This document shows positions 1 to 64,000 of a stretch of DNA of 64,000 nucleotides, in pieces. Each line of letters opens with the position of its first letter. Positions within the stretch are counted from its first letter, which is position 1. A program made the translations under genes and the position numbers. The DNA lies in assembly GCA_036489885.1 (NCBI GenBank), contig DASXEW010000003.1:1984001-2048000 (forward strand), in the 5' to 3' direction. The notes under the pieces were generated by a model, which saw only the letters and a list, made by a program, of their open reading frames with translations, was not told the origin of the DNA and ran no database searches. The DNA comes from Candidatus Baltobacteraceae bacterium (GTDB taxonomy: Bacteria; Vulcanimicrobiota; Vulcanimicrobiia; Vulcanimicrobiales; Vulcanimicrobiaceae).

Positions 1-59
1 CGGAACCATGATCGTCATGGTGATGATAAATCCGGCCGGCCATATCGCTGCATATCGCG

Positions 60-731
60 TCAAGTCAGCCGGCCGACTTCAATCCGAGTAACGTTCGGCA
101 TCGGAAAATCGCTGCGGCCGGCGCCGTAGCCGCTTAATTCAACATGCAGATCCGGACGAAATCCGGGCCGCTCGACGAGCGTCGAAAGAATCGCTGCACC
201 GGTTGTCGTGACCATCTGTTTGCCGCTGGTCAAGCTGAGGTCGTTTGGAAACGCCGAGCAGAAGCAACGCTCGATGCCAAAGAGATCGAGTGCAATGCAC
301 GTCGCCGCGATATCGATGATCGCGTCAATTTGACCGATGGGATGAAAGTGCAACTGCCCCTCGGCGCGCGCTAAGCGCTCCGCAATAGTCGTTGCCAGGT
401 CCACTTGCGGTTTCGATAGCCGCGAGCACTTGAAGATGTCGATGACTTCGGAGAGCGTGCGACGTCCGGGCGGATGCCGATGCGCTTCCGTATGTTCGAA
501 GTGATCGTCCTCACCCGGAATGACGACATCGATGTACGTTGCCGCGACTCCGCGGCGTTGCGTGCGCTCGCGCACAATTGACCACCCGTCGACTGGAATC
601 GTCTCGAGCATCTTGACGATTTCATCAAGATTCGCGCCTGCATCGACAAACGCGCCTAAAAGCATGTTGCCGCTGGCGCCGCCGATCAAGTCAAAAAACG
701 CTGCGCGCACCTGAGAAATCCCTGGGTGCAA
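60..731 (-). CDS. Short LarC-like nickel-insertion protein (DUF111 family)
   Basis: A 223-residue protein resembling the N-terminal part of LarC, the CTP-dependent chelatase that inserts nickel into the pincer cofactor of lactate racemase. The N-terminal FFDLIGGASGNM block (about residues 12-23) matches the family's FDCxxGISGDM signature. HFHPIGQIDAIID (about 128-140) matches the HFHEVGxxDxIxD block, with Pro in place of Glu. TTTGAAIL near 177 matches the VTPTGAA block. The segment normally between the last two blocks is much shortened, and the C-terminal LarC2 region is absent. The start is a TTG at 731 with AGGA six bases upstream. No larA, larB or larE is nearby, so the activity is uncertain. 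It is divergent from the efflux operon at 802. Confidence 0.65.
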   Translation of the reverse strand: MHPGISQVRAAFFDLIGGASGNMLLGAFVDAGANLDEIVKMLETIPVDGWSIVRERTQRRGVAATYIDVVIPGEDDHFEHTEAHRHPPGRRTLSEVIDIFKCSRLSKPQVDLATTIAERLARAEGQLHFHPIGQIDAIIDIAATCIALDLFGIERCFCSAFPNDLSLTSGKQMVTTTGAAILSTLVERPGFRPDLHVELSGYGAGRSDFPMPNVTRIEVGRLT

Positions 732-801
732 ATCTCATCCTGCTCTTAGACCATTTGAGGCCATTCTGGGAGCCCGAACAGTTAATAGAGACAGGTAAGC
801 A

Positions 802-2415
802 ATGATGAAAATACTTGAACGTCCTCATACCAACGGCCACACGAAAGTTAGTTTTTCGCCAATTCCGCCTAAACGGCGTTGGCACCGCTCTTATACGATA
901 CTCCTTGCGGCGTTCGCGATCATCGCGCTAATCGCCGGGTCGTGGGCTGTTTTCCGCCCTCGCGCTGCCACCGCCGTCCTCACACAGCCGGCAACACAGG
1001 GAACGCTGACGCAGAGCGTTACGGCAACGGGTACCGTTAATCCACAAGACACGGTAAACGTCGGTACACAAGTCTCGGGAACTATCTCCCAACTCTTCGT
1101 CGACTACAACTCGAAGGTGAAGAAGGGCCAGGTTCTCGCGAAAATCGATCCGACGAGCCTACTAGCAGCTCTTCAGTCGGCACGTGCCTCGCTCTCGCAA
1201 TCGCAAGCCCAGGCTACCGCAGGCGCGGATAATGCCAACGGCTCTCAGTCATCGGTTGCGGCTGCGCAAGCCAACGTCGCTGCCGATCAGCAAGCCATCG
1301 CCTCCGCGAAAGCTCAGATCGCAAAGGCGCAGAGCGCAAGCGCGCTCGCACAGCAAACCGTCTCACGCGACAAGCAGCTTCTCGGTCAGGGATTCATCTC
1401 CCAAAGCCAATACGATACGGATAGCTCGAACGCAGTCGCCGCGCAGTCAGCGTTGCAAGCCGCACAAATAGCGGTAACGCAGGCCCAAGCGCAAGAGACT
1501 GCTCAAGTAGCCACGACGGCTGCGGATGCCGCGCAAGCGCAAGGTGCGCAATCGACCGCAGCCGCGAGCCAAGCCGGAATCGGCATTCAGGAAGCACAGG
1601 TCGCGCAGGCCGCGTACAACTTAAACAACAGCGTCATCACATCGCCGGTCGACGGCACGGTGATCGCGCGTGACATATCGGTCGGGCAGACCGTTGCGGC
1701 CGGCCTACAAACGCCGACGTTGTTCTCGATCGCCAAAGACCTTACGAAGATGGAAGCCGATCTGCAAGTCGGCGAACCGGACATCGGCAACGTGCAGGCG
1801 GGCGACTCGGTTTCCTTCACGGTCCTCGCATACCCCACCCGAACGTTCACGGGCACGGTAACGCAGGTTCGCAAGAACCCGACGACCGTCTCGAACGTCG
1901 TCACCTACACAACCGTCGTCGACGTCAACAACCAAGACGGCGCGCTGCTCCCGGGCATGACGGCGAACGCAACGATCGACGTCGCTTCGGTGAAAAACGC
2001 GACCATCGTCCCGCTCACTGCGCTGCAATGGCATCCGGCTGCGGGTCAGTTCAAAGGACGTAAATCGTCTTCGAACACGACTGAGCGTACGCAAAACACC
2101 GCCGGCAGCGGCAACCCGTGGGGTGCGAGCGCAAGCGCCACCAGCGCGACAATCGTAGCCGGAACGCACGGACACGTGTTCGTCAAAGCCGGCAACGACG
2201 TACAGATGGTTCCCGTCAACATCCAAATGATCAGCGGGACGAACGCGGCAGTTACGCCGCTACACGGAACGCTTGCGGCGGGAACGCCGGTGGTCATCGC
2301 TGGCGGCGCATCGGCATCGCACCCGCAGCACGCTGCGACGACCAAAGGTAGCTCACCGCTGAACGCGCAGCCTTCCCGTGGAGTGCGCGTCGGTGGCGGA
2401 GGATACGGACGATGA
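802..2415 (+). CDS. Periplasmic adaptor (membrane fusion) subunit of a MacAB-type efflux pump
   Basis: A 537-residue HlyD/MacA-family adaptor that would bridge an inner-membrane ABC exporter to an outer-membrane channel. A single membrane anchor lies at about residues 31-52. A biotinyl-lipoyl half follows (VGTQVSGTISQLFVDYNSKV), then a long Ala/Gln-rich coiled coil (about 120-285), the second lipoyl half (SPVDGTVIARDISVGQTV) and beta-barrel and membrane-proximal domains. The C-terminus carries a low-complexity Ser/Thr/Gly insertion and a Gly/Arg-rich end. AGG precedes ATG at 802. The gene overlaps the downstream ATPase by 4 nt, so the two are translationally coupled. The substrate cannot be read from sequence; macrolide, peptide and siderophore-type exporters share this architecture. 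Confidence 0.88.
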   Translation: MMKILERPHTNGHTKVSFSPIPPKRRWHRSYTILLAAFAIIALIAGSWAVFRPRAATAVLTQPATQGTLTQSVTATGTVNPQDTVNVGTQVSGTISQLFVDYNSKVKKGQVLAKIDPTSLLAALQSARASLSQSQAQATAGADNANGSQSSVAAAQANVAADQQAIASAKAQIAKAQSASALAQQTVSRDKQLLGQGFISQSQYDTDSSNAVAAQSALQAAQIAVTQAQAQETAQVATTAADAAQAQGAQSTAAASQAGIGIQEAQVAQAAYNLNNSVITSPVDGTVIARDISVGQTVAAGLQTPTLFSIAKDLTKMEADLQVGEPDIGNVQAGDSVSFTVLAYPTRTFTGTVTQVRKNPTTVSNVVTYTTVVDVNNQDGALLPGMTANATIDVASVKNATIVPLTALQWHPAAGQFKGRKSSSNTTERTQNTAGSGNPWGASASATSATIVAGTHGHVFVKAGNDVQMVPVNIQMISGTNAAVTPLHGTLAAGTPVVIAGGASASHPQHAATTKGSSPLNAQPSRGVRVGGGGYGR

Positions 2416-3122
2416 CACCGGTCGTACAAGTGACCAATCTGGTCAAAGACTATCCGATGATGGATCACACGGTGCGTGCCCTTGACGGCGTCGATCTTTC
2501 GATCGAACAAGGAGAGTTCGTCGCCGTCATGGGTCCATCGGGATCCGGTAAATCGACCTTCATGCACATCGTCGGCATGCTGGATCGTCCGACTGGCGGT
2601 ATCTACCACTTCGAAGGACGGGAAGTCTCGTCACTATCGACGGACGACCTCGCGGACACACGCAGCAACAGGCTCGGGTTCGTGTTCCAAGCCTACAATC
2701 TGCTTCCGCGAACCACGGCAGTCGAAAATGTCGAGCTTCCCATGGTGTATGCCGGCGTCGATCCACAACTTCGGCGCGCGGCGGCACTTGAAGCGCTCGG
2801 GCTCGTCGGACTCGCGCACGTCGCAAACCATCAACCGAGTCAGCTCTCCGGCGGTCAACAGCAGCGTGTCGCGATCGCGCGATCGCTGGTGAATAATCCG
2901 GGATTGATTTTGGCCGACGAACCGACCGGGGCGCTCGACACAAAATCTTCGGAAGATGTCATGGCGCTCTTCAGCAGGCTCAACGAAGAGCGCGGCATCA
3001 CGATCTTGCTCGTTACGCACGAGCCTGATGTGGCCGCGCACGCAAAACGCATCGTGACGTTCCGAGACGGTAAGATTCTCTCCGATCGTCCGGTCCTCTC
3101 ACAGGAAGCAGCACTACGATGA
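2412..3122 (+). CDS. MacB/LolD-type ABC exporter ATPase
   Basis: A 236-residue ATP-binding subunit. Walker A is GPSGSGKST at residues 41-49, the ABC signature is LSGGQQQR near 145, and Walker B with its glutamate is LILADEPTGALD near 162-173. TLLVTHEPD supplies the switch histidine. Length and the PTGALD/DRPTGG blocks are typical of the MacB/LolD/FtsE group, which drives mechanotransmission rather than translocating substrate through the membrane. It overlaps both neighbours by 4 nt (ATGA), forming an adaptor-ATPase-permease operon. Here the ATPase and permease are separate polypeptides, whereas E. coli MacB is a fusion. Confidence 0.92.
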   Translation: MTPVVQVTNLVKDYPMMDHTVRALDGVDLSIEQGEFVAVMGPSGSGKSTFMHIVGMLDRPTGGIYHFEGREVSSLSTDDLADTRSNRLGFVFQAYNLLPRTTAVENVELPMVYAGVDPQLRRAAALEALGLVGLAHVANHQPSQLSGGQQQRVAIARSLVNNPGLILADEPTGALDTKSSEDVMALFSRLNEERGITILLVTHEPDVAAHAKRIVTFRDGKILSDRPVLSQEAALR

Positions 3123-4333
3123 CATTCCTTGCAACGCTCCGTCTTGCGGGCCAAGCGCTCTTGCGCAATCGCGTCCGCTCGATACTCACTATGCTCGGGA
3201 TCATCATCGGCGTCGCAGCCGTTATCGTAACCGTAGGCATCGGAGTCGGTGCACGAAATTCAGTGCAAGCTCAGATCAACTCGCTCGGCAGTAACATGCT
3301 GATCGTTATGCCCGGCAGTCTCAATCAAGGCGGCGTGCGGACCGGTAATGGCGGCGCATCGACGCTGACGCCTGCCGACGGTATGGCGATCGCGCAGCTG
3401 CCGGGCGTGGCAGCAGTCTCACCGGAAGTCAACTCGCGCACGCAAGTCGTAGCCAACGGCAACAACTGGCAGACGACCGTGACGGGCGTCGCGCCGACGT
3501 TCCAGTTCATCCGCTCGTGGCCAACTACGTCGGGCTCGTTCTTCACGCAATCCGACGTGGACTCGGCTGCAAAGGTCGCCGTCCTCGGCCAAACCGTCGT
3601 GCAGAATCTCTTTCCTACCACCTCACCGGTTGGTCAAACCGTACTCATCGGGAACGTTCCGTACACGGTCGTTGGCGTGCTCAGCTCCAAGGGCCAGAGC
3701 GGCGTCGGACAGGATCAAGACGACACGGTCCTCATTCCGTATACCGCCTCAATGGAGCGCATGACGGGTCAAACCAGCGTCGGAATGCTGCTCGTCTCGG
3801 CGGCGGATCCGTCGCAAACCGATGCGGTGCAGACTGAGATCACCGGATTGCTCGAGCAACGGCATCGCATCGTCGCGGGCCGTCCGGACGATTTCCAAAT
3901 TCGCAACCTGCAAGACATTGCGGCAACGGCCTCGCAGACCGGAAACATTCTCGCGGTTCTGCTTGCTGGAGTCGCTTCCGTTTCGCTGCTCGTTGGCGGA
4001 ATAGGAATCATGAACATCATGCTCGTTTCGGTCACGGAACGGACGCGTGAGATCGGCTTGCGTATGGCCGTCGGCGCCCGTAACTCGGTGATCTTGCGCC
4101 AGTTCCTCATCGAGGCGACCGTGCTCGCGACCGCCGGCGGCGCAATCGGTGCGCTGCTCGGCGGCATCGCGACGGTCGGTGTATCGATGACCGCGGGTTG
4201 GGCGACGTCGGTTCCTCCGGCGAGCGTCGCGCTCGCAATCGGCTTCTCGGCGCTCGTCGGTATCTTCTTCGGATACGCGCCGGCGCGCCGCGCGGCGCAT
4301 CTGAATCCCATCGAGGCCCTGCGCTTCGAATAA
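3119..4333 (+). CDS. MacB-type FtsX-like ABC permease
   Basis: A 404-residue permease with the MacB layout: one N-terminal membrane helix (about residues 15-40, ending in the NRVRSILTMLGIIIGVAAV block), a large periplasmic core domain, and three C-terminal helices (about 275-300, 325-355 and 365-390). GIGIMNIMLVSVTERTREIG is the conserved cytoplasmic coupling motif after the second helix. The protein ends with the family's ARRAAHLNPIEALRFE tail. It is the last gene of the operon, and its stop codon is followed within 2 nt by the palindromic repeat at 4335-4454, which may terminate transcription from both sides. Confidence 0.9.
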   Translation: MTFLATLRLAGQALLRNRVRSILTMLGIIIGVAAVIVTVGIGVGARNSVQAQINSLGSNMLIVMPGSLNQGGVRTGNGGASTLTPADGMAIAQLPGVAAVSPEVNSRTQVVANGNNWQTTVTGVAPTFQFIRSWPTTSGSFFTQSDVDSAAKVAVLGQTVVQNLFPTTSPVGQTVLIGNVPYTVVGVLSSKGQSGVGQDQDDTVLIPYTASMERMTGQTSVGMLLVSAADPSQTDAVQTEITGLLEQRHRIVAGRPDDFQIRNLQDIAATASQTGNILAVLLAGVASVSLLVGGIGIMNIMLVSVTERTREIGLRMAVGARNSVILRQFLIEATVLATAGGAIGALLGGIATVGVSMTAGWATSVPPASVALAIGFSALVGIFFGYAPARRAAHLNPIEALRFE

Positions 4334-4334
4334 T

Positions 4335-4454
4335 GTCATCCTGAGCGTAGCAACGCGTAGCGTTGCGTAGTCGAAGGACAGCGGCAATGCTTACCGTCTG
4401 ACAAGAGCCGCTGTCCCTCGACTACGCGCCCAAGGGCGCTACGCTCGGGATGAC
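4335..4454. repeat. REP/BIME-like inverted pair of about 50-bp units
   Basis: Two copies of one unit face each other. The left arm (4335-4385) and the reverse complement of the right arm (4407-4454) share the ends GTCATCCYGAGCGTAGC and CGTAGTCGARGGACAGCGGC. Each arm holds a different small internal hairpin, and a loop of about 21 nt lies between the arms. The whole can fold as a long cruciform. It sits between the convergent ends of the MacB-type permease and the TPR-ATP-grasp gene, whose final codons and stop lie inside the right arm. A third, single unit is at 52632-52675. Confidence 0.85.
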
Positions 4455-5590
4455 ACAGAAGAGCGAATCAGTTTCTCCAGCGCGGCCGGGATGCGCGGCA
4501 CGTACTCATGTTTGTACGGATACATCTCGCGCGAGTCGACGAGATGGACGATCATAGCCGGATCGATCTCAAAGATGAGGACGCGGCCATCTTCGAGCAC
4601 GCTACAATCGATTCCGAAGTAGTCGAGTCCAACGCGCCGGGCAATTTCTTGTAAGACGCGCTCACGAGGTCCGTCGAAGACGTTGCCGACGTCGGCAAGA
4701 AAACGTTGCTCCTCGTCGCGTATCCATTGCTCTTTCGCATTGAGCGCGTTGTAGTAGTGTACCATCCAATTCTGCGAGATGGCGAGATGATGTGCGTATG
4801 GGACGCCGCCCACGAAGATGATGCGATACTTCCGAAAGTATCCGTCCTTGCGCCGGTAATCGATGAACGGCATCACGTAGAACTCATCGCCGGGAGTCTC
4901 GCGCAGGTATATGTCGAGCTCTTCGGACGTCTCGATCCTCGAGAACTGCGCACCCGCCTGCGAGCCGACCGGACGAATGACGTACGCAGCCTCCAAGACG
5001 ATGTCCTCACGGCGCAGGCGTCGCGTTACCGGTACCAGTGCACCATCAAGGTCTGCAAAGTCGCGAGCAACGCCATCGCGGCTTAGCCGCTGAACACTAG
5101 CCGGATCGTTGAGCACGCGCCGTCCGAGTTTTGGAAGCCAACTCTCGAGCAGCTTCAAGGTTCGACCGGATTGCTCCGAATGCGCGATGACGTTGAAGAC
5201 GACGTCGAAGGGTGGAAGAACGCCGCGCGGAGGCAACGGGTCGACGTCGTCGACGTACATCTTCATGATCCCGACATTGAGTGAACCGTACAAAAACTCG
5301 AGCGGGACGTTGGCTTGCCAATCACCGGGAATCGCGACGAGCAACATGGTGGGCGCACCCTGCGGCGCGGACTTGTCGAGAAAGAGACGCTGCTTGGCCA
5401 GGACGCGCGCCTGGTGCTCGAGTGCGCGTTCGCGATCGCCTTTGATTTGAAATGCTTCGTACAATCCGAGATGTGCGGGAATACTTTCGGGGTCGGCAGC
5501 TATCACCCGGTTGAACGCAGCGATTGCATCGTCGGCTTTCATTGCCCGGAGAGCTTCTTGGCCCGCGGCAATGTTCGTATCGGAGGACAT
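4439..5590 (-). CDS. TPR plus ATP-grasp ligase-like protein (paralog 1)
   Basis: A 383-residue protein with one or two N-terminal TPR motifs (about residues 8-75), a Rossmann-like pre-ATP-grasp region and a C-terminal RimK-like ATP-grasp fold. Recognisable blocks are FDVVFNVIAHSEQSGRTLKL, VLNDPASVQRLSRDG, YVIRPVGSQAGAQFSRIE, KYRIIFVGGVPYAHHLAISQ and GLDYFGIDC followed by FEIDPAM. The last block is the metal-binding end of the fold; its usual ExN reads E-x-D here, while both paralogs in this window keep E-x-N. Family members join a carboxylate to an amine through an acyl phosphate. The substrate is unknown. The last codons (VSSRA, stop) are encoded by the REP-like repeat. The next upstream gene is MocR. 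Confidence 0.75.
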   Translation of the reverse strand: MSSDTNIAAGQEALRAMKADDAIAAFNRVIAADPESIPAHLGLYEAFQIKGDRERALEHQARVLAKQRLFLDKSAPQGAPTMLLVAIPGDWQANVPLEFLYGSLNVGIMKMYVDDVDPLPPRGVLPPFDVVFNVIAHSEQSGRTLKLLESWLPKLGRRVLNDPASVQRLSRDGVARDFADLDGALVPVTRRLRREDIVLEAAYVIRPVGSQAGAQFSRIETSEELDIYLRETPGDEFYVMPFIDYRRKDGYFRKYRIIFVGGVPYAHHLAISQNWMVHYYNALNAKEQWIRDEEQRFLADVGNVFDGPRERVLQEIARRVGLDYFGIDCSVLEDGRVLIFEIDPAMIVHLVDSREMYPYKHEYVPRIPAALEKLIRSSVSSRA

Positions 5591-5596
5591 CGGCGA

Positions 5597-6925
5597 CTAG
5601 GTGCTGCGAGTTGCCGAGCTCGTATGCCTGCTCTGCGCAAGGGCGGCGGCAAATCCGGTGGCGGCCCGGTTACTAAGACGCGCGATCGTGGCGCGAATCG
5701 CGGGCGGCGTTTCGATTCGAAAGCGCGTTCCGGGAGCGCACGCATAACCGGCGTCTCGCAGCTGGGCGAGCGTTGCGGATTCGTCTGCGACGGGGATCCA
5801 ACAGTTGAGCCCGCTCGGAATCGAGACGTCGATTCCGACCTGCGCGAGTGCGGCGATCAACATCCCACGACGCGCAGCGTAGCTTGCGCGGGCCTGGTCG
5901 ATAGCGCGCATGACGGCGGGATCACCCCAGAGCGCGAGCGCTGTCGATTGCAGAATATTTGAGACCCAGCCGACGCCGAGTTGCTGTGTCCCTTTGATCC
6001 GTGCAATCGTCGCGGGATCGCCGGAAGCGATCGCGATGCGGAGATCGGGACCGAATGGTTTTGAGAACGAGCGAACGACGAACCAGCGTTCGCGCTTCGG
6101 CGTTAGACTTCGATACGGCGCGCCGGCGACAAGCCATGCGTGATCGTCTTCGATTACGAACAGATTCTCGGCTTGCGCGATCGTTGCAAGCAGATCCACT
6201 TGCCGTTTTGCATCGATGGCGGCGCCGGTCGGATTCTGCGCGCGAGGTGAGATGAGGAGCGCACGCGCGCCGCGGCGTATCGCAGCCGCGAGACGATCGG
6301 GAAGCATGCCGTGTTCGTCGAGCGGAACGGGAATTGGCGTCAGGCCGAGTGCGCCGAGCAAATCGAGATGCGCGGGATAGATCGGATCTTCGACCGCGAC
6401 TTCGTCGCCCGCGCGAAGATTTGCGGCAAGGGCGCGTTCGATGCCGTCGAGCGCGCCGCCGAGCACGGCGATCGCGCTGTATCCGACATTGTCACTCTTG
6501 AACGCGCGCGCGGCGCGTTCCATCAAACGCGCATCATGCGCCGGTCCGCCGTAAAGGACCGGCTCCTTGGGGACGGCGCGAAGCGCGGTCGTTAGGCGCG
6601 GAAGAAGCGCCGGATCGGGATTTCCGTCGGCAAGGTTTTCGAGATCGCCCGCGACCTCGAGTTTTCCAACGCTGCGGAAAACGGGGGGCGCCGGACGTAC
6701 GATCGTTCCGCGGCGTCCGTCGGAAACGATGACGCCGCGCGTTTGCAAAATGCGATAAGCAGCCGCAATAGTGCCGTGACTGCGCTGGAGTTCTTTTGCG
6801 AGGGCGCGTACCGTCGGCAGTTTTACGCCCGGCGTCAAGCGGCCGTCACGAATCTCCCGTTCGATGCTGGACGCGATCGCGTTTGACCCCTCGCCGTTGA
6901 TCTGATATCGTAATGGTACGTTCAC
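5597..6925 (-). CDS. MocR-type GntR regulator with aminotransferase domain
   Basis: A 442-residue PLP-binding transcription regulator. A GntR winged helix covers residues 10-75 (LPTVRALAKELQRSHGTIAAAYRIL) and a fold-type I aminotransferase domain covers about 90-430. SFSKPFGPDLR holds the predicted Schiff-base lysine K289, and EDDHAW near 259-264 matches the PLP-ring aspartate region. MocR proteins usually regulate a divergent neighbour in response to PLP or an amino-acid adduct. Here that neighbour is a flavin-binding PNPOx-fold gene pair. The start is GTG at 6925 with no visible Shine-Dalgarno; TATAGT lies 8 nt upstream, so the message may be leaderless. An inverted repeat lies between the two genes. 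Confidence 0.88.
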   Translation of the reverse strand: MNVPLRYQINGEGSNAIASSIEREIRDGRLTPGVKLPTVRALAKELQRSHGTIAAAYRILQTRGVIVSDGRRGTIVRPAPPVFRSVGKLEVAGDLENLADGNPDPALLPRLTTALRAVPKEPVLYGGPAHDARLMERAARAFKSDNVGYSAIAVLGGALDGIERALAANLRAGDEVAVEDPIYPAHLDLLGALGLTPIPVPLDEHGMLPDRLAAAIRRGARALLISPRAQNPTGAAIDAKRQVDLLATIAQAENLFVIEDDHAWLVAGAPYRSLTPKRERWFVVRSFSKPFGPDLRIAIASGDPATIARIKGTQQLGVGWVSNILQSTALALWGDPAVMRAIDQARASYAARRGMLIAALAQVGIDVSIPSGLNCWIPVADESATLAQLRDAGYACAPGTRFRIETPPAIRATIARLSNRAATGFAAALAQSRHTSSATRST

Positions 6926-6928
6926 TGG

Positions 6929-6944
6929 TTTGTACTATAACAAA
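6929..6944. promoter_or_regulatory. Candidate MocR operator in the divergent promoter
   Basis: TTTGT-ACTATA-ACAAA is a 5-bp inverted repeat around an AT-rich 6-bp core in the 31-nt gap between the divergent MocR and PNPOx-like starts. The core overlaps a -10-like TATAGT reading toward MocR and TATAAC reading the other way. A regulator bound here could control both directions. Function is inferred from position and symmetry only. Confidence 0.5.
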
Positions 6945-6956
6945 GGAAAGTCGATC

Positions 6957-7592
6957 ATGCAAACTCGGCTGCGCGTCCGCCGTCACCCCGAGCGCGGCGT
7001 GTACGATCGGGAGCCGATCTACGCAATCTTGGATGAAGGCATGATTGCGCACGTCGCCTTCGTCGATGTCGAGTCTCCGGTCGTCATTCCGACCGCCTTC
7101 GGACGCGACGGCGATTCCATATACTTGCACGGCAGCGCGGCGGCGCAGTGGTGCAAGCGAATGTCGGAAGGCGTCCCTGTCTGCGTGACCGTGACCTTGA
7201 CCGACGGTTTGGTCCTGGCGCGCAGCACGTTCAAGCATTCGATGAACTACCGTTCCGTGATGATCTTCGGAGCGGCGCAGCTGGTGAGCAACATCGAGGA
7301 AAAGCTGCACGGCCTGGAATGCATCGTCGAACATCTCGTCCCGGGACGTTCACGCGAAGCGCGGTCGCCGAATGAAAACGAGCTGAAAGCGACGTCCGTC
7401 GTGAAGCTCTCACTCGAAGAAGCGAGCGCGAAGGTCCGCACCGGCGGCCCCCTCGACGATCGCGGTGACTTCGAGCGCCTGGTTTGGGCCGGTGTGCTGC
7501 CGATGCGAACGGCCTACGGTACGCCGATTCCGGATGCCGCGGTGACGCCTATCGTCGGCGTTCCCGAGTATGTGCTAACCTATAAACGCTGA
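6957..7592 (+). CDS. PNPOx-fold flavin-binding protein
   Basis: A 211-residue pyridoxamine-phosphate-oxidase-like split-barrel protein of the flavin-nucleotide-binding (NimA/PNPOx-like) type. The N-terminal RRHPERGVYDREPIYAILDE block and GDSIYLHGSAAAQWCKRM are family hallmarks, followed by a beta-barrel and an SVVKLSLEEASAKVRTGGP block near the C-terminus. ATG at 6957 is preferred because GGAAAG precedes it. These proteins bind FMN, F420 or heme and are often uncharacterised oxidoreductases. The gene faces MocR and overlaps the next gene by one base (TGATG), so it is probably the regulated target. Confidence 0.82.
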   Translation: MQTRLRVRRHPERGVYDREPIYAILDEGMIAHVAFVDVESPVVIPTAFGRDGDSIYLHGSAAAQWCKRMSEGVPVCVTVTLTDGLVLARSTFKHSMNYRSVMIFGAAQLVSNIEEKLHGLECIVEHLVPGRSREARSPNENELKATSVVKLSLEEASAKVRTGGPLDDRGDFERLVWAGVLPMRTAYGTPIPDAAVTPIVGVPEYVLTYKR

Positions 7593-8194
7593 TGTATATT
7601 CCCAAGCACTTCATCGTTGACGATCCGGACTGGATCCGTTCTTTCATGCGAGCGAACGCGTTTGCGACGCTCGTGACGACGTTGCGTGGCGAGCTGTTTG
7701 CGACGCATCTGCCGTTTCTCTACGATCCGAAGCCCGCGCCGCTTGGCAGGTTGCGCGCTCATATGGCGCGAGCGAATCCGCATTGGCAGTCATTCGGGGA
7801 TTCGGGGCAGCTCGTGATCTTCACAGGCCCGCACGCGTACGTCTCGCCGACGTGGTATAAAACGGACGCCGCGGCCGTGCCGACCTGGAACTATACCGCG
7901 GTTCACGTTTACGGAAAAGCCAAGATCGTCGACGATCCATCCGACGTTCGCGAGCTTCTGCGGACGCTGACCGATCGCGAAGAGGCCGGAATGAATCCGC
8001 GCTACACGGTCGAGGACGTCGATAAAGAATATTTCGAACACATGGCTCGACAAATCGTAGCGTTCGAGATTCCCATCGTACGCATCGAAGCCAAGGCAAA
8101 ACTGAGCCAAAACCGCACGCCTGAAGAACGGCGTCGCGTCGCCGACACGCTTGGCGGCGATCTCAAAGCACTGATGGAAGAGATCAGTCTTTAA
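7592..8194 (+). CDS. PaiB-family FMN-binding protein
   Basis: A 200-residue PaiB-like protein. MYIPKHF at the N-terminus, FATLVTTLRGELFATHLPF, HMARANPHW, YVSPTWY and VPTWNYTAVHVYG are the conserved blocks of this split-barrel family. The Bacillus member was described as a negative regulator of sporulation and protease genes; most homologs are probably flavoproteins. Its start codon overlaps the stop of the upstream PNPOx-fold gene, so two related split-barrel proteins form one transcript under MocR. Its TAA shares a TTAA with the convergent acyl-CoA synthetase. Confidence 0.85.
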   Translation: MYIPKHFIVDDPDWIRSFMRANAFATLVTTLRGELFATHLPFLYDPKPAPLGRLRAHMARANPHWQSFGDSGQLVIFTGPHAYVSPTWYKTDAAAVPTWNYTAVHVYGKAKIVDDPSDVRELLRTLTDREEAGMNPRYTVEDVDKEYFEHMARQIVAFEIPIVRIEAKAKLSQNRTPEERRRVADTLGGDLKALMEEISL

Positions 8195-9840
8195 GAATTG
8201 CCCGTATAAAGATCTTTGTAGCGCTCGCGCAGCTCACGTTTGAGGAACTTTCCAACGCCCGTGCGCGGAATCGCGTCGACGAACACCACACGATCGGGCA
8301 ATTGCCACTTTGCGATGCGCTCGCCAAGCCACGCGCGGACCTCGTCCTCTGAAAGCGTGACGTTCTCGCGCACGACGACCGCGGCAACCGGGCGTTCATC
8401 CCATTTCGGATGCGCAACGCCGAACACGCAGGCTTCTTTGATGTGCGGATGACCCATCAAGGTGTTCTCGAGATCGACCGAGCTAATCCACTCGCCGCCT
8501 GACTTGATGAGGTCTTTGGAGCGATCGACGATCTCGATGTAGCCGTCTTGGTCGATCGTGACGATGTCGCCGGTGCGAAACCATCCGTCGGCAAACGCGT
8601 TCGAAGCCGGCGTCTTATAATATGCGGAAACGACTGACGGACCGCGGACCCACAGCTCGCCGCGCGTCGCCCCATCTTGCGGGACCTCGTTGCCGAGATC
8701 GTCGAGCACGCGCCATGATACGATCGGCGAAAATTTTCCCTGCTTGCGCTTACGTGGGGTCAGCGCTTCGAGTGGTCCGTCTTCGGGGCCGAAGAGTGGA
8801 ACCGTCGTTCCGAGCGGACTCATCTCGGTCATGCCCCAGGCATGCGTGACGCGAATGCCGAGCGATTCCAAATCGTCCATCAGTTGCGGTGGAACCGCAG
8901 AGCCTCCGATAATCACACGATCGAGCGACGGCAAACGCTTTCCGGCCGCGCGAAGCGCGTCGCGTATCGCCAGCCAAACGGTCGGGACGCCGCCGCTGAA
9001 GGTAACCCTTTCGGATTCGAAGAGCTCGATGAGCCCGGCTGGATCCAGACGGCTGCCCGGCATGACGATCTTGGCGCCTGAAAGCACGGCAGCAAACGGA
9101 ATGCCCCAAGCGTTGACGTGAAACATCGGCACGATCGGGAGCACGACGTCGCGACGCGCGATGCTGAAGACGTCGGCACTGTTGATCGCGAGAGCATGGA
9201 TGAACGTCGAACGATGGCTGAAGACCGCTGCTTTTGGATCACCGGTCGTCGCCGAGGTATAGCAGATCATGGCGGCATCGCGCTCGTCGAGCACGGGCCA
9301 TTCGCACGACGGCGATTCGGCGGCCAGTAATGTTTCGTAATCGTAGGCGTTGGGGAGCGTCTCCGAGCCTTGGCCCATGACGACGTAGATGCGGTTCGCG
9401 AGCTGGGGTCGCGCGTCGATCGCTTTCCGCAGAACCGGTACCAGTGAAGCGTCGACGAAGATTGCTTTGTCGTCGGCGTGCTCGATCACATATGCGATCT
9501 GGTCTGCGAAGAGCCGAATGTTTGCCGTATGCAGTACCGCACCGGATGACGGTACGGCATAATAGAGCTCGAGATGCCGATGCGTGTTCCACGCAAAACT
9601 TGCGACGCAATCACCCGGACGAATGCCTAAACGCGCGAGCGCGTTTGCCAACTGCGCACAACGGCGTCCAAAATCAGCATAGGCGTACCGGAAAATTGCA
9701 TCACCGTCGCGCGAGACGATCTCGCGATCGCCGTGATTGCGAACCGCGTGCGCCAATATCCCACCGATTCCGAGTGGGATATCCATGATCAACCCGGGCC
9801 ATGTTACGAGCGGCGTTTTGGCGCGCTCCGCGCTTTGCAT
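8191..9840 (-). CDS. Medium/long-chain acyl-CoA synthetase (AMP-forming)
   Basis: A 549-residue member of the ANL superfamily. The phosphate-binding loop is YTSATTGDPKA (residues 194-204), with Ala where the family consensus has Gly at two positions. HAWGMTEMSPLG is the A5 motif, DGWFRTGDIVTIDQDGYIEI the A7 region, and DRSKDLIKSGGEWIS the A8 hinge. GVGKFLKREL near the C-terminus provides the adenylation lysine. It should activate a fatty or aryl acid through an acyl-adenylate. GGAG lies 8 nt before the ATG at 9840. It converges on the PaiB gene with a shared TTAA. Confidence 0.9.
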   Translation of the reverse strand: MQSAERAKTPLVTWPGLIMDIPLGIGGILAHAVRNHGDREIVSRDGDAIFRYAYADFGRRCAQLANALARLGIRPGDCVASFAWNTHRHLELYYAVPSSGAVLHTANIRLFADQIAYVIEHADDKAIFVDASLVPVLRKAIDARPQLANRIYVVMGQGSETLPNAYDYETLLAAESPSCEWPVLDERDAAMICYTSATTGDPKAAVFSHRSTFIHALAINSADVFSIARRDVVLPIVPMFHVNAWGIPFAAVLSGAKIVMPGSRLDPAGLIELFESERVTFSGGVPTVWLAIRDALRAAGKRLPSLDRVIIGGSAVPPQLMDDLESLGIRVTHAWGMTEMSPLGTTVPLFGPEDGPLEALTPRKRKQGKFSPIVSWRVLDDLGNEVPQDGATRGELWVRGPSVVSAYYKTPASNAFADGWFRTGDIVTIDQDGYIEIVDRSKDLIKSGGEWISSVDLENTLMGHPHIKEACVFGVAHPKWDERPVAAVVVRENVTLSEDEVRAWLGERIAKWQLPDRVVFVDAIPRTGVGKFLKRELRERYKDLYTGNS

Positions 9841-9900
9841 GGCAGACTCTCCGCCTCAGGCAGGCCGGTTTCCCTCCCGACGCCGCGAAGTTTGGTTTAT

Positions 9901-10701
9901 ATGGCGGCGAAACTCTATGTCGGAACGTGTGGATACTCATACGCTGAGTGGAAGGGCACGTTCTACCCCGAAAAGATCAAGGCGACCGACATGTTGCCGT
10001 TCTACGCACGTCATTTCGGTGCAGTCGAGATCGATGCGACCTACTATCGGATCCTAGGCGCGAAGACGTTTGCCTCGATGGCAGCGCGGACGCCAGACGA
10101 CTTCCGCTTTGCGGTCAAGGTGCCGGGGACGGTTACGCATGCCGCTGGTGCAGAGGTGGTCCATCCGGATGCCGCGGCCTGGCTCGACGGCGTACAGCCG
10201 CTGGTCGAAAGCAAGAAGCTCGCCTGCGGGCTTTTGCAGTTTCCGAGCGGCTTCAAACCGGAACCCCGCAACGAAGCATATTTGCGCAAGGTGTGCGAGG
10301 CACTCGGCGCGGTTCCACTCGTCGTCGAATTCCGCAATCGCAAGTGGCAGACGAACGAAACGCTGACGCTGCTCAGTGAGCTGGGTGTTTCGTGGACCAA
10401 CGTCGACGAACCCCAGTTTCGAACGCTCTTGCGTCCGGGCGCCGACGTAACCGCGTCGCTCGCATACGTTCGGTTTCACGGCCGCAATTACGAGCAGTGG
10501 TGGAGCGGCGACAATGCGACGCGCTATGAATATTTATATTCCCAAGAGGAGCTCACACCGTGGACCGATCGGATCATCGATCTCGCGGCGCAGCCGAAAG
10601 TCCGCGAGGTTTACGCCTACTTCAACAATCACCGCCGCGGAAACGCGGCGCGCAATGCCGAGATGCTCGAGGAGCTTTTGCGCGAGAAGCTTAGTCGTTG
10701 A
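9901..10701 (+). CDS. DUF72 (YecE-like) protein
   Basis: A 266-residue DUF72 TIM-barrel-like protein. KLYVGTCGYSYAEWKGTFYP at the N-terminus, FGAVEIDATYYR, FRFAVKVPGTVTHA, LACGLLQFPSGFK, VVEFRNRKWQ, YVRFHGRN and VYAYFNNHRRGNAARNA are the recognised family blocks in order. ATG at 9901 is chosen because it begins directly at the conserved region. The biochemical function of DUF72 is unknown. It overlaps the convergent NUDIX gene by 11 nt at the 3' end. Confidence 0.88.
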   Translation: MAAKLYVGTCGYSYAEWKGTFYPEKIKATDMLPFYARHFGAVEIDATYYRILGAKTFASMAARTPDDFRFAVKVPGTVTHAAGAEVVHPDAAAWLDGVQPLVESKKLACGLLQFPSGFKPEPRNEAYLRKVCEALGAVPLVVEFRNRKWQTNETLTLLSELGVSWTNVDEPQFRTLLRPGADVTASLAYVRFHGRNYEQWWSGDNATRYEYLYSQEELTPWTDRIIDLAAQPKVREVYAYFNNHRRGNAARNAEMLEELLREKLSR

Positions 10702-11149
10702 ACTCGATCGTAATTCCGGCTTCTTGGAATCCATAATAACCGCGGCGGTCGCCGTTCAGATAACTGAGGAGGGGTTTGCGGACGACGTCCGCGCTTAGAC
10801 GCTCGCCGACCGACGCGAGAGGTACCCACGCGAAATCAACGGCGTGCAGATCACCGTCGCGCATCTTCGGCTCGCCGTCGGAGCGCACCACAAACGCGAC
10901 ATTGGTGAACTGCGTTTCGGTTAAGCGATCGAACGACTCCGCCACGTACGCAACGTTCACGATCTCGACCGGCAGCGAGACCTCTTCGTCGAATTCGCGC
11001 TGCAGCGCAGCCTCGAGGAGCTCGTACGGTTCTTGCCGTCCTCCCGGAAGATTCCAGAGTGGGCCGGGATGATTGCGGTACCGGCTCGCGACCAGAAGAA
11101 GGCAACCCGCGCGCTCGAGGATGCCCGTACAAAGATGAATCCGCTTCAT
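10691..11149 (-). CDS. NUDIX hydrolase
   Basis: A 152-residue NUDIX protein. The Nudix box starts at G37 and ends REFDEEVSL, fitting GX5EX7REUXEEXGU except that the late Gly is Ser. PGPLWNLPGGRQEP precedes it, as usual. Substrates of such stand-alone enzymes are nucleoside diphosphates linked to various groups and cannot be deduced. The ATG at 11149 overlaps the stop of the multicopper oxidase by 4 nt (ATGA), making it the last gene of the copper-related minus-strand run. About 30 bp at its start is repeated at 13293-13322. Confidence 0.85.
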   Translation of the reverse strand: MKRIHLCTGILERAGCLLLVASRYRNHPGPLWNLPGGRQEPYELLEAALQREFDEEVSLPVEIVNVAYVAESFDRLTETQFTNVAFVVRSDGEPKMRDGDLHAVDFAWVPLASVGERLSADVVRKPLLSYLNGDRRGYYGFQEAGITIEFND

Positions 11150-12591
11150 GCCATGTAGTCGACCTCCGTCATCATGCCGTCCATCATATGCACATCGTTG
11201 TGGCAATGCAGCACCCACCGGCCGGGCGGAGAAGTCGCCGCGAATCGCCACGTTGCCGTTCCACCGTTTGGATCGACGAGCGTCACGTCCTTGGACAACG
11301 GATAGCGAAGGGCACGGCCGTTCATCGCGACCAGCTCGAAAACGTGCCCGTGAAGATGCATTGGATGATGCATGTCGGTCGTGTTCTTGAAATGCACCTC
11401 GACGCGATCGTCCCGACGGACGACGATCCTTTGTGTGTGCGGCCACGTTTTGCCGTTCATCGTCCATCGCGAAGAGGCCCATTTGCCTCCGCCAAGTACG
11501 TACGAGGCGCGCTTGTCTATCGGAATTGCGGCCGGTCTGCTCCCGGGAGAGCCGGCTGCGCCAGCCAGTTCGTACGTGAAAAAGCGGACGCCTTCGAGCG
11601 CGGAGGGCGAACCGAGCGGCGATGCATTCTCCATGCCGGGCGTGTGTACGACAACGGCTTGCTCGAAGGCCATCGGATCCGCAGCCAGACCTTGCAGCAG
11701 CCACGCGCCGGGCTTCGTAACCTCGAACCACGCATCGTAGCGTTCCGCGACGCCGACACGCAACGCGTCGACGTCGATCGGTTGCGGCAGCGGATTACCA
11801 TCGCTGTGCGTGACGTGCAACCGATGTCCGCCTAGGCGGATGTAGCGCGTCTGCGTCGGATTCGCGTTGAGAATACGCAAACGAACCCGGTGACCGACGC
11901 GAACCACGATTGGACGCACGTTAGGATAGCAGGCACCATTGATGCAATGCGCCGCGTAGGCAACCTCATCGCCCATTCTATCGTCGGGCGACATTGCCAG
12001 AAGTTCCGGCGAACCGGCAGGGTCAACCATCGGGGCCGTGCTGACGCCACGCATGGCGGCTCGGATCGTCGACCTCTTAGGCACGTCGTGAAAGACCAAC
12101 GCAACGTCGACGTCAGCGGGTTCGTCGCGCACGTCGTCGACGATGATCATTCCGAAGAGTCCCTGGAACAACTGGTCGCCGACGTGGCTGTGATACCAGC
12201 GCGACCCGGGCGGTCCCGGAACGAATTCGTAGAGATATTCGTCGCCGTCTCGTACGGGCTTTTGCGTCACGTAGGGAACGCCGTCCATGACATTCGGTAA
12301 GATCATCCCGTGCCAGTGGACCGTGCTGAGCGAGCCGGTCCGATTGAGGAAATGCGCGCGCAGACGTTGCCCGTGGCGAATGCGAAGCAGCGGCCCCGGA
12401 ATACTGCCATTATAAGCAAGTCCCGCAGAGACGACACCGGGAAATGGCCGAAAGGTCAACGGCTTCGCGGTCAGCGTGACGTCGAGCGTTTCTGATTCGG
12501 CGGCTTTTGCGGAGAGCGGTGCAACGACGCTTGCCGACATGAGCGCCGACGCCGAAGCGCGCACGAACGCGCCGCGAGCGATTCGAATCAT
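11146..12591 (-). CDS. Multicopper oxidase (laccase/CueO-like)
   Basis: A 481-residue exported multicopper oxidase with an N-terminal signal sequence (about residues 1-31, ending near SAKAAES). The four copper-ligand motifs are in order: VHWHG near 92, WYHSHVGDQ near 132, HPMHLHGH near 418 and HCHNDVHMMDGMM near 459. The last provides the HCH tripeptide linking the type 1 and trinuclear sites, with a Met-rich tail that can serve as the type 1 axial ligand. It couples substrate oxidation (Cu(I), phenols or metals) to reduction of O2 to water. It lies 1 nt after the cytochrome c gene and overlaps the NUDIX gene by 4 nt. The cytochrome neighbour suggests it may accept electrons from a c-type cytochrome. 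Confidence 0.9.
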   Translation of the reverse strand: MIRIARGAFVRASASALMSASVVAPLSAKAAESETLDVTLTAKPLTFRPFPGVVSAGLAYNGSIPGPLLRIRHGQRLRAHFLNRTGSLSTVHWHGMILPNVMDGVPYVTQKPVRDGDEYLYEFVPGPPGSRWYHSHVGDQLFQGLFGMIIVDDVRDEPADVDVALVFHDVPKRSTIRAAMRGVSTAPMVDPAGSPELLAMSPDDRMGDEVAYAAHCINGACYPNVRPIVVRVGHRVRLRILNANPTQTRYIRLGGHRLHVTHSDGNPLPQPIDVDALRVGVAERYDAWFEVTKPGAWLLQGLAADPMAFEQAVVVHTPGMENASPLGSPSALEGVRFFTYELAGAAGSPGSRPAAIPIDKRASYVLGGGKWASSRWTMNGKTWPHTQRIVVRRDDRVEVHFKNTTDMHHPMHLHGHVFELVAMNGRALRYPLSKDVTLVDPNGGTATWRFAATSPPGRWVLHCHNDVHMMDGMMTEVDYMA

Positions 12592-12592
12592 G

Positions 12593-13180
12593 TCAGCCTC
12601 CGACGGTGATCGGCACGGCCATCACTTTACCGCCATATTGCACGCGGATCATCCACGGTCCACCCATCGAGAAATGGACCTTCGTTGCGAGCGTATGTGG
12701 ATCCGAGGTCTTGTGGAGCGGTAGCCATCCGCTTCCGTGACTCATCGAACCCATTTGCATCGTCGCTTCGACTTGCGCAACGGAAGGCGGTGTGCCGGGG
12801 AACGTGACGTTAACCGTCGCCTCTTGCGTCGGATTCGCCGGAACCAGACGCACAATTGGCTTGCCATTGCCGCCGTCGAGCCCGGAAAGATACGCGACGA
12901 CGTTGGCCACCTGCTTCTCGCTCAGTCCGAAACGTGGCATCGGAGGCTCCGGATCTTGTATCGCCTTTGCGATCTGCGCGGGACTCATACGTTTCTCAAT
13001 GCCAACGAGACTCGGTGCTGTCGAACCGCGTAGGCCGGCGCCGTGGCAACCTTCGCAGCCGGAGACTTGCACGAGTTTGGCGCCCGCGGTCGCGTTACCG
13101 CTCGTGTACCCAGCAGCGTTCACCATCGCCGGAACGAGCGGCGCTATCACCAAAACTGCAAAAGTAGATATGAGCTTCAC
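12593..13180 (-). CDS. Exported c-type cytochrome with C-terminal beta domain
   Basis: A 195-residue protein. GTG at 13180 is chosen because AGGAG lies six bases upstream. A signal peptide ends near VNAAG. One heme motif, CEGCH, is followed by the class I pattern GLRGSTAPSLVG and a distal Met in PPMPRFGLSEKQVANVVAYL. The last 75 residues form an apparent beta-sandwich with a Met/His-rich stretch (MQMGSMSHGSGW), resembling YtkA/FixH-like domains and plausibly binding copper. It is followed after 1 nt by the multicopper oxidase, so it may be that enzyme's electron donor or copper chaperone. Confidence 0.83.
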   Translation of the reverse strand: MKLISTFAVLVIAPLVPAMVNAAGYTSGNATAGAKLVQVSGCEGCHGAGLRGSTAPSLVGIEKRMSPAQIAKAIQDPEPPMPRFGLSEKQVANVVAYLSGLDGGNGKPIVRLVPANPTQEATVNVTFPGTPPSVAQVEATMQMGSMSHGSGWLPLHKTSDPHTLATKVHFSMGGPWMIRVQYGGKVMAVPITVGG

Positions 13181-13242
13181 TCCGATCTCCTTTCGTGTTG
13201 CCTTTCCATCGTCGTCAGACGAGCGAAGAGCGACACCGTGGT

Positions 13243-14094
13243 TCACCCGAGGACTGAACGAAGAAAAGGATCCCGGATGTCGCACGCGAGCGCATGCCCA
13301 CACAAAGATGGATCCGCTTCATGCCAGAGCCGTTCGGCTTGTGCGTCGAGCTTGGCTGCCTGCGCACCACGAAGTTCGGTGCCCCACTCGAGACCGAGGC
13401 CGGTGTCGCCGCCCGTGACGGTTGCGTTTGCCGAGCCGACCCAAACGCGGTCCCCGACGCACGCGAGCTTGTGATTGTTATCCGACTGCTCGATACGAAC
13501 CCCGACGCCGCGGAGTTCGGCCAAGGCATTTTCGCGTCCATGCGTAGACTCGGTCGCGTTATAGATGAGGCGAACGTCGTCGCCACGTTGCGCGCGTTCG
13601 AGGAGAGCCCTTGCGATCGGACCCGGACCGAAGGATTCCGTCGCGACGAGAATCTCGTGGCCAGCGCCAGAACGAATCAGAGCGGCTTCCTCAGCGATCA
13701 CCTGCGCTTTGCTGCGAATCGGAAGCGCCTCGTCGATGTCGGCCGAGAGGATCGCATCGTTCCCACCGCTGCTTCGCCAGTTGCGATCGTCGTAGAAGAC
13801 GCGATCGTCAACGATAGCCACCTTCGCATGAATCGAACCCGATCCAACTCCCGGATTCGCGACGACACGTACGCCGTGATCGCGAAGGTCGCTCGCTATC
13901 GATGCGAGCCACTTCTTGGCGTCGTCCTTGCCGGCTGGACTATCGCAAAGATTGACGCTGACGTCTGCGCCACGATCGGCCGCGCGTTCGAGAGCGTGAA
14001 AAACGGCCCCCCGTCCAAGTACGTAGGCATCTAGCTTAACGCACTTGGCGCGATCGATTGCGGCGACGACATTCGATAAGACGACAAGTTGCAC
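13243..14094 (-). CDS. Phospholipase D-like (HKD) protein
   Basis: A 283-residue protein with two PLD half-sites. The first is IHAKVAIVDDRVFYDDRNW (about residues 87-105) and the second is NHKLACVGDRVWVGSANAT (about 206-224); both keep the HxK and the downstream Asp/Asn elements. The PLD superfamily includes phosphodiesterases, cardiolipin synthases and nucleases, all using two histidines. No signal peptide is evident. GTG at 14094 is preceded by AAGGAG. It follows the glycosyltransferase by 9 nt in the copper-associated run. The reverse-strand segment at 13293-13322, inside this gene, repeats the NUDIX gene's start. Confidence 0.8.
   Translation of the reverse strand: MQLVVLSNVVAAIDRAKCVKLDAYVLGRGAVFHALERAADRGADVSVNLCDSPAGKDDAKKWLASIASDLRDHGVRVVANPGVGSGSIHAKVAIVDDRVFYDDRNWRSSGGNDAILSADIDEALPIRSKAQVIAEEAALIRSGAGHEILVATESFGPGPIARALLERAQRGDDVRLIYNATESTHGRENALAELRGVGVRIEQSDNNHKLACVGDRVWVGSANATVTGGDTGLGLEWGTELRGAQAAKLDAQAERLWHEADPSLCGHALACDIRDPFLRSVLG
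13293..13322 (-). repeat. Duplicate of the NUDIX gene's first 30 bp
   Basis: 26 of 30 bases match the first 30 bases of the NUDIX gene (11120-11149), and a further 4 bases upstream of each ATG agree. Read in its own frame, the copy gives MKRIHLCVG against MKRIHLCTG. It lies inside the PLD-like gene in another frame of the same strand and continues open for about 35 codons. It could be a gene remnant or a small duplication. Confidence 0.5.
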
Positions 14095-14103
14095 GCCTCT
14101 CCT

Positions 14104-14985
14104 TCACGACGATTGCCATAAATGGAAAGGATGCTCGAGGCGACGCAAATTCAATCGCAGCTCCTCGATCGCACCGCGGGCAGCGTTCGCGACGCGGTCA
14201 CGAGGCGACTGCTCCGCGTTGAAGAGGCGGTCGATCTCGGCGAATGCGGTAGCCCATTCGCGCTCGAGGCGCGCGACGACCGGACGGGCCGCGGGCGGAT
14301 GATTGCCGCGATAACGACGGGCTGATTTCCCTTTGTGTCCGTAGATGTTCGCGAGCGTTGCGACCTCGGGCAAGGGCGGATCGTAGTCGACGATGTTGCC
14401 GAGTGCGAGATAACGGCGGTCTTTGACCGCGTACAGCGCCGGCGGCAAGACGTTCCCGTAGTGCGCGTAGCGGTATGGGACGATCAGCTCCTTGCCGCGC
14501 AGCCCTTCGATTTTTTCGTGCACCGCGTTTCTCCAGCGCAGCTCCCGATCGAATCGATAGATGCAGAACCGGCGCGCAACGTCGCTGATCCATGAAAACG
14601 AGCCGAGGAAATGATCCGTGTATCCGTCGACGGAGCCGTATTCGTTCCCGAGCTTGGGCAAGAGACCGCGCGCGAGTCCGGCGATTCCCTCGTCGTGAAC
14701 TTCGTCAGCGTCGAGCCACAGCACCCAATCCGGCGTTGCGTTGGCGGCGAGTGCGGCAAACGCATCGTTGCGCATTGTTGCAAAGTCGACGAACTTTGTT
14801 TGGACGACACGCAGCCCTCCGGCTTTCGCGACCTCACTGGCCGTTATCGTCGCCAAGTTCGGATTGAGCATGTCGCCTGCATTATCGTTGACGACGAGTA
14901 CATCAACGACGCTCGCAATCGATGCGAGCGTCGCTTCGAGATACGGCTCCGGAGACGCCCCTACACACAGCGCGCAGGCCAGCAT
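14104..14985 (-). CDS. Family 2 glycosyltransferase
   Basis: A 293-residue protein of the short GT2 type often called 'glycosyltransferase involved in cell wall biosynthesis'. The N-terminal half has the nucleotide-sugar fold: ATLASIASVVDVLVVNDNAGD, then MRNDAFAAL and DWVLWLDADEV, where DAD is the DxD metal site. The C-terminal part (RRFCIYRFDRELRWRNAVHE) matches the acceptor side of the family. ATG at 14985 lies just after the TAA of the CopD-fusion gene and begins at the conserved fold. Its acceptor is unknown. Placement between copper and PLD genes suggests envelope glycan or glycolipid modification. Confidence 0.82.
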   Translation of the reverse strand: MLACALCVGASPEPYLEATLASIASVVDVLVVNDNAGDMLNPNLATITASEVAKAGGLRVVQTKFVDFATMRNDAFAALAANATPDWVLWLDADEVHDEGIAGLARGLLPKLGNEYGSVDGYTDHFLGSFSWISDVARRFCIYRFDRELRWRNAVHEKIEGLRGKELIVPYRYAHYGNVLPPALYAVKDRRYLALGNIVDYDPPLPEVATLANIYGHKGKSARRYRGNHPPAARPVVARLEREWATAFAEIDRLFNAEQSPRDRVANAARGAIEELRLNLRRLEHPFHLWQSS

Positions 14986-14993
14986 TTTTGCCG

Positions 14994-16904
14994 TTAGCCG
15001 CCGTGGCCGGCGTGATTTGCTGCCGCAGCCGGGATGCGCGCCACGCGCACCGCATCGGTGGAAAGCGTCGTCGTATCCGCCAAACCGGCGTGCGCTGTCC
15101 AACGCGCGCGGACGCTGCCGTTGCGGTCCAGTATCAGTTCCGTTTCGTTGCCGTCTTTGGGAGAACGAAAGAGCCCGAGCATATGCCGGACGTCATCGGA
15201 AACATTGATGGCCGGCGTCGCGGACGAAGCGTGTGCGACGTCGACTGCAAGGCAGGTTACGCCCTTTAACGCGGCGAGTTGTGCGAGGCGTTCTTCGGGC
15301 GCGTTAGCGAACAAAACGAGCAGCACGGGTCCGGTCTTCAACGTCTGACTCAGAGTATTCTGCGCGCCCTTTTGCTCAAACGCAAAATCCGGGAGTGGGG
15401 GCGCGGCAGTCGTGGAGATCCGCGAGCCGACATCGCCGACCTGAACGGCGGCCGCGTGGGCCAGGACGTAATTGATCACATCCCAGCGCTGCGCCGGTGT
15501 CAGCTTATCCGCGAAACCCGGCATGACGCCGCCGAGCCCATAGCTCACCCACCAAAAAACGTCCCCGACTTTGTGCGCAAAGATGTGCTCTTCGGTTAGG
15601 TCGGCAGGCCGTATCGGAAGTTTGCGTGCGAGCGGACCGTCGCCCCGGCCGTCCGCGCCATGGCAAACCGTGCAGTTCGCCATGAAAAGCGGCGCGCCGT
15701 GCGCGACCGAGGGTGCGGAGTAGGGCTGCGTTGATGCGAAATACGTCGTCGGATACGCGGTTACGACACCGGGCCGCAGCGCGATTCCGCCGATTACTGC
15801 GCAAACGACGAGTGCGACGAGCGAGGCGACCATGCCGCGATGACGTCGCTGCTCGGCCGTTACAACAGCCGCTACCAGGAAGAGGGAAAATAGGACGAAG
15901 GCGACGTCGACGATTTTTTGTGCGCCGACCGCGATCTCCGCGAAGTCGATCCGAAACGGTAGGGGCCAACGTGGTTCCGTATGGAGTCCCGGCGGTAGCG
16001 TGCCGATGATTCCGACGATCGCAAGGACCAAGAAACCGAAGCTCGCTTCCGTTGAAGCGTTCCGGCACAGACGGCGGATTGCGCTGATCCCCGCCGATAG
16101 GTTGCGTTCGGCGCGCTCGAGGAGAGGCGAAAGCCGGAGGAGGTTGATGCGCGCAATCACGATCATCGCCGCGAAAAACGCAATTTTGAGCAAGAGCAGT
16201 TGACCATACAGCGTTCCGAGTAATGCGGCCGCGGTGCCGCTGAGAAACCACGTATTGAGTATTCCGGTGATCAAAAGCGTTGTTACACACGTGATACCGA
16301 GCACCGAGAAACGCGATGTCACTCGGCCTGCAACGGAAACGCTTTCGGCGTCGCCGTCTTTCCAGATACCCGCGAAGAACAGGGCGAGCGGCGGGAGCGC
16401 GCCCAGCCACGCGCCCGACGCGATCAGGTGCAAGAGATCGGCCGGCAGATGCAAGACGTCGAAGGGAATATCTTCGGCGGCAGCGCCGTGACCGGCCCAT
16501 GCTAACGAAGCAATGAACGCCGCCGAAACCGCCAAGCCAATCCAACGTGCGACGTTTCTCCAGCCGCCGACCTGGACTGCCAGACAGATGCCGATGATAA
16601 CGAGCAACCCCGCGCGCACTTGCCAATCGATACCGAATTGCGTTTGCGTCAAGACGATGCCGAGCACGCCGCCTTGCAATACGCCGGAAAGCGGTGTGCC
16701 GCTCATGTTCGACGACACGTCGAACAGCCACCCGATCCCGCTAAGGAGTGCTACGCACCAACTCGCCCAGGCAAGCACGACGAGCCGGCGATCGATGCGT
16801 TCCGGCAATGTGCGCGCGATCAAGCACCAAAAGACAAAGGAGCCTTCGAGCGACGCGGTCGCTGCAAAATGCAGCGTCCGCGTCACGATCAGGAAAGCAT
16901 CCAT
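14994..16904 (-). CDS. CopD-like membrane protein fused to cytochrome c and a redoxin-like domain
   Basis: A 636-residue three-part fusion. Residues 1-370 contain about eight to ten hydrophobic helices with CopD features (TRTLHFAATASLEGSFVFW at the start; HLPADLLHLIASGAWLGALP near 150-170). Residues 380-480 are a class I cytochrome c with CTVCH and the distal Met in GGVMPGFADKL. Residues 490-636 resemble a thioredoxin/SCO-type fold (TGPVLLVLFAN, ELILDRNGSVRARW) but lack a CxxC pair, and end in the His-containing NHAGHGG. CopD imports or handles periplasmic copper together with CopC, the gene immediately upstream. The fusion would couple copper handling to electron transfer. Confidence 0.82.
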   Translation of the reverse strand: MDAFLIVTRTLHFAATASLEGSFVFWCLIARTLPERIDRRLVVLAWASWCVALLSGIGWLFDVSSNMSGTPLSGVLQGGVLGIVLTQTQFGIDWQVRAGLLVIIGICLAVQVGGWRNVARWIGLAVSAAFIASLAWAGHGAAAEDIPFDVLHLPADLLHLIASGAWLGALPPLALFFAGIWKDGDAESVSVAGRVTSRFSVLGITCVTTLLITGILNTWFLSGTAAALLGTLYGQLLLLKIAFFAAMIVIARINLLRLSPLLERAERNLSAGISAIRRLCRNASTEASFGFLVLAIVGIIGTLPPGLHTEPRWPLPFRIDFAEIAVGAQKIVDVAFVLFSLFLVAAVVTAEQRRHRGMVASLVALVVCAVIGGIALRPGVVTAYPTTYFASTQPYSAPSVAHGAPLFMANCTVCHGADGRGDGPLARKLPIRPADLTEEHIFAHKVGDVFWWVSYGLGGVMPGFADKLTPAQRWDVINYVLAHAAAVQVGDVGSRISTTAAPPLPDFAFEQKGAQNTLSQTLKTGPVLLVLFANAPEERLAQLAALKGVTCLAVDVAHASSATPAINVSDDVRHMLGLFRSPKDGNETELILDRNGSVRARWTAHAGLADTTTLSTDAVRVARIPAAAANHAGHGG

Positions 16905-16910
16905 GCCGGC

Positions 16911-17282
16911 TTAGCCCTTGCCGACGTGAAAGCTATAGTCGCCCTGCGTCCGATGCGTGTCGACCGACAGGACGTGCCACTGGACTTTGTAGGTGCCGAC
17001 GTCCAATGTTTTCAGCTTGACGTCGAGTTCGAATTTGTTGCCCGAATCGATTTGCGCGGGACCATCGTTGACGGGCGCGCCCGATTTGTCGGTTACCGTC
17101 ACCGAGCTGAACGCGGGTTCAAGCTGCTGAGTGAACCACAGATGGATGACGGCAGGCGAAGTTGGAACCGTGCTGCCGACGGCAGGATCCGAATGATCGA
17201 GAAACGCGTGCGCCCCCGCGCAAACCGGAGAAAGTAGCAATGCGGCGACCGCAATGCTCAGAACGGCACGTATGATCGTCAT
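16911..17282 (-). CDS. copC: CopC-type periplasmic copper-binding protein
   Basis: A 123-residue protein with a signal peptide ending at AGA/HAF, so H25 would be the mature N-terminal copper ligand. VDTHRTQGDYSF near 108-118 is the conserved Cu(II)-binding block with D108 and H110, and WHVLSVD precedes it. Length and single beta-sandwich domain are typical of CopC/PcoC/YobA. It overlaps the upstream barrel-like gene by 4 nt and is followed after 6 nt by the CopD fusion. The set therefore forms a CopC-CopD copper module. Confidence 0.92.
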   Translation of the reverse strand: MTIIRAVLSIAVAALLLSPVCAGAHAFLDHSDPAVGSTVPTSPAVIHLWFTQQLEPAFSSVTVTDKSGAPVNDGPAQIDSGNKFELDVKLKTLDVGTYKVQWHVLSVDTHRTQGDYSFHVGKG

Positions 17283-18202
17283 TGTTTCTCACCCCAAAGA
17301 TCTTTGTTGATGATAGGTTTTCCGAAGAAGTCTTTGTAGGCAAAGTCATCGAGGAACAGGTGGAATTGGAGCACGTAACCGACGCCCTGTTGCATTCGTG
17401 TCGTCGAATTGGAAGGCAATAGCGCTTCCACGCCGACTTGCCAGGTGTTGGCCTCGTACAAGATTCCGGGAGCGATCGTCCCCGTAGGCGGTCCGCCGTT
17501 ATCGACGTTCGTCATCGAAAATTCGACCAGTGGGATCAAGCGGCCAACCCATCGCGGCACGTTGAGCGCCTTGATGTGTTGCATCTGATACGGCATCGAG
17601 TATTGCAGTGACGCAGAATACGCCCACGCGTTTGGGCTCGCGAGTGGTGAATCGGAGAAGATGCGACTTACTTCGCCGGTGACGGCAAACGGACGCCAGA
17701 AATCGCTCTTTAGATCGCCAAGTCCCTTGCCGACGTAAAACGTCGGCGCAGTGCTGCTAACAGTGTCGATCGCGCCGGCGCCGCTCAATTGCTTCGAGCC
17801 TGTACCGATGATCTCTCGCACGACGCCGACAGACCATGCGAGCTCGTGCTTATCGATGCACGGGAGCTCGTCTTTCAGCGTAATCGTGATGTTGTCCCAG
17901 CCGTTTTGGGCAGGTCCGGGATTGCCTTGCTGGATGTAGTCGCCGTTGACTGCGAAACCGAGATCTTGCGTGATGCTCTTGTCCCATTCGTAACCAATCG
18001 TCGTACTTTGGCTCGCTGGGCTTGGGATATGCTGAATCGTGGGCAACGAAAACTCGTTTCCGACACCGGGATCGTCCATGGTGAGGGTTGCGGGAAAGAC
18101 GCGGTCGCCGCAGATAACGTGAGCCTGTGCGGCGCTACGCGCAACGAGAAAGAATGCGATGAACGCGGCCGTGGTGACGGCACGCATAACGGCGGTATAC
18201 AC
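17279..18202 (-). CDS. Exported barrel-like protein of the copper cluster
   Basis: A 307-residue protein not assigned to a named family. A hydrophobic leader (about residues 5-27) ends at AQAHVIC. The remainder is rich in alternating hydrophobic and aromatic strands (WAYSASLQYSMPYQMQH, ILYEANTWQVGVEALLP, VGYVLQFHLFLDD), suggesting an outer-membrane or periplasmic beta-barrel of the 'transporter/copper resistance' type. It shares a 4-nt overlap with copC, so its role is probably linked to copper. No catalytic motif is visible. Confidence 0.65.
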   Translation of the reverse strand: MYTAVMRAVTTAAFIAFFLVARSAAQAHVICGDRVFPATLTMDDPGVGNEFSLPTIQHIPSPASQSTTIGYEWDKSITQDLGFAVNGDYIQQGNPGPAQNGWDNITITLKDELPCIDKHELAWSVGVVREIIGTGSKQLSGAGAIDTVSSTAPTFYVGKGLGDLKSDFWRPFAVTGEVSRIFSDSPLASPNAWAYSASLQYSMPYQMQHIKALNVPRWVGRLIPLVEFSMTNVDNGGPPTGTIAPGILYEANTWQVGVEALLPSNSTTRMQQGVGYVLQFHLFLDDFAYKDFFGKPIINKDLWGEKQ

Positions 18203-18257
18203 CGAAAGACTCCTCCGATCGAAATGTGTGAGTACGGCGCGCTACGGCGCCAATCGA

Positions 18258-18638
18258 TCAGAGGAAGATTGGCGGTGCGCGGCTTGCGCGGCGTCGCGCG
18301 AGCGGATCGAGACGATAAGCGAGGACGGTCGCGAGGCCGAGGTCACGTAGGACAGGGGTGCGTCCCCGGGACGCCGCTAGCCGTGCAAATGCCTCACCAA
18401 TGCGCGCGAGGATCGGTTCGAGTAGGCGCCGCGCGATCGCGGTGACTGCTGCGCACGCGACGCCGAGAATCAACCCGATGGCACCACTGACCCAGCAGTG
18501 ACAGCCGTCGATCTCAGGCAAACCCGCGAGCGCTCGATCCGCGCACAAATCGTACGCGTAGAGCATGCCGGTCGCGCCGGCGGTCACGATCAGGCCGAGT
18601 ACCCATGGCGAGCACGTCCGGACCCAACGGCGAAGCAT
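18258..18638 (-). CDS. Small membrane protein, function unknown
   Basis: A 126-residue protein with two predicted membrane helices (about residues 12-31 and 48-70) separated by a short loop with CADRAL and DGCHCW, where three Cys and one His could bind metal. The C-terminal half is basic (RRLLEP, RRRASR). It lies 55 nt upstream of the barrel-like gene and may begin the copper run. Its ATG overlaps, on the opposite strand, the ATG proposed for the cyclase (CATG, 18636-18639). It could be spurious, but the hydrophobic pattern and position favour a real gene. Confidence 0.5.
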   Translation of the reverse strand: MLRRWVRTCSPWVLGLIVTAGATGMLYAYDLCADRALAGLPEIDGCHCWVSGAIGLILGVACAAVTAIARRLLEPILARIGEAFARLAASRGRTPVLRDLGLATVLAYRLDPLARRRASRAPPIFL

Positions 18639-20211
18639 GATTAGGTATTACGGCGAAAGACCATCCGTGGCCTACGACGCCTTATTCCTTGGCGCGTTTT
18701 TCGGTGTGCTCATCGCCGTGGGTTTGTACCACGCGTTGATGTACGTCCTATTACGTAATCGAGAACTGCTCGCGTACGCGGTGTATGTCGCGGCGCTGGT
18801 GGCCGAGGAAATGGTGCGCACCGGCTTCGCCGCCGATTTTCTGCTGACGGGGACGACGCCGCCGCTCATCTCGTCCCTCACGTTTTCATTTCTCGCGATT
18901 GCCTCGTTCTGGTTCTTCACGTCGTTCCTTCAGATGCGCGAACGCGCTCCGCGCAGCTATCGCGCGATCGGTATTCTCACCGGCGTCGTCGTTGCGCTCA
19001 ACCTAACGCTTGGTCCGTTTGGCGGCGCAGGCGTCTCGACACTGATCCAACTGCTATCGCTGCTGACGCTCTTCGCGGTGTTCGCCGTTGCCGTCGATCA
19101 GATACGGCGCGGCGATCGTACCGCGCGCTACTTCATCATCGCGTTTTGCGGCGTGTTGTTCGGCGCCATGCTCTTTGTGCTCGGGAAGATCTTTTGGCCG
19201 CAGACATTCCTCGTCAAGATCGGCTTCGAGCTCGGCACCGCGTTCGAGGCGGTCGCTCTGGCGCTCGGCCTTGCGGATCGGATTCGCCTCGCCAATGAGG
19301 AACGCGACGTCGCCCAGCGCCGGATATTGGAAGAGACGCGCAGTCTCAATGTTGCTTACGCGCGTTTTGTGCCGCGCGAGTTTCTCGAGCTTCTCGGCAA
19401 GGACGATGTACGCGAGGTTCGCCTGGGCGAAGCGGTCCAGCGCGAAATGAGCGTGCTCTTCAGCGATATCCGTTCGTTCACGTCAATCTCCGAGAAGATG
19501 ACGCCGCGCGAGAATTTCGATTTTCTCAACGGCTATCTCGAACGCGTCGGACCGATCGTGCGTCAATATCGCGGTGTGATCGACAAATATATCGGGGATG
19601 CGATCATGGCTCTGTTCGCGGGAACCAACTCCGACGACGCGCTCCGCTGCGCGATCGGACTGCAGCGCGAGGTGGCGGCAATCGACGTCGAGCGGGTCGC
19701 CGCAGGCTTGCCGCCGATTGCGATCGGCGTGGGCCTTCACACCGGCGCCCTGATGCTCGGAACGATCGGCGAGAGCGAGCGAATGGACGGCACCGTCATC
19801 GCCGATGCCGTCAATCTTGCCTCGCGGGTCGAGGGGCTGACCAAAAACTACGGAGCGGCTGTGCTGCTAACCGAGCAAACGCGCGAACGGCTGGCGGATC
19901 CCTCGCGATACAGCCTGCGCCACCTCGGCCGGGTTGCCGTAAAGGGCAAGGCCCATGGGGTCGGTCTGTATGAGGCCTGCGACGCCGATGCTCCGCCGGC
20001 GCTGGAGGCCAAGGTCGCGACCCTCGGCGAGTTCGACGCAGCGGTCGAGGCGCTGGGTGCCGGCCGGTTCGAGGAAGCGCAGAGTATATTCGGCCGGGTC
20101 CTCGAGGGGAGCCCGGGGGATGCCGCCGCCGCCTACCTTCAGAAGCGCGCTCAGGCACTCCGAAATGCCGGTGAACCATGGGACGGAGTCGACCATGTAA
20201 CGACCAAGTGA
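18637..20211 (+). CDS. Membrane adenylate/guanylate cyclase with 7TM-type sensor
   Basis: About 525 residues. Six or seven hydrophobic helices (about residues 15-225) resemble the 7TMR-DISM sensor (LFLGAFFGVLIAVGLYHALM, NRELLAYAVYVAAL). A coiled linker leads to a class III cyclase domain from about 270. Metal-binding Asp is in LFSDIRSFT, the second in KYIGDAIMALF, GLHTGALMLGTIG follows, and the transition-state Asn/Arg lie in AVNLASRVEGL. A TPR-like tail (FDAAVEALGAGRFEEAQSIF) ends the protein. It should make cAMP in response to an envelope signal. The start is uncertain: ATG at 18637 overlaps the divergent gene's ATG, GTG at 18667 is possible, and the frame is open back to 18565. Confidence 0.85.
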   Translation: MIRYYGERPSVAYDALFLGAFFGVLIAVGLYHALMYVLLRNRELLAYAVYVAALVAEEMVRTGFAADFLLTGTTPPLISSLTFSFLAIASFWFFTSFLQMRERAPRSYRAIGILTGVVVALNLTLGPFGGAGVSTLIQLLSLLTLFAVFAVAVDQIRRGDRTARYFIIAFCGVLFGAMLFVLGKIFWPQTFLVKIGFELGTAFEAVALALGLADRIRLANEERDVAQRRILEETRSLNVAYARFVPREFLELLGKDDVREVRLGEAVQREMSVLFSDIRSFTSISEKMTPRENFDFLNGYLERVGPIVRQYRGVIDKYIGDAIMALFAGTNSDDALRCAIGLQREVAAIDVERVAAGLPPIAIGVGLHTGALMLGTIGESERMDGTVIADAVNLASRVEGLTKNYGAAVLLTEQTRERLADPSRYSLRHLGRVAVKGKAHGVGLYEACDADAPPALEAKVATLGEFDAAVEALGAGRFEEAQSIFGRVLEGSPGDAAAAYLQKRAQALRNAGEPWDGVDHVTTK

Positions 20212-20217
20212 CCGGCC

Positions 20218-20246
20218 TTGACCCCTCCGTAGGCCCGTGATACGAT
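20218..20246 (+). promoter_or_regulatory. Sigma-70-type promoter of rpoB
   Basis: TTGACC (20218-20223) and TACGAT (20241-20246) are separated by exactly 17 bp, with a TGA extended -10 just before the -10 hexamer. It begins 6 nt after the cyclase stop codon. Predicted initiation near 20253 gives an rpoB leader of about 145 nt. Confidence 0.75.
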
Positions 20247-20286
20247 ACCGGCCTATGCCGCTCGGCTAGTGCCAAGCGCCGATGAA

Positions 20287-20326
20287 GCGAGGTCCTCTAT
20301 TCGAGGTGGGGAGACCTTGCCTTTTT
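20287..20326 (+). terminator. Hairpin plus T-run in the rpoB leader (attenuator candidate)
   Basis: GCGAGGTC (20287-20294) pairs with GACCTTGC (20313-20320) over 8 bp with one G-U. The loop contains a smaller CTC/GAG hairpin, and CTTTTT follows at once. This is the form of an intrinsic terminator, and it lies about 35 nt downstream of the predicted start and 70 nt before the rpoB ATG. It could attenuate rpoB or represent a protein-binding leader analogous to ribosomal-protein autoregulatory leaders. The choice between these is an inference. Confidence 0.6.
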
Positions 20327-20396
20327 GCGTTGTGGTGCAGTCAGGCGATTCGGCGGCAACCGCGGTGAGCGGACCGGTCTTTATAACGAAGAGTAG

Positions 20397-24232
<3,836 letters not shown>

Positions 24233-24236
<4 letters not shown>

Positions 24237-25240
24237 TGTAGCGCTCGTCGCCAATAACTCTCATCGATGTACTTCATCGGATCTTTGAGAGTCTTCTTGG
24301 GCTCCCCATATCTGCTTCGCAAATCGAGGACCGTCCGAACGCCGCGGATATCAATCGCGCCGTTCGGAACGATCCCGTTTGCGCGGTCGATGATCTCGCT
24401 GTAGACGAGCGGCGCCACCTCGGGCGGAATGTTTCCTTGCTTGGTGAGGATCCCGATCGTCTCGTTCTTGTTGCGTCCGTCATAGAGCCAACGTAGCGCC
24501 GCAAGATAACCGCGAATGTAACGGACGAGCACATCGCCGTTTTGTGCAATCCACGAACGGCGCGCGACGCCGGTGTAGGCCTGATAATGTCCGACGATGT
24601 CAAGGGCCGTTCCGAGCTTGTGACATCCCTTCGCATCGGCTTCGAGATCGAACGGCGCGGTGAGGATTGCCGCGCTATATTGCGCACCGGTCGTAAGGGC
24701 TGCGAATCGCTTCGGCGTCCCGCCGGCGGCCGCGAGCTGGTAGTCCCCTTCATTCAACCCGGCGAGCTCGAGCATCCGGCGCAAGACGAACGTGAAACCG
24801 GTTTGCACCGCATCGACCGCGAGCGTGGTGCCTTTGAGATCGGCATAGCTGCGGATGTCGGGGCGTGACCAGAGCGTGAGCAGCCCGCTGTCACCACCCA
24901 TAAACGCGACGAAGTCGGCCGGATTCTTCAGATCCGTGGCTCCCTGGCCTTCATCGTAGGCGATGACGTTGTCCATCGCGGTGACCGCAATGTCGAAGTC
25001 GCCGGCGCTGAGATGCTGGAACATGTAGACAGAGCTCGGCGTGATCTCGGTCGTCACGTTAAGGTTTGCTTTGGCGAAGAACCCCTTGGCGATTCCGCAC
25101 CAAACCGGCAGATTCGATGCGACGCCAAAGAAGATTACGCGCACGTTGGCCGGCGCGGTTTGCGCGAACGCGGCGCCGGGGGAGAGCGCCAGACCGCCGA
25201 GTGCGGCGGTTGATTCGATAAAGCGTCGTCGTGATGTCAT
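24233..25240 (-). CDS. NitT/TauT-type ABC substrate-binding protein
   Basis: A 335-residue periplasmic binding protein of the SsuA/TauA/NMT1 group. A twin-arginine leader ([17 protein letters not shown]) suggests export in folded form. [20 protein letters not shown] is the standard first block, followed by [31 protein letters not shown] and [20 protein letters not shown]. The group binds sulfonates, nitrate, pyrimidine precursors or aromatic acids. No permease or ATPase is adjacent, so it is an orphan component here. The divergent M24 gene may act on the transported compound. It shares the stop quadruplet CTAG with rpoB. Confidence 0.85.
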
Positions 25241-25310
25241 GCTGCAACTTTCCGGCTTTCAAGGAGGGCGCCCTTGCGTAGCAGTAGGGGGTCGTAGGAG
25301 ATAACTGATC

Positions 25311-26564
25311 ATGACATCGCTTCGTTCCGATGCTCCGATCCCCGCGCCCGGCACGATGGCCGTCGACTTCGAGGAGCGCGTCGATTTCAATCGGCTGCGC
25401 GAATACCGGTTGGCGCGGGCCCGCGAGGCGCTGAACAAGTCTGATCTCGGCGCGCTGTTGCTGTTCGATCTCAATAACATCCGCTACGTAACCAGCACGG
25501 CGATCGGCGAGTGGACTCGGGACAAGATGACGCGTTACGCGCTCCTGACGCGGACGGGCGAGCCGATGGTTTGGGACTTTGGCTCGGCGGCTAAGCATCA
25601 TCGGCTGTATTGCAACTGGTTGGAAGACGCGAACATCCGCGCCGGGCTCAACGGCCTGCGTGGCGCAATTCAACCCGAAGCCGGTCTGTTCGAGCGCTGC
25701 GCAAAAGAAATCGCCTCGCTGTTGCGAGACGCCGGCGTGGCGAACATGCCCCTTGGGATCGATATCATCGAGCCGCCGCTCTGGTTCGAGCTCGAGAAGC
25801 AAAAGATCGAGATTCGCGACGGACAGCAAGTGATGCACGACGCACGCGAGATCAAATCATACGACGAAATATTGCTGTTGAGCACGTCGGCCGCGCTCGT
25901 CGACGCAACGTACCAGGATATTGCCGAGGCGCTCAAACCCGGGATCCGCGAGAACCAGATCGTCGCGCTTGCAACGAAGAAGCTCTACGACCTTGGTGCA
26001 GACGACGTCGAATCGATCAACGCGGTATCGGGTGAGCGCTGCAATCCGCATCCGCACAATTTTACGGATCGTCTCATTCGCCCGGGCGATCAGGCCTTCT
26101 TCGATATCATGAGCGCCTTCAATGGTTATCGCACATGCTACTACCGCACGTTCAATGTCGGACGGGCGACGCAGAGCCAGCGCGACGCGTACAAGCGGGC
26201 GCGAGAGTGGATCGATGCGTCGATCGACATGATTCGGCCCGGCGTTACGACCGATCAAGTCGCCAAAGTGTGGCCGAAGGCGGAAGATTTCGGGTTCCCA
26301 AGCGAGATGGAGGCCTTCGGTTTGCAGTTCGGACACGGCGTTGGATTGGCGCTGCACGAGCGTCCCGTGATCAGTCGCTTGAATTCACTCGATTACCCGA
26401 TGGAGATTCGTGAAGGTATGGTGTTTGCGCTCGAAACGTACTGCCCCGCATCCGACGGTTTTTCTGCCGCGCGAATCGAGGAAGAAATTGTCGTAACCGC
26501 AACCGGGCGCAGTGTGATAACGCGTTTTCCGGCCGAAGAGCTCTTCATCGCGAACGAGTACTAG
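25311..26564 (+). CDS. M24-family peptidase/creatinase-like protein with altered metal site
   Basis: A 417-residue 'pita-bread' protein of the Xaa-Pro dipeptidase/creatinase/ectoine hydrolase group. The N-terminal creatinase domain (YRLARAREALNKSDLGALLL, NIRYVTS) is followed by the catalytic domain from about residue 180. The first metal-ligand Asp is in AFFDIMSAFNGYR (about 264-276), but the second Asp expected six to ten residues later is replaced in TCYYRTFNVG. The His in FGHGVGLALHE and the two late Glu (FALETYCP, RIEEEIVV) are present. It may hydrolyse a small amide without the usual two-metal site, as creatinase does, or resemble DMSP lyase DddP. Divergent from the substrate-binding gene. 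Confidence 0.82.
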   Translation: MTSLRSDAPIPAPGTMAVDFEERVDFNRLREYRLARAREALNKSDLGALLLFDLNNIRYVTSTAIGEWTRDKMTRYALLTRTGEPMVWDFGSAAKHHRLYCNWLEDANIRAGLNGLRGAIQPEAGLFERCAKEIASLLRDAGVANMPLGIDIIEPPLWFELEKQKIEIRDGQQVMHDAREIKSYDEILLLSTSAALVDATYQDIAEALKPGIRENQIVALATKKLYDLGADDVESINAVSGERCNPHPHNFTDRLIRPGDQAFFDIMSAFNGYRTCYYRTFNVGRATQSQRDAYKRAREWIDASIDMIRPGVTTDQVAKVWPKAEDFGFPSEMEAFGLQFGHGVGLALHERPVISRLNSLDYPMEIREGMVFALETYCPASDGFSAARIEEEIVVTATGRSVITRFPAEELFIANEY

Positions 26565-26642
26565 GGTGGTGAGTATTAGGGTGATGGACCGAGCGCAGGA
26601 GCGCGTGGGGGGTGCGGAGCCCGGGGCGGAGCACCTTTCAAA

Positions 26643-27524
26643 ATGATAGGAGTAATAGGGCTCGGTGAAATGGGCGGCGGCATGATGAAACGGCTGCTGC
26701 TCGCCGGCGCAAAACCCGCCGGCTACAACCGGACGAAATCAAAGGCCCAGGCGTTCATCGATCAAGGGATGGCGTTTGCCGATTCTCCGCATGCACTCGT
26801 CGAGATGTGCGACATCGTGGTCAGCATCGTCACAAACAACGAAGCTCTGGTATCGATCGCAAGCGGACCCAGGGGTATTCTCTCGGCGCTGGGTCCGGGG
26901 AAAATCTGGATCGAGATGAGCACCGTCGCGCCGCACATCATTCAGGCGCTCGGTGACCGGGCTTCAAAGACCGGTGGTACGTTGCTCGACGGCGCGGTGC
27001 TCGGAAGCCCACTTACGATCGAGCAGGGCAAACTCGTCATCTTGCTCGCGGGCGACAGCGCCGCGTGTGAGAGAGTCAAACCGGACCTGCTGAAGATCGG
27101 CCCAATGGTACGGCGAATCGGTGAGATCGGTCACGCCAAGGTCATGAAGGTAGCGGTCAATCTCAACTTGCCGGTTCAGATCCTTGCGCTCAGCGAAGGT
27201 CTGTTACTTGCCGAGAAGAGCGGGATTTCGCGCGAGGTTGCGCTCGAAGTGATGCTCGGCGGCGTCATCGCGTCGCCGATGCTGCATTACCGCGCGCCAT
27301 TCATCCTGAACATGCCGGATAAGGCGTGGTTTGATTGCGCTATGATGCAGAAAGACGTGAACCTTGCGCTCGAGCTCGCGGAAGAAGTCGGCGTTCCTTT
27401 GCCGACTGCAGCGGTGGCAAATCAAATGCTGACGTCGGCACGCGCGCAAGGTCTGGGCGAGTATGATTTCGCCGTGCTATTTTTCGCACTGGCCCACGCC
27501 GCCGGCGTCAACGCCTCTCCCTGA
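26643..27524 (+). CDS. NAD-dependent beta-hydroxyacid dehydrogenase
   Basis: A 293-residue protein of the 3-hydroxyisobutyrate/tartronate-semialdehyde reductase family. The nucleotide-binding motif GVIGLGEMGGGMMKRLLLAG starts at residue 3, the NRT block follows at about 29, the substrate-binding block reads DGAVLGSP, the catalytic Lys is in HAKVMKVAVN (about 165), and KDVNLALELA ends the substrate pocket. L-threonate dehydrogenase LtnD belongs to this family, and an acid-sugar kinase/aldolase/isomerase operon lies 3.4 kb away, so it could feed that pathway; this is inference. It follows the M24 gene by 78 nt on the same strand. Confidence 0.85.
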   Translation: MIGVIGLGEMGGGMMKRLLLAGAKPAGYNRTKSKAQAFIDQGMAFADSPHALVEMCDIVVSIVTNNEALVSIASGPRGILSALGPGKIWIEMSTVAPHIIQALGDRASKTGGTLLDGAVLGSPLTIEQGKLVILLAGDSAACERVKPDLLKIGPMVRRIGEIGHAKVMKVAVNLNLPVQILALSEGLLLAEKSGISREVALEVMLGGVIASPMLHYRAPFILNMPDKAWFDCAMMQKDVNLALELAEEVGVPLPTAAVANQMLTSARAQGLGEYDFAVLFFALAHAAGVNASP

Positions 27525-27532
27525 CCCCGCGG

Positions 27533-28537
27533 TTAGCGGGCTCGGCCTAAGGCATCCTCGAGCGCTCGAATCGAGCTGCTGGGGCCTGCGACGACAAGCT
27601 CGTCGCCGGCACGCAGGGCGGTATCGTGTGGCGGGCGGAATTGCATTGCGTCGTCGCGTTTGAGCGCAAGAATGATCGTTTCGCTGATTGCAAAGAGGGC
27701 TTTGATCGGCTGCCCAATTAGTCGCGAACCGTCGCGGACGACGAAGTCTTCAAGTGAAAGCGCCTTGCTTTCCGCGTCGAGAACGGTGTCCAAGAACTCG
27801 ATCGCGGTTGGTCGCATGGCAAGTTGCGCCATGCGCTTACCGCCGATGCCGTAGGGCGAAATGATATTGTTCGCGCCCGCGAGTTTGAGTTTGGCGAGTG
27901 AATCCTGGGCGTTCGCGCGAGCGATGATGTAGACGTCGGGACGCAACATACGGGCCGAGAGCGCGACGTAGACATTTTCTGCATCCTGATCGGTCGCGAT
28001 CACGAGCCCGCGTGCACGCTCGATACCGGCCGCTTTGAGCGTCTCGACGTCGGCCGGGTTACCGTGCACGACCGCATAGCCTTGTTTGGCGGCATTATCC
28101 AAGGATGCCGGGTTGGTATCGAGGATGACTACCGTTCGTTGCGCTGCCACGAGATCGCGCGCAATCGATTGTCCGACGCGGCCGAACCCGCACAGAATAT
28201 AATGATCGTTCATTGCACGTACGCGCGCGCGGATGCGCTGCTCACCAACTGCCGCAAAAAGATGTCCTTCGAGCAAATAGCCGGCCACCGACAAGAACAC
28301 GTAGCCGGTGACGCCGACGCCGAACACGATGACCCCGAGGGTCCACAAACGTCCCGCAGTCGAGAGATCGTGTGACGAGTCGCCGACGGTCGATATCGTT
28401 GCAATCGTCATATAGAGCGCGTCGAACGGTGACCATCCTTGGATGATCATGTACCCGAGCCAGCTGACGACGATGACGACGGCGAACAGTGTGACCGAGA
28501 CTAAGAGCCGTCGTGCGGATGCCGAGGCGGGGTTCAT
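27533..28537 (-). CDS. Two-helix potassium channel with TrkA-N and TrkA-C domains
   Basis: A 334-residue protein: two membrane helices (about residues 10-32 and 65-88) around a pore loop, then an RCK/TrkA-N NAD-binding domain (HYILCGFGRVGQSIARDL, GxGxxG-like) and a TrkA-C domain (DFVVRDGSRLIGQPIKALF to VVAGPSSSI). The selectivity filter reads TISTVGDSS (about residues 48-56), lacking the YG of the usual TVGYG. It may be non-selective or tuned differently. ATG at 28537, 7 nt after the CHAD gene, is preferred over upstream in-frame starts that lie in CHAD coding sequence. Confidence 0.85.
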   Translation of the reverse strand: MNPASASARRLLVSVTLFAVVIVVSWLGYMIIQGWSPFDALYMTIATISTVGDSSHDLSTAGRLWTLGVIVFGVGVTGYVFLSVAGYLLEGHLFAAVGEQRIRARVRAMNDHYILCGFGRVGQSIARDLVAAQRTVVILDTNPASLDNAAKQGYAVVHGNPADVETLKAAGIERARGLVIATDQDAENVYVALSARMLRPDVYIIARANAQDSLAKLKLAGANNIISPYGIGGKRMAQLAMRPTAIEFLDTVLDAESKALSLEDFVVRDGSRLIGQPIKALFAISETIILALKRDDAMQFRPPHDTALRAGDELVVAGPSSSIRALEDALGRAR

Positions 28538-28544
28538 CCATGCA

Positions 28545-29519
28545 TCAGGTCGCGAACCACTCCTCGCGCAGCGCTTTCCGCCGCAGTGTTTGCCAGTCAC
28601 GGCGCGCGCGTTCTCCGTCGACGGCCTCGAGTGCAAGAAGCTCGCCGATGAGGACGTTCGCGCGGTCGTGCACGACCAAGCTTCGGAGCCGCTCTTCGAT
28701 CAGCGTGCCGTCGCTGATCGCGCCCAGCGCTTCCTGCAGGCGCTCCATGCGACGCGCCATGCGGCGTGCCGGCTTTCCGAGAACATAGGCGCACGCTTCG
28801 GCAACGTAGCGTCCGTTGCGAACTGCGATGCGAGCGTGGTGCAGCTCGCTCGGAGAACTTTCTTTTACGGCTCCGCACACGGCTTTGCGCACGCGTTTCG
28901 CCGCTTTGCGCAAGCTCTCCGAACCAAGTGATTCGGCGTTGGATTCCGCGTCGGATGCAAATACGGGCACCGTTGCCGCCGTCTCGAGCACGTCAAGAAG
29001 GCTTCGGTAACGTGAATCATCGAGCGTCGCGAGAAGACGCTTGCGCGCCGCCTCGCCGGCGGCTTCGAGCGGATCGAGCACGGCCTCTGCATAGGGGCGT
29101 TCAGTCGCGGGAATCGCATCGACACGCGAACGCAGCGCATGAACCGTCACGTCGATGTCGCGGACGGTGGCAAGCTCACTCGCAAACCAGCGCAGCTCTT
29201 CCCGCAAGGTATCTACCCACAAGCGATCGAGAAACGGACGGAAACCGCGAAGCATCGCCCGGAGCCTGCGAACGGTCGAGCGCGCGTGGTGTACGTCTTC
29301 TGGATCTGCGCGCAATCGAATGAGGACTTCGTAATGCAGCAGATCGAGTACGCGCCGCGCCAGCGCTGATCCAACCAGGGTGACGCCCGGTGCATCTTCG
29401 GGGACGCCCTGAGTCTCGTCGGGCGTCGTTAGCGCAAGGGCACGCTCATATCTCCCGGCAGTAACGGCGGCAGGAGAACCATTGGTGAGAAACGGTTCTG
29501 TACCCAGATGACTCGCCAT
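28545..29519 (-). CDS. CHAD-domain protein
   Basis: About 324 residues of an all-helical CHAD domain. Conserved His/Arg/Lys-rich helices are visible: VHHARSTVRRLRAMLRGFRP (about residues 80-99), ELATVRDIDV, and in the second half SELHHARIAVRNGRYVAEAC and MERLQEALGAISD. CHAD proteins bind inorganic polyphosphate through these basic helices. ATG at 29519 is chosen because the upstream in-frame extension overlaps the neighbouring gene. It precedes the K+ channel by 7 nt, an arrangement that could link polyphosphate-associated potassium to channel activity, though this is speculative. Confidence 0.82.
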   Translation of the reverse strand: MASHLGTEPFLTNGSPAAVTAGRYERALALTTPDETQGVPEDAPGVTLVGSALARRVLDLLHYEVLIRLRADPEDVHHARSTVRRLRAMLRGFRPFLDRLWVDTLREELRWFASELATVRDIDVTVHALRSRVDAIPATERPYAEAVLDPLEAAGEAARKRLLATLDDSRYRSLLDVLETAATVPVFASDAESNAESLGSESLRKAAKRVRKAVCGAVKESSPSELHHARIAVRNGRYVAEACAYVLGKPARRMARRMERLQEALGAISDGTLIEERLRSLVVHDRANVLIGELLALEAVDGERARRDWQTLRRKALREEWFAT

Positions 29520-29566
29520 CCCGCTCAGCCTTTGCCGTGGCCCGCTCGCTCGTCCTTGTGGAAAAC

Positions 29567-30934
29567 CTATGCCGGGACCGCTTCCGAACCGAAGAGGCTG
29601 TTTTGCTCTCGCCGCAGCTTCCACACAATCGAGCTTTCGTCGAACTCGACGTCGCCTTCGCTGATCGGATGGTCGATGGGGACGTCGTGTTTCAGTTTGA
29701 GTCCAGTCGCCAGGCCCATCGGCACGAGCCGTTCCCCTTGGGCGCGACGTGCGGTCGTAAGGAGCCCGTAGGTCGCGTAACCACCCTCACCATCGATGAT
29801 CTCACCGGCGCGCATTGCTTTGCGCGTCGCGCAGACCGTCTCACCGATCGGTCCGTGCACCGGAGCGCCGGTCGCTTCGCTGCGTAAAGCGACGTTTGCA
29901 ATCGAGATGCCGATCTCGAGCCCGATGAGGTGATATGGACGCCAGAGCGCCGTGTACTTCCCGGTTGGGTCCGTGTACATGCCGTATTCGGTGAAGCAGC
30001 GCTGCGAGTACGTCGACTCGGACGTGAAGCACACGAAGACGCCGAAGCGGATATGATCGGGGACGATCTTGCCTTCGTCGTAAAGGTAAGTGACGACGTC
30101 GAGAATACCATCGCGTTCGAGGACGCCGCCTTCACTGATCGGGCGCATCTTCGCGGCCAGCTCGCTCGTCCCAATCGGCGCAAACGTAAGGCCGTTCTGC
30201 GGAACTCCGATCCCCGTCGCATTCGCGATCGAGTTCATCTCGATCGCCGACTTCGTCCCGTCGAGGAACGAATTGAACATCTTCGGATTAAAGCCGCCGA
30301 GCCGGATCTGCTCTTCGGTGAATCCGAAGTGCTGCAGCGCGGTGTCCGGCGTGCTGTAACGCCACTTCGGAAGATACTGCGTCCCTTTGCCGGCGGCCGT
30401 GACCGTGAAGCCGCAGGTGCGAGCCCAATCGATCATCTCGCAAATGATCGCGGGTTGATCCCCGTATGCAAGCGAGTAGATGACGCCGTGCTTTTGTGCG
30501 TGACGATAGAGCATTGGGCCGACGACAACATCGGCTTCGACGGTTACCATTACAACGTGGTGCCCGGCATCCATTGCCGCGATCGCGTGATGCGTCGCCG
30601 CTTCGACGTGCCCGGTAACCTCGAGTACGACATCGACGTCGCACTGCGCCGCGATCTCGCCGTCTGGAACGATGGCTGTTTTTCCGTTTCGCGCGACGTC
30701 GTTTGCAGCGCCGACGGAACCGGCCGCGACGAAACGATCGGCTTCCCAATTCGCACGTGCCGCAGCTGCGCGTGCGCGTTCGATATCGAGATCGGCGAGA
30801 GCACAGAGCTGAACGCCCGGCATGAGGCGCAACTGCGCGAGAATCATCGTTCCGAATTTGCCGGCGCCGATTTGCGCAACACGAATCGGGCGGCCTTGTT
30901 CCGCTCGGGCGGCAAGCATGCGTGAGAGGCTCAT
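29567..30934 (-). CDS. NAD(P)-dependent oxidoreductase with SAF-like C-terminal domain
   Basis: A 455-residue homoserine-dehydrogenase-like protein. The Rossmann motif is VAQIGAGKFGTMILAQL (residues 19-35), followed by CALADLDIERA. DVDVVLEVTGHVEAATHHAI and GHHVVMVTVEADVVVGPML continue the dehydrogenase fold. AAGKGTQYLPKWRYSTPDTA lies in the catalytic half. A SAF-like segment near the C-terminus (MRAGEIIDGEGGYATYGL, VPMGLATGLKLKHDVP) fits families acting on sugar acids. The gene diverges from the otnK-like kinase with nearly overlapping starts. It probably supplies the oxidation step for the acid-sugar route; the substrate is unknown. Confidence 0.78.
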   Translation of the reverse strand: MSLSRMLAARAEQGRPIRVAQIGAGKFGTMILAQLRLMPGVQLCALADLDIERARAAAARANWEADRFVAAGSVGAANDVARNGKTAIVPDGEIAAQCDVDVVLEVTGHVEAATHHAIAAMDAGHHVVMVTVEADVVVGPMLYRHAQKHGVIYSLAYGDQPAIICEMIDWARTCGFTVTAAGKGTQYLPKWRYSTPDTALQHFGFTEEQIRLGGFNPKMFNSFLDGTKSAIEMNSIANATGIGVPQNGLTFAPIGTSELAAKMRPISEGGVLERDGILDVVTYLYDEGKIVPDHIRFGVFVCFTSESTYSQRCFTEYGMYTDPTGKYTALWRPYHLIGLEIGISIANVALRSEATGAPVHGPIGETVCATRKAMRAGEIIDGEGGYATYGLLTTARRAQGERLVPMGLATGLKLKHDVPIDHPISEGDVEFDESSIVWKLRREQNSLFGSEAVPA

Positions 30935-30936
30935 TC

Positions 30937-32229
30937 GTGGTTCTACAGAAGCGCGACGGCGTGGCCCTGCTCTTGGGTGCGATCGCTGACGATTTTACCG
31001 GCGCTACCGATCTCGCGAATACGCTCGTGCGCGGCGGCATGCGAACCATTCAAACGATCGGCGTCCCCGCGGCTAGTGCGGCGCTCGACGAGGCCGATGC
31101 AATCGTCGTCGCGCTGAAGAGCCGCTCTATTGAAGCCGAAGAGGCGGTGCGACTTTCACTCGAAGCTCTCGCAGCGCTGCAAGCGCGCGGCGCGACCAAA
31201 TTTATCTTCAAGTATTGCTCGACGTTCGATTCGACGGACCACGGGAACATTGGCCCGGTGGCCGATGCACTGCTCGACCAGCTTGGATCGGATATGACGA
31301 TCTTTTGTCCGGCGTTTCCGGAAAACGGCCGGCGTGTCTTTAACGGGTACTTGTTCGTTAACGACGTGCTGCTCTCGGAGTCAGGGATGGAAAAGCATCC
31401 GATCACCCCGATGACGGATCCGAACCTGTTGCGTGTGCTGGGGCGTCAGACGAAGCATAAGGTCGGCAAGATCGATCTGGCGCGCGTGCGCCGCGGCGAG
31501 GCTGCTATTCGCACCGCGATAATGGAAGCGCGCGCACACGGCGTCCGTCATCTCGTCGTCGACGCCGCCGGTGACGAAGATTTGCACGCGATCGGCCTCG
31601 GTACGGAGGAGTTGCGGCTCATCACGGGTGGTTCAGGGATCGCGCTCGGTCTGCCATCGTTGTTCGTTCGGCTCGGAATGCTGGAACGCGGTCCCGGCGT
31701 CGATGCATTGCCGCACGTCGACGGACCCGCGGTCGTGCTCTCCGGCTCGTGCTCGCGCGCGACGCTCGCACAGGTTGAGTACATGCGCGCGCGGCGGCCA
31801 ACATTCTCGATCGATACGACGGCATTGGATCGGGCCGACGGGCTGGTTGAGAGCGCGCTCACCTGGGCAGGCGACCATTTACATGAAGCGCCGATTCTCA
31901 TCAGCGCCAGCGCGCCGCCCGACCAGGTTGCGCAGACGCAGGCACGTTTCGGGAAAGAGAAGGCGGGCGAGCGGATCGAGCACGTCTTCGGGACGATTGC
32001 ACACGAATTGCGTGCGCGCGGAGTTCGGCGATTCGTCGTGGCGGGGGGCGAGACGTCGGGCGCAGTCGTGCGCGAACTTGGTGTGAGCGCCCTTCGTATC
32101 GGCCGCCAAATCGATCCCGGCGTGCCGTGGACCGAGACTGTCGGTTCGCCGGCTATCGCCCTGGCGCTGAAGTCCGGGAACTTCGGGAGCGAGGATTTCT
32201 TCTTGCGCGCAATCGAGCTAGCACCGTGA
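30937..32229 (+). CDS. otnK: Four-carbon acid sugar kinase (OtnK/DUF1537 family)
   Basis: About 430 residues. The N-terminal DUF1537 domain begins LLGAIADDFTGATDLANTLV and includes KYCSTFDSTDHGNIGPV and CPAFPENGRRVFNGYLFV. The C-terminal nucleotide-binding domain has VVLSGSCSRATLAQVEYM and FVVAGGETSGAVVRELG. OtnK-type kinases phosphorylate 3-oxo-tetronates before decarboxylation to dihydroxyacetone phosphate. GTG at 30937 is preferred because GAGAGG lies 7 nt upstream; GTG at 30922 and 30961 are alternatives. It begins a four-gene operon in which every junction is a 4-nt overlap. Confidence 0.88.
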   Translation: MVLQKRDGVALLLGAIADDFTGATDLANTLVRGGMRTIQTIGVPAASAALDEADAIVVALKSRSIEAEEAVRLSLEALAALQARGATKFIFKYCSTFDSTDHGNIGPVADALLDQLGSDMTIFCPAFPENGRRVFNGYLFVNDVLLSESGMEKHPITPMTDPNLLRVLGRQTKHKVGKIDLARVRRGEAAIRTAIMEARAHGVRHLVVDAAGDEDLHAIGLGTEELRLITGGSGIALGLPSLFVRLGMLERGPGVDALPHVDGPAVVLSGSCSRATLAQVEYMRARRPTFSIDTTALDRADGLVESALTWAGDHLHEAPILISASAPPDQVAQTQARFGKEKAGERIEHVFGTIAHELRARGVRRFVVAGGETSGAVVRELGVSALRIGRQIDPGVPWTETVGSPAIALALKSGNFGSEDFFLRAIELAP

Positions 32230-32858
32230 CGCACAACTCGGAGCGCGAAGCACTTTGCAAAGCCGGCGCGCATCTTTCGGCGCGTGGTCTTTCACCCGGA
32301 ACTTCGGGCAATATAAGCCTGCGCGTCGATGACGGCTGGATCGTGAGTCCGACGAACGCCGCGCTCGGGAGTCTCGAGCCCGAATCTCTCGCGCTCATCG
32401 ATGCGACCGGTGCGCATACGGGCGGCGCTGCACCGACCAAAGAGAAGTTTCTGCATGCTGCCGTCTATGCGGCCCGCAGCGACTTCGGTGCGATCGTCCA
32501 TCTGCACTCGACGCACGCGGTCGCATACGCGTGTCTGCGAGATCTCGATGCAAGTGACGCGTTTCCGCCGATTACGCCGTATACGGTCACGCGACTCGGA
32601 CGAGTGGCGGTCGTCCCCTATGCGCGTCCGGGAGATCCGCGGCTTGGTGAGCTCGTGGGCGGAGCCGCGCATCGGCACCATGCAATCTTGCTGGCCAATC
32701 ACGGACCTGTCGTTGCTGCAACGTCGCTTGAGGCGGCAGTTGCGGCCATCGAGGAGCTCGAGGAGAGTGCGAAGTTGTATTTCTTGCTGCACGGACATAA
32801 GACGCAGTTCTTGACGGACGAACAGGTCGACGAGCTACGGAGCGTATTTGCGTCGTGA
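32226..32858 (+). CDS. otnC: Class II aldolase/decarboxylase (OtnC-like)
   Basis: A 210-residue class II aldolase/adducin-type zinc enzyme. LSPGTSGNISLRV holds the phosphate-binding loop, VHLHSTHAVAYA provides the HxH zinc ligands (about residues 92-103), LANHGPVVAA supplies the third His, and YFLLHGHKTQFLTDEQVDEL ends the protein. With the kinase upstream and isomerase downstream it fits OtnC, which decarboxylates 3-oxo-tetronate 4-phosphate. GTG at 32226 overlaps the kinase stop (GTGA). Confidence 0.87.
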   Translation: MTHNSEREALCKAGAHLSARGLSPGTSGNISLRVDDGWIVSPTNAALGSLEPESLALIDATGAHTGGAAPTKEKFLHAAVYAARSDFGAIVHLHSTHAVAYACLRDLDASDAFPPITPYTVTRLGRVAVVPYARPGDPRLGELVGGAAHRHHAILLANHGPVVAATSLEAAVAAIEELEESAKLYFLLHGHKTQFLTDEQVDELRSVFAS

Positions 32859-33640
32859 TCAAGCTCGCCGCAAATCTCTCCATGATGTTCAACGAGGTTC
32901 CGTTTCTCGAACGATTCTCGGCTGCGGGCGCCTGCGGTTTCAAAGGTGTGGAGTTCCTGTTTCCGTACGAGCATCCGCCGCGCGACCTAGCGGAGGCGCT
33001 CGATGACGCGAAGCTCACGCAGGCGTTATTCAATCTTCCGCCGGGTGATTGGGCGTCGGGCGAACGGGGCATGGCTGCGATCCCTGGTCGCGAGCGCGAG
33101 TTTGCGGAATCAATCGACGTAGCTATCGAATATGCCGCTGCGCTGCGCTGCCAGCGAGTGCACGTCATGGCCGGACTGCTGCCCGCGGATGCATCGATCG
33201 AAGACTGCGAGCGTGTCTATGAATCGAATCTTCGTTTGGCTGCTTCACGGCTTGCACAACGACGCCTCGAAGGTGTTATCGAACCGATCAATCATCGCGA
33301 TATCCCGAATTATTTCCTGAACACCACGCGGCAAGCGATCGCCGTGATCGAACGCGTTGGAGCGCCAAACCTCAAACTGCAGCTGGACCTGTATCACGCT
33401 CAAATTACCGAGGGCGATCTCGTGCATCACGTGCGCGATCTGGCCGGACGTTACACGCACGTTCAAATCGCGGGAAATCCGGACCGTAACGAACCCGACG
33501 TGGGTGAGGTCAACTACCTGTACGTGCTCGAGCAGCTCGACGCATCGGGCTATGCGGGCTGGGTCGGCTGTGAGTATCGCCCGAAGAACGGGACGCGCGA
33601 AGGGCTTGGGTGGGCCCGGCCGTATGGAATTACGGTATGA
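32855..33640 (+). CDS. otnI: Hydroxypyruvate isomerase-like protein (OtnI/Hyi family)
   Basis: A 261-residue xylose-isomerase-like TIM barrel. KLAANLSMMFNEVPFLERF opens the Hyi signature; CGFKGVEFLFPYEHP, FNLPPGDWASGERG, VHVMAGLLP, GVIEPINHRDIPNYFL, KLQLDLYHAQITEGDL and HVQIAGNPDRNEPDVGEVNY follow. The Glu, Asp, His and Glu residues in the last blocks are the metal/catalytic set of the barrel. OtnI isomerises 2-oxo-tetronates, linking L- and D-acid sugars to the kinase route. GTG at 32855 overlaps otnC by 4 nt. Confidence 0.88.
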   Translation: MIKLAANLSMMFNEVPFLERFSAAGACGFKGVEFLFPYEHPPRDLAEALDDAKLTQALFNLPPGDWASGERGMAAIPGREREFAESIDVAIEYAAALRCQRVHVMAGLLPADASIEDCERVYESNLRLAASRLAQRRLEGVIEPINHRDIPNYFLNTTRQAIAVIERVGAPNLKLQLDLYHAQITEGDLVHHVRDLAGRYTHVQIAGNPDRNEPDVGEVNYLYVLEQLDASGYAGWVGCEYRPKNGTREGLGWARPYGITV

Positions 33641-34788
33641 AGACACGTGTTGCGATCCTCAGCGACTTTCAACGGCCGCGGCCCTATGCTACGAGCCGTC
33701 CGCTTTCGATCGAAGAGATCGAGCTCGAGGATCCGTCGTACGGAGAAGCACTCGTTCGTATCGAGAGCGCGGGCGTTTGTCACTCGGATCTCTCGACGAT
33801 CGACGGAATTCTCACGAAGCCGCTTCCGATCGTGCTGGGTCACGAAGCCGCGGGCGTGGTGGAGAAAATCGGACCGGGGGTCACGACCGTACAACCCGGC
33901 GACAAAGTTGTGTTCTCGTTCGTTCCGACGTGCGGGAAATGCACGCCATGCGCGATCGGACGACCGGCGCTGTGCGAGCCGGGCAACAAGGCGAACGCGG
34001 CTGCCGATCTGCTTCGCGGGACGCGTCGATATAAGCGTAACGGTGAGATGATCGGTCACCATCTGGGCGTGAGCGGGTTCGCAGAATATACGGTCGCGGC
34101 GGAAGAGTCACTGGTGAAGATTCCAAGCGATGTGCCGGGTGAGATCGCCGCGGTATTTGGCTGCGCTGCATTGACTGGGCTTGGCGCCGTGATTTACACT
34201 GCGCACGTCGTGCCGGGTAGCAGCGTCGCCATCTTCGGCGGCGGCGGCGTCGGCCTGATGACGCTGCTCGGTGCGGTGCTCGTGAGCGCACATCCCGTCA
34301 TTGTTGTGGATCCGGTCGAGAAGAAGCGCAAGAAGGCACTCGAGCTCGGCGCTGATTCAGTCGTCGATCCGGCGGACGGCGACGTGGCAAAACAGATTCA
34401 GAAGATTACCGGAAGCGACGGCGCGCAGTTCGTTTTCGAAGTCTCCGGGACGACGAAGGGCTTCGAGCAGGCCGTGCAGTCGACGTCGCGCGGCGGAACG
34501 ATGGTCGCAATCGGCATTCCCCGCGGGTCGGAACAAGCCGGAATTTCACCGGCGCAGCTCGTTTACGGCGACCGCACGTTGCGCGGTGCGTTCATGAGCT
34601 CGGCGGTCCCGCGTCGCGATATTCCGCGCTACGTTGCGCTTTGGAAAGCCGGAAAATTACCGGTCGACAAGCTCATCACCGGCACGATCGGCCTCGACGG
34701 TCTCAACGAAGCAATGGACGCACTCGCCAGCGGCGAGGCACTGCGCACGATGGTGTGCCCGCACGTGATGGCGGGCGTGAAGGCCTAG
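33637..34788 (+). CDS. Zinc-dependent class III-like alcohol dehydrogenase
   Basis: A 383-residue medium-chain dehydrogenase. Catalytic zinc ligands are in AGVCHSDLS (Cys, about residue 47) and VLGHEAAGVVE. A structural-zinc region CGKCTPC is followed by LCEPG, giving the usual four cysteines. GASVAIFGGGGVGLM-type coenzyme binding is seen as SSVAIFGGGGVGLM near 200. VVDPVEKKRKKALELGA suggests NAD(H) preference through Asp. Start ATG at 33637 overlaps the Hyi stop (ATGA), so it belongs to the acid-sugar operon, where it may oxidise the polyol or aldehyde precursor. Confidence 0.88.
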   Translation: MKTRVAILSDFQRPRPYATSRPLSIEEIELEDPSYGEALVRIESAGVCHSDLSTIDGILTKPLPIVLGHEAAGVVEKIGPGVTTVQPGDKVVFSFVPTCGKCTPCAIGRPALCEPGNKANAAADLLRGTRRYKRNGEMIGHHLGVSGFAEYTVAAEESLVKIPSDVPGEIAAVFGCAALTGLGAVIYTAHVVPGSSVAIFGGGGVGLMTLLGAVLVSAHPVIVVDPVEKKRKKALELGADSVVDPADGDVAKQIQKITGSDGAQFVFEVSGTTKGFEQAVQSTSRGGTMVAIGIPRGSEQAGISPAQLVYGDRTLRGAFMSSAVPRRDIPRYVALWKAGKLPVDKLITGTIGLDGLNEAMDALASGEALRTMVCPHVMAGVKA

Positions 34789-35210
34789 TCTTTCGCGCCG
34801 GTTCCGTTGAACACGATGCCGGCTTTTTGAACTTCCTCGTAAGGTAACAACCAAACAATCGATTCATCGTGTAAATCGACGACTTGCACGCGGTTTCCGA
34901 ACGGGTCGATGAAATCGCAGCGGAAGGGCGGGATCAGCTTGATCCCGTATTTTCCAACCAGCTTCTGACGGATTTCCCCAAGCTGCTCCTCATCGCGAAC
35001 CATGAGTCCGAAGTGACGACTACGCGAGGGCGTGACTTTGTCGACTTCAAACATCGCCAAGAACTGGTGTTCACCGAGCTTGAAGAACGCGTCGCCTTCG
35101 CCGCCGTCGAGCTTTTCGAGATTGAAGACGTCTTGATAAAAATCGACGCCCTTCTTGATGTTATCGACCTCGATCGCGATGTGGTTGCAACCGTAAACTT
35201 TGACAGCCAT
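34785..35210 (-). CDS. VOC-family (glyoxalase/bleomycin-resistance fold) protein
   Basis: A 141-residue single VOC protein with two beta-alpha-beta-beta-beta modules. GCNHIAIEVDNIKKGVDFYQ carries the first metal-ligand His; HFGLMVRDEEQLGE carries the second-module His; FIDPFGNRVQVVDLH is the typical closing block with a Glu position replaced by Gln. Possible roles are lyase, dioxygenase or antibiotic binding. It converges on the alcohol dehydrogenase with a shared CTAG. Confidence 0.78.
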   Translation of the reverse strand: MAVKVYGCNHIAIEVDNIKKGVDFYQDVFNLEKLDGGEGDAFFKLGEHQFLAMFEVDKVTPSRSRHFGLMVRDEEQLGEIRQKLVGKYGIKLIPPFRCDFIDPFGNRVQVVDLHDESIVWLLPYEEVQKAGIVFNGTGAKD

Positions 35211-35339
35211 ATTCGCCCAGACACCTACCCATCTCGGCGGGATGCGGTTGGCTGGAATTCGTCGCCGTCAAGGTCTTCGTCTCGTACGTCGTCGTTGTTT
35301 TCCATTGCGATCTCATATGATGGTGTATTCACAAAATGC

Positions 35340-35414
35340 TGGAGCCGATGCCCGGAATCGAACCGAGGTGACACGATTACAAATCGTGCGCTCTACCAAC
35401 TGAGCTACATCGGC
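35340..35414 (-). tRNA. tRNA-Thr(UGU)
   Basis: Reverse-strand cloverleaf. The acceptor GCCGATG pairs with CATCGGC, the D arm is GCTCAGTTGGTAGAGC, and the anticodon stem CACGA/TCGTG carries loop TTTGTAA, giving anticodon TGT. GGTTCGATTCC is the T arm. CCA is encoded (35340-35342). Length is 75 nt with CCA. Confidence 0.96.
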
Positions 35415-35573
35415 AAGGTTAGGGAGAGTTGAGTTTCTGACTCGACCAACGGGGTCGGAGCCTTCTGGGGTTTCTTTCGGTGCCCTGCCGTCGAAAGCAG
35501 CGATTTTCTCAATGGGTTCGCTCGGCCTCAGAGTCTTTCGGCGCGTCCGCGGCCTTTATTAAGACCCCGATAT

Positions 35574-35948
35574 GTTGACGTTAACGAGTGGCAGTTCAAG
35601 TGCGACCACGGATATTGGGGTGCCCAACTCGTCGAGCCGTATGTCGACGAAGAGATCAGCTGGGCGATCAAGGCGCACCAGGCGCTGCGTTTCTTTCCCG
35701 ACTACGAGCCCGACGAATATATCAAGCACGAATACGACACCGCGCGAAATCACAAATGGCACATGACTGCGCGAATGATAACCGTCCACGATATCTATTC
35801 ATTCGATCCCAACGCGAAAGTCAGTTGGGAGCCGTTCGTCGACATTCTCGGCCGAAATGTTCGCCAGCCTGAAGAAGGTCTCGACAACGACAGCAGTCCG
35901 TCCGCGCACATGTGGCGCACGATCCGTCGCCCGACAAAGTATATCTAG
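35574..35948 (+). pseudogene. 5'-truncated HD-domain phosphohydrolase/oxygenase remnant
   Basis: A reading frame of 124 codons encodes the C-terminal half of an HD-fold enzyme: HGYWGAQLVEPYVDEEISWA, IKAHQALRFFPDYEPDEYIK, ARNHKWHMTARMITVHDIYS and AHMWRTIRRPTKYI. The later His ligands and the closing Asp of an HD site are present, but the N-terminal half with the first His and the HD pair is missing. No in-frame ATG, GTG or TTG exists between the upstream open frame and codon 64, so a full protein cannot start here. It lies 160 nt from the 5' end of tRNA-Thr and ends in a CTAG shared with the anti-sigma gene. The short product from ATG 35763 is an alternative reading. Confidence 0.7.
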
Positions 35949-36334
35949 GCGGAAGACTCCGTAGCCTTACGCATCACCGGCAGAACGGCGGTGACGCAAT
36001 CGCCTTTGCCGTCCGGATCGGGTGCGACGTCGAGTGCGCCGTTGAGCGCGCTTGCGAGCATAAGCCGCCAGCCCTCGCTCGGTGCGACGCCGACCGGTTC
36101 TATCGTCGGAACCATGTCCAGGACTTCAATTAAGGCTGCGCCATCCGCGCGCCACGTGATCTCGAGGGTCGCTTTGCTCGGGGCACATCGCGAGATGTTG
36201 CCGAGCAGCTCGTCGAGATAGGCCTCGACGAGAATCATATCGGCTGCCTCGCTCTCGCTCTCCAAATACTCGAGAATCTTGTGCTTCACCGCGCTTGCGC
36301 CGAAGCTGAGGCCTTCCCATTCGACAACCAGCAT
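35945..36334 (-). CDS. HATPase anti-sigma factor-like protein (RsbW/SpoIIAB type)
   Basis: A 129-residue GHKL-type ATPase domain. LVEAYLDELLGNISRCAP corresponds to the N-box helix (usually ExxxNAxxH) with changed residues, and VAPSEGWRLMLASALNGALD replaces the usual G-box region. Such proteins bind a sigma factor or phosphorylate a STAS antagonist. The degenerate N-box leaves kinase activity uncertain. A STAS gene lies divergently 108 nt away, which supports a partner-switching pair. Confidence 0.72.
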   Translation of the reverse strand: MLVVEWEGLSFGASAVKHKILEYLESESEAADMILVEAYLDELLGNISRCAPSKATLEITWRADGAALIEVLDMVPTIEPVGVAPSEGWRLMLASALNGALDVAPDPDGKGDCVTAVLPVMRKATESSA

Positions 36335-36442
36335 TGCGGCTTCTTACCCTGCCTGGGGAGCAAGTAAACGCAATCATGTGACAATCGTCATATTCGAAAC
36401 CAGTTCACGAAAAAAAATCAAGCGAGGAAGCGTCGGCGTGCA

Positions 36443-36856
36443 GTGATTGGAGGCGCTGGTGTCCAACCGGAGTATGTTTTGTCGGAAACGTACGCGACGC
36501 TGACCTTCACCGGCGGCCTCGACATATCGAGATATCCCGAAATAGTCGAGACCTTTAGAAGCTCCCGCGACGAAGGCTCGTGCGTCATCGTCGATTTGAG
36601 TAGCGCTACGTGGATCGACTCGGTCTTCATGACGGAATTGCTGGTATTCTATCGCAAGGCCGTGAAAAATGACCGCACGATGGTTATCGTGGCGACGGGC
36701 AACGTCGAGAAAATGCTTGCGATTGCCGGCATCAATCGCCGGATTCGCGTCGTCGCGAATCTGGACGATGCACGAAAATCGCCCGCGCGCGCGGCGTGGG
36801 AAAAGCAGCATCCAAATGCGCGTCTCGTTCGAGACGGCGACGGCGCGGAGTGCTAG
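36443..36856 (+). CDS. STAS-domain anti-sigma factor antagonist
   Basis: A 137-residue STAS protein. YATLTFTGGLDISRYPEIVE and VIVDLSSATWIDSVFMTELL are the characteristic blocks; the Ser in WIDSVF is the residue normally phosphorylated by the anti-sigma kinase. MVIVATGNVEKMLAIAGINR completes the fold. The start is GTG at 36443 with GAGGAAG about 12 nt upstream. Divergent from the HATPase gene and abutting the HD-GYP gene tail to tail, it probably forms a partner-switch signalling set with both. Confidence 0.83.
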   Translation: MIGGAGVQPEYVLSETYATLTFTGGLDISRYPEIVETFRSSRDEGSCVIVDLSSATWIDSVFMTELLVFYRKAVKNDRTMVIVATGNVEKMLAIAGINRRIRVVANLDDARKSPARAAWEKQHPNARLVRDGDGAEC

Positions 36857-37834
36857 CTAGCTCGCGATAAGGTCGATCAGTGCGCGGACGACGTCGGGAT
36901 CGAATTGCGTCCCGGCGTGCCGTTGCAATTCTGTGGCCGCGTGCGCCGGCGAAAACGGCGTACGATACGGACGGCGGCCGATCATGGCGTTGAACGAGTC
37001 GGCAACGCTGACGATGCGTACGCTGACCGGAATGTTCGTGCGCTCGAGTCCATCCGGGTAGCCCGTGCCGTCATAACGCTCGTGGTGCAAGCGCACCATT
37101 CCGCCGAAATCGGCGAGCTTCGGTTGGCCCTTGATGATCTCGTGCCCGGTGATGACGTGCTGGCGTACAACCGACGTCTCCGCATCGGTCAGCGGGCGCG
37201 GCGCGCGCAACAACTCGGTCGGGCACTGCGACTTGCCGATGTCGTGAATCAAGCCACCGCGCGCCACGAACGTGCCTTCGGAACGTGTGAACGACATACG
37301 GTTGGCGATCCGCGCGCACCAAGCCGATACGGCGCGGCAATGTTCGGCAGTTTTTTCGTCGGCGTTTTGAATGCGGCCGAGCATGTCGGCGAGCAATACG
37401 TCGAGCTCATCGACCGTATCGTGGCGGAAGCCCGCATCAACTTGGCGCGGTTTGTTCGCGACTTGGGCGAGCGCGGCTTCAAGTTCGTCGAATTCGCTCA
37501 ACCCAAGCGACGTACGAATCGCCGGTACCGCGGATGTAATGAGGCGCCGAATCGCCGGGGCTTGGGGCCGCTCGGAACAAGCAACGTCCGCCCACGATAG
37601 CAATGGCGTCCACGTGGCGTCGGTCAGCGCTTCGGCGACCCGATCGACGAACATATCGGCGATAACGTCAAGCGCGACCGTCTGTTCTTCGGTGGGCGCC
37701 GCGCGCAGCAGGATTGCCTCGCGCAGGCAATTTCTCTCCCGAAGGACCCGCTGGGCGAGACCCTTGTTGGACGCAAAATTGGGCCGCGATTGTAAGGCTT
37801 GCATGACAATCACTAGGGTCGACCGGGCTCCCAA
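36857..37834 (-). CDS. HD-GYP-domain protein (probable c-di-GMP phosphodiesterase)
   Basis: 325 residues. The C-terminal HD-GYP domain is complete: EHCRAVSAWCARIA, GGLIHDIGK (HD pair), RQHVITGHEII, MVRLHHERYDGTGYPDGL (HH and GYP) and VSVRIVSVADSFNAMI. The N-terminal 130 residues are helical, with no recognisable sensor or membrane segment. It should linearise or fully hydrolyse c-di-GMP. ATG at 37804 is an alternative start. Its stop directly abuts the convergent STAS gene. Confidence 0.87.
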   Translation of the reverse strand: MGARSTLVIVMQALQSRPNFASNKGLAQRVLRERNCLREAILLRAAPTEEQTVALDVIADMFVDRVAEALTDATWTPLLSWADVACSERPQAPAIRRLITSAVPAIRTSLGLSEFDELEAALAQVANKPRQVDAGFRHDTVDELDVLLADMLGRIQNADEKTAEHCRAVSAWCARIANRMSFTRSEGTFVARGGLIHDIGKSQCPTELLRAPRPLTDAETSVVRQHVITGHEIIKGQPKLADFGGMVRLHHERYDGTGYPDGLERTNIPVSVRIVSVADSFNAMIGRRPYRTPFSPAHAATELQRHAGTQFDPDVVRALIDLIAS

Positions 37835-37881
37835 GCTAGCATAGGCATATCACCTCGGCAAGGGACCTTGCATCACTTTCC

Positions 37882-37899
37882 GTGCCCAGCCTCGGGCAC
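37882..37899 (-). terminator. Hairpin directly after the STAND ATPase stop
   Basis: GTGCCC and GGGCAC form a perfect 6-bp stem with a 6-nt loop, beginning one base past the gene's TAG (37900-37902) on the minus strand. No T-run follows, so it would be a weak or factor-assisted terminator or an RNA-end protector. Confidence 0.35.
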
Positions 37900-40284
37900 C
37901 TACATGGCCAGAGGCGGAACCCGCGCCGGCGGCTGGGCCGGCAGGGCCTCGAGCATGGCCGCAACGCCGCCCATCTCGTGCCGGCGGAGATCCTCGAGCG
38001 CGGCCAATACCCCGGCGTGGTCCCGCTTCTGGGCCCAGTGGACGTGGAGCAGCTCGGCACAGTGCACGAGCGCCCGGATTGCCAGGCCGAGGCCTCCCAA
38101 GCGAGGGTCACGTCGTACTTCTTCCCAGGCAACGTCGTCTCCGAACATCGAGAGCACGACTAAGATGTACGCCAGGGCCTGAGCGGCATATTTGCCCGGC
38201 GCGGCCCCGGCACTCTCGCGGCGCGCCTCGGCGAGCGCCGTGCGGGCTTCCTCGATCATTCCGGCCGCGGCGCTGTACAGGCCGATCTCGGCCCATCGCA
38301 AGGCTCGGCGATCCGGCGAATCCTGATCGGGCGCCGTATTCGCGAGCAATCGTCCGGCGTGCGCGAAGTCGCCGGTCCAGGTCGAGCGCAGCGCTTGGCC
38401 CGGCAAAAGCGCCTTCGTTGCCTCGTCGGTCATTTGCAAGACGTCGGCGGTATTCAAGGAGCGTTCGATCGTCGACATCATCGCGCCGGCGCCGCGCTCG
38501 GCTTCGATGTAGTACGCCGCGATCAGCGCCCACTCACGGATATGCGTGTCGCCGCACTTGAGCGCGAACGACGCGACATTCTCGACATACTCGAGGGCTT
38601 TGCGTGGATTCGCCTCGTGTACGTGGGCGATCTCGTACAAGATGCTGTAGGCGCGCGCGGCAACGTCATATAGTCCTGCGGGTCCTGCGATCTCGACAAC
38701 CGCGGACGCAAAGGTGTGCGCATCTTTGATGTCGCCGATGCGCAAGGCGACGAATGCGGCCTGATGGTACGCACGCGCTCGCTGCGAATCGGTGAGCGAG
38801 GGCGCGAGTTTCGGCAGTGCCGAGATAACGAGCGTGCGCGCTTCGTCGTTCCGGCCGACTTGCACGTAGGCCGTCGCGAGCGTGCAACACAGAAGCGGAT
38901 GAACATCATGCCCGCTCGCAAGCGCCGAGACGATCGCAGGTTCGAGCAAGTCTATGCTGTCCATGCGGCCGCGTCGCAATAAGTCGAGGCTGTAGCGGTA
39001 AATGAGCCGCAAGCGCAAGCGTTCGTCGTCGAGCTCGTGCAGAGCTAGGCGATACCACGCCTCGGCCGTATCGTAACGAGCAGCTTGGGAATCGATGACG
39101 GCGCGCAATCCGAGAATCGCCGGGCTTGCATGTTGCTCGTCTTCGGGCAGCATACGGATTACCGACTCGACCGCATCCGTTTCGCCCGTTTCGATTAGGC
39201 CGAGGCCGTATTTTGAAAGCAAACGCGTGAGCGCACTGGTTGTTGCCGCGCGTCCATGATATTCCATCGCTTCAGGGATGCGATCGAGCCGCTCGTAAGC
39301 GACTGCCGCGCGAATGAGCGCATCACGCTCGACGCTCTCGCCTTGTTCGGACAGCACGCGTAAGAGAAAATCACGAAAAAGACTATCGTAGCGGTAGACG
39401 CCTTCGCCAAGCTCCTCGATGTAGGGGCCATCCCAACCGGGCGCGTCCGCGAGTCCTTGAAAGTGCCAATCGGATGCGCGCAGCACGTTACGTTCGAGGA
39501 TCCTGAAGACCGAGGTTTCGAGCAGGAATCGCTGCGCTGGCTGGCTTTGGGATTCGAAAACGAGACGCGCGAGCGCGTCATAGATTTCGGCTTTGCTTGC
39601 GGAGATCTCGAGAGCCGGGAGCGTCTCGGCTTGCATGAGCGCAAGCGCCGCCGCTGACGGCCATCCGTCCGACGTGCGCAAAGCCGCGTCGAAACCGCGG
39701 GGCGACAACGTTAGACCAACCGATTGCGCAAGCTGAGCGACTTCGCCCGAGGTGAATCGCAGTTCGGATTCGTCGATCGGCCAATCCATTTCGCGCTGCG
39801 CAAGCCACGACGACGGCGAAAAGGCCTTGGACGAACGGGTTGCGATGATCCACTTGACTGCGCGTGGTGACGCGTCGATCGCGTGTGAGAGAAAATCGCC
39901 GACGTCATCCGAGCCTGCGTGGTGCAGGTCGTCGATTGCAATGCGCACGTTCGTGTTGCGCAAATGCTCTCCAAGCCACGTAGCGAGCTCGCCGAATGGA
40001 GCTTGTGATTGCATCGAACGTTCGTAAGCCATCGTGAACGAGAGATGCGCACCCGGAACGAACGGCTCGAGCGCCGAGCTGAGTCCGCGCAGAAAGCCCA
40101 GGAGCGACGTTGTGTCGGGATCGACGCGATAGAAGGCGCACGGTTCTTGCTCGCCGTCGAGAAACTGCTTAAGGGCGACGCTCTTCCCAAATCCGGCGTC
40201 GGCGAGCAACAGCAAAACACGATTCGTCTTAGAACGGCGAATACGCTCGACGACGCGCTCGCGATGGATGCGCCAGCGGTGCAT
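37900..40284 (-). CDS. MalT-like STAND ATPase without a DNA-binding domain
   Basis: 794 residues. The N-terminal NTPase has Walker A ADAGFGKSVA (residues 28-37), Walker B IAIDDLHHAG (about 115-124) and WIIATRSSKAF as sensor region. A winged-helix segment follows (FTSGEVAQLAQSVGLTLSP). From about residue 340 to the end are helical TPR-like repeats (RYDTAEAWYRLALHEL, QVGRNDEARTLVISALPKLA). LuxR-family MalT regulators end in a helix-turn-helix; none is visible here, and the protein stops at VPPLAM. It may signal through protein contacts, possibly with the divergent TPR-ATP-grasp gene 60 nt away. Confidence 0.8.
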   Translation of the reverse strand: MHRWRIHRERVVERIRRSKTNRVLLLLADAGFGKSVALKQFLDGEQEPCAFYRVDPDTTSLLGFLRGLSSALEPFVPGAHLSFTMAYERSMQSQAPFGELATWLGEHLRNTNVRIAIDDLHHAGSDDVGDFLSHAIDASPRAVKWIIATRSSKAFSPSSWLAQREMDWPIDESELRFTSGEVAQLAQSVGLTLSPRGFDAALRTSDGWPSAAALALMQAETLPALEISASKAEIYDALARLVFESQSQPAQRFLLETSVFRILERNVLRASDWHFQGLADAPGWDGPYIEELGEGVYRYDSLFRDFLLRVLSEQGESVERDALIRAAVAYERLDRIPEAMEYHGRAATTSALTRLLSKYGLGLIETGETDAVESVIRMLPEDEQHASPAILGLRAVIDSQAARYDTAEAWYRLALHELDDERLRLRLIYRYSLDLLRRGRMDSIDLLEPAIVSALASGHDVHPLLCCTLATAYVQVGRNDEARTLVISALPKLAPSLTDSQRARAYHQAAFVALRIGDIKDAHTFASAVVEIAGPAGLYDVAARAYSILYEIAHVHEANPRKALEYVENVASFALKCGDTHIREWALIAAYYIEAERGAGAMMSTIERSLNTADVLQMTDEATKALLPGQALRSTWTGDFAHAGRLLANTAPDQDSPDRRALRWAEIGLYSAAAGMIEEARTALAEARRESAGAAPGKYAAQALAYILVVLSMFGDDVAWEEVRRDPRLGGLGLAIRALVHCAELLHVHWAQKRDHAGVLAALEDLRRHEMGGVAAMLEALPAQPPARVPPLAM

Positions 40285-40343
40285 GATCTCAGAATTCGCA
40301 GCTTGGCAGCGTCTTACCCGGCAGGGTCCGAAGAAGGGCTGAA

Positions 40344-41768
40344 ATGACGGAAAGTGCCGGAATGACGGCTCGCCAAGCGGCGTACGTCGATATCGAGCGG
40401 TTTCTGGAAGCGCCTCGCGAGCTCTTTGCTCCGAAGCACCAGCGCGCGTGTCTTCTCAGCATGCTCGGGCGGCGTGAAGAAGCGCAGACGGCGTTCATGG
40501 AACTGCTCGCCGAGGACCCAACGAACTTTGGCGTCCTCAACGACTTCGGTATGTTTTTGTTTTCGGGAGGCTTGCGAAGGCCGGCGCTCACCGCGCTCGC
40601 CGAAGCGGTCAAGTGGCATCCCGAGGATGCCGTCGGTCACACGAACCTTGCAAGTCTCTATTTAACCGAAGGCGACCTGGCACAGGCACGCGCGCACTTC
40701 GAACAAGCTCTCGCGATCGATCCGAATCCAAAAGCGTACGAAGGCCTTAGCCTTGTACTCGAGCGTCTCGGCGATATCGCGGGCGCGCGCGCACACCGGC
40801 CGACAGTCGTGCGAGAGCCGAGTGCAATCCAAGCATTTTTACATAACGGCGACCCGGTCAAAGTCTTACTGGTCGAATCGGTGATCGGCGGAAATCTCTA
40901 CGCGCACGATTTGCTGCGGACGCCGGCGTTCGATGTCCGCCAAGTCTTCCTCGAATATCTTGAACCAAATGTCCCGTATCCCGAGCACGACGTCGTCTGG
41001 AACGCGATCGGCGATGCTGAACGGTGCGCTGCGCTGCTGGACTTGGCGCCTGCCGTCTTTGGGCGAACCGATCGTCCGGTGTTGAACCGTCCCCAAGCGG
41101 TTCGGACGACGAGCCGCACGCACAATGCCGAGCGGCTCTCATCGATCGCGGACGTCATCACGCCACACGTTCTCAAAGTACCTCGGGAACGTCTTGCACA
41201 TATCGATGGACTACGTTATCCGATTTTATTGCGGTCACCGGGATTTCACACCGGTGAGTATTTCGTGCGAGTTGAGTCGGCCGGCGAACTTGCGGCTGCA
41301 GCGGCGAGCTTGCCGGGACGCGAGCTGTTGTTGATCGAGTTTCTCGACGTCCGGAATTCCGACGGCAAGGTGCGCAAGTATCGTGTCGTTATCGTGGATG
41401 GAAAACTCTATCCGCTCCATGCTGCGGTCGCGGAACAGTGGAAGGTGCATTACTTCACCGCCGACATGGCCGAGAATGCCGGACATCGTGCCGAGGATGC
41501 AGCCTTCGTCGAAAGCCTCGAAGCTACGATTGGAACTCGCGCGCTTCGCGCTTTGGAGAAGATTCGCGAGGCGCTCGATCTCGACTACGGCGGGATCGAC
41601 TTTGCGATTGACTCTAACGGTCGCGTCGTCGTGTTCGAGGCGAACGCAACCATGATCGTCCCGGAGCCTGAAGATGACGAACGCTGGCGTTATCGCCTAC
41701 CGCCGGTCCAGCGCATCTATGACGCGGTTCGTTCGATGCTGGTCAAGCGAGCGCGCTTTACGGCTTAG
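40344..41768 (+). CDS. TPR plus ATP-grasp ligase-like protein (paralog 2)
   Basis: 474 residues. Three or four TPR units (about residues 15-150; clear in AVGHTNLASLYLTEGDLAQA and RAHFEQALAIDPNPKAY) precede a pre-ATP-grasp domain (VVWNAIGDAERCAALLDLAP, VLNRPQAVRTTSRTHNAERL) and an ATP-grasp domain (YPILLRSPGFHTGEYFVRVE, KYRVVIVDGKLYPLHAAV, LDLDYGGIDFAIDSNGRVVV, then FEANATM). The FEANA motif supplies the Glu/Asn metal ligands. It is a close paralog of the gene at 51229 and a more distant one of that at 4439. It diverges from the STAND ATPase and ends in TTAG shared with a DUF5985 gene. Ligation of an amino acid or peptide is likely; the substrate is unknown. Confidence 0.8.
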   Translation: MTESAGMTARQAAYVDIERFLEAPRELFAPKHQRACLLSMLGRREEAQTAFMELLAEDPTNFGVLNDFGMFLFSGGLRRPALTALAEAVKWHPEDAVGHTNLASLYLTEGDLAQARAHFEQALAIDPNPKAYEGLSLVLERLGDIAGARAHRPTVVREPSAIQAFLHNGDPVKVLLVESVIGGNLYAHDLLRTPAFDVRQVFLEYLEPNVPYPEHDVVWNAIGDAERCAALLDLAPAVFGRTDRPVLNRPQAVRTTSRTHNAERLSSIADVITPHVLKVPRERLAHIDGLRYPILLRSPGFHTGEYFVRVESAGELAAAAASLPGRELLLIEFLDVRNSDGKVRKYRVVIVDGKLYPLHAAVAEQWKVHYFTADMAENAGHRAEDAAFVESLEATIGTRALRALEKIREALDLDYGGIDFAIDSNGRVVVFEANATMIVPEPEDDERWRYRLPPVQRIYDAVRSMLVKRARFTA

Positions 41769-42085
41769 AGCGCGGCTCGACGCCGCTGATAAGTCTCGAG
41801 ATCGGCCGGTGCCTCCAACGGAGGACGCGCGCGGCTGCTTCGGTTTTTATCCCAAATCGCCGCAAGAATTAAGAGCGACGTCACCAAGCGTGGGACATAA
41901 ATAGCCGGATGGTTGACCTCGGGCGAGTTCGTGATTCCCAACGCGACCTGCGTGATCCCAAAGATGATGAACGCGGCCGCGAAGTATAGGAAGAAACGAT
42001 CCCGTGTGCGGACGAAAGAGCGCAAAAACGCGATTGCGGCGACGAACGTAAGCGCAGCGACCACGCCCGACAGCAACGCATACAT
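41765..42085 (-). CDS. DUF5985-type small membrane protein (first of a pair)
   Basis: 106 residues with three predicted membrane helices (about 2-20, 31-51 and 62-78). A basic RSFVRTRDR loop and a charged C-terminal tail follow the pattern of DUF5985 proteins. ATG at 42085 starts directly at the first helix. It lies 2 nt downstream of a related gene on the same strand, which has a similar helix-RGYVRSRxR-helix layout, so the two may form a heteromer. Function is unknown. Confidence 0.7.
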   Translation of the reverse strand: MYALLSGVVAALTFVAAIAFLRSFVRTRDRFFLYFAAAFIIFGITQVALGITNSPEVNHPAIYVPRLVTSLLILAAIWDKNRSSRARPPLEAPADLETYQRRRAAL

Positions 42086-42087
42086 CG

Positions 42088-42345
42088 TCAGCCTGCCTCC
42101 CAGATCAGTCCATAGCAGAGCACACCGAGACTGACCACGACAGGTACGAGACGCCACGAAGAGAGATCGGTCTGCGGTAGTAGCAAGAGATCGACGTAGA
42201 GCAGAACGTTGTTGAACGTCAATCCGGCAAATGCGAGTCCGCTCCAAAGCAGTAACCGCACGCGCGAGCGAACGTATCCACGTAAGAGGAGGACGGTGCA
42301 CGCGGTGCTCGTCAGGATGCCGATGATGTAGACGGTCTCAGCCAT
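42088..42345 (-). CDS. DUF5985-type small membrane protein (second of a pair)
   Basis: 85 residues with three hydrophobic helices (about 4-20, 28-50 and 58-80). LLLRGYVRSRVRLLLWSGLA parallels AFLRSFVRTRDRFFLYFAAA of its neighbour. ATG at 42345 overlaps the 3' end of the winged-helix gene by 8 nt, so the three genes form one transcript: regulator, then two small membrane proteins. Confidence 0.72.
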   Translation of the reverse strand: MAETVYIIGILTSTACTVLLLRGYVRSRVRLLLWSGLAFAGLTFNNVLLYVDLLLLPQTDLSSWRLVPVVVSLGVLCYGLIWEAG

Positions 42346-42724
42346 CCGTCGAATCCTCACGGAGCCGAAACGCATCGGCGAAATGTTGCAAGGGATCGCG
42401 CTTCGCAGAGAAGATTCGATCGATGACGGCAGAGCGTCGCTCTTCGTACACGGTGCCGAGCCGCTTTACCAAAGCATCGTCATCGCTGCTTGCCGCGTAG
42501 CGAAAGGACACGCCGTCGCGTGCAACCAGGCCATGTGCGACGAGTGAAACGAGGCGGAGACCGACCGAGCGTCTCGAGCTGCGCAGGTGTTCGCTCAATT
42601 CAGCGATCGTCCAGCTTCGCTCGGCGTGCGCCAAAAGCAACAGGACCTCGACCTGCTCGACTGAGTCGATGCAGTACGCGATGAAAGACTCGATCTCGCT
42701 AGGGAAAGCCTGCGACTCGGGCAC
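42338..42724 (-). CDS. Winged-helix transcription regulator
   Basis: 128 residues. AERSWTIAELSEHLRSSRRS and VGLRLVSLVAHGLVARDGVS are the recognition helix and wing of a MarR/ArsR-like domain (about residues 40-80). A short C-terminal helical region (LVKRLGTVYEERRSAVIDRI) may dimerise. GTG at 42724 is preferred: GGGGA lies just upstream and the longer open frame contains low-complexity, unlikely coding sequence. It heads the DUF5985 pair and probably regulates it. Confidence 0.72.
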   Translation of the reverse strand: MPESQAFPSEIESFIAYCIDSVEQVEVLLLLAHAERSWTIAELSEHLRSSRRSVGLRLVSLVAHGLVARDGVSFRYAASSDDDALVKRLGTVYEERRSAVIDRIFSAKRDPLQHFADAFRLREDSTDG

Positions 42725-42788
42725 GAGGTCCCCATACCCAGCGTTCGGGCGCTCGTAAACTTTTTCGGACGTCAGACGAGGGAACGGA

Positions 42789-44564
42789 CTATATCTCGCG
42801 GCGAGGACGAAGCGCGGCCTCCTCGGGAGTAAACTGAAAGGTCGGTATTCCGAAGATCTCGTCGGGTGAACGGTGCAAGAACACGTCGAGCATTTTTTCG
42901 CGCTCGGCCTGTATAAGGGGGCGATCGCGAAGGGGAACGGTCCTGTATACGAATGCGAGGCAATCGCGAGCAAATTCGCCGTTCAGGAGTCTTGATGAAA
43001 TCCCCGCACCGTCGAGCCGGGGTCTGTATTCGTTAGTAAAATGATCAACATGCAGAAGATCCGCGTACACCGAGGATCGCATGACTTGCGCAAGGTCGGT
43101 TTCCATGTAGTACTCAGCGCTACTCCTCGCGGCTTCCGGGGCATCGTCAAAGAGGCCGATTTGTTTGAAGAACCGAGTGCGCGCCATCATGCTCATTGAC
43201 GTTATGGCGACATTGATCAATACCCACGTCGGATCGTTCGGCACATTAGGGGGTATGCGATAGCCGCATTCGTAGACGGCGCCGTCGGCCTCCAACACGG
43301 CGTAGGAGTACACCGTATTGCCATGCGCGACGTCTCCTCCGCAACGCTCCAGAGCCTGAGCCAGCCGCTCGACGTGGTCGGGGAAAAGACGATCGTCATC
43401 TGCGATCGCTGTGACATATTCGCCGTCGGCAGCACGCCAGCCGGCCTTCAGTGCGTTCATGCCGCCGACATTGCTCTCGAGCTCGACGAGTTTGATACGA
43501 AGGAACGGGAATTCATCGCATAACTCCCGGAGCGACGGGCCGCCATCATTCACGAGCACGATTTGAAGATTTGGATAGCTTTGCTTCGAAAGTGAGATCA
43601 GCTGCAATCGAACTTCATCCGGCCGGTTGTACGTCGGACATACGACGGAGACGAGCGTTGCTTCGGCCGTCGGCTGGATTCCCGCTTGGAGCGGCGGCGG
43701 TAAAGCGGCCGAAAACTTTCGAATTGACGAGGGCCTGCCGGCCGCATCTTGCACCGCTCGACAGACGCTTGCGGGTTCCCAAGCCGTAAAGAATGTCGCG
43801 CGAGAGATGAATTCTTCGACGCCCGTCGTGCTGCTCGCGACGACGGGAAAACCGCGTTGGGCGAAGGCGATCGCGGCGCCCGGATCCGCAAGCGAGGCAT
43901 CCACGATGCAGGAAGCATTTCGGAGCAGATCGGCGACACTGTCGTCGTCTGCCGGCAAATACTTTGCACGAACGCTCGGGAGCTCGCCCTCCGAGCAGAC
44001 GATCCACGTCTCGGTCTGCAACTCCTCGAGAGAAAGGGCGAGAAAGGCCGTCTCGGTTGCGTTGAGTTCCGGCGCCCACACCACGACACGTGTCTGTCTT
44101 GTGGGAGCCCAGATCACATTGGGAAGCTCGTGGGGAACGACAAGAAGCTCGTATTCGCGCCAAAACCCTCCGGTAATCTCGTGATAGCGTAAGGCCTCGA
44201 AATGCGAGTGAAAGAGCTGCGCGGAGCCGAGGGCTACAAATTCGCGTACGAGAGCCTCAGGCCACATAAAGTCATTTTGCGGGTTGCTGTCGATCGAGGT
44301 GTCGGCAAGAGCGGTGAAAGCGGTACGACGGTTCTCAGAAGACAAGTCTCGCATGGCGATGTCGGTGGCGAGTTTCCAGACCATCGCGGCACGCGGTTCG
44401 TTCCAAAGCACGAAGTGGTAGGTGCGCTCACCGCGTTGCCTGCACTGGATCGCTGCCGGAAAGGCTTGACGTAACGCAGCGATGTCGGTAAAGACCGCGT
44501 CAAATGCTACCGTTCCGAGCCGGGCCGCAAGCGTGTCGGCCTGCCGCCCGAAGGAGTGAATCAT
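42789..44564 (-). CDS. Fused glycosyltransferase: GT4-like domain plus GT2 domain
   Basis: 591 residues. Residues 1-290 form a degenerate GT-B-like half ending in VDASLADPGAAIAFAQRGFP and VVASSTTGVEEFISRATFF, the pattern of a GT4 donor site. Residues 305-591 are a GT2 domain: LVSVVCPTYNRPDEVRLQLI, IVLVNDGG, AIADDDRLFPDHVERL (DDD as DxD), and WVLINVAITSMSMMARTRFF. The N-terminal half is paralogous to the whole of the next gene. ATG at 44564 overlaps that gene's stop (ATGA). The product probably transfers sugars to a surface glycan or protein; the acceptor is unknown. Confidence 0.78.
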   Translation of the reverse strand: MIHSFGRQADTLAARLGTVAFDAVFTDIAALRQAFPAAIQCRQRGERTYHFVLWNEPRAAMVWKLATDIAMRDLSSENRRTAFTALADTSIDSNPQNDFMWPEALVREFVALGSAQLFHSHFEALRYHEITGGFWREYELLVVPHELPNVIWAPTRQTRVVVWAPELNATETAFLALSLEELQTETWIVCSEGELPSVRAKYLPADDDSVADLLRNASCIVDASLADPGAAIAFAQRGFPVVASSTTGVEEFISRATFFTAWEPASVCRAVQDAAGRPSSIRKFSAALPPPLQAGIQPTAEATLVSVVCPTYNRPDEVRLQLISLSKQSYPNLQIVLVNDGGPSLRELCDEFPFLRIKLVELESNVGGMNALKAGWRAADGEYVTAIADDDRLFPDHVERLAQALERCGGDVAHGNTVYSYAVLEADGAVYECGYRIPPNVPNDPTWVLINVAITSMSMMARTRFFKQIGLFDDAPEAARSSAEYYMETDLAQVMRSSVYADLLHVDHFTNEYRPRLDGAGISSRLLNGEFARDCLAFVYRTVPLRDRPLIQAEREKMLDVFLHRSPDEIFGIPTFQFTPEEAALRPRREI

Positions 44565-45478
44565 CTGCTCATTGCCGCGTTTGTGAGGCGCGGTGGCATG
44601 ACCGGGAAGGCGTGTCGCGCGCTTGCGGGCCGGCCGAGACTTTGGAGCACGCCCCAGTACACGGTGCGGTGTGCCCATGGGATGAACAGGCCCACCGGCG
44701 AGACGAATTCGGCGGCACCGGTCGTCCAGCTCGACACGACCGGAAAGCCACGCTCTGCAAAAGCGATCGCGGCAGCAGGATCGGAAAGCGAGGAATCGAC
44801 GATACAAGAGGCGCGTCCCAAAAGGTCCCGGACGCGAGGATCGTCGCGATGGATGTAATTCGCGCGGACGTCCGGCGCGTCGCCGTCGGAACACACCACC
44901 CACGTCTCGGCGTGCAATTCCTCAAGTGCGAACGCGAGAAAGCTCGTTTCGGGGGCGCTTAGATAAGGCGCCCAAATCACCACGAGCGGTTCTCTTGTCG
45001 GACGCCAACTCACGTCGGGCAATTCCGCGGGAACGACGAGTAGCTCCCATTCACGAAATGGCGTGTTAAAGTTTTCTCTGAATCGCTTCACTTCGCAACG
45101 CGACCGAAAGAGCTGGACAGCGGTCATCTCTGCGAATTTGCGTACCTCTTCGCTAGGCAGCGCCAAGAGAAGACTTGCAGGCTGCCCGTTCACCAGCACA
45201 TTTTGGAGATAATCAAGCCGTTGCAATGAATTGATCGATGAGTTTCGGTGATCAAGGCTCGAGGGCGCAGCGAGAAGCTTGCTCGCAATGAACCAGGTTA
45301 CGGCGATTCGAGGTTCGACCCAAAGCAGCATTCCATAGAGCTGCTCTCCTCGGGCCCGGCGTTCGCGCGTTTGAACGGACGCCTCTTGAAGATGCGATAT
45401 ATCTGAGAGAACGGCATCAAACGGATCGCCGAGTCGCGCGCTCAGTGCGGCGCTCTCGGGGCCGAACGCGTAAATCAT
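44561..45478 (-). CDS. Stand-alone GT4-like glycosyltransferase-related protein
   Basis: 305 residues, paralogous to the N-terminal half of the downstream fusion. Matching blocks include the starts MIYAFGPESAALSARLG and MIHSFGRQADTLAARLG, LLVVPAELPDVSWRPTR and LLVVPHELPNVIWAPTR, and ETSFLAFALEELHAETWVVC and ETAFLALSLEELQTETWIVC. It ends with VDSSLSDPAAAIAFAERGFP and VVSSWTTGAAEFVSPVGLF. It lacks a visible GT2 domain. A tandem duplication followed by fusion or loss of a GT2 domain explains the pair. Its own promoter may lie at 45499-45540. Confidence 0.72.
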   Translation of the reverse strand: MIYAFGPESAALSARLGDPFDAVLSDISHLQEASVQTRERRARGEQLYGMLLWVEPRIAVTWFIASKLLAAPSSLDHRNSSINSLQRLDYLQNVLVNGQPASLLLALPSEEVRKFAEMTAVQLFRSRCEVKRFRENFNTPFREWELLVVPAELPDVSWRPTREPLVVIWAPYLSAPETSFLAFALEELHAETWVVCSDGDAPDVRANYIHRDDPRVRDLLGRASCIVDSSLSDPAAAIAFAERGFPVVSSWTTGAAEFVSPVGLFIPWAHRTVYWGVLQSLGRPASARHAFPVMPPRLTNAAMSR

Positions 45479-45498
45479 CTGCGCGGTTTAATTGGAAA

Positions 45499-45540
45499 AG
45501 TATACGGCCGTACCTGTGACCACGCTGCCTGGCTGGTCAC
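45499..45540 (-). promoter_or_regulatory. Candidate promoter and operator for the glycosyltransferase pair
   Basis: On the minus strand, TATACT (complement of 45499-45504) lies about 20 nt before the ATG at 45478. Upstream is a perfect 7-bp inverted repeat, GTGACCA-11 nt-TGGTCAC (45516-45540), where the spacer/-35 region would be. No good -35 is visible. The same inverted repeat lies upstream of the plus-strand tRNA-liv transcript, so it could serve either side. Confidence 0.35.
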
Positions 45541-45658
45541 CCTAAGGAGTCGGCCGTCGATGAGACCACAACTCGGACGCGGCCGGCCCTCACTCGAGAC
45601 GGGTACGCGAGGGGTCTCGGGGAGAGAACTCAAAAGAAGGCGGCCGCCGCGTTTACGT

Positions 45659-45746
45659 GGGTAGGTGGTCGAGTGGTTAAAGGCACCAGACTGTAAATCT
45701 GGCACGCGAAAGCGTTACGCTGGTTCAAATCCAGCCCTGCCCACCA
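45659..45746 (+). tRNA. tRNA-Tyr(GUA)
   Basis: Class II cloverleaf with acceptor GGGTAGG/CCTGCCC (one G-U), anticodon stem CCAGA/TCTGG with loop CTGTAAA (anticodon GTA), long variable arm ACGCGAAAGCGTTACGC, and T arm TGGTTCAAATCCA. CCA is encoded. Length 88 nt. Confidence 0.96.
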
Positions 45747-45752
45747 GTTTTC

Positions 45753-45826
45753 GCGGGTGTTGCATAGTGGTAATGCCCTTGCCTTCCAAGCAAGAGATGC
45801 GAGTTCGATTCTCGCCACCCGCTCCA
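45753..45826 (+). tRNA. tRNA-Gly(UCC)
   Basis: Acceptor GCGGGTG/CACCCGC, anticodon stem CTTGC/GCAAG with loop CTTCCAA (anticodon TCC), T arm GAGTTCGATTCTC, and encoded CCA. It starts 6 nt after tRNA-Tyr and ends 11 nt before the livH ATG. Confidence 0.96.
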
Positions 45827-45837
45827 AGGATTCGCGA

Positions 45838-46704
45838 ATGCACGTCGTCCAGCTGCTAGTCAACGGAATTTTGCTGGGCGGCGTGTTCGCACTTTCGGCG
45901 CTGGGCTTCAACATTATTTTTGGCGTCATGCGCGTCGTGAATCTCGCGCACGGCGATTTCGTCGTGTTGGCCGCGATGCTGTGTGCGTTCATCTTTGGCG
46001 CAATCGGAATCAATCCGTTAATCGTGCTTCCAGCGGTGATCGTGATCGGATTTCTCGCGGGCGCTGCGATCCACCGGTTTCTGCTGCGCAAGCTTCCGGG
46101 CGAGATAGCATCCGCGGAAGCCTCATCGCTCACATTGACGTTCGGGCTCTCGTTCTTTCTTGCCGGCGGTGGGCTGGCCGTGTTCGGCGGCTCGTTTCGT
46201 TCCGTTCCGTATCTGACCGGCGCGTTCCAGATCGACGGGATCTCGGTTCCGCAGGCTAAGCTGCTCGCATTCGTTGCAGCGCTCGTGCTTGCAGTGCTGC
46301 TCGGCGCGTTCTTGCGTTTCACGCGTCTCGGTTGCGCAATACGCGCGACGAGCCAACACGTCGAGGGCGCACTCGCGTGCGGCGTCGACATCGATCGCGT
46401 CCGTACGCTCAGCTTCGCACTCGGCACGGCGGTCGCGGCTGCGGCCGGGACGCTGATGAGCATGATCTACAACTTGAACCCGCAGATGGGCGTCGAGTTC
46501 ACGGTCAACGCGTTTGCGGTCGTCGTGATCGGCGGGCTCGGCAACTACGCGGGGTGTATTCTCGGGGCAGTCATTCTCGGACTCGCGAATGAGTTCACAA
46601 GCTACTACGTCGGCGCGAGTTTGGCGGAAGCGGCGCCGTACGTACTGTTCATTCTCGTATCGCTATTGCGGCCTTCCGGACTGCTCGGGCGGCGAACGGC
46701 GTGA
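45838..46704 (+). CDS. livH: Branched-chain amino-acid ABC permease LivH
   Basis: 288 residues, about eight membrane helices. QLLVNGILLGGVFALSALGF and NIIFGVMRVVNLAHGDFVVL at the N-terminus and FAVVVIGGLGNYAGCILGAV near 235 are LivH signatures. ATG at 45838 is preceded by AGGA, which directly follows the tRNA-Gly CCA, so it appears cotranscribed with the tRNAs. Overlaps livM by 4 nt (GTGA). Together with livM it forms the transmembrane channel. Confidence 0.93.
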   Translation: MHVVQLLVNGILLGGVFALSALGFNIIFGVMRVVNLAHGDFVVLAAMLCAFIFGAIGINPLIVLPAVIVIGFLAGAAIHRFLLRKLPGEIASAEASSLTLTFGLSFFLAGGGLAVFGGSFRSVPYLTGAFQIDGISVPQAKLLAFVAALVLAVLLGAFLRFTRLGCAIRATSQHVEGALACGVDIDRVRTLSFALGTAVAAAAGTLMSMIYNLNPQMGVEFTVNAFAVVVIGGLGNYAGCILGAVILGLANEFTSYYVGASLAEAAPYVLFILVSLLRPSGLLGRRTA

Positions 46705-47615
46705 AGCGGCTCGGCTGGCCGCTTGCGATCCTGGCGGTGATTGCGCTTATCATCGCGCCGCTTCGCTTAAACGGCTACTTCGTGAACCTCATCTATATAA
46801 CGATGGTTTACGTCGGCCTTGCGTACGGTTGGAACATCATCTCCGGCTACGCGGGGTACTTCTCGTTCGGACAGATCACGTTCTTCGGTTTGGGCGCGTA
46901 CGCGACCGGATTCCTGATCAACTACCTCCACTGGTATTGGATGCTCGCTGCCCTCGGCGGTGGTCTCGTCGCGCTTGCCTTTGCCTTTCCGCTCGGGTAC
47001 GTGATGCTGCGTTTGCGTGGCCCGTTCTTCGCGATGGGAATGTTCGGCATGGCGCAAACGGTGCGCGTGCTCATTACAGCTTTCCCGGCGACGGGCGCGG
47101 GCGCAGGCCTTTTCCTGCCACCCGGAAGCGACATTACCGCCGTCTATTACTGGACGCTGGCCGTTACGCTCGGCGCGCTCGCGCTGACGATCTGGATCGA
47201 TCGCAGCGCATTCGGCCTACGCTTGCAAGCGCTGCGTGAAGACGAACAAGTCGCGGGCACCCTCGCCGTCAACGTCACGCGCGAGAAGATTTACGCGTTT
47301 GCGATGAGCGCCGTGATTCCAGGGTTGCTCGGCGGCGGGTTCGTCTATTTCTTGACGTACATCGAGCCGGATGCCGCGTTTTCATCGCGGCTCGATTTAC
47401 AATCGATCGTCATGACGATTCTGGGCGGCGTCGGGACGGTGTGGGGACCGCTTGTCGGCGGCGTCGTCATGACGCAAATCGCCGAGCAGCTGTGGGCCAA
47501 GTTCCCACAAGCATATCTGATGATTTTCGGCGGACTGTTGGTCGCTTTGCTCTTGCTCTTGCCGCGCGGCATCGTCCCAGCGCTGCGCGCGCGCTTCGGC
47601 ACCGCCGATGGGTGA
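46701..47615 (+). CDS. livM: Branched-chain amino-acid ABC permease LivM
   Basis: 304 residues, about eight helices. YNIISGYAGYFSFG-type block is present as WNIISGYAGYFSFGQITFF (about residues 37-56); FGLRLQALREDEQVAGTLAV near 172 and VMTILGGVGTVWGPLVGGVV near 235 are the coupling and family motifs. GTG start at 46701 overlaps livH. It overlaps livG by 8 nt. Confidence 0.93.
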   Translation: MKRLGWPLAILAVIALIIAPLRLNGYFVNLIYITMVYVGLAYGWNIISGYAGYFSFGQITFFGLGAYATGFLINYLHWYWMLAALGGGLVALAFAFPLGYVMLRLRGPFFAMGMFGMAQTVRVLITAFPATGAGAGLFLPPGSDITAVYYWTLAVTLGALALTIWIDRSAFGLRLQALREDEQVAGTLAVNVTREKIYAFAMSAVIPGLLGGGFVYFLTYIEPDAAFSSRLDLQSIVMTILGGVGTVWGPLVGGVVMTQIAEQLWAKFPQAYLMIFGGLLVALLLLLPRGIVPALRARFGTADG

Positions 47616-48345
47616 AGCGCTGCTGGTCGTCGACAGCGTCTCGGTCGCTTTCGGCGGCGTCGAAGCCTTGAGTGGTGTTTCGCTCGAGGTCCGCGCGGGA
47701 GAAGTGTTCTGCTTGATCGGCCCAAACGGCGCCGGAAAGACGACGCTCTTCAACGTGATCAGCGGAATCGTGCGCCCTTCTTCGGGCGACGTACGTTTTC
47801 TCGGCGCGTCGATCTTGGGTTGGCCTTCGCATCGAATCGCCTCGGCCGGCGTCGCACGCACCTATCAAATCGTTCGCCCGTTCGGTGCGCTTAGCGTGCT
47901 CGACAACGTCGCGGTCGGCGCGCTCGCGCATGCGCGTTCTAAGAAGCTGGCGCGCGCCGCCGCTCGCGAAATCGTCGAGTTCGTCGGCCTTGGACATCTT
48001 GCGCGCCGTCGCGCATCGACGTTGACGCTCACGCAGCGCAAACGCCTTGAAGTCGCGCGGGCGCTCGCGCTGCAGCCCAAGCTGTTGCTGCTCGACGAAG
48101 TAATGGCCGGTTTGACGCCGACCGAAATGGACGCCATGGCCGAGTTCATCGCGGAGCTCGGCAAACGCGGGATCGGGACGGTCTGCGGTATCGAGCACGT
48201 CATGCGGCTCGTGATGCGCATCTCGCAGCGGATCGTGGTGCTCGACGCTGGGAAGAACATCGCCGAAGGCAATCCTCGAGCAATCGTTTCGGATCCGCGC
48301 GTCATCGAAGCGTATCTCGGCGCGCCGATCACCGAGGCTCCCTAG
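47608..48345 (+). CDS. livG: Branched-chain amino-acid ABC ATPase LivG
   Basis: 245 residues. Walker A is GPNGAGKTT (about 36-44), the Q-loop region is RTYQIVRPF, and Walker B is LLLLDEVMAGLTPTE with VMAGL as the LivG-typical D-loop. The ABC signature reads STLTLTQRKRLEVARAL, where LSGGQ is replaced by LTLTQ, a noticeable departure. IEHVMRLVM supplies the switch His. It ends one base into the livF GTG. Confidence 0.92.
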   Translation: MGEALLVVDSVSVAFGGVEALSGVSLEVRAGEVFCLIGPNGAGKTTLFNVISGIVRPSSGDVRFLGASILGWPSHRIASAGVARTYQIVRPFGALSVLDNVAVGALAHARSKKLARAAAREIVEFVGLGHLARRRASTLTLTQRKRLEVARALALQPKLLLLDEVMAGLTPTEMDAMAEFIAELGKRGIGTVCGIEHVMRLVMRISQRIVVLDAGKNIAEGNPRAIVSDPRVIEAYLGAPITEAP

Positions 48346-49058
48346 TGGCACTGCTTGAAGCATCGGGTCTCGAAGCGGCGTACGGCGACTTTAAGGCCTT
48401 GCACGGCGTTTCGTTCACGATCGAGCGCGGCGAGATCGTCAGCATCGTCGGTGCGAACGGGGCCGGCAAAACGACGACGCTCAAATCGCTGCTCGGGATC
48501 ATGCGCCCGTCGGCCGGCACGATTATCTTCGACGGCGCTCGTATCGATGGGTGCAGGCCGGCCGATATCGTCGAGCGCGGGCTCGCGCTCGTTCCGGAAG
48601 GGCGTAATCTCTTTCGCGAGATGTCGGTCGAGGAAAATATTGCAATGGGCGCGCACGTGCCGCGCGCGCACAATGGGATGCGCGAGCGAATGCAGCAGAT
48701 GTTCGAGCAGTTTCCGATGCTAGCGCAACGCCGCCGTCAAGCCGCCGGAACGCTCTCCGGCGGACAGCAGCAGATTGTCGCCATCGCCCGTGCGCTGATG
48801 TCGGAGCCGAGCGTCTTACTGATGGATGAGCCGTCGCTCGGACTCGCTCCGAAAGTGACGCTCGAAGTCTTTGGGCTCATTCGCCTGATCAATGCGCGCG
48901 GAATCGCCGTCGTGCTCGTGGAGCAAAACGTCGTCCAGGCGCTTGATCTCGCGTCGCGCGCGTACGTTATAAGCGAAGGACGGACGGTAATGGAAGGCGC
49001 GGCGGCCGAGATTCGCGCGAATGAAGACGTGAAGCGCCGCTTCCTAGGAGAGGTTTGA
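48345..49058 (+). CDS. livF: Branched-chain amino-acid ABC ATPase LivF
   Basis: 237 residues. Walker A GANGAGKTT (about 38-46), signature TLSGGQQQIVAIARAL, Walker B LLMDEPSLGLAPK and switch-region VLVEQNVVQALDLASRAYVI are canonical for LivF. It pairs with the unusual-signature LivG, so this subunit probably completes the consensus ATP site. GTG at 48345 overlaps the livG stop by one base. LivK follows after 21 nt. Confidence 0.94.
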   Translation: MALLEASGLEAAYGDFKALHGVSFTIERGEIVSIVGANGAGKTTTLKSLLGIMRPSAGTIIFDGARIDGCRPADIVERGLALVPEGRNLFREMSVEENIAMGAHVPRAHNGMRERMQQMFEQFPMLAQRRRQAAGTLSGGQQQIVAIARALMSEPSVLLMDEPSLGLAPKVTLEVFGLIRLINARGIAVVLVEQNVVQALDLASRAYVISEGRTVMEGAAAEIRANEDVKRRFLGEV

Positions 49059-49079
49059 GGACTGCGCCAATCGGAGCGC

Positions 49080-50273
49080 ATGAAGAGAGAAGGCTTTCTT
49101 GGGGGAATTGCTGCCGGAACCGCGGCGGCAGGTTTGGGAATTTGGCCGGCGTCCGCGCAGAGCAATCCGATTACGTTGGGCGCTGCAGTCTCGCTGAGCG
49201 GTATCTTTTCGGACGGCGGGCACTACTCGCTCGAGGGCTACCAGCTCGGTATCTCGCACGTCAACGCGCAAGGAGGGGTGCTTGGGCGTCAGCTCGCGCT
49301 CAAGTATTACGACGATCAGAGCGCGCCGGCGACCGGCGTGCGCTTGTACGAGCGTCTTATCAACGAAGACAAAGTCGACATTGTAACCGGCCCGTATGGG
49401 ACCGCGATCTCGGCACCGGCTGCGAACGTCGCGGCGCGCTATAAGATGCCAATGCTCATGCCGGAGACCGCCGACGTCGTGATGTTCAGCCGCGGCAACC
49501 GGTATATTTTTCAGGGTCTTGGTCCGGTCCAGACCTATTTGTATGGACTACTCTCGATTGCACACGATCACGGTTTCAAGAAACTCGCGGTAATCGGCGG
49601 CGACACGGCATTTCCGCACTCGCTTGCAAACGCAACGCCGGAAGTGATGCGCGGTTTCGGACAAGGGATCGTCTATCAAGAGTATTATCCCGGCAACGCA
49701 AGCGATTTCTCGTCGGTCGTCGAGAAAGTGCGCTCCTCAGGCGCGGAAGTCGTGCTGGCGATGGCGTTCCCAACAGATTCGCTTGGCTTGATTCGTCAGC
49801 TCAAGCAGTCCAACTTCGCGCCGAAGATGTTCTATGAAGCGATTGGCGCATCGGATCCGCTCTTTGTGAAGAGCGTCGGGCGCGACTGCGACGGAACGTT
49901 CTCGGCCGTGGCGTGGAACTTCGCGGCAAAAACGCCGGAGAACGAGCGCTTCGTCAAAGATTATCGCGAGATGCATCATCGCGATCCGGATTATCACGCT
50001 GCGTCGAACTACTCGGCGATCATGCTTTATGCCGAAGCGATCAAGCGTGCCGGCTCACTCGATCAAGAGAAGATCCGCGATGCGTTTTCGAAGATGCGCG
50101 TGCACACGCTGCTCGGCAACTATCGCGTCAACGAGCAAGGTATCCAGCTTGGGTATACGTCGTTCATCGTGCAGTGGCAAAAGGGTCAGCAAGTGATCGT
50201 GTATCCGGGTAACGCTCCGGGCGCCGGCAAACCGGTCGTGCCCTTCCCCTTGTGGTCTGATCCGAATCGTTGA
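49080..50273 (+). CDS. Branched-chain amino-acid-type substrate-binding protein
   Basis: 397 residues. A signal peptide ends near PASAQS. ITLGAAVSLSGIFSDGGHYS is the LivK-type opening, followed by LEGYQLGISHVNAQGGVLGR, YDDQSAPATGVRLYERLI and IVTGPYGTAISAPAANVAAR. GGAG precedes ATG by 3 nt. As the final transport gene of the liv operon it determines specificity; the family also binds amides, urea and aromatics, so 'branched-chain amino acid' is only the default. It overlaps the ridA-like TTG start by 4 nt. Confidence 0.9.
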   Translation: MKREGFLGGIAAGTAAAGLGIWPASAQSNPITLGAAVSLSGIFSDGGHYSLEGYQLGISHVNAQGGVLGRQLALKYYDDQSAPATGVRLYERLINEDKVDIVTGPYGTAISAPAANVAARYKMPMLMPETADVVMFSRGNRYIFQGLGPVQTYLYGLLSIAHDHGFKKLAVIGGDTAFPHSLANATPEVMRGFGQGIVYQEYYPGNASDFSSVVEKVRSSGAEVVLAMAFPTDSLGLIRQLKQSNFAPKMFYEAIGASDPLFVKSVGRDCDGTFSAVAWNFAAKTPENERFVKDYREMHHRDPDYHAASNYSAIMLYAEAIKRAGSLDQEKIRDAFSKMRVHTLLGNYRVNEQGIQLGYTSFIVQWQKGQQVIVYPGNAPGAGKPVVPFPLWSDPNR

Positions 50274-50698
50274 GCCTGGAAGTCATCCATCACGAGGGTT
50301 ACGATCCGGCGATCAACTCGCTGTTCGTTCCCGCGATCAAGGTGGCTAGCGGAAAGCTCGTGTTTATATCCGGCGTCCACGCGGCGCCGGTGTATCACGA
50401 TCATCCGCACATTCCCGAACAGTTCGATAAGATTCCGACCGATGCGGGCGAGCAAGCGAAGCTGGCGTTCTCGCACTTGTCGCTCGCGCTGAAAGCCGCG
50501 GGGTGCACGCCGCAAAACGTCGTCATGCTCACGCGATTCTTGACGAACATCGGTGAGGATCAGGATGCCGTGAACCGCGTCCAGGGCGAGTTCTTCAAGG
50601 GGCACTTGCCCACGAGTACGACCGTGGAAGTGAAGCGGATGGCGACGGATCCGCGCCTCAAGCTTGAAATTACCGTTATTGCCGTAGCGCCCGAGTAA
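50270..50698 (+). CDS. RidA/YjgF-family protein
   Basis: 142 residues of a single RidA (YER057c/UK114) fold. LVFISGVHAAPVYHD and AGEQAKLAFSHLSLALKAAG are typical; STTVEVKRMATDPRLKLEIT ends the protein. RidA hydrolyses reactive enamine/imine intermediates of amino-acid metabolism; the key Arg of the canonical clade is in a changed context (VKRMATDP), so it may belong to another Rid subgroup. TTG start overlaps the binding-protein stop (TTGA), linking imine detoxification to amino-acid uptake. Confidence 0.85.
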   Translation: MSLEVIHHEGYDPAINSLFVPAIKVASGKLVFISGVHAAPVYHDHPHIPEQFDKIPTDAGEQAKLAFSHLSLALKAAGCTPQNVVMLTRFLTNIGEDQDAVNRVQGEFFKGHLPTSTTVEVKRMATDPRLKLEITVIAVAPE

Positions 50699-50762
50699 AT
50701 TAACGGATAGAATTGCAGGGCGAGCCGGTCGAAGGCAGTAGACTACGCGGCCCGCACAGAGT

Positions 50763-50837
50763 GCCGCCGTAGCTTAGCGGTAAAGCACCTCGTTGGTAAC
50801 GAGGAGACCATGGGTTCAATCCCCATCGGCGGCTCCA
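50763..50837 (+). tRNA. tRNA-Thr(GGU)
   Basis: Acceptor GCCGCCG/CGGCGGC, D arm GCTTAGCGGTAAAGC, anticodon stem CCTCG/CGAGG with loop TTGGTAA (anticodon GGT), T arm GGGTTCAATCCC and encoded CCA. It is followed 8 nt later by a strong terminator. Confidence 0.96.
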
Positions 50838-50845
50838 GACTCCGA

Positions 50846-50880
50846 AACAGCCTTGACATGAAAAATGTCAGGGTTGTTTT
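50846..50880 (+). terminator. Rho-independent terminator after tRNA-Thr(GGU)
   Basis: AACAGCCTTGACAT (50846-50859) pairs along its full 14 bp with ATGTCAGGGTTGTT (50865-50878), using two G-U pairs, around a GAAAA loop. The stem ends in GTTTTC. It is the strongest hairpin terminator I can see in the window. Confidence 0.85.
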
Positions 50881-50882
50881 CG

Positions 50883-51190
50883 TCAAAGCGATAGTCTTTT
50901 GCCCAGTTGATCGTCTTGCGCATATTGTTTGCCGGAGCGGCGACGCGCAGCGAAGCGGCACCTAGCGTGACTTGTCTGGGCAATAGACGGCAAAGGCGTC
51001 GATCCTACCGCGGTAATGAGCCGGTAATGCGCCGCGATGAGAGTGGCTCGAATAACAATTGAAAAAGATAACGCCCCGTCGCAAGCGGCCGGTCTTTACC
51101 TGAATACGGTAAGTAGTCCCAGTTCCATTATCGAGGATGATATCGTACGGAGCACAGTCCAACTGCGTGGCCTTACCAATTTGTTGCGAA
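50883..51190 (-). pseudogene. Decayed PD-(D/E)XK endonuclease of the group I intron-associated type
   Basis: The middle part reads YDIILDNGTGTTYRIQVKTG followed by RLRRGVIFFNCYS, with the D...QVK catalytic pattern of the PDDEXK_5 family, and DAFAVYCPDKSR. A TAG interrupts after SR (about 50962), and the remaining C-terminal half (LRVAAPANNMRKTINWAKDY) continues in another frame of the same strand. The N-terminus lacks a start and appears shortened. It fills most of the 390 nt between tRNA-Thr and the third TPR-ATP-grasp gene. I see nothing else in this interval apart from the terminator at 50846-50880. Confidence 0.75.
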
Positions 51191-51228
51191 ATTGTTGCTG
51201 TTTAACGAACCGGTAGGCTGAGCTCGGG

Positions 51229-52623
51229 TTAAACGCCGGTCGCGAGTGTAAGCATCGATTCAACCGCATCAAGTGCGCGGTGAACGGCGCTGCGGCGGTA
51301 TTCCCACATCTTTGCGACCGGCTCCGGCGGAATCGTCATCGTCGCATTGGCTTCGAAGAGCAACAGATTTCCATTGCGGTCGAGTCCAAAATCGACGCCG
51401 GCATAATCAAGGTCGAGCGCTGCGCCGATCGCGTCGAGGGCGGCCGTTGCCACGGGTCCGATCGCTTCGGGCATATATTCAAGGAAGGCAGCTTCCTCAA
51501 AACGGGATGTCGCTTCGCGCGCATTGTCGGCGGTGAAATAGTGGACCATCCACGTGGACGTGATAGCGAGGTGCAACGGATAGACTTGCCCGCCGACGAT
51601 CATCGCGCGGTACTTCCGAACCTTCCCGTCGACTTTGCGTGCGTCGAGAAACTCGATCGCAAGCACTTCCGCACCCGGCAGACGAGACAGTGCGGCGCGA
51701 ACGCCGCCGGAATCTTCGATCCGGACGAAGTGGTCGCCCGAATGATGCCCGGGCGCGCGCAACAGGAACGGAAACGCAAATCCAGCTTGCGCAAATACTT
51801 CGGCCGGATCTCCATCGAGCGCCCCGCGTGAAAAAAGCTGGATGCGCGGCGCAACGACGCCGGGCAGCGCACCCAGCCGGTAAGCGTTCTCAATCCGTGT
51901 CGTTCGCAAAACGGATGCCGGTTTATTCAGAACGTGCTTTGATGTCCTACGCGTAAGCTCGGCCGCTGCGTCGAGTGCAGCTGCGCAACGATCGGCGTCG
52001 CCGATCGCATTAAAAACGAGATCGTGTTCGGGAAGCTGCATCGCGGTATCGCTTACGTCGACAAACAGCTTAGTGATCGCGTACCGGTGATCGTCGAGAA
52101 TGTGGCGCAGATCGACGTTGCCGCCTGCCGACGACAAGAGCAGAAGAACGTCGGCAACGGGTTTGCCGTCCCCCCGATATGGAACGCGGTCGATGCTGCG
52201 ATCGCGGAAGCCGAGTTTGCGATGACGATCGGCGTTCGCATCATCGCCTAGTCGGACGAAGACCGCATTGAGACCCTGGTGTGCTTCGGCACAATCAGCG
52301 TCGAGTGCGAGCGCCGCTTCGAATGCATTGCGAGCGGCAGTGAGATTGCTGCCTTCCAGAAGCGCGACGCCGAGATTGACGTGCGCGGCCGGATTGTCCG
52401 GATGCCGCATAAGCGCTTCGCGATATGTTGCGAGAGCCGCGGCCGTGTGGCCGCTTCGGGCAAAGAGATTGCCGAGATTGTTGAGGGCGCCGAAATGGTG
52501 CGGGTCCACGTCCAGGACTGCAAAGTACGCGTTGCGGGCGTCCTCATCGCGACCCGATGCCTCGAGGTCTTTGGCTTCCTGGAAGAACGCTTCGGCGTCG
52601 TTGGGCACGGGTGGCCTTACCAT
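51229..52623 (-). CDS. TPR plus ATP-grasp ligase-like protein (paralog 3)
   Basis: 464 residues from ATG at 52623. The TPR units (about residues 5-120; HFGALNNLGNLFARSGHTAA, HPDNPAAHVNLGVALLEGSN) are followed by the pre-ATP-grasp region (LVFNAIGDADRCAAALDAAA, VLNKPASVLRTTRIENAYRL) and the ATP-grasp domain (FPFLLRAPGHHSGDHFVRIE, KYRAMIVGGQVYPLHLAITS, LDLDYAGVDFGLDRNGNLLL, then FEANATM). The reading frame stays open upstream to GTG at 52677, but those 18 codons are the REP-like unit, so the inner ATG is preferred. The order of motifs is the same as in the genes at 4439 and 40344. Confidence 0.8.
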   Translation of the reverse strand: MVRPPVPNDAEAFFQEAKDLEASGRDEDARNAYFAVLDVDPHHFGALNNLGNLFARSGHTAAALATYREALMRHPDNPAAHVNLGVALLEGSNLTAARNAFEAALALDADCAEAHQGLNAVFVRLGDDANADRHRKLGFRDRSIDRVPYRGDGKPVADVLLLLSSAGGNVDLRHILDDHRYAITKLFVDVSDTAMQLPEHDLVFNAIGDADRCAAALDAAAELTRRTSKHVLNKPASVLRTTRIENAYRLGALPGVVAPRIQLFSRGALDGDPAEVFAQAGFAFPFLLRAPGHHSGDHFVRIEDSGGVRAALSRLPGAEVLAIEFLDARKVDGKVRKYRAMIVGGQVYPLHLAITSTWMVHYFTADNAREATSRFEEAAFLEYMPEAIGPVATAALDAIGAALDLDYAGVDFGLDRNGNLLLFEANATMTIPPEPVAKMWEYRRSAVHRALDAVESMLTLATGV

Positions 52624-52631
52624 CCAACACG

Positions 52632-52675
52632 GCCACTGTCCCTCGACCGGTGACGGTCGAGACGCTCGGAATGAC
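52632..52675. repeat. Single REP-like unit (third copy)
   Basis: Ends GCCACTGTCCCTCGA and ACGCTCGGAATGAC match the arms of the 4335-4454 element with single-base changes. The inner hairpin is different: CTCGACCG-GTGA-CGGTCGAG, a perfect 8-bp stem with a 4-nt loop. It abuts the start of the TPR-ATP-grasp paralog 3. Confidence 0.8.
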
Positions 52676-52747
52676 ACAGAGGTCGTTGCGCGGAAGTGGG
52701 CTGTTAGGGTAACCTAAAGACCCGCGTCGCCGTACCTACGAGGTCCT

Positions 52748-54037
52748 GTGGCTACCACGACCAGCTCCCCCGGCCTTAGCCCCCAGCTAGCCTCTCCGAA
52801 CCGGAAAGTGCTCGGCATGGTGTTGCGCTACTTGGCTGCTTGCGGACCGGGGTTAGTAGTCGCGTTCGCGGACACGGAAGCCGGCAGCATCACGACCGCT
52901 GCGACGTCGGGCGCGCAATTCGGAATGAAGCTGATTCTGTTGCAGCTTCTTTTGATCGTGCCGCTTTTCGTCGTGCAAGAGATGACCGTCCGTCTCGGGA
53001 TCGTCAGCGGTCGCGGGCATGCCGCCTTGATTCGCGAGCGATACGGAATGGGCTGGGCCTCACTCTCGCTCGTAACGATGCTCGTTACGAATGTCGCCGG
53101 TCTCGTGACCGAATTCATCGGCATCGCCGGCGTTGCGCTGATCTTCGGACTCCCCGTCGCGCCGCTCGTCATAACGGCCGCGGTGTTGTTGCTCGGCGTC
53201 GTACTTACCGGAAGCTACAAGCGTGCCGAATACGTCGCGCTCGCGCTGTGTTTCCTCGAGCTATTGTTCATCCCGGCCGCGTTCGCAGCGCATCCGCAGC
53301 TCAGCTCCATCATCCACGACGGTATTTTCGGGTCGCAGCCACTCGGGAATCGCGACTATCTCTTGCTGATCGCCGGCAATATCGGCGCAGTCATCATGCC
53401 GTGGATGATCTTCTATCAACAAAGCGCGACAGTTGATAAGAAGCTGCGTCTCCCCGATCTCAATTTCTCGCGCTTTGACACCGCGCTCGGCGCTGTTGCC
53501 ACACAAGCTATCATGATCGCGATCGTCGTGACGACCGCAGCGACGCTCTTCGTGGCGCATACGCAAGTCAGCGACGCCGCGCACGCAGCGCTCGCGCTCG
53601 TCCCCCTGATCGGTCACTACGCGGGAGTTATCTTCGGCGCCGGATTGCTCGGCGCATCACTCCTTGGTGCGTTCGTCATCTCGCTGGCAACGGCGTGGGC
53701 GTTCGGCGAAGCATTTCGCTGGCCGTGCTCGCTCAACATGAATTGCATGCAAGCAAAGCGTTTCTACGGTCTCTATACCTTTTGCGTGTTGCTGGCTGCC
53801 GGAGTGGTTCTGATTCCGAATTTGCCGCTCGTCTCGATCACGGTCGACGTCGAGGCGTTCAATGCGTTCGTGCTCCCGATCGTTCTCGGATTCTTGTTGA
53901 TCATGGCGAACGACCGAAAGATTCTCGGCGATCGCGTGAACTCGCTACTTGGGAATGTGCTCGCAATCGGCGTAACGGTTGTATGCGTGTGTCTGGGTGG
54001 TTGGATGGCGATCCTCACGCTTTTCCCGAATATCTAA
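52748..54037 (+). CDS. NRAMP-family-related metal transporter with altered motifs
   Basis: 429 residues, about eleven membrane helices. The helix-1 DPGN signature of NRAMP is replaced by ADTEAGS (D42) in GPGLVVAFADTEAGSITTAA, and the helix-6 MPH motif reads IMPWMIFYQQS, keeping Met but not His. SGAQFGMKLILLQLLLIVPL and VQEMTVRLGIVSGRGHAALI are conserved NRAMP blocks. It probably moves a divalent ion with altered selectivity, as do the Mg-transporting NRAMP-related proteins, or a related substrate. The GTG/ATG-like start at 52748 follows AGGTCCT. It converges on the PRTase gene with CTAA. Confidence 0.83.
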   Translation: MATTTSSPGLSPQLASPNRKVLGMVLRYLAACGPGLVVAFADTEAGSITTAATSGAQFGMKLILLQLLLIVPLFVVQEMTVRLGIVSGRGHAALIRERYGMGWASLSLVTMLVTNVAGLVTEFIGIAGVALIFGLPVAPLVITAAVLLLGVVLTGSYKRAEYVALALCFLELLFIPAAFAAHPQLSSIIHDGIFGSQPLGNRDYLLLIAGNIGAVIMPWMIFYQQSATVDKKLRLPDLNFSRFDTALGAVATQAIMIAIVVTTAATLFVAHTQVSDAAHAALALVPLIGHYAGVIFGAGLLGASLLGAFVISLATAWAFGEAFRWPCSLNMNCMQAKRFYGLYTFCVLLAAGVVLIPNLPLVSITVDVEAFNAFVLPIVLGFLLIMANDRKILGDRVNSLLGNVLAIGVTVVCVCLGGWMAILTLFPNI

Positions 54038-54672
54038 CGCATTCGCGCGAGCAGGTCGCGCACTTCCTCATCGGTCGTTTGAGAAAAATCCTGATACCAC
54101 ACGCTCACGGCGCGTAGGTTTTCGGGCAGGCGCGCGACGACGATACTATCGGCAACGTCGCGAAGTGCATCAGCAACGCCCGGCGCCGCGACGGGAACAG
54201 CGATGACGACGCGCGCGGGATGGCTCTCCCGTACTGCCGCAACCGCGACGCGCATGCTGGCGCCCGTCGCGAGGCCGTCGTCGACGCAGATGACGGTCAT
54301 CCCGCGAACGTCCGGTGCCGGGCGATCACCCCGATATTCGCGTTCGCGCCGCAAGAGCTCGGCGCGTTCGCGTTCGATGACGTCCTCGACTTGTTCGCGT
54401 GAGATCGACAGTCGATCGACCATCCACTGGTCGATGAAAAATACCCCGGAGGTCGCGACCGCACCCATCGCGAGTTCCTCGCGACCCGGCACACCGAGCT
54501 TACGGACGAGAACGACGTCCATGGGAATCTTAAGCTCGCGTGCGATTTCATAACCTACGGGTACACCTCCACGTGGGAGTGCAAGCACGATGGCCTCGCG
54601 ATTGCGCGCGTCCTCGACAAGCCGGGAGGCAAGCGCGCGCCCTGCGTCAGCGCGATTGCGGAAAGGCGTCAT
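54034..54672 (-). CDS. Type I phosphoribosyltransferase-fold protein
   Basis: About 212 residues. IVLALPRGGVPVGYEIAREL carries the PPi-loop-like segment, and VICVDDGLATGASMRVAVAA is the PRPP-binding loop (VDDGxATG). MAMGAVATSG-like block is seen as LAMGAVATSGVFFIDQWMVD. This long 'predicted phosphoribosyltransferase' subfamily is widespread and uncharacterised; some relatives are fused to hydrolases. ATG at 54672 matches the family start at FRNRADAGRALA; an in-frame ATG at 54699 lies upstream. Confidence 0.85.
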   Translation of the reverse strand: MTPFRNRADAGRALASRLVEDARNREAIVLALPRGGVPVGYEIARELKIPMDVVLVRKLGVPGREELAMGAVATSGVFFIDQWMVDRLSISREQVEDVIERERAELLRREREYRGDRPAPDVRGMTVICVDDGLATGASMRVAVAAVRESHPARVVIAVPVAAPGVADALRDVADSIVVARLPENLRAVSVWYQDFSQTTDEEVRDLLARMR

Positions 54673-54727
54673 CCGGGCTCTGCCGTAGTCGTGGGGCATT
54701 CACACAGCAGTGTAGAGGAAAGGCGAC

Positions 54728-54940
54728 ATGACGGAAACCGAAATCCGGCCCTGGCTGCAGCGCTACGTGCGCGTGACCCTCGCCGACGGCCGCATCTTCG
54801 CGGGCCGGCTCACCGAGGCGAACAAGCACTATAAGGTGACGACGCCGGCTCCGGACAAGCGCGAGCACGACACTGTTGAGACGATCAATTCCGGCGATCA
54901 GGTCGCCACGATCGAAGAAGCGCTGGAGTTCGGACGATAG
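54728..54940 (+). CDS. Small Sm-like/SH3-fold protein, function unknown
   Basis: 70 residues. YVRVTLADGRIFAGRLTEAN resembles the Sm1 motif pattern of LSm/SH3-type small barrels (VxVxLxDGRxFxGxL). AGGAAAGG precedes ATG by 4 nt, supporting expression. It is not Hfq by sequence. It is upstream of, and probably cotranscribed with, the following gene. Confidence 0.6.
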   Translation: MTETEIRPWLQRYVRVTLADGRIFAGRLTEANKHYKVTTPAPDKREHDTVETINSGDQVATIEEALEFGR

Positions 54941-55011
54941 AGACGCTGATCGATCGCGCCATCGATAACGCAGCGCTGCTTTCGCCGGCGCAGCCGTCGA
55001 TCGACGACGTA

Positions 55012-55767
55012 TTGCGACTCGACGCCGAAGTGCGAAGCAGTCCCGACGGCAGGACGCTCGGCCATTTCGTCGTCCCGTCATCACGTCTCAACGAGCTCAC
55101 AATGAGCGATGCCGAGCTGCCTCCTACGATTAGCGTGCTGCTCGACCGTCATCTCGGAAGAGCGCTCGAAGCCGTCGACGACTTCGGCCTCGTTACGATT
55201 GCATCGGTGGATTCACCCATTGGCGTGAATGTCGAACGTGGCGACATTCTCGAGACCCTGCTCGGCTGGTCGACGGGTTACGGCGACAACTGCGATGTCT
55301 ATTGCGAAGTCTTCGGACCGCAGACGCGTCCGGATCAAATCGACGAGACCGTGCACCATCTGGCCTCGATCCGCCGCACGCAGAAGAATTTCGGCGCGAA
55401 AATTCCGATCCACAACGCATCCGCGTCAATGGTCGCGCATGCGCTGGCGGAATGTTCGCGGCTTCGCGTCCCGCTCAAGCTCGGCGCCGACAATACTCGC
55501 GCCGTCGGTGTGCACGGCATCCTCAACGTGATCACGGCTGCGGCAATTGCGTTCCGTGACTCCGATGCGCGCGACGCCATCGTGGCGGCGCTCGAAGACG
55601 AGGACGCAAGCGCGTTCACGGTCGATGACGATGTGCTCGTGTGGCGGGAGAGACGCTTCGGAGTGGCAACGATCGCGTCGGTTCGACGCGAGCTCCTCAT
55701 CGCGTTTGCGGCCTTCGATCCGGCACAACCGGCTGCCCAGCTGCGCCAAGCCGGCGTCTTGGCGTGA
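55012..55767 (+). CDS. Conserved hypothetical protein upstream of fumarylacetoacetase
   Basis: 251 residues from TTG at 55012. I do not recognise a family. Coherent blocks include GVNVERGDILETLLGWSTGY, CDVYCEVFGPQTRPDQIDET and VPLKLGADNTRAVGVHGILN. Coding-like sequence continues upstream in the same frame (LIDRAIDNAALLSPAQPSID) to an ATA at 54937, 8 nt after GGAG, and a CTG at 54946, but no ATG/GTG/TTG; the true start is open. The gene overlaps fumarylacetoacetase by 4 nt and may act on the same compounds. Confidence 0.65.
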   Translation: MRLDAEVRSSPDGRTLGHFVVPSSRLNELTMSDAELPPTISVLLDRHLGRALEAVDDFGLVTIASVDSPIGVNVERGDILETLLGWSTGYGDNCDVYCEVFGPQTRPDQIDETVHHLASIRRTQKNFGAKIPIHNASASMVAHALAECSRLRVPLKLGADNTRAVGVHGILNVITAAAIAFRDSDARDAIVAALEDEDASAFTVDDDVLVWRERRFGVATIASVRRELLIAFAAFDPAQPAAQLRQAGVLA

Positions 55768-56981
55768 ACGGCGACTTCCCGCTCGAAAATCTACCCTTTG
55801 GAATATTCTCACGGGACGGCAAGCGCCGCAGCGTAGGCGTGGCATACGGTGACGATATCGTCGACATGGCGAAGGTCGCGCGTGCGCGGTTGCTCGACGG
55901 CGTCGTAAGAAATGCCGTCGAGATATTTGAGTCACCGACGCTGAACCCGTTCCTCGAGACCGGTCACGGAGCGTGGTACGACACGCGCGAGCGTCTGCAG
56001 ACGATCCTCGAGGACAAGACGAAATCGAAAGAGTTTTTGGTCGCGCGGGCCTTGACGCGCATGCACATGCCGATCGCTATCGGCGACTACGTCGATTTTT
56101 ATTCGTCGATCGAGCACGCGACGAACGTCGGCAGACTATTCCGTCCGGGCGGCGATCCGCTCTTACCAAATTATCGCCACATTCCGATCGGGTATCACGG
56201 CCGGACCAGCACGATTTCAACCGAGGAAAAGGTCCGGCGGCCAAGCGGGCAGACGAAAGCGGCGGACGCTTCGGCGCCTGCCTTTGGTCCTTCTCGCCAG
56301 CTCGACTTCGAGCTGGAACTTGGATTCATCGTCGGCCTTTCGAACGGCGAAGGACGACCGATTCCAACCGACGATGCCGCCGACTATCTCTTCGGCGTCG
56401 TGCTGCTCAGCGATTGGAGCGCGCGCGATCTGCAGTCGTGGGAAGGACAACCGCTAGGACCCTTTCTTTCGAAATCGTTCGCGACGACGATCTCGCCGTG
56501 GATCGTGACGCTCGACGCACTGCTGCCTTACCGCGTTTCGAACCGGACGCAAGAGCCCGAACCGCTCGAATATCTGCGCGTCGATGCGCCGTGGGGGTTC
56601 GATATCGACCTCTCGGTGAGCTTGCAATCACGCGCCATGCAGAAGATGCGCGAGAATCCGAAGGAAATCGTCCGCGTTAATTTCCGCGACATGTATTGGA
56701 ACGTGGCGCAACAGCTTGCACATCTGACCAGCAACGGAAGCATTGTGCGGCCGGGAGATTTGCTCGGATCGGGAACGATCTCGGGGACCGAAGACGGCTC
56801 GTACGGCAGCTTGCTCGAAGCGACGTTGCGGGGAGCCCGGCCGCTCGCGCTAACGAACGGTGAGGTGAGGTCGTTCTTGGAAGACGGAGACATCGTGTTA
56901 ATGCACGGCGTCGCCGCAGGATCGGGGTTGCCGAGGATCGGTTTCGGCGAGCTCCGTGCGACCATAGCACCATTTGCTTAA
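55764..56981 (+). CDS. Fumarylacetoacetase
   Basis: 405 residues, matching full-length FAH. GTG at 55764 overlaps the previous stop (GTGA), and the mature sequence begins FPLENLPFGIFS as in the family. Catalytic and metal residues are visible: YVDFYSSIEHATNVG (Asp and His), FELELGFIVG (two Glu), LLSDWSARDLQSWE (Asp) and GTISGTEDGSYGSLLEATLR. It cleaves fumarylacetoacetate to fumarate and acetoacetate, the last step of tyrosine and phenylalanine degradation. No homogentisate dioxygenase or other pathway gene is in the window. Confidence 0.92.
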   Translation: MNGDFPLENLPFGIFSRDGKRRSVGVAYGDDIVDMAKVARARLLDGVVRNAVEIFESPTLNPFLETGHGAWYDTRERLQTILEDKTKSKEFLVARALTRMHMPIAIGDYVDFYSSIEHATNVGRLFRPGGDPLLPNYRHIPIGYHGRTSTISTEEKVRRPSGQTKAADASAPAFGPSRQLDFELELGFIVGLSNGEGRPIPTDDAADYLFGVVLLSDWSARDLQSWEGQPLGPFLSKSFATTISPWIVTLDALLPYRVSNRTQEPEPLEYLRVDAPWGFDIDLSVSLQSRAMQKMRENPKEIVRVNFRDMYWNVAQQLAHLTSNGSIVRPGDLLGSGTISGTEDGSYGSLLEATLRGARPLALTNGEVRSFLEDGDIVLMHGVAAGSGLPRIGFGELRATIAPFA

Positions 56982-57046
56982 AGGAAGACCGGGGTCCGCA
57001 CCAAACGGGCCTACAAAATTTGCCCGGTTCATGAATCGGAGGGTCT

Positions 57047-58570
57047 ATGCGACGTCGGGTTCTGACGTTTTTACTCGCAATTATATTTCTCGGAGGAGTT
57101 TCGCTTGGTGCCGTGCGGCTAGCAACGGCACAATCAAACGATGTTCTAACGATTTCACAGGGTGCTGACACGGATACATTGAGTCCGATCACGACAGCGG
57201 TCACGCCGTCGTCGAACGTCTTCAATCAAATCTTCGACGGGTTGGCGGCTCACGACCCGAACGGGAAGCTCGTTCCGGCGCTGGCGACGTCGTGGAAGCA
57301 GATCTCGCCCTTGAAGTGGCAATTCAACCTGCGCCACGGCGTGAAGTTCTCAAACGGCGATCCGTTCACGAGCGCTGACGTCAAGTTCACGGTCGAGAAA
57401 GTTCAAGACCCCGCGTTTAAGTCGCAGAAGGCCGACCGCGTCAGCATGATCGCATCGGTCGAGACGCCCGATCCCTACACGGCCGTTTATGTCACGAAGA
57501 AGCCTTCAGCGCTCATGCCGGGCCGTCCGTACGATTTGCGCATGGTCGATGCCAAGTATTGGAAGGAACACGGCGACGCCTATGAAGTCGACCATCCGAT
57601 GGGCACCGGTCCATACATGCTCAAGGAATGGAAGAAAGACGACCACCTCACTATGGTGGCCAATCCGGGCTACTGGGGCGGCAAGGTCGCGATCCAGACA
57701 ATTGTTTGGAAGCCGATTCCAGAATCGGCGTCGCGCGTTGCGGCGCTGCAAACCGGTGAGACCGACATCATCACGAACGTGCCACCTCAGAACGCCGATC
57801 AAATCGCTAACGGAAAGCTGACGAAACTTGGCACGGCAAAGAGCGATCGCGTGCTCTTCATTGCGTTCAACACGCAAAAGCCGGGACTTCAGGATAATGT
57901 TGCGTTTCGCCAAGCGCTCAACTACGCGGTCAACGTGCCGGCGATTGTCAAGACCGTCCTTGGCGGCCACGCATTTCCGTTACGCAACGGCGCGCTACCG
58001 CCCAACTTCGTCGGCTACGATCCCAAGCTGCCCTCGTATCATTACGATCCCGAGAAAGCCAAGGATCTTCTGAAGCAGGCCGGCGTCAACGGTCCTATCA
58101 ACCTCGTGCTGAACTCACCGTCGGGGCGCTACAACATGGACAAGCAGGTTGCGGAAGCCGTGGCGGGACAGCTGCAAGTCGTCGGCATCAACGCGTCGGT
58201 ACAGACACAAGAGTGGACCAACTACGTCGGTCAGGTCAGTCACAAAGCGCTCGTGCCGATGTACGAGCTCGGTTGGGGCAACGATACCTTCGATGCGGAC
58301 GGCACGCTAACGCCGTTGTTCACGACGGACTATCCCATCTCGACGTGGGGCACGCCGGAGACCGACAAAGAGATCGCGGATGCGCGATACGAGCTCGATC
58401 CAAAAAAACGCAACGCCGACTACGCGAAGATTCAGGAAACGATCTTCCAGCAGGCGCCGTGGCTGTTTCTCTTCGAGTATGAGGATCTCTACGGCATCAC
58501 CAAGCGCGTCGCATGGCAGCCGCGTTCGGACGAGTTGATCGTCTGCAAAGACATCAGCTGGGCCAAGTAG
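57047..58570 (+). CDS. Peptide/opine-type ABC substrate-binding protein (SBP family 5)
   Basis: 507 residues with a signal peptide (about 1-27, ending TAQS). Family-5 blocks are LSPITTAVTPSSNVFNQIFD, LVPALATSWKQISPLKWQF, LRHGVKFSNGDPFTSADVKF, GTGPYMLKEWKKDDHL and PGLQDNVAFRQALNYAVNVP. GGAGGG lies upstream of ATG. Two permeases follow. The ligand could be dipeptides, oligopeptides, nickel or opines; the sequence does not decide. Confidence 0.9.
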   Translation: MRRRVLTFLLAIIFLGGVSLGAVRLATAQSNDVLTISQGADTDTLSPITTAVTPSSNVFNQIFDGLAAHDPNGKLVPALATSWKQISPLKWQFNLRHGVKFSNGDPFTSADVKFTVEKVQDPAFKSQKADRVSMIASVETPDPYTAVYVTKKPSALMPGRPYDLRMVDAKYWKEHGDAYEVDHPMGTGPYMLKEWKKDDHLTMVANPGYWGGKVAIQTIVWKPIPESASRVAALQTGETDIITNVPPQNADQIANGKLTKLGTAKSDRVLFIAFNTQKPGLQDNVAFRQALNYAVNVPAIVKTVLGGHAFPLRNGALPPNFVGYDPKLPSYHYDPEKAKDLLKQAGVNGPINLVLNSPSGRYNMDKQVAEAVAGQLQVVGINASVQTQEWTNYVGQVSHKALVPMYELGWGNDTFDADGTLTPLFTTDYPISTWGTPETDKEIADARYELDPKKRNADYAKIQETIFQQAPWLFLFEYEDLYGITKRVAWQPRSDELIVCKDISWAK

Positions 58571-58587
58571 TGCAATAGGAAACGGCG

Positions 58588-59505
58588 ATGGTCGCGTATT
58601 TGGTGAGAAGGCTCTTCGGAGCGGTACTGGTTCTCGCCGGCGTGACCGTCGCCGTTTTCCTTATCCTCCATTTGAGCGGGGATCCGGCGCTGATCATGCT
58701 TCCGCCGGAAGCTTCGAAGCAAGACGTTATCAACTTCGATCACGAGTACGGTTTCGATCGGCCGGTGCTCATCCAGTTCGGCGATTTCGCAGCGCACGCG
58801 CTCCGCGGTGACTTTGGAACCTCGATTCGTCACGGCGATCCCGCCATGGGTCTGGCGCTCGAGCGCCTTCCGGCGACGGCCGAGCTTGCGTTTTCGGCGC
58901 TCTTGCTCGCAATGATCGTCGCCATACCGGCCGGCGTCATCGCGGCGACGAAACGCGAAACGGCGATCGACTACATCGTTCGCGGAGTTTCCCTGGTCGG
59001 TCAGGCAGCGCCGGTCTACTGGATCGGCATCATGTTCATCTTGATCTTCGGCGTCGCGCTCGGGTGGTTGCCGATCTCCGGGATGGGCGGCATAAAACAC
59101 CTTCTCTTGCCGATGATAACGCTCGGCGCGTTTACGACCGCGAAGTTAATGCGCATAACGCGTTCGGGAATGCTCGACGTCATGCGCTCCGACTACGTAC
59201 GTACGGCGCTTGCAAAAGGGCTCTCGTCGCTGACCGTCACCGTTCGGCACACGCTGCGCAATGCGATTCTCCCGATCGTCACGGTGATCGGTCTCGAGCT
59301 CGGAACGCTGTTATCCGGTGCGGTCATCACCGAGACGATCTTTTCGTGGCCCGGCATCGGCCGTCTCGCGGTTCAAGCAATCTACGATCGTGATTATCCC
59401 GTGGTGGAAGCGGTTGTCGTTCTGACCGCCGCGATTTTCGTCGGTCTCAATTTGCTCGTCGATCTCACCTACGCCGTCTTCGATCCGCGGATCACCTACA
59501 AATGA
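58588..59505 (+). CDS. DppB-type ABC permease
   Basis: 305 residues with six membrane helices. VAYLVRRLFGAVLVLAGVTV opens the DppB family, and the EAA-loop coupling motif reads VRTALAKGLSSLTVTVRHTL. ETIFSWPGIGRLAVQAIYDR and DYPVVEAVVVLTAAIFVGLN are typical. It starts 18 nt after the binding protein and overlaps the next permease by 4 nt. Confidence 0.92.
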   Translation: MVAYLVRRLFGAVLVLAGVTVAVFLILHLSGDPALIMLPPEASKQDVINFDHEYGFDRPVLIQFGDFAAHALRGDFGTSIRHGDPAMGLALERLPATAELAFSALLLAMIVAIPAGVIAATKRETAIDYIVRGVSLVGQAAPVYWIGIMFILIFGVALGWLPISGMGGIKHLLLPMITLGAFTTAKLMRITRSGMLDVMRSDYVRTALAKGLSSLTVTVRHTLRNAILPIVTVIGLELGTLLSGAVITETIFSWPGIGRLAVQAIYDRDYPVVEAVVVLTAAIFVGLNLLVDLTYAVFDPRITYK

Positions 59506-60419
59506 CGACGCTCGATGTGACCGCTAAAGGGATCGAGCCGGAAGAAGAACTGGCATTCGTTCCGCGCCGTTATCAAGCGTTTCGATATTTCGTGCGCAGC
59601 CGCGCCGCGATGTTCGGAGGCGCGATCGTGGCACTACTCCTGATTTGTGCGGTCTTCGCGCCGTGGCTCGCCCCGCACGATCCGACCGTGCAGAACCTCA
59701 ACATGACGTCGTTGCCACCGTTTTGGCTGCACGGAGCGCAGCCGGGTTACTGGCTCGGCACGGATGAGCTCGGGCGCGACATCCTCGCGCGCATCATTTA
59801 TGGCGCTCGGCTATCATCGATAGTCGCTTTCAGCGTCGTCGTGATCGGAAGCGTCATCGGCGTGTCGCTGGGTTTGGTTGCCGGCTACGTCGGCGGATTC
59901 GTCGACGACGTCATCATGCGCATCGCCGACATTCAGCTCGCGTTTCCGTACGTGTTGCTCGCGATCGCGGTCATCGGCGTGGTCGGCGCAAGCCTCTGGA
60001 CGATTATTGCGGTCATCGGCATCACTTCGTGGGTGCAATATGTGCGAATCGTGCGCGCGGAAGTGATCTCGCTGCGGGAGCGGGAGTTCGTCCAGGCTGC
60101 CCGCGCCGTCGGCGACTCGGTTACGCGAATCATCTTTCGGCACATTCTGCCGAATGTAATGTCCTCGGTGACGGTCATCGGAACGTTCGAGCTGGCGCGC
60201 GCCATCATTTTCGAAGCAGCGCTCTCGTTTCTTGGCCTCGGCGTTCCGCCCTCGATTCCGTCGTGGGGAAACATGCTCGCTGAAGGCCGTCAGTATCTGG
60301 ACACATCCTGGTGGATGGGGACGTTCCCCGGCCTCGCAATAATGATTACGGTCATGGGCGTCAACGTTTTAGGTGACGGCCTGCGTGACGCGTTCGACCC
60401 CGGCCTGAGAAGTCAATAA
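59502..60419 (+). CDS. DppC-type ABC permease
   Basis: 305 residues with an N-terminal cytoplasmic lead, a first helix (about 35-57) and a cluster of later helices. FAPWLAPHDPTVQNLNMTSL and LGTDELGRDILARIIYGARL are DppC signatures, and the coupling motif is VQAARAVGDSVTRIIFRHIL; ALSFLGLGVPPSIPSWGNML follows. Unlike most dpp loci no ATPase genes follow; the next gene is a barrel protein. Confidence 0.93.
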   Translation: MTTLDVTAKGIEPEEELAFVPRRYQAFRYFVRSRAAMFGGAIVALLLICAVFAPWLAPHDPTVQNLNMTSLPPFWLHGAQPGYWLGTDELGRDILARIIYGARLSSIVAFSVVVIGSVIGVSLGLVAGYVGGFVDDVIMRIADIQLAFPYVLLAIAVIGVVGASLWTIIAVIGITSWVQYVRIVRAEVISLREREFVQAARAVGDSVTRIIFRHILPNVMSSVTVIGTFELARAIIFEAALSFLGLGVPPSIPSWGNMLAEGRQYLDTSWWMGTFPGLAIMITVMGVNVLGDGLRDAFDPGLRSQ

Positions 60420-60441
60420 ACGGTCAATAGGCGGCAGTTCC

Positions 60442-60464
60442 AGGGCCTCGCGCAAGGCGGCCCT
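60442..60464. terminator. Weak hairpin after the dppC-like gene
   Basis: AGGGCC and GGCCCT form a 6-bp perfect stem (60442-60447 with 60459-60464), with a GC-rich 11-nt loop and CCTCTATAT after it. It lacks a real T-run. It may end the transporter transcript or belong to the next promoter region. Confidence 0.3.
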
Positions 60465-60533
60465 CCTCTATATCTTGAATGAGGCGAGCGGGCGACCAGG
60501 GGTCAGCCCGAACGGGTTCAGATGGAGGATGTT

Positions 60534-61808
60534 TTGGGACGAGCGGCTTGCGTCGTTTATGCACTGTTCCTAGCGGTTGGGTTGGGTGTTACGGCCGGCG
60601 CGGTAAGCGCACAACCGGCGCCCGATTTCGGGTCACCACCGTCGGGGCAATATCCGATTCTTTTCAACGACCATCACGTTTACGCTAAGCCTGACGTCGA
60701 CAAGCAAAACCGCGTCCTGGCGGCGCTTGTCCGCGGCAAGACAATTCTTGTTCCGCTACGTTCGATGTTCGAACAAATGGGCGCGACGGTTGAATACGAT
60801 CCGGCGACGCGAACGGCAATCGTTGCAAAGCCGGGCTCAGAGGTCCGCGTGACGGTTGGAAAAGCGGAAGTCGTCATCAACGGCGAGAGCCGTCCGCTCG
60901 ACGTCCCGCCTGAGATTCACGACGGTGCGATCCTCGTTCCGCTGCGCGTCATTTCCGAAGGCATGGGCGCCTATGTAATGTGGGTCCCCGAGAAGCGTGC
61001 GGTCGTCGTGCGCTACATCCCGGCTCCCCCGCCGACTCCGGCACCGCCGCCGCCTCCGCGACCGACAGCGGCGCCTACGCAGGCACCGATTGCGCCCGCG
61101 ACCTTTGCAACGCCCGCGCCGATCGTCACCCCGTACTACGAGCATTATCTCGCCGGCGATTTCATCGCTTACCCGAGGGTCTTCAACGAGTTTACTTCCA
61201 ACAGCTCAAACACGTACGGTGGCGACGCCCGCGCGGTTGCAGAGCTCCCGCTCGCAGGCATGCACTTCATGCTCGAGGGTGAGTACACGATTTGGCGATG
61301 GCCGCACCTCGCCGGTCCCGTGACGACGCTTGGTGGCGCCGGCGCGGTCGCAGCGTTCGCCCCGACGTTCAACGGCAACGACCAGAACCTCACCGGAAAC
61401 TTCGGGATCCGCGTCATGGGTGGGTTTCTCCCACGCGTGTACTTTATCGAAGGCTACATGACCGATTACAACAACTACGGCTACCCACGCTTGGGCGGCA
61501 TCGGTTACGGTCTCGAGAAGCTTCCCGATCTCAATCGGGCCTTCACCTACTACGGAAAGTGGTGGTATAGCCAGTCGATCAAAGGCCGCTACGACGCGTT
61601 TCCTGTAGGGTCAACGATCTACCCGGGCGGAACGCTGAGCTATAAAGTGCAGAAGTACGATGCCGGGATCAATTGGAATCTTGCTGGTGGCAAGAGTCCG
61701 TGGTTCCTCGACGTCGGCTACGCAGGTGAAGGCTGGCACGCTTCGATCAATGCGCCGGCGAGCCGTCTCATGAACGGCCCGTACGTCGGTCTCGGAGTCA
61801 AGTTCTAA
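60534..61808 (+). CDS. Secreted stalk-barrel protein: Cu-amine-oxidase-N-like domain plus outer-membrane barrel
   Basis: About 424 residues. A signal peptide (ending AVSAQPA) leads to a copper-amine-oxidase-N-like domain in two repeats: VPLRSMFEQMGATVEYDPAT and VPLRVISEGMGAYVMWVPEK, each followed by short beta strands (RTAIVAK, RAVVVRY). A Pro-rich linker (PPPTPAPPPPPRPTAAPTQA) joins a C-terminal barrel-like part rich in Tyr/Gly/aromatic strands that ends in the outer-membrane-typical Phe (VGLGVKF). TTG at 60534 has GGAGG 5 nt upstream; ATG at 60522 is an alternative. The N-domain usually binds cell-wall or other polymers, so the protein may tether the outer membrane. Confidence 0.72.
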   Translation: MGRAACVVYALFLAVGLGVTAGAVSAQPAPDFGSPPSGQYPILFNDHHVYAKPDVDKQNRVLAALVRGKTILVPLRSMFEQMGATVEYDPATRTAIVAKPGSEVRVTVGKAEVVINGESRPLDVPPEIHDGAILVPLRVISEGMGAYVMWVPEKRAVVVRYIPAPPPTPAPPPPPRPTAAPTQAPIAPATFATPAPIVTPYYEHYLAGDFIAYPRVFNEFTSNSSNTYGGDARAVAELPLAGMHFMLEGEYTIWRWPHLAGPVTTLGGAGAVAAFAPTFNGNDQNLTGNFGIRVMGGFLPRVYFIEGYMTDYNNYGYPRLGGIGYGLEKLPDLNRAFTYYGKWWYSQSIKGRYDAFPVGSTIYPGGTLSYKVQKYDAGINWNLAGGKSPWFLDVGYAGEGWHASINAPASRLMNGPYVGLGVKF

Positions 61809-61809
61809 C

Positions 61810-63336
61810 CTAAATCGGGTCGACGAAATTCCGTGTGATCATGTCCTCGGCTTGGACGCGGGCTTCTTTGAAGACGCTCGCGTCGGCCGGGTTCTCGTTC
61901 AGCAATTTTCCAAGCTCTTCATCGAAGAAGCGCGTTACGTCCGCGGCCGTGTGCATGCCATGTTGCACGCGCTGCGCGATCATCAGACGGTAGATGCGGT
62001 CGGTCGCGAGATCTTCCATATAACCGTCGAGTAAGCTCGCGCCGAGACCCGTGAGATATCCGTGCCGGTAGCGAATGACGGTGCGCACGCCGGCCCGCGT
62101 CCCGGTTTCGCTACGCGTCCCGATCCCTGTGGGCGCCGGTCGTAAATCCGGATGCGTGTTCGCGCTGGGGTCCCAGCGCGCAACCTGATTCGGAAACGGA
62201 AATTGCGCAACCGCTATCTCGTTTTGATCGGGATGACCTGTCCAGGCGCCGTCCATGCCGGCCGAGGCTTCGTTCTTCTTGTCTTCGGCAAGCGCTTTGA
62301 GCGCGCGTGCGTTGAGCTCCGGGTTCGAACGATCGGGGAAGAGTGCGGTCATGCCGCCGATTGCAAGAAGGTCGTGACGGTGGCAGATCTCGGGGATCAA
62401 GCATCGCAAATTTTGGAAGAACGGCACGTCGTGCGGGATCGTGTTGCGGTCCGGCAAGATCCAGTCCGGATCGTTGAAGACAAAGTCGATCAAGCTCGCC
62501 ATGTAGTCCCATCGCCCGAGGTTGAGCCCAACGATGTTGTCGCGCAGGTTGTAGGCGAATTCTTCCATCTGGTACGCCATCGGATGCGCCTCGACGAGTG
62601 CCATGCACTTGATGTAGTCACGCCGCGCGCCTTTTGCGTCCGCAAGCGCCGCGAAAACGTCGCGCCACCAAGAGGCTTCTTCGGCCGATTCGGATTTCGG
62701 AATATATATCGTGAGCGGATGGCGCAGGCGTGCGAAATCGAGCCGATAGACGAGCATCGCCAGGTCGAACAGCGACGCTGACGTCAGCGCATCCGGGATT
62801 ACGCCGGCTTGCGAGAGGTGCAATCCGCGAGGCCGGATCGAAACGACGGTCGAGCTCGGCTCGATGCCCACACGGCGACCGCGCTTTGCATCGTCGTAGG
62901 AAAGTTCGCCGTAGAGCGCTGCGATGCAATTGTCGATGCCTGCCATCGTCGCGTTCCAAACGTTGGCCATCGAGTCTTCGAGATCGAGCATCACGCCCGG
63001 AGAGCCTGAGTTCATCAACTTCACGGAAAGCTCGGCGTCGTCGGCCGGACCCGTCATTTGATTGCGTTGATCCGCGATCCACGCGGGAAGATCGATGCGC
63101 CAATCGCTCGTCGTTGCTTGAGATGGCGGAAGATATGTGGGTGGCGTTCCGGCACGCGAAGCGTCGTGCGCGATTCGGCGCTTCGCCGCGAGTGCTTGTT
63201 GTCGCGCGGTAAAGCCGTCGTGTAGCGCGCGATAAAACGCTGCGAAGCCCGGCGGCGCGTCTTTTCCGATCGTCCAACCCCTCGGGGCCGCATTCATGGG
63301 CGGGATGTGAACGCCAATTTGCATAATGCGCACCAT
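61810..63336 (-). CDS. aceB: Malate synthase (A-type)
   Basis: 508 residues. GVMLDLEDSMANVWNATMAG carries catalytic Glu/Asp, VVSIRPRGLHLSQAG the Arg, YIKCMALVEAHPMAYQMEEF and NIVGLNLGRWDYMASLIDFV the substrate/metal region, and YMEDLATDRIYRLMIAQRVQ the C-terminal catalytic Asp block. It condenses glyoxylate and acetyl-CoA in the glyoxylate shunt or glyoxylate disposal. No isocitrate lyase is in the window. In-frame ATGs at 63324 and 63297 are alternative starts. It lies one base from the barrel gene's stop. Confidence 0.95.
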   Translation of the reverse strand: MVRIMQIGVHIPPMNAAPRGWTIGKDAPPGFAAFYRALHDGFTARQQALAAKRRIAHDASRAGTPPTYLPPSQATTSDWRIDLPAWIADQRNQMTGPADDAELSVKLMNSGSPGVMLDLEDSMANVWNATMAGIDNCIAALYGELSYDDAKRGRRVGIEPSSTVVSIRPRGLHLSQAGVIPDALTSASLFDLAMLVYRLDFARLRHPLTIYIPKSESAEEASWWRDVFAALADAKGARRDYIKCMALVEAHPMAYQMEEFAYNLRDNIVGLNLGRWDYMASLIDFVFNDPDWILPDRNTIPHDVPFFQNLRCLIPEICHRHDLLAIGGMTALFPDRSNPELNARALKALAEDKKNEASAGMDGAWTGHPDQNEIAVAQFPFPNQVARWDPSANTHPDLRPAPTGIGTRSETGTRAGVRTVIRYRHGYLTGLGASLLDGYMEDLATDRIYRLMIAQRVQHGMHTAADVTRFFDEELGKLLNENPADASVFKEARVQAEDMITRNFVDPI

Positions 63337-63346
63337 AGCACGGCGG

Positions 63347-63420
63347 GCGGCCGTAGCTCAATTGGATAGAGCGAGGGACTCCTAAGCCCTAGGTTGGCGG
63401 TTCGATTCCGCCCGGCCGCG
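63347..63420 (+). tRNA. tRNA-Arg(CCU)
   Basis: Acceptor GCGGCCG/CGGCCGC is perfect; D arm GCTCAATTGGATAGAGC; anticodon loop CTCCTAA gives anticodon CCT. The anticodon stem AGGGA/GCCCT has an A-G mismatch next to the loop. T arm is GGCGGTTCGATTCCGCC. CCA is not encoded, unlike the other four tRNAs. Confidence 0.93.
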
Positions 63421-63430
63421 CGACTACTCT

Positions 63431-64000
63431 CTAGGGGACGACGCTGACGGCTTGTACGTTCGTGAGCGTCGACGATGTAATCGTCGCTGTCGGCGTCGCC
63501 GCCGACGACATCACCGGGTTGAGAATGAGCACGTCCGGATCGGTCTCGCCCGCAATGTAGAAGTTGTTCGATGCGTCGACGGCAAGCGTTGATTCGCAAA
63601 TGCAGCCAAACTGCAGCGTTCCACCGGAACCGCCGGTCAGCGTCGCGAGTGGGCTTTGGAAGCCATTTCCGTAGCTAAAGACGCTGATCGTCGTATTTGC
63701 CGAGTTTCCAACGTAAATGCGGCCCGTCGAATCGACTGCAAACGCGACGGGATGATCGATCGCCGAAGGCGTGCTGGTGATAACCGCAATGGGTGCGACG
63801 TTGAGCGTCCCGCTCCCCGCAAGCGCGCTCGCCGCGTACACGGTAATGCTCGAATTGCCGGCATTGAGAACGTAGAGGTTTCCGCTGCCGTCGAATCCGG
63901 CCTGATAGGGTGTGCTCAGCTGCGTGCTGTTTCCGGAGACGGATTTGAGCGCGGATGCGGCGCCGTTTGCACCAGGGCTGAAGAAGTCGACGGCGTTGTT
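63431..64000 (-). CDS. Beta-propeller-like (NHL/YncE-type) protein, 5' end outside the window
   Basis: At least 189 residues; the frame is open to the window edge. Repeats of about 45 residues show the DxxGNLYVLNAG and DSTGRIYVGNSANTTISVFS patterns with intervening IAVITSTPSAIDHPVAFAVD. These make NHL-like propeller blades. It is probably exported, but the signal region is not in view. The family is often expanded in Eremiobacterota-like genomes and its function is unknown. Confidence 0.72.
   Translation of the reverse strand, partial: NNAVDFFSPGANGAASALKSVSGNSTQLSTPYQAGFDGSGNLYVLNAGNSSITVYAASALAGSGTLNVAPIAVITSTPSAIDHPVAFAVDSTGRIYVGNSANTTISVFSYGNGFQSPLATLTGGSGGTLQFGCICESTLAVDASNNFYIAGETDPDVLILNPVMSSAATPTATITSSTLTNVQAVSVVP

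Follow-up and report, generated by a model that had tools for sequence, protein, structure and literature searches.

Two adjacent genes raise the question of how a glycosyltransferase-like domain comes to exist both on its own and joined to a second glycosyltransferase domain, which of these states is the older, and what the free copy might do.

A stand-alone domain gene overlaps a fusion gene

The window, which is the whole stretch of 64,000 nucleotides analyzed here, carries both genes on its minus strand: P0002 (44561..45478; 305 residues) lies upstream and is followed directly by P0001 (42789..44564; 591 residues). The stop codon of P0002 and the start codon of P0001 share the 4 bp ATGA (44561..44564), an arrangement suggesting that their translation may be coupled. 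The P0001 start was picked by homology; the open frame extends upstream inside P0002 and would give 704 aa if begun at its first start codon. The pairwise alignment of P0001 residues 1–292 (43689..44564) with P0002 spans 299 columns, of which 45% are identical (E = 4e-81). The 305-residue gene had been predicted to be a tandem paralog of the first half of the 591-residue gene, and this is what we find, down to parallel strings such as LLVVPHELP and LLVVPAELP, or LSLEELQTETWIVCS and FALEELHAETWVVCS.

The second half of P0001, judged by its sequence, is an ordinary GT2 domain. It matches PF00535 over residues 306–429 (43278..43649) with 74.4 bits against a curated cut-off of 23.3 (E = 1.3e-20), and it retains the motif VNDGG, whose aspartate we take to be the nucleotide-binding one, together with a DDD at residues 389–391 (43392..43400), presumably a DXD-type motif, which is found in all 14 aligned fusions (P0001 and 13 others). 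P0001 is thus a plain member of this family in its C-terminal half, but differs in having a GT-B-like domain ahead of the GT2 in the same frame.

The shared domain is predicted to adopt a GT-B fold

Scans of Pfam and NCBIfam assign no family above cut-off either to P0002 or to the N-terminal half of P0001. Below cut-off, the latter matches GT4-conflict (E = 0.056) and the GT4-type EPS_EpsE model (E = 0.13), and it scores 12.8 bits with a GT4-type Pfam model for which the cut-off is 26. When 20 members of the N-domain family were compared with GT4-type Pfam models, no single model was matched by more than three of them with E allowed up to 1 (the best value being 0.0011), and a sequence comparison of P0002 with solved structures returned a single chance match (E = 0.38).

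Structure prediction is more informative. An AlphaFold2 model of P0002, built with four relatives, has a pLDDT of 86.3 and a pTM of 0.85, and the 50 VIA-align matches listed for it are GT-B enzymes, among them sucrose-phosphate synthase (Z 15.9), BshA, SenB, PglA and HepE; Z-scores run from 15.9 to 12.5 over 233–257 residues with rmsd of 3.2 to 4.3 Å, and the span covers the whole of P0002. Foldseek also returned GT-B enzymes (best E = 3e-5), albeit with TM-scores of just 0.25 to 0.52, perhaps the consequence of differing domain angles. Profile–profile comparison (hhalign) of the 20 N-domains with ten GT4-type enzymes gave a probability of 96 and E = 4.4e-9 over 179 columns, which fall mostly on the C-terminal Rossmann half. 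A model of full-length P0001 was too poor for use (pLDDT 52.9). The N-domain is therefore modeled as a GT-B fold near the GT4-type enzymes such as BshA, PglA and HepE, with which it shares the fold across the whole of P0002 and profile homology over those 179 columns. The GT4-like nature proposed for the first half of P0001 is upheld by predicted structure and profile comparison, and not by assignment to a Pfam or NCBIfam family above cut-off.

Distribution of the family

This genome (G000) has eight copies of the N-domain, and all except P0002 lie in frames of 586–771 aa with a GT2 behind; all 62 candidates in this genome were scored, and the only other match was chance-like (E = 4.9e-4, with stops). 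A profile search across the phylum matched 16 of 149 genomes, all from the window's own family within the Eremiobacterota. The hits in two of these, G013:C157 and G012:C6, were weak and came from single-domain frames that carry E(x7)E, as ordinary GT4 enzymes do, and after their removal 35 copies in 14 genomes were left. The best 20 candidates at most per genome were scored in the class search, and the best 15 at most in the phylum search, so weak family members may be missed and copy counts are to be read as at least these values. Twenty of the members were in the training set of the profile, so that their E-values are flattering; with P0002 or the N-terminal half of P0001 alone as a BLASTP query, 18 of the collected ORFs are found at E < 1e-4.

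A GT2 follows the N-domain in 31 of the 35 copies found. Three of these fusions are cut by contig ends and one has a worn GT2 (L060 2534-4135). The four unfused or broken copies are P0002, a stand-alone gene in G019, a copy in G026 whose GT2 remnant is still visible (L060 4093-5283; E = 6.5e-5), and a copy in G001 (G001:C412; L054 3-1709) in which a single in-frame stop parts the N-domain from the GT2, by a true split, decay or assembly error. G019 is a metagenome assembly (PLRU01000097.1, Candidatus Eremiobacterota bacterium bog_1526), and it repeats the order seen in the window, a lone copy followed by a fusion, again with a 4-bp overlap (L051 6686-6689; L094:6879-6882). Each stand-alone case is represented by one genome. 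The reverse domain order also occurs in G000, in a 765-aa frame (G000:C3:61097-62848) that matches PF00535 and then PF00534 (GT2 followed by GT4).

P0002 had no match among plasmids and phages, nor did alignment A2 among viral contigs. A short-pattern scan of genome contigs found no related loci with P0002 and two with alignment A2, both in the G019 record; other genomes of the family possibly lie outside that dataset, and absence of the family elsewhere is not established by these scans. The N-domain is an unannotated domain ahead of what would be named just 'glycosyltransferase family 2', and a literature search, judged by titles, found nothing on such a fusion of a GT-B domain to a GT2 (GT-A) domain.

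Fusion appears to precede loss of the GT2 domain

The original prediction derived the pair from tandem duplication with later fusion. The two domains, however, have largely traveled together: among the 28 fusions in which both are near full length, pairwise distances between N-domains correlate with those between GT2 domains (Mantel r = 0.861; none of 9999 permutations was as high, the best reaching 0.305), and 21 of the 28 have the same nearest neighbor by either domain. In an N-domain tree of 34 rows (midpoint root, without the partial G087 row), P0001 and P0002 are sisters (99/87), and their neighbors are two more fusions of the same genome (98/95, 99/98). The G019 stand-alone gene falls into a group with two fusions of that genome (100/99), and its closest relative there is uncertain (94/67). 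A single clade of both stand-alone genes, as one shared origin would give, was rejected (p-AU = 2.6e-8), and a quick tree of 33 rows, with short domains excluded, requires four changes of state to account for the four copies listed above as unfused or broken. G093, a congener of G019, has three tandem fusions after dxr, in the place occupied in G019 by the lone copy and a single fusion, and likely still displays the earlier state of that locus.

Since 31 of 35 copies are fused, the N-domain and GT2 distances agree, and P0002 sits inside a group of fused genes, the fused form is best read as the older state and P0002 as a former fusion that lost its GT2; the G019 stand-alone gene would represent a separate loss. 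In both cases the lone gene is upstream of a fusion, as would also be expected if the lone domain were the original gene and a GT2 had later been joined to its tandem copy. We nevertheless regard that history as very improbable, because it runs against all three of these observations and needs many separate fusions, and duplication followed by fusion was rejected on these grounds.

Loss of active-site residues in the GT-B-like domain

The N-domains differ from GT4-type enzymes at the residues of the active site. Glutamate is absent from both E(x7)E positions in all 35 aligned N-domains; at the first, 23 have aspartate and 12 do not. In the hhalign register, D233 of P0002 corresponds to the first glutamate and I238 to the second, the loop being three residues shorter, and a loose search for E-x7-E found the pattern in two of the 35, both times far off this register. 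Ten GT4-type controls (eight of the 17 PF00534 matches of this genome, of single-domain size, and the two excluded weak hits in relatives) have glutamate at the first position in eight cases and at the second in eight. The column of the diphosphate arginine holds P, G or A in 34 N-domains and a gap in one, whereas the controls have R in five of ten. At any column of the diphosphate loop, at most six of the 35 have K or R, although this loop aligns uncertainly in the most divergent N-domains, while all ten controls have K or R at the lysine column. The control set is loose, with two of ten lacking E at each position and five of ten lacking the arginine, and this looseness and the diphosphate-loop check pull the odds in opposite ways.

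A study of WaaG and WaaB structures and WaaB mutants attributes binding of the donor's ribose, sugar and diphosphate to glutamates and basic residues at this site (PMC10556518). With the E(x7)E glutamates absent and no basic loop residue conserved, the N-domain is probably catalytically dead, although 23 of the 35 have aspartate in place of the first glutamate, and some ligand contact may therefore persist. The GT4 half had been said to lack some catalytic blocks, and it does. The same result bears on the two-catalytic-site enzyme that was envisaged for P0001, which was not borne out, though not disproved either; P0001 is probably rather a non-catalytic GT-B domain coupled to a GT2 catalyst.

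Genomic context

The window pair is flanked upstream by genes for tRNA-Tyr and tRNA-Gly on the opposite strand, and downstream by a small gene encoding an IclR-type HTH (E = 6.3e-5) and by one for DUF5985; neither a glycan cluster nor the rpsB-to-ispG operon surrounds it. Elsewhere in the family 12 of the 35 copies lie inside this operon or within ~10 kb of it (three each in G000, G019 and G093, one in G001 and two in G111), and G030 and G092 each have one copy 12 to 14 kb away; some other copies are on contigs too short for the distance to be read. Away from the operon are the window pair, two copies on G000:C1 and one on G000:C3.

Three G000 fusions lie within or adjoin rpsB-tsf-pyrH-frr-cdsA-dxr-rseP-ispG; a phosphoheptose-isomerase-like gene and two epimerases are their neighbors, and RfbC/F/G-like genes are farther away. 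G019 has the orders dxr, lone copy, fusion, ispG and frr, uppS, cdsA, fusion, epimerase, and copies in G093, G001 and G111 adjoin the operon too. Seen as a whole at L047 (G000:C2:112000-131900) and L094, the series rpsB-tsf-pyrH-frr-(uppS)-cdsA-dxr-rseP-ispG has glycosyltransferase genes inside it or at its edges, to which G000 and G019 add sugar-nucleotide genes. Four genes of G000 (rpsB, dxr, rseP, ispG) and three of G019 (dxr, ispG, uppS) score above NCBIfam cut-offs; the isomerase, like cdsA of G019, matches below cut-off, and cdsA of G000 had no match at E = 1e-20. The epimerases near fusions match PF01370, and tsf, pyrH, frr and RfbC/F/G are names that we presume from recognizing the sequences and not from a family search. 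Genes for lipid carriers, isoprenoids and nucleotides nearby would fit glycan assembly on a lipid carrier, and together with the nucleotide-sugar neighbors this hints at a part for the family in surface glycans. As this context belongs to other family members, we dropped it as a guide to the function of the window pair.

Two other features of the surroundings may be recorded. On G000:C1 a tandem pair of N-GT2 fusions is flanked by two large genes (L049 1109-3070 and 6836-8911), whose starts look lipoprotein-like by eye and whose codon position 1 is low in G+C. Genes for a TPR protein whose long C-terminal part has no Pfam assignment (E up to 1e-4) are found in the window at 40344-41768 (+), 51229-52677 (-) and 4439-5590 (-), the last a distant copy (29%) without a TPR match, and copies are near N-GT2 genes also in G019, G092 and G000:C3. 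This genome has about ten copies (11 matches, two in one frame), which makes nearness to the pair weak evidence, and a link between the pair and the gene at 40344-41768 was dropped.

Proposed role of the freed domain

On balance we lean towards the view that P0001 combines a dead GT-B domain with a GT2 catalyst and that P0002 is a freed copy of the former, serving in trans as a non-catalytic partner. The GT2 half of P0001 would transfer the sugar, while its GT-B half would most likely hold or orient the acceptor, or mediate assembly; the acceptor could be a surface glycan, either undecaprenyl-linked or LPS-type. Following tandem duplication of an N-GT2 fusion, the upstream copy would have lost its GT2 to become P0002, which is probably translated in coupling with P0001 and would most likely act with it or with other members of the family. 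P0002 had also been suggested to be a regulatory or acceptor-binding copy; a non-catalytic role is the reading we favor, and the helper role itself is what we infer.

Two other readings compete with a partner acting in trans. P0002 could be a relic: its GT2 would have been deleted from a former fusion, and what is left would be drifting without a function of its own; we think this unlikely, yet it keeps real weight. Losses of GT2 do recur, as the four state changes on the 33-row tree indicate, and the G026 copy with its GT2 remnant and the stop-split copy of G001 are what wear in a redundant family predicts. P0002 itself, however, has an intact frame and a full-length domain, keeps the conserved residues of the family and resembles P0001 in codon-position composition. 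Nor does the freed copy evolve faster than its fused sister: the end branches of P0002 and P0001 are 0.59 and 0.58, and that of the G019 lone copy (0.43) falls between those of its two neighboring fusions (0.34 and 0.65), although such lengths are compatible with slow decay too.

Alternatively the N-domain might still be a working glycosyltransferase with an altered active site, making P0001 a two-site and P0002 a one-site enzyme. The whole GT-B fold is retained, an acidic residue commonly replaces the first glutamate, the same genome encodes a 765-aa frame with both GT2 and GT4 matches, and two of the ten controls themselves lack E at each position. We consider this improbable all the same, given that glutamate never occupies the second position, that even the aspartate at the first is missing from 12 N-domains, and that the loop is shortened and has few basic residues at any column of its diphosphate-binding part.

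If the non-catalytic partner reading is correct, it would be a modest twist on known sugar-adding enzymes; the analysis also describes an unannotated domain in front of GT2, seen in 14 genomes. Other dead enzyme folds are known to act as helpers, yet an evolutionary series is seldom available for them. This bacterial family includes fusions, tandem arrays, one copy that is worn, one that is split and others that have been freed, and with this natural series of versions the role of a dead GT-B domain for its GT2 is testable by comparison.

Comparison with known systems

A lone glycosyltransferase domain can have an effect of its own. In a report on the rhamnosyltransferase EpsF, over-expression of its isolated N-terminal domain lowered exopolysaccharide mass five-fold (PMC7023835); this offers P0002 a precedent and no proof, and the EpsF domain was an engineered truncation whereas P0002 is a natural gene. 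A parallel in role is provided by GtfA-GtfB, an accessory Sec O-glycosyltransferase, of which GtfB is itself GT-B-like. GtfB is described as a chaperone that lacks catalytic activity and binds the acceptor (PMC12809243), and so a protein without catalysis would stand alongside an active glycosyltransferase, as proposed for P0002. That GtfB is a separate inactive partner indicates that such a part can exist as its own subunit, without proving it for P0002, and the likeness drawn here is one of role. The systems differ in that GtfA is GT4-type, whereas here the partner is a GT2 (GT-A) enzyme and the dead domain is usually covalently fused to it. Our boldest proposal, a tentative one that we hold as possible though somewhat doubtful, is that across one family a dead GT-B domain was fixed before a GT2 and was freed at least twice as a coupled upstream gene, to act in trans as an acceptor-binding or regulatory subunit, which would make the pair a GT-B/GT-A counterpart of GtfB/GtfA.
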